Virus record (IMG/VR): IMGVR_UViG_3300025769_000917
Span: 1-22,642 of that record
Length of the DNA stretch: 22,642 nt
Source: a virus
Direction: 5' to 3' (one strand)
The translations under genes and the position numbers were made by a program. The notes below the pieces were generated by a model. The model worked only from the letters and a program-made list of their open reading frames with translations, ran no database searches and was not told the origin of the DNA. This document shows, piece after piece, positions 1 through 22,642 of the stretch; position 1 is the first letter of the stretch, and each line of letters begins with the position of its first letter.

Positions 1-1
1 G

Positions 2-892
2 TTGGTCAAAACTAAAGTAGACCGTGATGGTGAACGTATCTACGGTAATGTATGCCTTGAGGTGTTTCTCAAAAGCCGTGGCACTTGTCTGCTACAGCAC
101 ATTAATTTGGCAGCATGTAAAATTGAAGACATTGAAGGTGCTTTCATTGAAGGCATGACGCAGCTGTGTGAGCTGCACAGTAAAACTGGTGTGGATGAAT
201 CCGGTGAGTACCTCCCCTCGCAAACAGATCGCCAAGTGGGGCTTGGAATGCTTGGCTTGGCTAACCTTCTGCGTCGTTATGACGTATCTTATCAAGATTT
301 CGGCGAAGCTCTAGCTTTGGTTAGCGGTGGTGTTCTTTGTGATGACACCGATGCAGTGCGCCTTGCCCGTGCCCTTTACTTTGGTATTGAAAATGCAGCC
401 ACCGTTGCTCGTAACTACCGTATGGATCGGGCTTTTGCTATTGCTCCCACTGCTTCTTGTAGTTACCGCCACAATGATCTGGACGGCTTCACTGCTACTC
501 CAGAAATAGCGCCTCCCATTGCCCGTCAAGTGGACCGTGACAGCGGTACCTTTGGCGTCCAGAGCTACGATTACGGTCCTGTTGAGATCGCATCGGAAGT
601 TGGCTGGGATGCTTACAAATCAGTTGCGGATGGTATCATGAAGATGCTGGACCGCACGGGACTTCTTCATGGCTACAGTTTCAACTCGTGGAGTGACGTT
701 ATCACTTACGACGAAGCCTTTATTGAAGAGTGGTTAGCTTCACCCCAAACCTCCCTTTATTACTCGCTTCAGGTTATGGGTGACACTCAAGATAAGACAG
801 ATGCATATGCTGCTCTAAAAGAAGATGATGTTACCGCATACTTGGACTCTATTATCAACGATTTAGAACCAACTTGCGATTGCGCTGAATGA
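2..892 (+). CDS. nrdA: Ribonucleotide reductase, class I large (alpha) chain, C-terminal part
   Basis: This chain reduces ribonucleotides to deoxyribonucleotides for phage DNA synthesis. The gene is already open at the window edge, so the N-terminus is missing and the first codon here is not a real start. Counting the codon at base 2 as residue 1, the active-site block NVCLE (residues 16-20) gives the Asn, thiyl-radical Cys18 and Glu20 that match N437, C439 and E441 of E. coli NrdA. Cys29 in RGTCLLQHINL matches C462. APTAS near residue 147 fits the substrate phosphate loop. LYY at 252-254 matches the Y730-Y731 radical-transfer pair, which class II enzymes lack, so this is class I. The tail ends CDCAE, a plausible redox Cys pair (CxC). 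Its stop overlaps the nrdB start (ATGA). The family is recognised with confidence; the residue equivalences were made by eye. Confidence 0.93.
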   Translation: MVKTKVDRDGERIYGNVCLEVFLKSRGTCLLQHINLAACKIEDIEGAFIEGMTQLCELHSKTGVDESGEYLPSQTDRQVGLGMLGLANLLRRYDVSYQDFGEALALVSGGVLCDDTDAVRLARALYFGIENAATVARNYRMDRAFAIAPTASCSYRHNDLDGFTATPEIAPPIARQVDRDSGTFGVQSYDYGPVEIASEVGWDAYKSVADGIMKMLDRTGLLHGYSFNSWSDVITYDEAFIEEWLASPQTSLYYSLQVMGDTQDKTDAYAALKEDDVTAYLDSIINDLEPTCDCAE

Positions 893-1605
893 CACCTTAC
901 GATAAACTACTTGCCAGGAAACGAACCTGGACCCCCGTACAAACCACTGCAGGTAAACTTGTGGAGGGCGCTGAAGAAACTATTTATCGCGCCCTTGCGC
1001 TCCGCCATATGGAACTGCCTGTAGGAGATTTTATTAATGACGCCCTCAAAAATGAAGTTCCGAAAGCAAGTGTGGACCTCCTTCGATCCAATATCAAGGA
1101 CGAGGAGAATCACGACCTCGCGCTGGGTTACATCGCCAACGCTATCGGCACTGATCCGAAAGCTGAGGCGGAAGCCCAAAGGCTACGAGAAGCTTGGGTT
1201 ACGCATCCAGATCACACGCTGCTCAAAGCGTTGGTTGCCGAGCGTGCGATTTTCTTTGTGCTCCTCCCCTTTTTCCGTTTCAACGGTGACGCTGGACTCC
1301 GAACAGTGAGTGCTGACATCAGCCGTGATGAACAGGTCCATGTTTCTACCAACACTCTTGTCTGCACTGAAATGGGTCTGAATTACAGCCCTTCTCTTGA
1401 CAAACTGCGTAAGGCTACCATCAACTGGGTTATGGAGCCACTAGGTAGAAATACTACCAATAAATATTTGGACAAAAAATTTTGGCTGGATTCCAGCGAC
1501 AACCTAATGTATCAAGGCAAAGCTCCTGAACTTTCTGACACCAAGAGAGCTCGGATGCCTGCCTTCTTTGAACATGCAAACCCCAACCTCCCTCAGTATG
1601 CTTGA
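889..1605 (+). CDS. nrdB: Ribonucleotide reductase, class I small (beta) chain, Tyr-less R2-like protein
   Basis: A 238-residue ferritin-like protein, much shorter than E. coli R2 (about 375 residues), directly downstream of nrdA with an ATGA overlap. The spacing of carboxylates and histidines fits the R2 di-metal site: E42, E72-x-x-H75 (DEENHD), E118 (AERAIFF) and E148-x-x-H151 (DEQVH), with about 30 residues between the first and second ligand of each half. The residue four after the first His, which is the radical Tyr122 in E. coli, is Leu79 here. The first ligand is Glu rather than Asp. The protein should therefore use a metal-based or otherwise Tyr-independent radical, as known for non-classical class I subclasses. 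It should form a complex with the large chain in the cytoplasm. Which metal it uses cannot be told from the sequence. Confidence 0.88.
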   Translation: MTPYDKLLARKRTWTPVQTTAGKLVEGAEETIYRALALRHMELPVGDFINDALKNEVPKASVDLLRSNIKDEENHDLALGYIANAIGTDPKAEAEAQRLREAWVTHPDHTLLKALVAERAIFFVLLPFFRFNGDAGLRTVSADISRDEQVHVSTNTLVCTEMGLNYSPSLDKLRKATINWVMEPLGRNTTNKYLDKKFWLDSSDNLMYQGKAPELSDTKRARMPAFFEHANPNLPQYA

Positions 1606-1615
1606 AGTGAAGGGG

Positions 1616-1762
1616 ATGACAACCTCGTCCCTACTTCAAGAATTATTTGACACCTTTCCACCTCTCAACCCAACCCCCGCTATGACTATGGAGCAGATCA
1701 TGTATCAAGCAGGTCAACGATCCATTGTCGAGTGGATTCAAAACAAAATGGATGAAAGCTAA
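1616..1762 (+). CDS. Small conserved-looking hypothetical protein, 48 aa
   Basis: A short ORF between nrdB and the gp7.3-like gene. Its C-terminal half reads MTMEQIMYQAGQRSIVEW, probably a helical, compact segment. I do not recognise a function. The start is uncertain. ATG 1616 lies just after the nrdB stop but has AAGGGG directly against it, too close for an ideal ribosome binding site. In-frame ATGs at 1598 and 1574 would overlap the nrdB 3' end and have no purine-rich leader. A TTG at 1568 is less likely. The stop TAA shares a base with the next ATG (TAATG), which suggests translational coupling. Confidence 0.6.
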   Translation: MTTSSLLQELFDTFPPLNPTPAMTMEQIMYQAGQRSIVEWIQNKMDES

Positions 1763-2028
1763 TGTGTTTTGGTGGCGGTGGAGGCGGCGCACCAGCTGCT
1801 CCCACTATTAATTTTACACAACCTGTTTCAAAACAAATCGCACCTCCTGAACCTGTGGTGCGTACATTTAAACCTTTGACTGACGAAACTTCTTCTGCTT
1901 CTGTACGTCTCGGTGCTACTAGAAAGAAAAAGACTATGGGTGCTACACCTCTTCGTCAAAGTCTGTCTACTGGTGTCAGTATGGTTGCAGGTGGTAATAG
2001 CTATCCTAGCGGAGGCATTAACCTGTGA
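1762..2028 (+). CDS. T7 gp7.3-like small virion/tail assembly protein
   Basis: An 88-residue protein that opens with MCFGGGGGGAPAAP (a run of six glycines), has a basic patch ATRKKKTMG in the middle and ends YPSGGINL. T7 gp7.3, a tail-assembly protein encoded just upstream of the portal gene, has the same position, similar size, a basic middle and a C-terminus ending in GGGINI. I infer homology from these features; overall similarity is low, so the call is moderate. The start overlaps the previous stop by one base (TAATG). The stop overlaps the portal GTG start, and a GGAGG inside the 3' end (2011-2015) serves as the portal ribosome binding site. Confidence 0.62.
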   Translation: MCFGGGGGGAPAAPTINFTQPVSKQIAPPEPVVRTFKPLTDETSSASVRLGATRKKKTMGATPLRQSLSTGVSMVAGGNSYPSGGINL

Positions 2029-3626
2029 AGAACGCCCGTGCTCGGTATGAGAAACTTACTTCAGTAAGAAACAATTTTCTCGACGTAGCTTACGAGTGTT
2101 CACGTCTTACTCTTCCTTATCTGATCCGTCGTGATGAAGGTTACAAAGAGAATCATAAAACTCTTATAACTCCATGGCAATCAGTTGGAGCTAAGTCGGT
2201 AGTAACGTTGGCAAGTAAACTTATGCTTGCCCTTCTACCTCCGATGACCCCGTTCTTTAAACTACAAGTGCGGGATGAAAAGCTTGGTGAGGAACTTCCT
2301 CTTGAGATTAAGACTGAACTTGAAGAAAGCTTCGGTAAAATTGAACGCATGATCATGGATGTTATTAATGCATCCAACGACCGTGTTGTAATCCACGAAG
2401 CAATCAAGCATTTGATTGTTGGTGGTAATGCCCTTTTGTTTATGGGCAAGAATGGTATCAAGATGTACCCACTGAATCGGTTTGTTGTAAACCGTGATGG
2501 TGACGGTAACGTTCTTGAGATCGTGACCAAGGAGCTGATTTCCCGTGAGCTTCTTAATATACCCCTACCTAAACCAAACCAAGCTGGTGGTAACTCTGGC
2601 TCAGGTACAAACGGGAAAGAGGATGACGTTGAGGTATACACCTACGTCCGACTGGAAGAAGGATCAGGTCGTTGGGTATGGCATCAGGAAGTAGATGACA
2701 AAATCATTCCTGGTAGCCGAAGCACCGCACCTAAAAATGTTTCTCCATGGCTCGTTCTCAGATTCAATACTGTGGACGGTGAAGACTACGGTCGAGGTAG
2801 GGTCGAAGAATTCCTTGGAGACTTGCGCTCCCTCGATTCTTTGAGCCAAGCACTGATTGAAGGCAGCAGTGTTGCAGCTAAAGTTGTATTCTTGGTATCA
2901 CCAAGCAGTACTACTAAACCTGCTACGCTTGCTAACGCTGGCAATGGTGCTATTGTACAAGGCAGACCTGAAGATGTACAGGTTGTTCAAGTAGGTAAAA
3001 CTGCTGACTTCCGTACTGCCTCAGAAATGTCTAACAGTTTGGTGCAACGTCTTTCTGAAGCGTTTCTTGTTTTGACTGTTCGTCAGTCTGAGCGCACTAC
3101 AGCAGAAGAGGTTCGCCTCACACAACTCGAATTGGAACAACAGCTTGGTGGACTATTTTCTCTGCTGACTGTTGAGTTCCTGGTTCCCTATCTGAACCGT
3201 ACTATGTTTGTTCTGCAACGTAGTAATCAGGTTCCTAAACTTCCCAAAGATCTTGTCCGTCCACAAATTGTGGCGGGCGTTAATGCTTTGGGTCGTGGTC
3301 AAGATCGTGAGTCTTTGACTGCATTCCTGCAAACAGTTGCTCAGACCATGGGTCCAGAAGCAATTGCAAAATACATCGATCCTGCAGAAGTTATCAAACG
3401 CTTGGCTACTGCACAAGGTATCGAGACGTTGGGTCTTGTTAAGACACAGCAGCAACTCCAAGGTGAGATGCAGCAACAACAACAGATGATGCAGCAACAA
3501 GAGCTTCTTAAGCAAGCTGGTCAGTTTGCATCGTCTCCTATGATGGACCCGACAAAAAACCCTGAAATGATGCGACAAGTAGATGACGGATCCAACCCCG
3601 CAGCGGAAGCCCCGCCGGAAGCCTAG
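2025..3626 (+). CDS. Portal (head-to-tail connector) protein, T7 gp8-like
   Basis: 533 residues, nearly the same as T7 gp8 (536). The portal forms the dodecameric ring at one capsid vertex through which DNA is packaged and ejected, and it nucleates procapsid assembly with the scaffold. The N-terminal part (YEKLTSVRNNFLDVAYECSRLTLPYLI) fits the gp8 clip/wing entry helix. The middle contains the recognisable VEEFLGDLRSLDSLSQALIEG and ERTTAEEVR segments of podoviral portals. The last 80 residues are rich in Gln and Met (residues about 468-495), then Pro/Ala-rich. The start is GTG 2025, supported by GGAGG nine bases upstream and a four-base overlap with the previous stop. The 3' end overlaps the next gene by 44 bases. 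Confidence 0.95.
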   Translation: MKNARARYEKLTSVRNNFLDVAYECSRLTLPYLIRRDEGYKENHKTLITPWQSVGAKSVVTLASKLMLALLPPMTPFFKLQVRDEKLGEELPLEIKTELEESFGKIERMIMDVINASNDRVVIHEAIKHLIVGGNALLFMGKNGIKMYPLNRFVVNRDGDGNVLEIVTKELISRELLNIPLPKPNQAGGNSGSGTNGKEDDVEVYTYVRLEEGSGRWVWHQEVDDKIIPGSRSTAPKNVSPWLVLRFNTVDGEDYGRGRVEEFLGDLRSLDSLSQALIEGSSVAAKVVFLVSPSSTTKPATLANAGNGAIVQGRPEDVQVVQVGKTADFRTASEMSNSLVQRLSEAFLVLTVRQSERTTAEEVRLTQLELEQQLGGLFSLLTVEFLVPYLNRTMFVLQRSNQVPKLPKDLVRPQIVAGVNALGRGQDRESLTAFLQTVAQTMGPEAIAKYIDPAEVIKRLATAQGIETLGLVKTQQQLQGEMQQQQQMMQQQELLKQAGQFASSPMMDPTKNPEMMRQVDDGSNPAAEAPPEA

Positions 3627-3936
3627 TGTTCCCGAGCCAAAGCGTACCGCTAAGCCCGCTCAAGAAATTACAAATGAAAAGGTGCCTCTTACAATTGAGA
3701 CACCTGAACCTAATCCCGTGAGTGAAAAGAAACTCACACCTAAAATGACGCTTGGCGAAGACCCGTACACTGAAGACGGTAATCGTTATGCACCACGTAT
3801 GAAGGTAGGCACCCCTACCATCGGTCGTTCACCCAACTATGTAAAAACTGTTGGCCTTGGTAACCTTCAAGTAACTACTGTAAATGGCAATTCTAACTTA
3901 CGATCCGACTCCAGCGGATCAACCGGAACTGAATGA
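3583..3936 (+). CDS. Basic hypothetical protein overlapping portal and scaffold genes, 117 aa
   Basis: A Pro/Lys/Arg-rich N-terminal region (TPQRKPRRKPSVPEPKR) looks disordered and nucleic-acid-binding in composition. The more ordered C-terminal part reads YAPRMKVGTPTIGRSPNYVK and then NLQVTTVNGNSN. There is no recognised domain. The gene starts 44 bases inside the portal gene and runs 53 bases into the scaffold gene, so it shares coding sequence at both ends. It fills the space between the two genes and is in frame throughout, so it is probably real. A minor virion or assembly role is plausible from context only. An in-frame Met near residue 54 (TPKMTLGEDPY) is an alternative start. Confidence 0.72.
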   Translation: MTDPTPQRKPRRKPSVPEPKRTAKPAQEITNEKVPLTIETPEPNPVSEKKLTPKMTLGEDPYTEDGNRYAPRMKVGTPTIGRSPNYVKTVGLGNLQVTTVNGNSNLRSDSSGSTGTE

Positions 3937-4663
3937 AGCTGAGCAAGAAGCTCTAGCTATTGGCGAGCAACGTGCTCAAGAAGAAAGCCGGATGCTGGCT
4001 GGTAAATACGAGTCAGCTGAAGAACTGGAAAAAGCTTACATTGAACTTCAAAAGAAACTAGGAGAATCTAACGATGGCTTGCGGGAAGAAGACCCACAAG
4101 GGCGGGGGCGGGAAGAAGAAGTAGAAGAACAGCCTATTGATGCTGATCCTCTAGTTGATCTTCTTAACGAAGCCTCTCAAGAATATGCTCAAGAAGGTAA
4201 GCTGAGTGAGGAGACCTTTGAAAAACTATCCCAGATGGATAGCAAGGATCTCCTTGAAGCTTACATGCAAATCCAATCTAACCCTGCTCAAGTAGAAGAC
4301 TTTACTGCAGAACAAGTTTCTGACATTCAGAACTTTGTCGGTGGTGAAGAACAATACAATGGCTTGGTTGGTTGGGCGGCTGAAAATATGCCAGAAAATT
4401 TTGTTCAGGCTTTCGACAACTTGATTAATGTTGGCGATCCTGATATGATCAAACTCGCTGTGGTTGGTATGCAAGCTGCTTTCCAAGAAGCCAACGGTTA
4501 CGAAGGACGTATGCTGTCTGGCAAACCTGCTCAGACTCAGCAGGATGTTTTCCGTAGTCAAGCTGAAGTGGTTGCAGCTATGTCTGACCCACGCTATGAT
4601 CGAGACCCTGCTTATCGGCAGGATGTCTTTGCTAAACTTGAACGATCGGATCTTAATTACTAA
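3884..4663 (+). CDS. Capsid assembly scaffolding protein, T7 gp9-like
   Basis: 259 residues (T7 gp9 is 307), strongly acidic and Gln/Glu-rich, mostly predicted helical. Its C-terminus (QAEVVAAMSDPRYDRDPAYR) is the recognisable T7-family scaffold tail that contacts the capsid protein. The protein fills the procapsid and leaves on maturation. Residues about 66-85 carry a charged stretch (REEDPQGRGREEEVEEQ). The start at ATG 3884 overlaps the previous gene by 53 bases; the reading frame from this Met (MAILTYDPTPADQPELNEAE) is typical. The stop shares one base with the hli start (TAATG). In T7 the capsid gene would come next; here about 3 kb of host-related and small genes intervene. Confidence 0.9.
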   Translation: MAILTYDPTPADQPELNEAEQEALAIGEQRAQEESRMLAGKYESAEELEKAYIELQKKLGESNDGLREEDPQGRGREEEVEEQPIDADPLVDLLNEASQEYAQEGKLSEETFEKLSQMDSKDLLEAYMQIQSNPAQVEDFTAEQVSDIQNFVGGEEQYNGLVGWAAENMPENFVQAFDNLINVGDPDMIKLAVVGMQAAFQEANGYEGRMLSGKPAQTQQDVFRSQAEVVAAMSDPRYDRDPAYRQDVFAKLERSDLNY

Positions 4664-4797
4664 TGACTGACCATCCTTACGGTGTCCCCCACAATGAGCG
4701 AGCTGAGCTCCTTAATGGCCGTCTCGCTATGCTTGGCGTTATGGCTGCTCTTGGTTCTTATGCTCTGACCGGACAGATCATTCCCGGTATTTGGTAA
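4663..4797 (+). CDS. hli: High-light-inducible protein (Hli), single-helix chlorophyll-binding type
   Basis: A 44-residue protein, among the shortest of the family. It contains the chlorophyll a/b-binding motif ExxNGRxAMxG as ELLNGRLAMLG (residues 15-25), followed by a hydrophobic membrane helix and a TGQIIPGIW end. Hli proteins sit in the thylakoid membrane, bind chlorophyll and carotenoid, and protect photosystem II or newly made D1. Phage copies are thought to protect photosynthesis during infection. The start ATG overlaps the scaffold stop (TAATG) and its own stop overlaps the next ATG in the same way, so it is coupled to the structural genes. It was found by reading the bases in this frame. 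Confidence 0.93.
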   Translation: MTDHPYGVPHNERAELLNGRLAMLGVMAALGSYALTGQIIPGIW

Positions 4798-5012
4798 TGC
4801 GTACCCCAAAAAAGAAATCTAACAAAGATTCTTTGATGATCGGGACCTCTTTTGAAATTGGTCCTGGTCACAAGGATGCTCAAAAAAAGCAGAAGATTTA
4901 CAACAAAGGTAAAAGTACTGACAACCCTAATGAAAAGGATGTCTTTCTGAAAAGAACTGGACCTCAACTTCCTCTTGCTCAAAACAAGAAGAAACGTAAA
5001 CCTAAAGCTTGA
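4797..5012 (+). CDS. Lysine-rich hypothetical protein, 71 aa
   Basis: A very basic protein that starts MRTPKKKSNKD, has IGPGHKDAQKKQKIYNKGK in the middle and ends QNKKKRKPKA. It has no hydrophobic segment and no cysteine. The composition suggests binding to nucleic acid or another polyanion, but no family is recognised. The ATG at 4797 overlaps the hli stop by one base. An in-frame TTG six bases earlier is less likely because it would lie further inside hli. Small basic genes of this kind are common near hli and psbA in cyanophages; that is context, not evidence of function. Confidence 0.75.
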   Translation: MRTPKKKSNKDSLMIGTSFEIGPGHKDAQKKQKIYNKGKSTDNPNEKDVFLKRTGPQLPLAQNKKKRKPKA

Positions 5013-5016
5013 TATT

Positions 5017-5151
5017 ATGCCAGCTAAAAAGAAGGAGACTAAACAACGTCTCGACGCTTCCTGCTGGAAGGGTTATGAAAAACGTGGTACCAAGGTTAAA
5101 GGTGGTACCCGTGTAAACAATTGCGTTAAAAAAGGAACTAAGAAGAAATGA
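5017..5151 (+). CDS. Small basic two-cysteine protein, 44 aa
   Basis: A short Lys-rich protein with core SCWKGYEKRGTKVKGG then RVNNCVKKGTKKK. The CWKGYxxxGTKxKGGxRVxNC pattern, with cysteines at residues 16 and 36, is one I recognise as recurring in marine cyanophage small proteins and at the ends of some virion proteins. Its function is unknown to me. It starts four bases after the preceding stop and its own stop overlaps the next ATG (ATGA). The two cysteines could pair or bind metal, which is speculation. Confidence 0.75.
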   Translation: MPAKKKETKQRLDASCWKGYEKRGTKVKGGTRVNNCVKKGTKKK

Positions 5152-5600
5152 TTGAGTGCCCTGATTGCAACGTCCAAGAGCAGTATGTTCTGGAACAACT
5201 CCAAGTAAAAGCGGAGATCAAAGACAAGACTGCCCTGGCTGTGATCATGGGCAACATCAAACAAGAATCTGGTTTCCGCTCCAACGTCTGTGAAGGAGGT
5301 GCTATACTTCCTTACGACCAATGCCTTCGAGGAGGGTATGGTCTTATCCAATGGACAACTCAGAAACGCTACGATGGACTTGGTTCATTTTGTCGCCGTT
5401 ATTCTTGCAACCCTTCTAGTCTTGAAGGTCAAGTACGGTACATGATTAACGAAGGACAATTCCGTGCTGAACTGAGTGAGTTCCGTACTCCTCATCAACC
5501 CGTTCCCTTTTACATGAATTCTGCTTCCTACTGGTTAGGTTGGGGGATCTTTGGTAGACGGGAACAATACTCATACGACTACCTAAAACGATTCAAATGA
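5148..5600 (+). CDS. Phage lysozyme-family muramidase (probable endolysin or virion hydrolase)
   Basis: A 150-residue protein with a lysozyme-like core: a helix holding the likely catalytic Glu40 in GNIKQESGFRSN, then GGYGLIQWT (residues 62-70), the usual substrate-cleft segment of the phage tail-lysozyme family. It would cleave peptidoglycan. A CPDC motif sits at the N-terminus (residues 4-7), and there are further cysteines at 48 and 59, so disulphides or metal binding are possible. There is no signal peptide, so it would need a holin or release during lysis, or else be carried in the virion. It overlaps both neighbours (ATGA at each end). No holin is recognised in this window. Confidence 0.82.
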   Translation: MIECPDCNVQEQYVLEQLQVKAEIKDKTALAVIMGNIKQESGFRSNVCEGGAILPYDQCLRGGYGLIQWTTQKRYDGLGSFCRRYSCNPSSLEGQVRYMINEGQFRAELSEFRTPHQPVPFYMNSASYWLGWGIFGRREQYSYDYLKRFK

Positions 5601-5947
5601 AAACTCTTGCTATCCTCCCCGCTGTCGCTCTGATGGCTGCACCTGCTTTCGCCGCTCCTTATGTGAATGTGGAAGCCAACTCCGGTTTTACCGGTTCTGA
5701 CTACACTGGAACTTCGACTGACTTCCACGTCGGTATTGATGGTTCTGAGGGCGCTGCCTCCTGGTACGTTCAAGGTGGTCCTACTGTGTTCAGTCCTGAT
5801 GGTGGTGAAGCTGACACCAAACTGACTGCCAAAGCTGGCGGTGGTGTTGATGTGAGCAAGCAACTTTCTGTGTACGGTGAGATTTCTGCTGCCTTTGATA
5901 CCGTCAACAGCTACGGTACCAAGGCTGGTCTGAAGTATCGCTTCTAA
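5597..5947 (+). CDS. Secreted outer-membrane-like small protein, 116 aa
   Basis: It begins with a clear signal peptide: Lys2, a hydrophobic core LAILPAVALMAAPA, and an AFA|AP cleavage site after residue 19. The mature chain of about 97 residues is rich in Gly, Ser, Thr and aromatics, with alternating polar and non-polar residues (YVNVEANSG, DFHVGIDG, SWYVQGGP, KLTAKAGGGVDV, LSVYGEISAAF), and ends GLKYRF. A terminal Phe after such strands is the mark of outer-membrane beta-barrels. The length would give about six to eight short strands, so it may be a small barrel or a periplasmic beta protein. The role is unknown; it could alter the host envelope late in infection. It overlaps the lysozyme gene by four bases (ATGA). 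Confidence 0.8.
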   Translation: MKTLAILPAVALMAAPAFAAPYVNVEANSGFTGSDYTGTSTDFHVGIDGSEGAASWYVQGGPTVFSPDGGEADTKLTAKAGGGVDVSKQLSVYGEISAAFDTVNSYGTKAGLKYRF

Positions 5948-5954
5948 TCCTACT

Positions 5955-5996
5955 ATGTGGTGGGTGGGAGGCAACTTTAATTACTTACTGACATGA
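5955..5996 (+). CDS. Possible 13-codon leader peptide coupled to psbA
   Basis: A very short frame reading [13 protein letters not shown] fills the gap between the secreted protein and psbA. Its TGA overlaps the psbA ATG as ATGA, the same junction used by most neighbouring genes. A GGGAGG (5966-5971) lies inside it, 21 bases before the psbA ATG, which is too far for direct use as a ribosome binding site. Ribosomes translating this frame would end exactly at the psbA start. Such an arrangement could arise by chance, so confidence is low. Confidence 0.35.
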
Positions 5997-7072
5997 CTGC
6001 AACAATTGCACTTAAAAGGAAGGAGAGCGCATGGGAGCAGTTTTGTTCCTGGGTGACCTCCACCAACAACCGTCTTTATGTAGGCTGGTTTGGGGTTCTG
6101 ATGATCCCCTGCTTGCTAGCCGCCGCTATTTGTTTTATCGTGGCATTCGTTGCCGCGCCACCTGTTGACATCGATGGAATCCGTGAACCTGTCGCAGGCT
6201 CCTTGTTGTATGGAAACAACATTATTTCGGGAGCCGTCGTTCCGAGCAGCAATGCCATCGGACTACACTTCTACCCAATTTGGGAAGCTGCTTCACTTGA
6301 TGAATGGCTGTACAACGGGGGTCCATTCCAACTCGTCACTTTCCACTTCCTCATTGGCATCTATGCTTACATGGGACGTGAGTGGGAACTTAGCTATCGA
6401 CTAGGAATGAGGCCTTGGATCTTTGTTGCGTACTCTGCTCCTGTCGCCGCTGCGACTGCTGTGTTCCTTGTTTACCCGTTTGGACAAGGTTCTTTTTCTG
6501 ATGCTATGCCCTTGGGGATATCCGGCACCTTCAACTACATGCTGGTGTTCCAGGCTGAGCACAATATTCTTATGCATCCTTTCCACATGCTGGGTGTGGC
6601 CGGCGTTTTTGGTGGGTCTCTTTTCTCAGCTATGCATGGTAGCCTTGTTACGTCTTCGCTTGTTCGTGAAACGACTGAAGACATGTCACAAAATTATGGT
6701 TACAAGTTTGGGCAAGAAGAGGAGACTTATAATATTGTCGCTGCTCATGGTTACTTCGGTCGGCTTATTTTCCAATACGCCAGTTTTAATAATTCCCGTA
6801 GTCTTCACTTCTTTCTTGCTGCCTGGCCTGTTGTAGGTATTTGGTTTGCTGCATTGGGTGTGTCTACGATGGCATTTAATCTCAACGGTTTTAACTTTAA
6901 CCAGTCCCTGCTGACCAATGATGGTCGAGTGGTGAATACCTGGGCTGATATCCTGAACCGTGCTAACTTGGGATTTGAGGTGATGCATGAGCGTAATGCT
7001 CATAACTTCCCCTTGGATCTCGCAGCTGCTGAGACCACTGCAGTAGCTTTGAAAGCTCCTTCTATTGGTTAA
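5993..7072 (+). CDS. psbA: Photosystem II reaction-centre protein D1
   Basis: A full-length 359-residue D1. Five thylakoid membrane helices can be followed. Key residues sit at canonical numbers: H118, E130 (GREWELS), Y161 (TyrZ), D170, E189, H190, H198, H332, E333, H337, D342 and A344. The C-terminal extension after A344 ([15 protein letters not shown]) is the part removed by host CtpA so that A344 can bind the Mn cluster. E130 is the form found in high-light cyanobacterial D1 isoforms. The N-terminus ([17 protein letters not shown]) differs from typical host copies, and [15 protein letters not shown] replaces the usual VES of the stromal loop. The gene was acquired from a cyanobacterial host and keeps photosynthesis running while host D1 turnover fails. 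No intron is visible. Confidence 0.98.
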
Positions 7073-7077
7073 TTACA

Positions 7078-7254
7078 ATGGCTTACAACCCTGGACATGG
7101 TATGGTCATCACTTATCAAAGTGCTTGGCATACTACTAACAATCCTCTGTCGTCTTCTTTCATTCCTGGCAACCGCGATTATTACGCAGGTGATACTCGC
7201 AACTCTGCTTTCTATGAAGATCTGGAAGACGCCTGCAGCGCTCTTCGTCCGTAA
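7078..7254 (+). CDS. Hypothetical protein downstream of psbA, 58 aa
   Basis: An open frame five bases after psbA: MAYNPGHGMVITYQSAWHTT at the start, GNRDYYAGDTRN in the middle and an acidic end FYEDLEDACSALRP. It has no membrane segment, signal peptide or recognised domain. The ATG has no clear Shine-Dalgarno, so translation probably depends on ribosomes ending psbA. The sequence is not low-complexity and fills the space up to a hairpin at 7279, so it is probably a real small gene co-transcribed with psbA. Confidence 0.68.
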   Translation: MAYNPGHGMVITYQSAWHTTNNPLSSSFIPGNRDYYAGDTRNSAFYEDLEDACSALRP

Positions 7255-7264
7255 CAACTAAGCA

Positions 7265-7354
7265 ATGTCGTCCGTTCATTCGCTATTCGCAAATGGCGAA
7301 CGCATGTCACCTGATCATGGAACGGGGGTCAGGTACTTTCATTCAGAACAATGA
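7265..7354 (+). CDS. Possible 29-aa peptide ending HGTGVRYFHSEQ
   Basis: A short frame MSSVHSLFANGERM...FHSEQ whose TGA overlaps the next ATG as ATGA. It contains the 9-bp hairpin at 7279-7300 and the first copy of the direct repeat at 7321-7338. There is no ribosome binding site. It may be a leader for the following gene or simply non-coding structured RNA; the two readings cannot be separated here. Confidence 0.3.
   Translation: MSSVHSLFANGERMSPDHGTGVRYFHSEQ
7279..7300 (+). repeat. Strong 9-bp hairpin downstream of psbA
   Basis: TTCGCTATT pairs with AATGGCGAA around a CGCA loop: nine consecutive pairs with one T-G wobble. No T-run follows, so it is not a standard terminator. It may be an mRNA stabiliser or processing site separating psbA transcripts from the capsid transcript. 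The function is inferred; the pairing is seen directly. Confidence 0.6.
7321..7338 (+). repeat. Direct repeat copy 1 (AACGGGNGTCAGGYACYT)
   Basis: An 18-base element that matches 7467-7484 at 15 of 18 positions; two of the differences are T/C and one is G/A. The purine-rich GGGGGTCAGG lies 17 or more bases before ATG 7351, so it could be a distant ribosome-loading element. This copy does not have the pairing partner that copy 2 has. Confidence 0.5.
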
Positions 7355-7461
7355 CTCAAGTCGAATTGGATGCCCGTGTTCGGGAGCAACAGGCAGCTCA
7401 AAAAGCTGCTAAGCTTAAGTATCGCGGCATTGCTTACAAATCTCACGCTACTAAATTCTAA
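7351..7461 (+). CDS. Small DUF4278-like protein, 36 aa
   Basis: The frame reads MTQVELDARVREQQAAQKAA, a charged Ala/Gln-rich helix, followed by KLKYRGIAYKSHATKF. The KYRGxxY piece resembles the start of DUF4278 proteins, which are widespread in cyanobacteria and their phages and have no known function. It is placed between psbA and the capsid gene, with an ATGA junction to the upstream peptide. The resemblance is a short motif only. Confidence 0.55.
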   Translation: MTQVELDARVREQQAAQKAAKLKYRGIAYKSHATKF

Positions 7462-7466
7462 GTAGC

Positions 7467-7484
7467 AACGGGAGTCAGGCACCT
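7467..7484 (+). repeat. Direct repeat copy 2, left arm of hairpin I
   Basis: The second copy of the 18-base element. Here GGGAGTCAGG (7470-7479) also forms the left arm of a 10-bp stem with 7495-7504, so this copy is embedded in RNA structure. Confidence 0.5.
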
Positions 7485-7571
7485 CAGTGTCGGACCTGGC
7501 TCCTCTTGGCATTGGCCCCTGCGGGGACACCCTTTGCCGAAACCGGTTTAGGTAAAGACCATAATTTTACC
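7470..7571 (+). promoter_or_regulatory. Structured leader region before the capsid gene (hairpins I-III)
   Basis: This lies in the longest gene-free stretch of the window (7462-7631). Hairpin I: GGGAGTCAGG 7470-7479 pairs with CCTGGCTCCT 7495-7504 (10 pairs, two of them G-T, which hold only in + strand RNA). Hairpin II: TTGGCA 7506-7511 pairs with TGCCGA 7535-7540 and encloses CCCC-TGC-GGGG at 7516-7526. A 10-base palindrome AAACCGGTTT follows at 7540-7549. Hairpin III: GGTAAA 7551-7556 pairs with TTTACC 7566-7571. I read this as a structured 5' leader or small RNA of the capsid transcript. No convincing gene is present; a GTG-started 22-codon frame at 7487 is not supported. Confidence 0.55.
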
Positions 7572-7581
7572 AGAAAAAATT

Positions 7582-7606
7582 TAATACTCTGAACGTTCAG
7601 AGAGGT
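7582..7606 (+). promoter_or_regulatory. Candidate promoter for the capsid transcript
   Basis: TTAATACTCTGAAC lies about 45 bases upstream of the capsid ATG. TAATAC matches the first six bases of the T7 promoter and also resembles a bacterial -10 box, and the position matches T7 phi10. There is no good -35 box, and the rest does not match the T7 consensus. It overlaps the palindrome at 7587. This is a candidate only. Confidence 0.3.
7587..7602 (+). repeat. Perfect 16-bp palindrome upstream of the capsid gene
   Basis: CTCTGAACGTTCAGAG is its own reverse complement, so it can bind a dimeric protein as DNA or fold in RNA. Its last three bases are shared with the next inverted repeat (7600-7624), so the two folds compete. 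Confidence 0.65.
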
Positions 7607-7624
7607 ATCATTATTCAACCTCTC
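7600..7624 (+). repeat. 7-bp hairpin just before the capsid start
   Basis: GAGAGGT (7600-7606) pairs perfectly with ACCTCTC (7618-7624) around an 11-base loop, ending seven bases before ATG 7632. The left arm holds the only good Shine-Dalgarno-like sequence (AGAGG), but it is 26 bases from the ATG in the linear sequence. The fold would hide it or alter access to the start. Confidence 0.6.
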
Positions 7625-7631
7625 CATAAAA

Positions 7632-8657
7632 ATGGCTAACACTATTCTTACTCCTGGTGGTTCGCTGAATAGCAACCCCTCTACTATTGCTCTGTCCCAA
7701 GGCTACAATGACGGTAGCACCACGGGAAAGTACGCCACGTATCTGAAGCTGTTCAGCGGCGAGATGATCAAGGCTTACGAGTCCCAGACGATCGCTAAAG
7801 GTACTGTCCAAAACCGTACCCTGCGTAACGGTAAGAGCCTCCAGTTCATCTACACTGGACGCATGGAAGCTGCCTACCACACCCCTGGCACCCCTATCCT
7901 TGGTAGCGGTGATCCTCCGGTGGCTGAGAAGACCATCCTCATGGATGACCTGCTTGTCTCAAGCGCATTCTTGTATGATCTCGATGAGACTCTTGCTCAT
8001 TACTCGCTGCGTAGCGAGATCTCTGCTAAGATCGGTCATGCTCTGGCTGAAGCTTATGACAAGAAGGTCTTCCGTTCTATTGCTCTGGCTGCACGTCAGG
8101 CACACCCCATCACTGCCGCTCCTGGTCCCGAGCCTGGCGGTTCTGTGATCAACCTTGGCACTGGTAATGCCTTCAACGCTCAGGCTATCGTTGACGCTTT
8201 CTTTGAAGCTGCTTCGATCCTGGACGAGAAGAACGTTCCTACCCAAGGTCGTACCGCTGTGCTGTCCCCGCGTCAGTACTACGCTCTCGTGTCTCAAGTT
8301 GACACCAACATTCTGAACCGTGACTTCGGTGCTACCTCTGGCAGCCTGAACAGCGGCGAAGGTCTGTATGAGATTGCCGGTATTCAAATCCGTCGTAGCA
8401 ACAACCTGCCCTTCAACGCTGGTACTGTTGCTCGCGTGAACGGTGAGAACAACGATTACAGCGGCAACTTCACTGGTCACTGTGGTCTGATCTATGGTCG
8501 TGACGCTGCTGGCGTTGTCGAAGCCATCGGTCCTTCCGTGCAAACCACTGGCGGTGACGTGAAGGCAATGTATCAGGGCGACCTGATCATCGGTCGTCTT
8601 GCCATGGGCTGCGACTGGCTGAACCCCGCTGCTGCTATTGAACTGACTGCAGTTTGA
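7632..8657 (+). CDS. Major capsid protein, T7 gp10-like (HK97 fold)
   Basis: 341 residues, close to T7 gp10A (345). It forms the icosahedral head on the scaffold. Recognisable segments are the N-arm (LSQGYNDGSTTGKYATYLKLFSGEMIKAYE, residues about 22-51), the region around LQFIYTGRMEAAYHTPG, the long spine helix YSLRSEISAKIGHALAEAYDKKV, and the P-domain piece LSPRQYYALVSQVD. The family is clear. The coding style is richer in C/G-ending codons (CTG, ATC, GGC) than in the tail genes, as expected for the most highly translated gene. The ATG is preceded by a structured leader rather than a close Shine-Dalgarno. No frameshift site for a gp10B form was seen at the 3' end. Confidence 0.96.
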   Translation: MANTILTPGGSLNSNPSTIALSQGYNDGSTTGKYATYLKLFSGEMIKAYESQTIAKGTVQNRTLRNGKSLQFIYTGRMEAAYHTPGTPILGSGDPPVAEKTILMDDLLVSSAFLYDLDETLAHYSLRSEISAKIGHALAEAYDKKVFRSIALAARQAHPITAAPGPEPGGSVINLGTGNAFNAQAIVDAFFEAASILDEKNVPTQGRTAVLSPRQYYALVSQVDTNILNRDFGATSGSLNSGEGLYEIAGIQIRRSNNLPFNAGTVARVNGENNDYSGNFTGHCGLIYGRDAAGVVEAIGPSVQTTGGDVKAMYQGDLIIGRLAMGCDWLNPAAAIELTAV

Positions 8658-8672
8658 TAACGAGGTACCAAC

Positions 8673-8837
8673 ATGATTAATCCTGGTACTTCTGTAGTTG
8701 TTAAAATTGATCCCGGTATTGGCCTGACCAAATCCCAGACCCTGAACCCTTCTTCCCCTTTGGAAGTTGGTCGTACTGTGTCTGGTGGTGTTGAAGGTGA
8801 TACTACCGAGGCATCTACGCTCCCACAATCTTGGTGA
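8673..8837 (+). CDS. Hypothetical protein directly after the capsid gene, 54 aa
   Basis: The frame MINPGTSVVVKIDPGIG runs to a C-terminus STLPQSW. GAGG sits seven bases before the ATG, one of the better ribosome binding sites in the window, which suggests strong expression. The chain is beta-like, Gly/Thr/Val-rich, with no Cys, membrane segment or recognised domain. It lies between the capsid gene and the terminator, so it is probably made in quantity with the capsid and may be a head decoration or assembly protein. That role is inferred from position alone. Confidence 0.75.
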   Translation: MINPGTSVVVKIDPGIGLTKSQTLNPSSPLEVGRTVSGGVEGDTTEASTLPQSW

Positions 8838-8842
8838 TTTAA

Positions 8843-9148
8843 ATGGCTAATGCTGCTGCTACCGTAGGCGAATACGGTGTGGCTGGTCGCGTAACCGTTG
8901 CCCAGCTGGTCGATGCTATTGCTGACCAGACTGGCTCCCTTGCTAGCTCTAACTTCTCTATTGAGGGTCTGGCTGCTGATGGGGAAGGTGTCGCTGTCCG
9001 TCACTCTGTTTCCAAAACTTCTTCGGGTTTCGGTAATTCTGTTGCTGCTTCGGAGGTTTACTCCGTGACCCAAGGTATGCGTTTTGCATACCCTGGTGTT
9101 GAAGCTGACAGCCCTGCTGTTACCCGTACTGATCTGGTCGTTGACTGA
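8843..9148 (+). CDS. Hypothetical capsid-operon protein, 101 aa
   Basis: MANAAATVGEYGVAGRVTVAQLVDAIADQT then mostly small and polar residues, ending AVTRTDLVVD. It has no Cys, signal peptide or membrane segment and no recognised family. It starts five bases after the previous stop and is the last gene before the terminator at 9163-9190. Sharing the capsid transcript, it could be an abundant minor head protein such as a vertex or decoration protein. No sequence evidence supports a specific function. Confidence 0.82.
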   Translation: MANAAATVGEYGVAGRVTVAQLVDAIADQTGSLASSNFSIEGLAADGEGVAVRHSVSKTSSGFGNSVAASEVYSVTQGMRFAYPGVEADSPAVTRTDLVVD

Positions 9149-9162
9149 TCTTTAATTAATCT

Positions 9163-9190
9163 GGGGGTTCCTTCGGGAGCCCCTTTTTTT
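9163..9190 (+). terminator. Rho-independent terminator after the capsid operon
   Basis: GGGGTTCC (9164-9171) pairs with GGAGCCCC (9176-9183) around a stable TTCG tetraloop, eight pairs with one G-T, followed directly by seven T residues. It lies 15 bases after the 101-aa gene and 11 bases before the gp11 start, the same position as T7 T-phi after gene 10. Read-through would be needed for the tail genes unless they have their own promoter. Confidence 0.92.
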
Positions 9191-9200
9191 ATCTATAAAT

Positions 9201-9821
9201 ATGACGTTCCCCACACAATTTGATTCTGAGACCGAACTCTCCAGCGTAAACTCAATACTGGGGATCATTGGTCAAGCCCCGATCACTGCACTAGAATTTA
9301 CCAACCCTGAAGTCGCTTTTATCTATCAACTGCTTGGAGAAGCTAGTAAAGATATTCAAAACGAAGGTTGGACTTTTAATACTGAACTGCATTACCCCTT
9401 GGAGCGTAACCAAGATGGTAAGATTGCAATTACTAACAACATGCTTCGTGTTGATTTAAGTGATGGTCAGACCAGCAAATATTACGATCCTATCAAACGT
9501 AATGGGTTCTTGTATGATAAAGTAAACCACACGGATGTTTGGGACGAAGATATTGCAGCGGATATTGTTTGGTGGTTTACTTATGAAGACCTACCTTCTG
9601 TATTCAAACGTTATGCTACCTACAAAGCTGGTACGAGAGCTGCTACTCAAATGGTAGGTAACCCACAATTGGTACAGCTTTTGGCTGCTCAAGAAGTACA
9701 AGCACGGGCTGCATGTATGGAATATGAATGCAACCAAGGCGATTACAATATGTTTGGGTTTGGTCATAACACCAGTTACACTGCTTACAAACCACATCAA
9801 GGACTTAATCGAGTAGTATGA
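9201..9821 (+). CDS. Tail tubular protein A (gatekeeper/adaptor), T7 gp11-like
   Basis: 206 residues (T7 gp11 is 196). It forms the ring between portal and nozzle and carries fibre attachment sites. The opening (ELSSVNSILGIIGQAPITAL) and the later LLGEASKDIQNEGWTFNTE and RYATYKAGTRAATQMVGNP are the family signatures. It follows the terminator by 10 bases without a clear promoter. Its TGA overlaps the gp12 start (ATGA). C-terminal aromatic residues (YNMFGFGHNTSYTAY) are typical. Confidence 0.95.
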   Translation: MTFPTQFDSETELSSVNSILGIIGQAPITALEFTNPEVAFIYQLLGEASKDIQNEGWTFNTELHYPLERNQDGKIAITNNMLRVDLSDGQTSKYYDPIKRNGFLYDKVNHTDVWDEDIAADIVWWFTYEDLPSVFKRYATYKAGTRAATQMVGNPQLVQLLAAQEVQARAACMEYECNQGDYNMFGFGHNTSYTAYKPHQGLNRVV

Positions 9822-12703
9822 CAAGCATCGCGCAAAAAATTCCTAGGTACATTCTTGGGATGTCCGACCAACCCGATGAACTCAAAGTTCCTGGGCAAGT
9901 TCGTGATGCTGAGAATGTCTTACCTGACGTTACACTTGGTCTATTGAAAAGACCAGGCACTAAATATATTAGTGAACTAACTTCTACTTCTACAGGAACT
10001 TGGTTTACTATTTATAAAAATAACCGAGTCAATAATGACGAGCGTTACATTTGTCAGATTACACGCACAGGTAATGTAAATATCTGGAGCATGAAGTCTG
10101 GTAAACCCATGACTGTAAAATATGCAGCAGAGCCTATTGATCCTAACGGTGAGCAGGTTTCTGGATTCTATACTGCTACTAATCTTACAGATGCTGGGGC
10201 TCCTGAAGATTATTTTATTCATGATAATGACAACGATCTTCATACAATGAGTGTCAACGATTATACGTTTGTCACTAACAAAAGAGTTTCTGTGTCTATG
10301 TCTAATAGTGTCACAGAGAAACGTCCGTATGAAGCGTTTGTAGAACTTAAAGCACTTGCTTATCGTCAGAATTATATTCTTGATTTTGATCAGCCTGGTC
10401 AGAATGTACCGAATCAACCTGCTGTAACGTTTACAAAAGCTAAACGAGTCAGTGTGTCTCCTAGTGGTTGGAGTACTAGTACCTATTGTGTAGGTGCTCC
10501 TGGTTGTGCTCGTGCTGGTCAGTGGACTACAACTCTTAGTTCTGGTGCTGATAAAACTGGCTTGAATGTTACCATTACCAGTTCCTGTAGTGCTTGGCCT
10601 GATGGTTGTACTAATAACAGTGTCAGTGAATCTTATAGCCTTAGCGTCACTCTTAATGATGGCGGTGAAGGTTGGGAAGTCGGAGATCGAGTTTCAGTAA
10701 CTTTAGGGGGTAACCCGTTTATTGTTACTGTTAATGAGATTGGTACTGAGACTACAACCTCTGCTAATGACGGTAGAGCTTCTTTTGTAGAAGCAACCAC
10801 AACCAATACTCTTGATGCTTCCACAATTTTGGGAGACCTTGAATCTGATATCACAGGTTTTGGTTTAGGCTATACAGTTGAAAGGGTTGGCAATGGATTG
10901 TATATCACAAACAGCTACCCTTTTGTTGTTAGTACACCTGATCCAACATTGATGGATGTGATTTCTGCTACTGATCAACAGCAGTCTGGTGAAACTACTG
11001 AGAATTTTATCACACAAGTTAACAATATTGGTCGTCTTCCTAATAAATGTAAGAACGGTTACATTGCTAAAATAATTAATACTGGTGCTGAAGAAGATGA
11101 TTACTACGTACAATTCTATGGTAATAACAATTTAGACGGTGAAGGTGTGTGGCAAGAGGTAGCTAAACCTGGCATTCCTCATACCATCAACAGCTATACG
11201 ATGCCTCATGTTATCATTCGTACAGCTAACATTACCACAGATGCTGACGGAGATTTGATCTCTGAATTCTATGTTGGACCTGTGCTGTGGGGACCTCGTG
11301 CTGCTGGTGATGAGATCACTAATCCTCGTCCTAGTTTCTGCCCACCTGCTGGTGCTAACTTTGGTAACACAATTAATGCTACCATTTTCTTCCGAGATCG
11401 TCTTGCTTTCTTAAGCAGGGAAAACATTGTCATGTCTAGGACTGGTGAATACTTTGAGTTATTCGGTCAGTCTGCTTTGACAATTGCTGATAATGATCCT
11501 ATTGATGTATCATCTAGCAGTACTGTACCAGCTATCTTGCATGAAGGTTTAGTTGTTCCCTCTGGATTGATTGTTGCTAGCCCTAACCAACAGTTCTTGT
11601 TGCGTACAGAAAATGATTTGCTGTCTCCTTTGACAGTTAAAGTTACTAACATTGCTAGCTACAATATCAACCCAAATACTAAGCTACTTTCTCTGGGCAC
11701 TACCGTAGGCTTCTTTAGCAATACAGGTAAGTATAGCCGTTTCTATGAAATGGTTAACGTTACCAACAACATTGACCCTGAAATTGTTGAGCAAAGTAAA
11801 TCTGCTGGTACACTGCTACCACAAGATCTAGAGCTAATTGCTGACTCACAAGAAAACGATCTAATCTTAGCTTGTGAACGAGACAGTAATACAGTTTGGT
11901 GTTTTAAATATTTCAACACTGGAGAAAAACGTGCTCTAAACTCTTGGTTCTATTGGACTATGCTTGGCACAGTTATTCACCACACTCTAATTAAAGATAA
12001 TTACTACGCTGCTTTAGAAGCTGACGATGGTACTGTCTATTTGGTACGTGGTGATCTGCGCCCTCAACGTAATACTACTACGTTTACTGAAAACGATTTC
12101 CGTATTCATTTTGATTATTACGGGTCAGTCGTTGAAGCAGACATGACTTACAATGAGTCTGACAACGTTACAACTTTTACACTTCCCATCCCTTACTTTA
12201 GTGGTGAAGAGTTGCAAGCATTTAGCATGGGAGATGAACCTGGACGTATTGGAGACATTACTGTAGATAATACCACAGGCAGCCTTCAAGGTGATTGGAC
12301 TGATGATCCTATTGCTATAGGGTATACGTTTGATATGCGTGTTGAATTCCCTACTATTTATCCTACATCTAAGAGTGGTTTGTCTGGTACACTTCAGGCA
12401 GATACACGAGGTTACTTGACTCTTAATAGAATTAAAGTAACGCTTGGAGATTCAGGTTATTATGAAGCTACGCTTAAATCTTTTGGTAGGGATGATCGTG
12501 TCATTACCTATGAATCTGCTACAGCAGGAACATACCTTGCTGATAGGGCTTCTATTCGTGATGAGACCACGCTGACCGTTCCTGTGTACGATAAGAATAC
12601 AAATTTTAATTTAGAACTATCTTCTAAGCACCCTTCTCCTACTACATTGTATTCAATGGAATGGGAAGGTAACTATAGTAACAAGTATTATCGAAGTGTC
12701 TAA
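9818..12703 (+). CDS. Tail tubular protein B (nozzle), T7 gp12-like, enlarged
   Basis: 961 residues against 794 in T7. Six copies form the tail nozzle. The N-terminus (PRYILGMSDQPDELKVPGQV, DAENVLPDVTLGLLKRPGTK) and the central block FRDRLAFLSRENIVMSRTGEYFELF are clear family signatures. From about residue 210 to 395 there is a Ser/Thr/Gly-rich stretch with four cysteines (224, 230, 257, 264) and strand-like repeats that I infer to be an inserted domain on the nozzle surface; it accounts for most of the extra length. The gene is richer in A/T-ending codons than the capsid gene. It overlaps gp13 by eight bases. Confidence 0.94.
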   Translation: MTSIAQKIPRYILGMSDQPDELKVPGQVRDAENVLPDVTLGLLKRPGTKYISELTSTSTGTWFTIYKNNRVNNDERYICQITRTGNVNIWSMKSGKPMTVKYAAEPIDPNGEQVSGFYTATNLTDAGAPEDYFIHDNDNDLHTMSVNDYTFVTNKRVSVSMSNSVTEKRPYEAFVELKALAYRQNYILDFDQPGQNVPNQPAVTFTKAKRVSVSPSGWSTSTYCVGAPGCARAGQWTTTLSSGADKTGLNVTITSSCSAWPDGCTNNSVSESYSLSVTLNDGGEGWEVGDRVSVTLGGNPFIVTVNEIGTETTTSANDGRASFVEATTTNTLDASTILGDLESDITGFGLGYTVERVGNGLYITNSYPFVVSTPDPTLMDVISATDQQQSGETTENFITQVNNIGRLPNKCKNGYIAKIINTGAEEDDYYVQFYGNNNLDGEGVWQEVAKPGIPHTINSYTMPHVIIRTANITTDADGDLISEFYVGPVLWGPRAAGDEITNPRPSFCPPAGANFGNTINATIFFRDRLAFLSRENIVMSRTGEYFELFGQSALTIADNDPIDVSSSSTVPAILHEGLVVPSGLIVASPNQQFLLRTENDLLSPLTVKVTNIASYNINPNTKLLSLGTTVGFFSNTGKYSRFYEMVNVTNNIDPEIVEQSKSAGTLLPQDLELIADSQENDLILACERDSNTVWCFKYFNTGEKRALNSWFYWTMLGTVIHHTLIKDNYYAALEADDGTVYLVRGDLRPQRNTTTFTENDFRIHFDYYGSVVEADMTYNESDNVTTFTLPIPYFSGEELQAFSMGDEPGRIGDITVDNTTGSLQGDWTDDPIAIGYTFDMRVEFPTIYPTSKSGLSGTLQADTRGYLTLNRIKVTLGDSGYYEATLKSFGRDDRVITYESATAGTYLADRASIRDETTLTVPVYDKNTNFNLELSSKHPSPTTLYSMEWEGNYSNKYYRSV

Positions 12704-13157
12704 AGTTGAAATCCGCCCAGCAACGATTGAGGCTGCTATTGAGGTAGCCTCTAACTTGCTTCCTGAGGACCGCAGAGAGGTCGAAGAGGGGCACGGTCAA
12801 GATCCTATGGTCGTGCTCCCTGAGGCTGTTTCTAGAGGCTTCTGCGTGTACTTCACGATGCCTAACGGCAAGACTGCCGGAATGGCAGGTATCCATGACA
12901 ACGGAGCAATCTGGATGTTATGTACACCAGTTATTCGTGACTACCCAATAGCTTTTGCACGTGAAGCTAAAAAATTTATTGACAGCAGAAAGGAGAAGCT
13001 GCTCTTTAACATTGTGGATGCACGTAATGTGACCCACGTAAAACTTCTCAGATTCCTTGGGTTTAAGTTTATCCGAGTGATTACTTACGGACCCAATAAC
13101 TTACCCTTTATAGAATTCTGTAAATTATGTGCGGACCCGCAACAGCTATCGGTGTAG
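12696..13157 (+). CDS. Internal virion protein A, T7 gp13-like (GNAT-like fold, DUF2833)
   Basis: 153 residues. It starts with GTG, giving MSKVEIRPATIEAAIEVASN. The layout (RPAT..., then AGMAGIHDNGAIWMLCTPVI, later FNIVDARNVTHVKLLRFLGFKFI) follows the gp13/DUF2833 family, which has an acetyltransferase-like fold. In T7 this protein is needed for correct core assembly. Whether any acetyl transfer occurs is unknown. It overlaps gp12 by eight bases and gp14 by 31 bases. Confidence 0.85.
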   Translation: MSKVEIRPATIEAAIEVASNLLPEDRREVEEGHGQDPMVVLPEAVSRGFCVYFTMPNGKTAGMAGIHDNGAIWMLCTPVIRDYPIAFAREAKKFIDSRKEKLLFNIVDARNVTHVKLLRFLGFKFIRVITYGPNNLPFIEFCKLCADPQQLSV

Positions 13158-13903
13158 CAACTGGTATTTCTCAGGGAGCTTCAGCGCTTGGCAGCTTCCA
13201 ACAAGGTAGAGCCCAAACTGATGCTACAAACCGTGCTCGATTGAATCAATATCGAGACGCGGTAATGATGAATGAATTCCAGTTCCAAGGACAAGAAGCT
13301 ATTAGGCGAGCAGCAATTAACGATTACCAATCTGGTCTTCGTGAAAGCGAGCTAGCTTTAGGTGAAGTCCGAACTGGTCTTGATAAACAACTTGCTGAAC
13401 GAGTAGCAAAGTCTAGATTTGAAAACCTTGCTGGACAACAAAAGTTGCTTCAGACTCAAGGTAGAATGGCTGCAACAATGCAAGCAGGTAGAGGTCGTGA
13501 ACGTGCGATGGCTTTGGCTGCTGGCTCTGAAGGTATGCGTGAATCTCTAGTTATGGATAACTTACTCCGTGCTAGGTTTGCAGCAGCAGACACGTATCGT
13601 GGAGCAGCAGATCAGGCTACGTCTTATCGACGACAACTGTTTAGTAAGGTACCCCTTCCTACTCGTAGGGCTCCTCTACCTTCTGCACCTGTCATGCAGC
13701 AAGGACCTTCTGCCTTGTCTTTGATTGGCGGTCTTGGAAGTGCAGCACTTGGCGGTCTTAGCGCTGGTATGGGAGCTGCTAGTGACCTTGGAAAAATTGG
13801 TGGTGTTGGTGGTTCTTCTGGAGCTCTTTCTGATGCAGCTTTTGGTAAGATAGGCTCTGGCTCACCTCTTGGAAATGCTTACGCAAACTTCCTTAAAGGT
13901 TAA
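13127..13903 (+). CDS. Internal virion protein B, T7 gp14-like
   Basis: 258 residues (T7 gp14 is 196). In T7, gp14 leaves the virion first and forms a pore in the outer membrane. The N-terminus MCGPATAIGVATGISQGASA is typical of the family, followed by a long helical region rich in Ala, Gln and Arg (about residues 25-175). The C-terminal third is Gly/Ser/Ala-rich and hydrophobic (LIGGLGSAALGGLSAGMGAA from residue about 199), longer than in T7 and suitable for membrane insertion. It overlaps gp13 by 31 bases; gp15 starts six bases after its stop. Confidence 0.88.
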   Translation: MCGPATAIGVATGISQGASALGSFQQGRAQTDATNRARLNQYRDAVMMNEFQFQGQEAIRRAAINDYQSGLRESELALGEVRTGLDKQLAERVAKSRFENLAGQQKLLQTQGRMAATMQAGRGRERAMALAAGSEGMRESLVMDNLLRARFAAADTYRGAADQATSYRRQLFSKVPLPTRRAPLPSAPVMQQGPSALSLIGGLGSAALGGLSAGMGAASDLGKIGGVGGSSGALSDAAFGKIGSGSPLGNAYANFLKG

Positions 13904-13909
13904 TTAATC

Positions 13910-16330
13910 ATGGCACAATTTGAATCATTTGCACGAGTACCTGGGTTTAATCCTAGGGCTGTCGTAGATACTGCTAGTCAAGTTAGGGAAAGCACCCAAC
14001 GACAATTACAGCAAGCTCAAGCTTTCTTTAATTTTAATCGTATTGTAGATCAACAACGTATTGAAGATTCACGTTTTGCAGGTCAAGATCTAACCGCCTT
14101 AGCACCTTTGTCTGCATCTTTTGCTAAATATCTTGAAGCTTTAGAAAAACAAACTGCTAAAGATAAAGAAATTGGTGCTCAGTTTGATTCTCTTTACAAC
14201 AACGTAATTGTACCTGAAGAGTATTCAGCTTTGATGGTCAGTGATCAGGAGGAACAGATTCTTGCACAGCAAGCTAACGAACTAGAAGCTGCTGGCAAAA
14301 TTAACGAAGCAGAAGAATTTCGCAACAAATCTCTCAGTGTAAGTCGTGGTGTTAGAAACGAGAAAGCTCTTTTGATGGATGCTCGCTCTCGTTATGCTTC
14401 TGACATAATGCAGATGGTCAATGGCGAAAAGTTGTTTCAATTATATGTTGCTGATCCTAGTGCAGCTCTAGACATTGCTACTAAACTTTGGATTAAAAAC
14501 AACAATCTTCAGTACACAACTAAAGCTAATTTTGTAGGAATTCTTGGTGAGACTATTCGTAACACCAAAACCTACATGGCTCAGAACCAAACTTCTGAAA
14601 CCATTAAACAGCAGAAAGAGCAAAACCTAGCTGAAAACGATAGAAACGCTTTCAATGCTACGTTTGGGATGACCCCAGCTAACTCTAGTGAAAAGTTTAA
14701 TGAACTCTCTGATCAGTACCTTTTCGACAATAATGGTATTGTAACTAGAAGGGCTGCTAATGCAAGGGCTGCTGAGTACATATACAAAGGTGCTATTGAT
14801 CGTGGTGAAGAGTGGGTTACTCTGGTATCTAACACTCAAATTAAAAAAGGTAGTACTGACCCTAAAACTACGTTAGGAGCTACTTATCCTACACTAGCTA
14901 GCGAAGCTGTCCTTGCATCTAGGGACAAAAAATATAAAGCTATGCTAGACGCCCGTAAAGCTGCAGAAGTACGAATTGCTGATAGATTAAAAGATGTCAG
15001 AGACATCACAGAACGTCGAAAAATTATTCTTGAAGAAACTGAAGGTCTTGACCCTGAAGGTCAACGTATTCTTAGAAATAAACTTGATGATCTTTCAGAA
15101 ACTCAAGAAACCTTTAACAACTACCAACAACGTATGGATCAGTTGTCTAAAGGTCAAATTTTTACTCCCGAACAGGTAGCAACTGATGTAGCTACTGGCA
15201 AGTATTCACAGCAACGTGGTAACCAGATTATTGCTCAGTTAACTAGAAACACTCAATCTGGTCAAGACGCTGTTAAAAACACTTTTAAAACTACTGGGGT
15301 TTACTTTAACGAAGTCTTTGCTAAAAAGATTGGTGCTACTGTAACGCCTGGCGGTGTGCTGGACATTATTAACTACAAAGGTAAAGTTCTCAGCAAAGAT
15401 AAAGTTAAACTTATTACAACTCAATTCAACCAAGCTTTAGGTGCGCACCTTAAAAACGTGATGTACGCGAAGTTGAAATTTGATGGTAGTCAAACTGCTG
15501 CTGAACAACAAGCTATCTTAAATACTGCTGCTCAAGAATTTTTTGAGAAGCAAGCTTTGAGTTCTGACGGTGACTTTTATCTTGGCGGTTTGTTTAAGAT
15601 GAAAGATAACGAAGCTGATCCAAACCAAAACTATGCTGGCGTACAAGCCGCAGCTCAACAGTTTGGTATTAGCGTACCTGATCGTACTCCGAGGAGTGGC
15701 GGGCAAAAAAACTGGGCTACCAGTTGGAACCCTGCAAGCGGTAATTGGAACGCATTGAAAGGTCAGTATCGTGATGGTGACATTGTTTGGGACCAACTAA
15801 CAACTCAAAGAGAAGTCGATGATTTTCGTGTTGCAGGAATTAATGATCCTAAGCTAGTACGGTTTGCTCAAGACATGGGTGTTACTCCGCTGTCACTTGT
15901 AAACAGTCAAGCAAGGTATAATAAAGTTTCTGAACTGAAACCCTTAGACGAAGCTAAAAGTCATGATGTAATGGGTCCTAGCCCTGGTAGCGTTAATAGC
16001 GCTGCTTATAAAAATGAAACTTACAAAGCTATTCCTGCCCTGATGAGTGCTGGCTTTACTCCTAAAGGAGCTGCTTATGCTGCAGCTTTGATTTTGCAAG
16101 CCGCTCGTCGTGAAGGTAAAGATCTTTTTAGGGAAGAAGATTTTGTTAATGATTTAGTTGCTGAATTAAAGAGCAATAATATACTTAACATTTTTACTAA
16201 CCCTAATATAACTGATCGAGCGCTTGGGGCAGCTATTCAAGCAATGTCAAGCGGTCCTAATTTTAGAGTACAGTATTCAAACTATTCTAGCGATGCTAGT
16301 GCGTTTCTAAAACAATTCTACGGACAATAA
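13910..16330 (+). CDS. Internal virion protein C, T7 gp15-like
   Basis: 806 residues (T7 gp15 is 747). It is a large, mainly helical protein of the internal core, ejected with gp14 and gp16 to form the DNA channel across the envelope. It is identified mainly by position and size between gp14 and gp16 and by its opening MAQFESFARVPGFNPRAVVD followed by Gln-rich helices. It has no membrane-spanning segment and no enzyme motif. A Gly/Asn/Trp-rich loop occurs near residues 596-625 (GGQKNWATSWNPASGNWN). The A+T content looks higher than in the capsid gene. Confidence 0.87.
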   Translation: MAQFESFARVPGFNPRAVVDTASQVRESTQRQLQQAQAFFNFNRIVDQQRIEDSRFAGQDLTALAPLSASFAKYLEALEKQTAKDKEIGAQFDSLYNNVIVPEEYSALMVSDQEEQILAQQANELEAAGKINEAEEFRNKSLSVSRGVRNEKALLMDARSRYASDIMQMVNGEKLFQLYVADPSAALDIATKLWIKNNNLQYTTKANFVGILGETIRNTKTYMAQNQTSETIKQQKEQNLAENDRNAFNATFGMTPANSSEKFNELSDQYLFDNNGIVTRRAANARAAEYIYKGAIDRGEEWVTLVSNTQIKKGSTDPKTTLGATYPTLASEAVLASRDKKYKAMLDARKAAEVRIADRLKDVRDITERRKIILEETEGLDPEGQRILRNKLDDLSETQETFNNYQQRMDQLSKGQIFTPEQVATDVATGKYSQQRGNQIIAQLTRNTQSGQDAVKNTFKTTGVYFNEVFAKKIGATVTPGGVLDIINYKGKVLSKDKVKLITTQFNQALGAHLKNVMYAKLKFDGSQTAAEQQAILNTAAQEFFEKQALSSDGDFYLGGLFKMKDNEADPNQNYAGVQAAAQQFGISVPDRTPRSGGQKNWATSWNPASGNWNALKGQYRDGDIVWDQLTTQREVDDFRVAGINDPKLVRFAQDMGVTPLSLVNSQARYNKVSELKPLDEAKSHDVMGPSPGSVNSAAYKNETYKAIPALMSAGFTPKGAAYAAALILQAARREGKDLFREEDFVNDLVAELKSNNILNIFTNPNITDRALGAAIQAMSSGPNFRVQYSNYSSDASAFLKQFYGQ

Positions 16331-16331
16331 A

Positions 16332-19300
16332 ATGCCGATTTTTTTACCAGATCCTTCCGAGGAAGAAGATCTGATCAAGCAAACTGCTGAAACTGCTCAG
16401 CCAGTAGAAAAACCCCGAGGGGTGATTTCCCAGATTGGCGATTTTCTCGACCAAGGCGGGATAATGACTGCGCTGGATTCTGCAGCTGAAGCTGTTGCTG
16501 ATTTAACTGAAGGTACTATTGCTGGTAAAATTACCAGACCTATTGCTGACATTATTCCTAACGATCAAGAAATTAGGGATTTTACTGCTAGTATTCCTGT
16601 CATTGGTAAGCCGATGACGGCAATTGATTACGGTGTTTATCAAGGGGCTATGACCGCTATTGGTCTTACCCCTGCAGCCCGTATTTTCAACGAACAAGCT
16701 GATTGGAATGAGCGTCCTGCTTCATTGGATGAAAACAATCTTTTTACTGAACTGATTTATCAAGGCGGTAAAATTATTGTCCCTACTTTGTTTTGGCGTA
16801 ACCTTGCTGGAGTAAAGAGTCTGGGCGGTACTATGCTAATTGAATCCGCAGCAGAAACTGTGGGTCAAGACTCTGCTACAGACATGCTTGCTGGACGTAA
16901 GATTGCTGAAATCTTCGGCAAGATGTACGCTACTCAGACAAGCGAGGAAGCTGGTGCAGAGTTGACTCGTCAGCTTATTGAAGGGGATTCTCTTGCTGTT
17001 CAACCACTGTTGATCCTGTGGGGTTTGTCTCAAAACTCTTTGATCAACATGGCTAGTGACAGGCTGTTCCAAGCATTAGGTGGTGTGGCAGGACAAATGC
17101 TGCGCCGTAACATTGCTAATAACAATAACAGCTTGGATGACATCGCCTTGGCTTTGGGGCAAGATCCTGATGATGTTGCTCGTGCTTTGACTGATGTTAA
17201 AGTACCTGAGTACAGCAGAGATCTAGAACCTCAAGATGTCATTACTCCTGATGTTATCGGTCCTCAGCTGAAAGCTACGCATCCTTCTGGTATCAACGAT
17301 GCAGCTTTCTTGAATAATTTGCTGCCTGAAGCTAAAGGGATTGGTCTTGATCTAAACGATCCTAGCAACTACTTCTTTGATTGGAGTCGAGTTGCTGAAA
17401 ACCCTCAGGCTGCTAAAGAAGTAGCTATTGCTTTGTTTGGCAAACATGCCCCTGAAGCTGGTTCAATTGGACTAGCACGTCTTATCCGAAAAGCTGCTAA
17501 ATTCCTTTCGGAAAACGGCAGATATATGGATGAGGACGAAACTAAATTCTTGATGAAAATGCAAGAGTTTGGTGCCATCCGTTTCAATGATCCTCGCCTT
17601 GACATGAAGAGTCAAGCTCCTCAAGCTTGGCGTGAGCAAGAAGCAAACTTTATTAATTATTTTAATAAACACGCAGAATTAGATATTGGACGTGAAGAGG
17701 GTCTTGCAGCGGTTACCTTTACCCGCATGGCTCTAAAGCAGGAAGGTTTAAGGTTACAAACCATGGCTCAGCAGATTGCTACCATGAAAAATACCAACCA
17801 AGACCCTACTGATTATATTAACAAAAACCTTCTTCCTACTCAAAAATTTATCAATGCTATTGCTGGACCTTTCCGCAAAGCGCAGCGTGATTTTTTCTTG
17901 CTAGGTGAAGCTCTTCAAGACACAACGTCAGATGAAGTTGCACGTTTGCTAGGTGTTGACAAAGATCTAGCTCCTGCTCAAGCTGCTCGTAAATACAAAA
18001 AACCTGGATTTACTCTTGACGGCGAGCTGATTAAAATTGATCCAGGAGTTGGCGAAGAGTTTAGGATTGATTCTTTAGAACAACTTTGGAGTTTAGCTCA
18101 AAACGGTAATAAGCAAGCTGAAGAAATTTTCTACCTTGCTATGAACAACTTGAGGTTTGGTAATCCTGAAAAAGTTCTTGCTAACCTTGAACTGACTTCG
18201 GATATTGTCAATGAAGCTCTGAGAGCTAAGGAACCTTTCCAGAAGTATTTCTACAACGTTATTGCTTTGGGTCAACTTGGTACTCAAACTAATGCTGTTG
18301 GTGCTACCGTGTTCCGACAGACGTTTGAACCTTTGGCTCTTGCTTTGTCTGGAGCAAACCCTGCCAACCGTTACGTTAAACCTGTTGAAAGTTTGTATGG
18401 ATTGGGTCAATTTGCAGGAGGTTTGTGGCATCTTAAATCTTCACTTAAAGCTGGATACCAAACTTGGTCTACTTCTGTACCGCTTTCAGGTAAAGATCGT
18501 TTTGGAGATAGCTACTCTAGTGATCTTCTTGCGGAATTTAATAAAATCCGTGAAATGCATGATTATCAACTTCAAGAATTGGCTAGAAATAATGCGTCAC
18601 CTCTTGAAATGTTCAACGCTTGGTTTGGACAGAAAGCACGAGAAATTGCATACCATCCTTGGACCAACACTCCTGTCCGTCTGTTGATGGCAGGTGACGA
18701 AGCATCTAAAGTTACAGCTGGTGCTCAACATGCGTGGGGTCGAGCTTTTGTTAACCTTTGGGAGCGTCGTGAGTTTAGACCTCAACAGATGATGGCTCAA
18801 GTCAAGCTTGAAGAAAGTAAGATATTTAAAGGTCCTGCATGGAAAGGTCAGATTATTGATCTTGAAGTAAAAGCAGCGGCAGAACGAGTTACGTTGCAAG
18901 AACCTTTTAACATTACAAAAGATTCTAATCAACTAGAACGTTGGTTTGCAGCTCAAGCAGAAGCTAATAAAGTGTCTCCACTTTCTGTTATTTTTAACGG
19001 ATTTCCTCGTGCATCTTATCGTCAAATTGAACAAACGTATATTGAAAACGTTGGAGCTTCTGTTGGACTGGCTCCATATAACAAGAAACTGCAAGCTATC
19101 CGCAATAACCCTGATCCCACACAACGCTTAGCTTTTGAATCTCAACTAGCTTTGGCTCAAGTAATTGGTGCAGGCTCAGCTGTGGCGGTTAGTCTGGCTT
19201 TAGCAAGTAGTGACAAAGAAGTTTTTGGTTTTAAACTACCTAAAGTATCTTTTGGTGACAGCGGTGAGTTTCTTGTTGAAGGTGAAGACTACGATATAGC

Positions 19301-20306
19301 TATTGAAACTGGTAAGTTTGCACCAGCCACTGTTTACTTGTCTTTGATGGGTAACGTTATGAGTGCATACATGGCTGGCAGAACTTCTGAAAACGGTCTT
19401 GTTGATGGTCTTCTTACGCTTACTAACGGTCTCCTGAGTGACATTATTAACCGACCAATGACTGCAGGTCAGCAAAAGTTTGGAAGAATTGTTGATACTG
19501 ATAGTCCTAACTGGAGCGCTAATATGTTTGGGTTCCTTTGGGATTTCATTACTCCTGGTGCCCTTAAAGAGATTGCTGACATGCTTCAGCCGTATGAGAC
19601 TGTGCAAGACGTTCGCACATTCCCTGGTCAACAAGTATTGTCTCAAGGCGCTAAGCAAGGTTTTAACAACATTCAAAACCCTGAAATTGCTGACATTTAT
19701 GCTCCTGCTAAAAAAACTCGTGGTAAGCCTAAGGTTTACTCTGCAGATCAAGGCGATGAAACTCTGCAACGTCTAGCTACGTTTGGATCTTACTTCTGGC
19801 CTGGTCGTGTATCCCCTAGGCGACACTTTGATCCTGTGATGCAGGAAATGGAGAAGTACAAGTATAGCGTTAACCCTGCTTACTTGCGGGAAATCTATAA
19901 GGTAGAGCTTGATGCTAACCAGCAATCGGCTCTTAGCTTTGCCGTACAAGGTAACCTCTATAAAGCTCTCGACACCTACGTTAAAGGCGACGACCATAAA
20001 CAGCTAGTCAAACAATACGAACTTGCTGTTGAGAAACTTGGTAAAGATTCTGATCAAGCTAGAAGGATTAAAAGTTTAATCTTTAACAACTTCAACACTA
20101 TCCACCGCAACGTCAAACGAGACGCTATCGTTGAAACTGGTCTTTACAAAGACGAACGAATTAAGGACGCTTTGGAAAATGCTCAACTCTTTGATGAGCA
20201 AGCTTCAGGTCCTATCAATCCAAAACGTCAGGGTATGTATGCCCAGGCTGCTAAGCAAGACACTCCTCTTGCACAACAAGTTCGGAATATTCTGGACATT
20301 GCTTAA
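16332..20306 (+). CDS. Internal virion protein D, T7 gp16-like, without an evident transglycosylase domain
   Basis: 1324 residues, nearly the length of T7 gp16 (1318). It is the largest core protein and probably spans the inner membrane during ejection. T7 gp16 begins with a lytic transglycosylase domain (catalytic Glu in an ESxF-type motif and a GxMQ motif). Here the N-terminus (MPIFLPDPSEEEDLIKQTAE) leads to Ala-rich helices and shows neither motif. A hydrophobic stretch LAQVIGAGSAVAVSLALAS lies near residues 940-958. The C-terminal region (SYFWPGRVSPRRHFDPVMQ and following) is conserved-looking. Assignment rests on size, order and overall character. The start is one base after the gp15 stop. 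Confidence 0.86.
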   Translation: MPIFLPDPSEEEDLIKQTAETAQPVEKPRGVISQIGDFLDQGGIMTALDSAAEAVADLTEGTIAGKITRPIADIIPNDQEIRDFTASIPVIGKPMTAIDYGVYQGAMTAIGLTPAARIFNEQADWNERPASLDENNLFTELIYQGGKIIVPTLFWRNLAGVKSLGGTMLIESAAETVGQDSATDMLAGRKIAEIFGKMYATQTSEEAGAELTRQLIEGDSLAVQPLLILWGLSQNSLINMASDRLFQALGGVAGQMLRRNIANNNNSLDDIALALGQDPDDVARALTDVKVPEYSRDLEPQDVITPDVIGPQLKATHPSGINDAAFLNNLLPEAKGIGLDLNDPSNYFFDWSRVAENPQAAKEVAIALFGKHAPEAGSIGLARLIRKAAKFLSENGRYMDEDETKFLMKMQEFGAIRFNDPRLDMKSQAPQAWREQEANFINYFNKHAELDIGREEGLAAVTFTRMALKQEGLRLQTMAQQIATMKNTNQDPTDYINKNLLPTQKFINAIAGPFRKAQRDFFLLGEALQDTTSDEVARLLGVDKDLAPAQAARKYKKPGFTLDGELIKIDPGVGEEFRIDSLEQLWSLAQNGNKQAEEIFYLAMNNLRFGNPEKVLANLELTSDIVNEALRAKEPFQKYFYNVIALGQLGTQTNAVGATVFRQTFEPLALALSGANPANRYVKPVESLYGLGQFAGGLWHLKSSLKAGYQTWSTSVPLSGKDRFGDSYSSDLLAEFNKIREMHDYQLQELARNNASPLEMFNAWFGQKAREIAYHPWTNTPVRLLMAGDEASKVTAGAQHAWGRAFVNLWERREFRPQQMMAQVKLEESKIFKGPAWKGQIIDLEVKAAAERVTLQEPFNITKDSNQLERWFAAQAEANKVSPLSVIFNGFPRASYRQIEQTYIENVGASVGLAPYNKKLQAIRNNPDPTQRLAFESQLALAQVIGAGSAVAVSLALASSDKEVFGFKLPKVSFGDSGEFLVEGEDYDIAIETGKFAPATVYLSLMGNVMSAYMAGRTSENGLVDGLLTLTNGLLSDIINRPMTAGQQKFGRIVDTDSPNWSANMFGFLWDFITPGALKEIADMLQPYETVQDVRTFPGQQVLSQGAKQGFNNIQNPEIADIYAPAKKTRGKPKVYSADQGDETLQRLATFGSYFWPGRVSPRRHFDPVMQEMEKYKYSVNPAYLREIYKVELDANQQSALSFAVQGNLYKALDTYVKGDDHKQLVKQYELAVEKLGKDSDQARRIKSLIFNNFNTIHRNVKRDAIVETGLYKDERIKDALENAQLFDEQASGPINPKRQGMYAQAAKQDTPLAQQVRNILDIA

Positions 20307-20311
20307 TCCAC

Positions 20312-20339
20312 CCATTACACTAATTATGTAACGTAATGG
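20312..20339 (+). promoter_or_regulatory. Inverted repeat covering the tail-fibre start codon
   Basis: CCATTAC (20312-20318) pairs perfectly with GTAATGG (20333-20339), which contains the fibre ATG. No Shine-Dalgarno-like purine run lies in the 29-base gap after gp16. A competing smaller fold, TTACA with TGTAA, lies inside. The start codon would be hidden in this fold, which may keep fibre translation low or coupled. The pairing is seen; the function is inferred. Confidence 0.45.
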
Positions 20340-22642
20340 CAACAACTGAAATTTTTTATACAGGTGACAATAGCACTACGCTATACACCTTTCCATTTGA
20401 ATACATTACTAAAGACGACGTTAAGGTAAGTCTTAATGACGTTGAAACAAGTGAATACACCTACGCCAACGCTACAACTATTCAGATGAACACGGCTCCT
20501 GCAGTTGATGTTCGTGTGCGTATTTTCCGTTCTACTAATGTAGATACATTGAAGGCGACGTTCTCGTCTGGATCATCGATTCGTGCAAAAGATCTTAATG
20601 ATAATTTTCAGCAAAACAACTTTGCTGTAGAAGAAATCAGGAATTATACTTGGGACAACGAGGTCGATACTATTCACAGTGACGAAACTTGGAGTAGTTC
20701 TGACACCAAGGTTGCAACTACTGCTGCCTTGGATGCTCAGTTCTGGGATCAAACGGCGGACACGATCCAGAGCACAGAAAATTTTGAGAACACTGACGAC
20801 AAAATCATGACCGCTGCGGCAATTGACGACCGCATTGATCATGTTATTACTAATGATATCGGTACCGATGGTACTGGTATTACTGTTACCGACGACGGTG
20901 ATGGTACTATTACTCTGGGTCTTGCTGACAATTCTATTGATTTCAGTAAGATTAAAAATGATGATATTATTACCTATGCTGAACAAGAGCAAAGTTCTGT
21001 AAACCCTGCAGATACTAACATCTTTACAGCTAACGCTGCAGCTCGTCGTTTTGATTGCCTTGTGCAAACTGCTGTTCCTACTGGTTCTAACTGGGAAACT
21101 GGTAAGATGTGGATGCAGAACGACACTGATCGTACTGTACACATTTGGGACGGCACTCAGTGGCTTCCTATTGCATCTGGTGGTGCATTTACTACGCTGC
21201 CTAAGGTTGTCTACGTTGACTCGATTAACGGTGATGACACCTACGAAGCACATCGTCTAAGCAACCCTAAAAAGACCATTAAATCGGCTATTGATGCTAT
21301 CAACGCTGATCCTGATGGTGACGGCAGTATTGTCTTGGTTGCGCCTGGTATCTACGGGGAAGAGTTCCCCATTGATATTGAAAAGAATGACGTTGCTGTT
21401 GTTGGTTCTTCGTTGAGGAACTGCATCATTCACCCAGCTATTCCTGTTGCTGATCAAGCTGGGTATGACGTTGATGTACCTGAAGCTAACGAACTGCAAA
21501 TCATGTTCCGTGTGAACAGTGGTTCGTACTTCTATGGTCTTACGCTGCAAGGTATGAAGGCAAGCGGTACCCGTGGTGGTAACGCTCTTGATACTGATGC
21601 AACGTATGGTCTGCCTACTAACCAAGGCTGGAACTTTGCGTTCTATCCTGGTGCAGTTATTAAGAAGTCTCCGTACATCCAAAACTGTACAAACTTCTCT
21701 GATAGCCAAATTAACAACGTAACCTTTACTCCTCACGTCCCTGGTGAAGGTGCGGCTGGTGACCTTGACTCTGGTTTTGCTGGTGGTGGTCTTCTTATTG
21801 ATGGTTCAGTTCCAGCTTCTAACAGTCCTCTGCGGTCGATGGTATGCGATAGTTATACCCACACTGCATTGAATGGTCCTGGTATTTTTATCACTAACAA
21901 CGGTTATTGCCAAGCTACTAGCTCCTATTCATTCTTTAATCATTACCACCTGAAAACTAAAAACGGTGGTCAAGCTAACCTGGCTGCTTCTACTACTGAC
22001 TTTGGTAGCTACTCGCTGATTGCTGATGGTCGTTCGACTAACGCAATCTTTACGGCTGCTACTACTGCAGGTGCAAGCAGTGGAGACACCACCTTTACGA
22101 TTGGTGCTCCTAGTGTTGGTCCTGATTGGCATGGTGCTGCTACCCGTCCTCAAGACAACATGCTTGTGGATATTGGTGGTAATACCTATCCTGTGCTGTC
22201 TGCTGTTGCAGCGGGTAGTGGTTGGACTGTGACGATTAGTCGTCCTGATCCTGCAAACCTGTCTCAAAACCTGGGTCTTGCTAATAACGTTGCTAGCGGT
22301 GCATCTGCTAACTTCTACCTTCGTTCTATGATCGCTTCTAGCGGTCACACGATGGAGTATGTCGGTAGTGGTACTAACTACACGGCACTACCTGAGAACG
22401 GTGGTGTTCCTGATGAAGCACGGCAAAAGATTGAGCTGAACAACGGTAAGATTTGGGCAGCTATTACTGACCACAAAGGTAAGTTTATTGTTGGCGATAC
22501 GTTTAGTGTTGACCAGCAGACTGGCTTTATTGAAACTGGTTCTGGTAGTTTTGCTATTCCTCGTCTGATTGTTGACTTGGATCTGAACGGTAACAACATC
22601 TCCGACTCTACTGGTAACGTTGTTATTAACGATACGCTGTCT
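20336..22642 (+). CDS. Tail fibre protein, T7 gp17-like N-terminus with beta-helix body (cut by window end)
   Basis: 769 codons are open to the window edge. Residues 1 to about 110 (TEIFYTGDNSTTLYTFPFEY, then SSIRAKDLNDNFQQNNFAVE) form the T7 gp17-type domain that attaches fibres to the tail. Two imperfect repeats follow, SSDTKVATTAALDAQFWD and NTDDKIMTAAAIDDRID. From about residue 290 (KVVYVDSINGDDTYE, KKTIKSAIDAINA, SIVLVAPGIYGEEFPIDI) the sequence looks like the start of a right-handed parallel beta-helix of the pectin-lyase type common in cyanophage fibres. The rest is Gly/Ser/Thr-rich and probably contacts the host surface. The C-terminus and any chaperone or tip domain lie outside the window. 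Confidence 0.9.
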   Translation, partial: MATTEIFYTGDNSTTLYTFPFEYITKDDVKVSLNDVETSEYTYANATTIQMNTAPAVDVRVRIFRSTNVDTLKATFSSGSSIRAKDLNDNFQQNNFAVEEIRNYTWDNEVDTIHSDETWSSSDTKVATTAALDAQFWDQTADTIQSTENFENTDDKIMTAAAIDDRIDHVITNDIGTDGTGITVTDDGDGTITLGLADNSIDFSKIKNDDIITYAEQEQSSVNPADTNIFTANAAARRFDCLVQTAVPTGSNWETGKMWMQNDTDRTVHIWDGTQWLPIASGGAFTTLPKVVYVDSINGDDTYEAHRLSNPKKTIKSAIDAINADPDGDGSIVLVAPGIYGEEFPIDIEKNDVAVVGSSLRNCIIHPAIPVADQAGYDVDVPEANELQIMFRVNSGSYFYGLTLQGMKASGTRGGNALDTDATYGLPTNQGWNFAFYPGAVIKKSPYIQNCTNFSDSQINNVTFTPHVPGEGAAGDLDSGFAGGGLLIDGSVPASNSPLRSMVCDSYTHTALNGPGIFITNNGYCQATSSYSFFNHYHLKTKNGGQANLAASTTDFGSYSLIADGRSTNAIFTAATTAGASSGDTTFTIGAPSVGPDWHGAATRPQDNMLVDIGGNTYPVLSAVAAGSGWTVTISRPDPANLSQNLGLANNVASGASANFYLRSMIASSGHTMEYVGSGTNYTALPENGGVPDEARQKIELNNGKIWAAITDHKGKFIVGDTFSVDQQTGFIETGSGSFAIPRLIVDLDLNGNNISDSTGNVVINDTLS

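Follow-up and report, generated by a model that had tools for sequence, protein, structure and literature searches.

PhoE and OprP are phosphate-starvation porins, which combine Pho control with a positively charged pore face, and pstS is well known among the metabolic genes carried by cyanophages. In the literature found, as far as its text was accessible, the passage of scarce nutrients through the outer membrane of an infected cell is not linked to phage genes. PF24653 (Phage_OMP) is an already known phage family, named for its barrel-like domain, many records of which carry the label DUF680. The accessible parts of earlier work list DUF680 in 15 genomes of 16 cyanomyoviruses (Sullivan et al., PMC3037559) and describe a DUF680 cluster 173 and a PstS cluster 174 as both over-represented at BATS (PMC3686209). 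DUF680 as a real domain was rejected, as the window protein and 6 other phage family members gave no match to it at E≤1 in a Pfam scan. A tested function or structure was found for no PF24653 protein in the literature, including the accessible text of PMC9964418, PMC6103462 and PMC9602691.

What could such a protein do in an infected cyanobacterium? Here a PF24653 gene of the window, by which we mean the whole stretch of DNA analysed, a virus record of 22,642 bases, is compared with its phage and cellular relatives. New are the split of the family into two clades, the reading of the protein as half of a barrel and the relatives encoded by host genomes. Tentatively, and with a little less than even confidence, we regard the window gene as encoding an exported subunit of a late-made outer-membrane channel, in which six-strand sheets inserted by BAM would pair into a 12-strand barrel. 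The computed support consists of the open reading frame, the family, the signal peptide, the terminal Phe, the six strands, the two clades and their differing upstream signals. PhoE and OprP, and likewise lambda Lom, resemble the proteins described here in idea only, as Pho-regulated or phage outer-membrane proteins; no search matched either.

A PF24653 gene between lysozyme and psbA

The window holds the late genes of a T7-like cyanopodovirus, namely those for ribonucleotide reductase, a portal-type adaptor, a head assembly protein, a high-light protein and lysozyme, followed by the PF24653 gene, psbA and the genes for the major capsid, tail and internal virion proteins. As originally predicted, the gene is situated between a lysozyme-like gene and psbA (Table 1), and its ATG overlaps the stop codon of the lysozyme-like gene in the sequence ATGA. 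At the right end of the window, 20573-21736 on the minus strand, two ORFs of 226 and 159 aa have no PHROG match.

Table 1. Features of the PF24653 gene and its neighbours in the window, and examples of the RNA leader in other loci
Feature	Position	Strand	Remarks
Lysozyme-like gene	5148..5600	+	PF18013, PHROG 512; stop overlaps PF24653 gene start
PF24653 (Phage_OMP) gene, gp222 clade	5597..5947	+	116 aa, ends AGLKYRF
Signal peptide, residues 1-19	5597..5653	+	predicted cleavage after AFA, read from sequence
Strand 1, residues 20-32	5654..5692	+	AlphaFold2 model
Strand 2, residues 35-51	5699..5749	+	AlphaFold2 model
Strand 3, residues 54-67	5756..5797	+	AlphaFold2 model
Strand 4, residues 73-85	5813..5851	+	AlphaFold2 model
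Strand 5, residues 90-100	5864..5896	+	AlphaFold2 model
Strand 6, residues 105-114	5909..5938	+	AlphaFold2 model
C-terminal LKYRF, outer-membrane-type signature	5930..5944	+	terminal Phe and aromatic residue at -3 in relatives
psbA, usual downstream neighbour in podoviruses	5993..7072	+	
Leader examples	L087:3857-3934; L118:3330-3407; L092:3856-3934		

The window protein matches PF24653 with E 7.3e-42 and 142.9 bits against a curated cut-off of 27, its residues 2-116 aligning to profile positions 3-122 of 122 and thus over the full length. It also matches PHROG 417, and Syn9 gp222 belongs to the same family. With PF13505 (OMP_b-brl) the score is under the cut-off of 28.7 (E 0.0024, 18.5 bits). 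The original prediction considered such a gene rare in podoviruses, a view that does not hold, as tblastn detected a PF24653-type gene in 469 of 50,697 phage records, all of them named as Synechococcus, Prochlorococcus, cyanophage, marine or uncultured phages. One or two copies are present in each of 15 whole cyanophage records, picked because the family is present, and none in 14 control genomes. Nothing sets the window protein apart from PF24653/PHROG 417, with which it shares the signal peptide, the terminal Phe and the cyanophage source.

Among podovirus loci psbA follows the PF24653 gene within 900 nt in 44 of 54, six of the 54 ending within 150 nt. A lysozyme gene lies directly upstream in 11 of the 54, each time with the ATGA overlap, and directly downstream in 10, and these arrangements would suit a protein made together with lysozyme that replaces a spanin by weakening the outer membrane. 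Such a role in lysis seems improbable to us, since 33 of the 54 loci have no adjoining lysozyme gene. Spanins are recognized by a lipid-anchor cysteine or by a transmembrane helix with a periplasmic coil. The window protein shows neither feature: it contains no cysteine, hence no lipid-anchor Cys, and no transmembrane helix beyond the signal peptide, and its mature model is all-beta.

Several copies of the family deserve mention for their context. A 189-kb Prochlorococcus single-cell contig (L216) carries a copy and may be the genome of a phage infecting that cell. Another copy, on a Cyanobiaceae contig of 2.4 Mb (L249, G121:C1:132523-132861), is interrupted by two in-frame stops and is perhaps a decayed phage gene. 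Genome contigs searched with the phage profile and one peptide pattern gave 24 pattern matches with 7 true relatives, in MAGs or a single-cell genome; these 7 are taken for phage contigs, the surrounding ORFs having been listed around only one. In S-RIP2 (L082:2776-3288) the annotated start precedes the evident signal peptide by extra residues, so that the gene start looks misplaced.

Export signals and a predicted six-strand fold

The original prediction of a secreted beta protein of outer-membrane type agrees with the strength of the family match, with a confident all-beta model and with structural matches that are mostly outer-membrane barrels. Its individual elements recur throughout the family. 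The predicted signal peptide, called from the sequence and its conservation, ends in AFA, and across 106 aligned relatives (108 representatives minus two with short starts) Ala19 is invariant and Ala17 is kept in at least 90%. The terminal Phe of the window protein is likewise general: in all 244 complete ORFs of the family from the fetched loci, which were selected by similarity, Phe is the last residue and position -3 is Tyr, Phe or Trp. No other translated window gene ends in Phe (20 further ranges, of which one was out of frame). Moreover, in each of the six strands hydrophobic columns alternate with polar ones, and none of 5000 permutations gave an alternation as strong.

AlphaFold2, supplied with the 106 relatives, gives six strands at a pLDDT of about 94-97 across the mature window chain, and six strands also for the pstS-linked clade described below, at lower confidence (mean 78.8). 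The beta, outer-membrane type of fold thus stands, and a barrel closed by one chain, for which structure prediction had been proposed as a check, is not supported: the model has six strands and would, on the available evidence, correspond to half of a 12-strand barrel. In structure comparison the window model matches BrkA with a Z of 9.2 and an rmsd of 3.0 over 97 residues, against an rmsd of 4.2-4.8 for OprF, OmpA, OmpW and NspA and 3.5 for a designed barrel. The pstS-linked model overlays half of BrkA with an rmsd of 1.8 Å over 100 residues (Z 8.2) and EspP with 2.2-2.8 over 108-119 residues, compared with mostly 3.3-4.5 for 8-strand barrels, 3.1 for one designed barrel and 2.5 for the 10-strand OpcA, where Z values of 8-9 are middling and avidins come close in rmsd in the comparisons of both clades. 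With the strand numbers that we take BrkA, EspP, the 8-strand barrels and OpcA to have, the modelled curvature is suggestive of half of a 12-strand barrel, which fits better than a whole small barrel. The window protein may therefore be a half-barrel of which two copies would pair into a small channel.

The autotransporters BrkA, EspP and NalP, half of whose barrel overlays the models, differ in that a single chain forms all 12 strands and carries a passenger domain, and a relation in sequence to PF24653 is without support: the phage sequence profile found as its best match in the PDB an autotransporter at E 0.5, and the host profile found none. Barrels of the OmpA/OmpX type (PF13505) share with the window protein the meander topology, the C-terminal signature and a weak profile similarity, and have two strands more than the six predicted in its model. 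Could the protein then be a small barrel that is no channel, monomeric, closed or oligomeric, and serve as membrane anchor or filler as in the 8-strand OmpX type? OmpX is the best single Foldseek match (E 0.012), and OprF and OmpA rank beside BrkA in Z. Six strands in place of eight, and an rmsd to 8-strand barrels that exceeds the one to 12-strand halves, make this reading rather unlikely in our estimation.

Two phage clades with different neighbours and upstream signals

In a tree of 100 usable columns with long branches between phage and host, 121 phage rows separate from 20 host repeats (100/99), and within the phages a pstS-linked clade (99/99) separates from a gp222 clade (96/92) that contains the window copy. 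A one-to-one correspondence between the tandem phage genes and two host repeats was rejected, as the host repeats group together and not with the phage clades. The common order in myoviruses (e.g., S-SCSM1, P-SSM2) is gp222 type, pstS-linked type, pstS, and the pstS-linked gene is directly upstream of pstS. Members of the pstS-linked clade such as S-SCSM1_144 and P-SSM2 PCMG_00250 have the same domain and the same six strands as the window protein; unlike the window copy, they have Pho-box-like sites, pstS as neighbour and a positive inward face. This clade is probably the cluster named PhCOG173. In the podovirus P-SSP2 (L262:2941-3300) a copy of the pstS clade occupies the psbA slot, its end coinciding with the beginning of psbA, and since the podovirus label changes at least three times on the tree, the podovirus psbA slot appears to have been filled more than once.

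The upstream regions were scored with consensus sites from the accessible parts of PMC10976474 and PMC3037559, for upstreams of at least 200 nt outside loci L081-L092, with each copy assigned to a clade by its best BLAST query; the myovirus count includes some contigs (e.g., L031-L033, L036) that lack podovirus as well as myovirus markers. A double Pho box at 14 or more of 16 positions precedes pstS-linked genes in 28 of 53 non-redundant stretches (3.4 in shuffles), and TATAAATA precedes none of the 53. For myovirus gp222-type genes the T4-type late promoter TATAAATA is found in 32 of 53 (0.5 in shuffles) and a Pho site at 14/16 or better in one of 53. Podovirus copies have a Pho site at 14/16 in one of 25 and TATAAATA in none of 25, and P-SSM4-type copies, counted apart, have the exact TATAAATA in 2 of 8. 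The window copy has neither a Pho site nor a pstS neighbour. A late promoter in myoviruses would be compatible with a late-made channel, with lysis and with the protection of progeny phages alike.

The clades also differ in the charge predicted for the lumen. With clades again assigned by best BLAST query, the inward face by hydrophobicity alternation and the orientation deduced, the net charge of this face is +1 to +5 in all 36 pstS-linked rows, whose proteins are overall richer in Lys and Arg on the inward side, and 0 to -6 in all 65 gp222-type rows, the window protein having -1; five P-SSM4-type rows range from -5 to +3 and the host repeats from -6 to +1. Pho control and a positive pore face, the marks of phosphate-starvation porins, are thus both lacking in the window copy and both seen in the sister pstS-linked clade.

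This distinction bears on published work on S-TIM4. Its ORF224 (L260:41633-41992) occupies the gp222 slot by nrdC and falls into the gp222 clade, not the pstS-linked clade, against the accessible text of PMC6224464, which equates it with PhCOG173 and a phosphate role. As far as the available text of PMC3686209 goes, the joint enrichment of DUF680 cluster 173 and PstS cluster 174 at BATS suggests that the phosphate link belongs to the pstS-linked clade and not to the gp222 clade. In populations evolved on WH8102, 13 mutations in ORF224, many of them disruptive, jointly reached about 100% according to the same part of PMC6224464, indicating that the gene was dispensable in that experiment, and such a sweep of loss of function would make any benefit dependent on host or medium. 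It is also hard to reconcile with a lysis protein that is needed.

Could the protein be a component of the virion? In podoviruses the gene is located among structural genes, and the accessible accounts conflict: S-SZBM1_90, which bears the DUF680 label, was detected in CsCl particles by 2 peptides with 25.4% coverage (PMC9146016), and the S-TIM4 ORF224 product was counted as not particle-associated (PMC6224464). A signal peptide would be unexpected in a virion protein and outer-membrane debris may co-purify with particles, and we consider a virion role very unlikely.

Cellular relatives and zinc-uptake operons

PF24653 was found in 48 of 400 Cyanobiaceae genomes at E≤0.001, in 32 above the cut-off; a few of the matches are single-domain and phage-like, the majority are longer ORFs. 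Five Cyanobiaceae proteins of about 245-274 aa (e.g., L233:1594-2364) hold two tandem copies, and the three that were scanned against Pfam are all above the PF24653 cut-off, with two matching stretches per protein. Both repeats match the phage domain, and the terminal Phe and a neutral to negative inward face are shared with the window protein; the two domains are fused in one chain, and the chromosomal gene adjoins ZnuA and ABC-3 genes. A second, His-rich type of about 320-400 aa, with profile matches in 58 of 201 genomes, resembles PF24653 in its C-terminal half with varying strength.

Pfam identifies ZnuA near the PF24653-like genes in L241 and L248, in L241 also FUR, an ABC ATPase, an ABC-3 permease and CobW; by sequence, ORFs of these kinds are also present in L242 and L243, with FUR Pfam-confirmed in L242. 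We read these four neighbourhoods as zinc-uptake operons. For the His-rich proteins (L225-L228, L234, L235, L240-L242, L248) zinc-transport genes are nearby where neighbours were checked, and three of them scanned against NCBIfam had no match. Aligning the phage profile with the cellular relatives by hhalign gave E 1.9e-8 and 7.8e-9, compared with 2.3e-5 over 67 columns for a PF13505 protein and 0.12 for a capsid protein, and judged from these profiles the relation exceeds a general likeness among outer-membrane proteins, yet partly overlaps with it. Two-repeat or His-rich relatives were absent from viral contigs, where 90 and 22 pattern matches included none.

The cellular relatives also bear on superinfection exclusion or receptor shielding, in which an outer-membrane protein would block adsorption of further phages or keep progeny from binding to cell debris. 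The predicted outer-membrane location is in keeping with it, late expression in myoviruses would suit the protection of progeny, and prophages are known to encode small barrel proteins such as lambda Lom and the PA-2 porin. Short loops and conservation over myo- and podoviruses and over Synechococcus and Prochlorococcus phages are unlike a receptor-specific blocker, and both the pstS-linked clade and the zinc-operon relatives point to another function. Exclusion is accordingly an unlikely role for the window protein.

A candidate late outer-membrane channel

Of the three roles offered in the original prediction, a change in permeability agrees best with the observations: in the sister clade the gene adjoins pstS and carries Pho-box-like sites, and the cellular relatives are in zinc-uptake operons. 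Superinfection exclusion and lysis are without direct support. With modest confidence we favour a late envelope channel over these two. How would such a channel arise? Cleavage of the signal peptide would leave a mature chain of about 97 residues, the C-terminal Phe signature would be read by the barrel-assembly (BAM) machinery of the host, and the mature chain would fold as a curved six-strand sheet. Two such sheets would join edge to edge to a 12-strand barrel, as the tandem repeats of the host protein may do within one chain. Synthesis would be late, alongside the capsid and lysozyme genes, and the channel would make the outer membrane of the infected cell more permeable or let more nutrients enter. 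From the neutral to negative lumen of the gp222 clade it follows that the pore would pass small solutes or cations. The outer-membrane location, the pairing, the channel activity and the benefit of the window protein we infer from the features described above, and late timing is less natural for nutrient uptake, which counts against the channel.

A wider proposal, possible but doubtful, is that cyanophages encode split outer-membrane channels, six-strand halves that would form 12-strand pores and be related to the fused zinc-operon protein. The pstS clade would supply a phosphate pore that favours anions, is controlled by the Pho system of the host and is encoded together with the phage PstS, and the window clade a late, neutral or cation-favouring one with its own RNA leader in myoviruses. 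If this holds, phages supply the outer-membrane as well as the periplasmic step of nutrient uptake, and if PF24653 proteins are channels at all, phages directly alter the permeability of the envelope. A barrel of two times six strands beside a fused 12-strand host relative would furthermore be an example from nature of how barrels grow by duplication, and the two clades lead to opposite predictions for ion selectivity and timing.

A structured RNA leader in myoviruses

In myovirus gp222-type genes a leader of two hairpins separates the late promoter from the start codon (examples in Table 1). In an alignment of 37 of the 41 leaders two-sided changes occur in 9 of 12 pairs and 95.0% of the cells pair (77.3 in shuffled alignments); the covariation score of 0.558, compared with 0.230 for shuffled alignments, was reached in 0 of 500 shuffles. 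Since the leaders were selected for TATAAAT, this alignment is no test of the promoter. The leader model has a single match in each of 10 of 11 myovirus records, ACG-2014f being the exception, and none in 4 podovirus records, and the 10 matches end at the start codon of the gp222-type gene or a few bases off. In 58 mostly podovirus loci it had no match, and 87 other sources yielded 67 matches at E≤1, nearly all upstream of a gp222-type gene. For this leader, searches of 12 sources with Rfam 15 yielded nothing at gathering, and two stretches yielded nothing credible at E 10. A description of this RNA was not found in the accessible literature; it is possibly a new cis-regulatory RNA. A second leader copy at L119:324-395 does not precede a family gene, its nearest ATG opening no long ORF. 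The window itself carries an RNA element of another kind, a glutamine-II riboswitch aptamer (Rfam RF01704, 50.1 bits) at 7270-7334 on the plus strand, between psbA and the capsid gene.

Follow-up and report, generated by a model that had tools for sequence, protein, structure and literature searches.

The array of RNA structures in front of the major capsid protein gene is, we are virtually certain, a conserved multi-domain structured RNA leader of the plus strand that belongs, in marine T7-like cyanophages, to the capsid gene. These phages rank among the abundant viruses that infect marine picocyanobacteria, and an RNA element of ~155 nt before the capsid gene across most of them offers a new handle on late gene expression without the known tools of T7. 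We gathered 312 loci from named phages and IMG/VR contigs and examined the sequence 5' of the capsid gene; of the 278 cyanopodovirus loci that extend far enough upstream, about 260 have this architecture in front of the capsid gene, 20 named phages among them. The element is a structured mRNA leader and may well be processed. Neither Rfam 15 nor the annotation of the phage records examined here includes it, and no published description of it was found in open-access PMC.

Setting and fold of the array

The window, i.e., the whole stretch of DNA that was analysed (22,642 nucleotides), is a 22.6-kb fragment of a T7-like cyanophage, and a virus record (G000) has the same 22642 bases. Its features are as follows.

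Across the window: ribonucleotide reductase, portal, scaffold, tail tubes and internal proteins, named from ORF reading and the order in relatives
5993-7072: psbA, named from ORF reading and the order in relatives
7078-7254: 58-aa ORF between psbA and the capsid gene
7270..7334, plus strand: glutamine-II riboswitch (RF01704, 50.1 bits, gathering score 33), a neighbouring, separate element
7351..7461, plus strand: 36-aa ORF of the downstream-peptide type behind the riboswitch, its stop 8 nt before the first hairpin
7470..7504, plus strand: 5' module, hairpin type H, with a 10-pair stem (7470-7479/7495-7504) and the 15-nt loop CACCTCAGTGTCGGA (7480-7494)
7505..7507, plus strand: U-rich linker, a putative processing junction and, by the jump in identity, a recombination junction
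7508..7538, plus strand: hairpin D2, with stem 1 (GGCA..GG/CC..TGCC), stem 2 (CCC/GGG) and the YNMG-type loop TGCG (7520-7523)
7540..7549, plus strand: palindrome D3, AAACCGGTTT
7551..7571, plus strand: hairpin D3b, GGTAAA (7551-7556)/TTTACC (7566-7571)
7587..7602, plus strand: perfect palindrome D4, CTCTGAACGTTCAGAG, a hairpin with the self-complementary 4-nt loop ACGT
7600..7624, plus strand: stem D5, GAGAGGT/ACCTCTC (arms 7600-7606/7618-7624), with a 3-nt overlap with D4 and its end 7 nt before the capsid ATG
7632..8657, plus strand: major capsid protein gene, its product at most 79% identical to annotated cyanophage major capsid proteins

The array (7470-7624) thus sits between the riboswitch with its 36-aa ORF and the capsid gene. 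The ORF translates to MTQVELDARVREQQAAQKAAKLKYRGIAYKSHATKF, and its YRGxxY ending is common to relatives. The glutamine-II riboswitch lies directly upstream of the array in the window and upstream of the capsid gene in 11 of 20 named cyanopodoviruses, but it is a separate fold that ends before the array starts. A search of 7462-7631 against Rfam 15 returned no family at the curated score, the weak matches lying far below their gathering scores, and the RF01704 match ends at 7334, leaving the array unmatched. A known Rfam element was therefore dismissed, as gathering and relaxed thresholds alike return only the upstream riboswitch.

The five successive stems described in the earlier note were all recovered at 7470-7624, and the folding of 7440-7660 is more stable than that of dinucleotide shuffles (z = -3.1; 1 of 200 shuffles was as good). 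Two details of that description need amendment. The second stem, taken to be branched, is rather one hairpin in which the bulged C7516 faces ACAC at 7527-7530 in an asymmetric internal loop, and the fourth and fifth stems cannot both form in full because GAG at 7600-7602 is common to D4 and D5. Within the H loop (7480-7494), an inner CC/GG closes an octaloop. A sixth stem that the note did not list, GCTACT/AGTAGC at 7447-7452/7461-7466, encloses the stop codon of the 36-aa ORF. No uninterrupted stem in the fold exceeds 10 pairs, as compared with the long irregular duplex of T7-type RNase III sites.

The plus-strand scan of the array found no promoter and no terminator. The one candidate intrinsic terminator of the GC-rich hairpin and U tract kind lies on the minus strand, at D4, and none was seen on the plus strand. 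The presumed promoter sequence of the Syn5 polymerase had no match in the window with up to 3 mismatches and was rejected as a candidate. The suggestion of an independent small RNA finds no support: the plus strand carries neither promoter nor terminator, and the leader precedes the capsid gene wherever the flanking sequence suffices to tell. The earlier note had also said that no capsid-proximal ribosome binding site is open. The capsid start does lack a Shine-Dalgarno sequence in the window and in 214 of 218 relatives; as a structural argument this is weak, since such a sequence is also missing from 11 of the window's 15 other putative starts. The absence is usual in this genome, hence not diagnostic, and was discarded as a sign of structure-driven initiation.

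Conservation and distribution

Some 50-70 bases of the region are 80-90% identical (blastn) among phages whose capsid proteins are only ~48-55% identical, and this high identity of the leader despite the divergence of the protein indicates a non-coding constraint. An alignment of the first two hairpins in 40 divergent H-type relatives displays compensatory changes in 18 of the 22 pairs of the core (7470-7539), so that the array can be regarded as a leader or processing site rather than spacer, as had been proposed, and the absence of compensating changes that would have spoken against it was not encountered. Cells with both sides changed numbered 185 versus 64 in shuffles, and the covariation score was 0.559 versus 0.203, a value reached by none of 500 shuffles. 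The signal collapses when partners are shifted by 1-3 columns, and RNAalifold recovers the same fold with no structure given as input. The loci are phylogenetically related and the counts given here do not represent independent events, which is partly addressed by the module-exchange count and the swapped-strand null described below. Metagenomic contigs may hold assembly errors; the named phages give the same pattern.

All 10 pairs of the H hairpin bear compensatory changes across the 40 relatives, while its loop is near-invariant. D2 was located by structural search in ~260 of 278 loci, in 153 distinct versions, and is composed of stem 1, a single 5'-side C opposite AUAC, ACAC, ACAA or AUAA, stem 2 of 2-5 pairs and a loop that is nearly always of the YNMG kind (UACG, UGCG, CACG, UAAG, UGAG, CAAG, CGAG). 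Across these versions both stems covary and the bulged C, the AYAM and the YNMG loop are retained; the constancy of C and AYA is partly built in, as the search demanded them, and both are also invariant in the 40-relative alignment of H-type loci. The selected form is the plus-strand RNA because G-U cells greatly outnumber A-C cells: 141 versus 9 in stem 1 of D2 (153 distinct relatives) and 57 versus 12 in the stems of the first hairpin (61 distinct), six of the 12 falling at the closing pair. The claim that the wobble pairs hold only in plus-strand RNA is thus statistically sound for D2 stem 1, the first hairpin and D4.

A covariance model of the first two hairpins matches the window once (82.7 bits) and has exactly one match in each of 17 of 20 complete phage genomes, in 16 of them before the capsid gene. 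The sole match in Syn5 is weak and does not lie before the capsid gene, and the searched genomes of P60, S-CBP2 and S-CBP42 gave no match. Multiple copies per genome were not found with this model in the window or the complete phage genomes. The P60/S-CBP2/S-CBP42 clade has an altered order with extra hairpins before D2, and in L095, L099, L100, L321 and L426 the 5' module and D2 are separated by one more hairpin, by a stretch of GTTAAAAACC or AAAAACC and by a palindrome. These loci, representing that clade and some IMG/VR contigs, are a second architecture of the same leader. An occurrence outside cyanophages was also considered and dropped, the sequence upstream of the capsid gene of Roseobacter phage CRP-125 being free of model matches. 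In 257 Gb of cellular genomes there are 119 exact copies of the 15-nt H loop, versus ~480 expected by chance according to our own estimate; a host-derived element was rejected, since the loop is rarer than chance in cellular genomes and only one occurrence carries the array. The single cellular-genome record with the full array is a contig of the single-cell genome of Synechococcus sp. AG-670-B23 (L492, R1 47.2 bits), in which the carrier is possibly a co-sorted phage.

Exchangeable 5' module and the 3' half

The position before D2 is occupied by interchangeable modules. Among the 260 loci, 110 are of type H and 132 of type T, always 11-19 nt (mostly 12-15) before D2. The H stems have ~6-10 pairs in 61 distinct versions, with the loop CACCUCAGAGUCGGA or a close variant. 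The T module of relatives consists of a T-arm with the T-loop motif GUUCRA or GUGCRA, a T-stem and an acceptor-like closing stem. Pairs 1-6 of the T-stem are 95-100% Watson-Crick, and the closing stem reaches at least 5 bp in 85% of cases versus 24% when 3' strands are swapped between phages, the closing-stem figures coming from a restricted test that took the place of an over-permissive earlier one. A D-loop-like GG accompanies U55 but not G55 (p = 9e-9, uncorrected for relatedness), as in the elbow of a tRNA. In at least four loci the slot holds an intact tRNA according to ARAGORN, namely tRNA-Gly in L007 (NATL1A-7; RF00005, 70.5 bits) and L228, and tRNA-Trp in L077 and L080. ARAGORN found no tRNA cloverleaf in the window, where the H hairpin fills the slot. 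The distance from the module end to D2 is almost constant across H, T and tRNA modules.

Phages with different 5' modules become nearly identical exactly at the linker, where the identity leaps from ~50% to 98-99%. L032 (T) and L033 (H) share 99.3% identity from D2 through to the start codon, versus 52% upstream, and over the same stretch L030 (T) and L088 (H) share 97.9%, versus 49% upstream. Judged by these sequence comparisons, the 5' modules are exchanged by recombination at the linker, and on a capsid tree of 213 rows at least 36 changes between H and T are required, versus a mean of 71 with shuffled labels.

Downstream of D2, relatives carry CGTCTAGACG, CGTCATGACG, CCGTCGACGG or other sequences in place of D3, most of them still palindromic. 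The GGTAAA/TTTACC form of D3b belongs to the clade of the window, and most other clades have GTGG-GANAGA-CCAC with the covarying stems GTCTG/CAGAC, GTCG/CGAC and GCTG/CAGC. A possible likeness of D3b to the start of the T7 gene 10 leader was set aside as probably chance. D4 is a perfect palindrome with a half-length of at least 5 in 186 of 224 unique regions versus 8% in shuffles, and these regions contain 78 different palindromes (half-length of at least 4) with 13 different central tetramers. Mismatches in 76 distinct palindromes, read as plus RNA, comprise 15 U-G, 2 C-A and 4 others. Among distinct 4-nt-loop hairpins selected on the stem without regard to the loop sequence, self-complementary loops make up 12 of 15 at a stem length of 6+ and 25 of 41 at 5+. 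As this is far above the chance of 1 in 16, the D4 sequences suggest that two copies pair with each other, by their loops or as a duplex, in the manner of dimerization sites. The same 3-5 nt overlap of D4 and D5 is seen in 62 of the 81 relatives having both stems. D5 itself, present in part of the relatives, is only weakly to modestly above shuffles and is therefore treated as clade-limited; it was rejected as a universal stem.

The retroviral dimerization initiation site likewise has a hairpin whose loop stays self-complementary as the sequence changes, and it too lies in a leader upstream of structural genes (PMC7357161). D4 would be similar in that its loop appears to be kept self-complementary through sequence change before a structural gene, whereas here the molecule is the mRNA of a DNA phage and the hairpin, a putative dimerization element, is a perfect palindrome with a 4-nt loop. 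Dimerization of mRNA in a phage thereby becomes testable.

Proposed processing and protection, and competing readings

We hypothesize, with somewhat less than even confidence, that the junction between the 5' module and D2 is an RNA-processing site comparable to tRNA punctuation, which would leave a structured, protected 5' end on the capsid mRNA. What the sequences show is the fold, its strand and place, its single copy per genome and the exchange of modules; cleavage, protection of the end and dimerization are proposals. A cutting site is an economical answer because a tRNA, a mimic or a hairpin sits a fixed few bases before the conserved D2, and the processing site considered in the earlier note would fit with the interchange with tRNA-like modules and the intact tRNAs. 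The late polycistronic transcript would be cut at or beside the U-rich linker, with the 5' module as the recognition or context element for cutting. Where the module is a tRNA or a T-arm with an acceptor stem, the host tRNA maturation enzymes RNase P and RNase Z may act; in the intact-tRNA phages, tRNA maturation alone would yield an mRNA starting 2-3 nt before D2. At the H hairpin, the type of the window, the same position would be cut by another enzyme, for which RNase E acting in the linker is the simplest candidate. The product would be a capsid mRNA carrying the stable D2 at its 5' end and then D3b and D4. Such an end would protect the message against 5'-end-dependent attack by RNase E and against 5'-to-3' degradation by the exonuclease RNase J, and could make it abundant and long-lived. 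Beside the ribosome landing site, two capsid mRNAs, or two states of one leader, may pair through the self-complementary loop of D4. Host RNase E is raised in P-SSP7 infection (PMC9692554), and a shielded 5' end would therefore pay; cyanobacteria possess RNase P, RNase Z and RNase J, and the RNase J of Synechocystis attacks RNAs without a 5' triphosphate (PMC10989914).

Known systems resemble this arrangement in part. tRNA punctuation is found in polycistronic transcripts of organelles and in some bacterial operons. As there, tRNAs or tRNA-like folds stand here between coding genes, intact tRNAs in at least four loci, and their excision would define mRNA ends, but most of the phages have a T-arm with a closing stem or an unrelated hairpin, followed by a dedicated, covarying D2. 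In T7, RNase III sites and the gene 10 leader provide structured, processed leaders before late genes, the capsid gene included. The cyanophage element is also a structured leader before the capsid gene of a T7-like phage, but it appears to have no long RNase III-type duplex, its folds are different, tRNA-like alternatives exist and each leader contains several covarying domains. PhotoRC-II, wcaG, manA and glnA are cis-regulatory RNAs in cyanophage leaders (PMC2864571, PMC9964418) and as such also structured, but they precede metabolic or photosynthesis genes rather than the capsid gene and the array does not match them. Should the 5' module prove to be a processing cassette, the group would supply dozens of natural exchanges among tRNA, mimic and hairpin with which the requirements for tRNA-like treatment can be tested directly.

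Several observations speak against processing. The H hairpin showed no resemblance to tRNA where tested, the near-invariance of its loop suggests a role beyond generic cleavage, and the P60, S-CBP2 and S-CBP42 clade has the altered order and no model match. The function of the capsid leader could instead be translational. A possible but rather doubtful reading is that capsid translation is set by the binding of a protein, from phage or host, or of the ribosome to D2 and the 5' module, with D4 and D5 as a switch of alternative stems near the start codon. Protein-binding sites typically show small, unchanging unpaired motifs carried on variable stems, as seen here, D4 and D5 share nucleotides in most relatives having both, and one copy per genome, with no Shine-Dalgarno sequence in the leader, directly precedes the most abundant structural gene; an operator leaves unexplained, however, why an intact tRNA or T-arm stands in for the H hairpin, D5 is clade-limited, and the want of a Shine-Dalgarno sequence is shared by most starts in this genome. 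We consider it improbable that the whole array is purely a 5' or intercistronic stabiliser or insulator against nucleases from either side, with no specific cleavage in the linker: the dense, stable folds and the interchange of unrelated folds at the first position agree with this, but a generic stabiliser need not retain a 15-nt loop, the bulged C with AYAM, the YNMG loop or the tRNA elbow correlation.

Two further explanations move the function away from the plus-strand RNA. That D4 is an intrinsic terminator of antisense transcription, not a plus-strand element, is quite unlikely; on the minus strand a U-rich tail follows the hairpin in the window as well as in 93 of 168 distinct relatives, versus 11 with a tail on the plus strand, but the excess of U-G over C-A among the D4 mismatches means that pairing is kept in the plus strand, and termination has no need of a self-complementary loop. 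Conservation at the DNA level, i.e., a promoter for a phage RNA polymerase or a recombination or packaging site, is hardly credible and already largely refuted: the junction is a recombination breakpoint between modules, but unrelated sequences share the slot, the stems covary, G-U exceeds A-C, and the presumed Syn5 promoter sequence finds no match in the window with up to 3 mismatches.

Processing at the junction may also be one part of a composite, dimer-forming capsid leader, a speculative proposal that we rate as improbable. The tRNA, mimic or H module would be an exchangeable cassette for the same host machinery, and D2-D3-D4 would form a symmetric mRNA-mRNA dimer by means of two self-complementary hairpins. 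Were it true, the processing, stability and dose of the capsid mRNA would be coupled, and the H hairpin would be a functional substitute for a tRNA without tRNA sequence.

The near-invariant H loop suggests a specific partner beyond generic cleavage. The loop CACCUCAGAGUCGGA may resemble the peptidyl-transferase strand of 23S rRNA, CACCUCGAUGUCGG, a likeness that was set aside as probably due to chance. The H loop of the window (7480-7494) contains the anti-Shine-Dalgarno core CACCUC, which may also be chance. In the T-type loci L094, L006, L091 and L093, the small ORF under riboswitch control has its stop codon within the 5' strand or the middle hairpin of the tRNA-like module, and translation of the peptide could disturb the fold of this module or be coupled to it.
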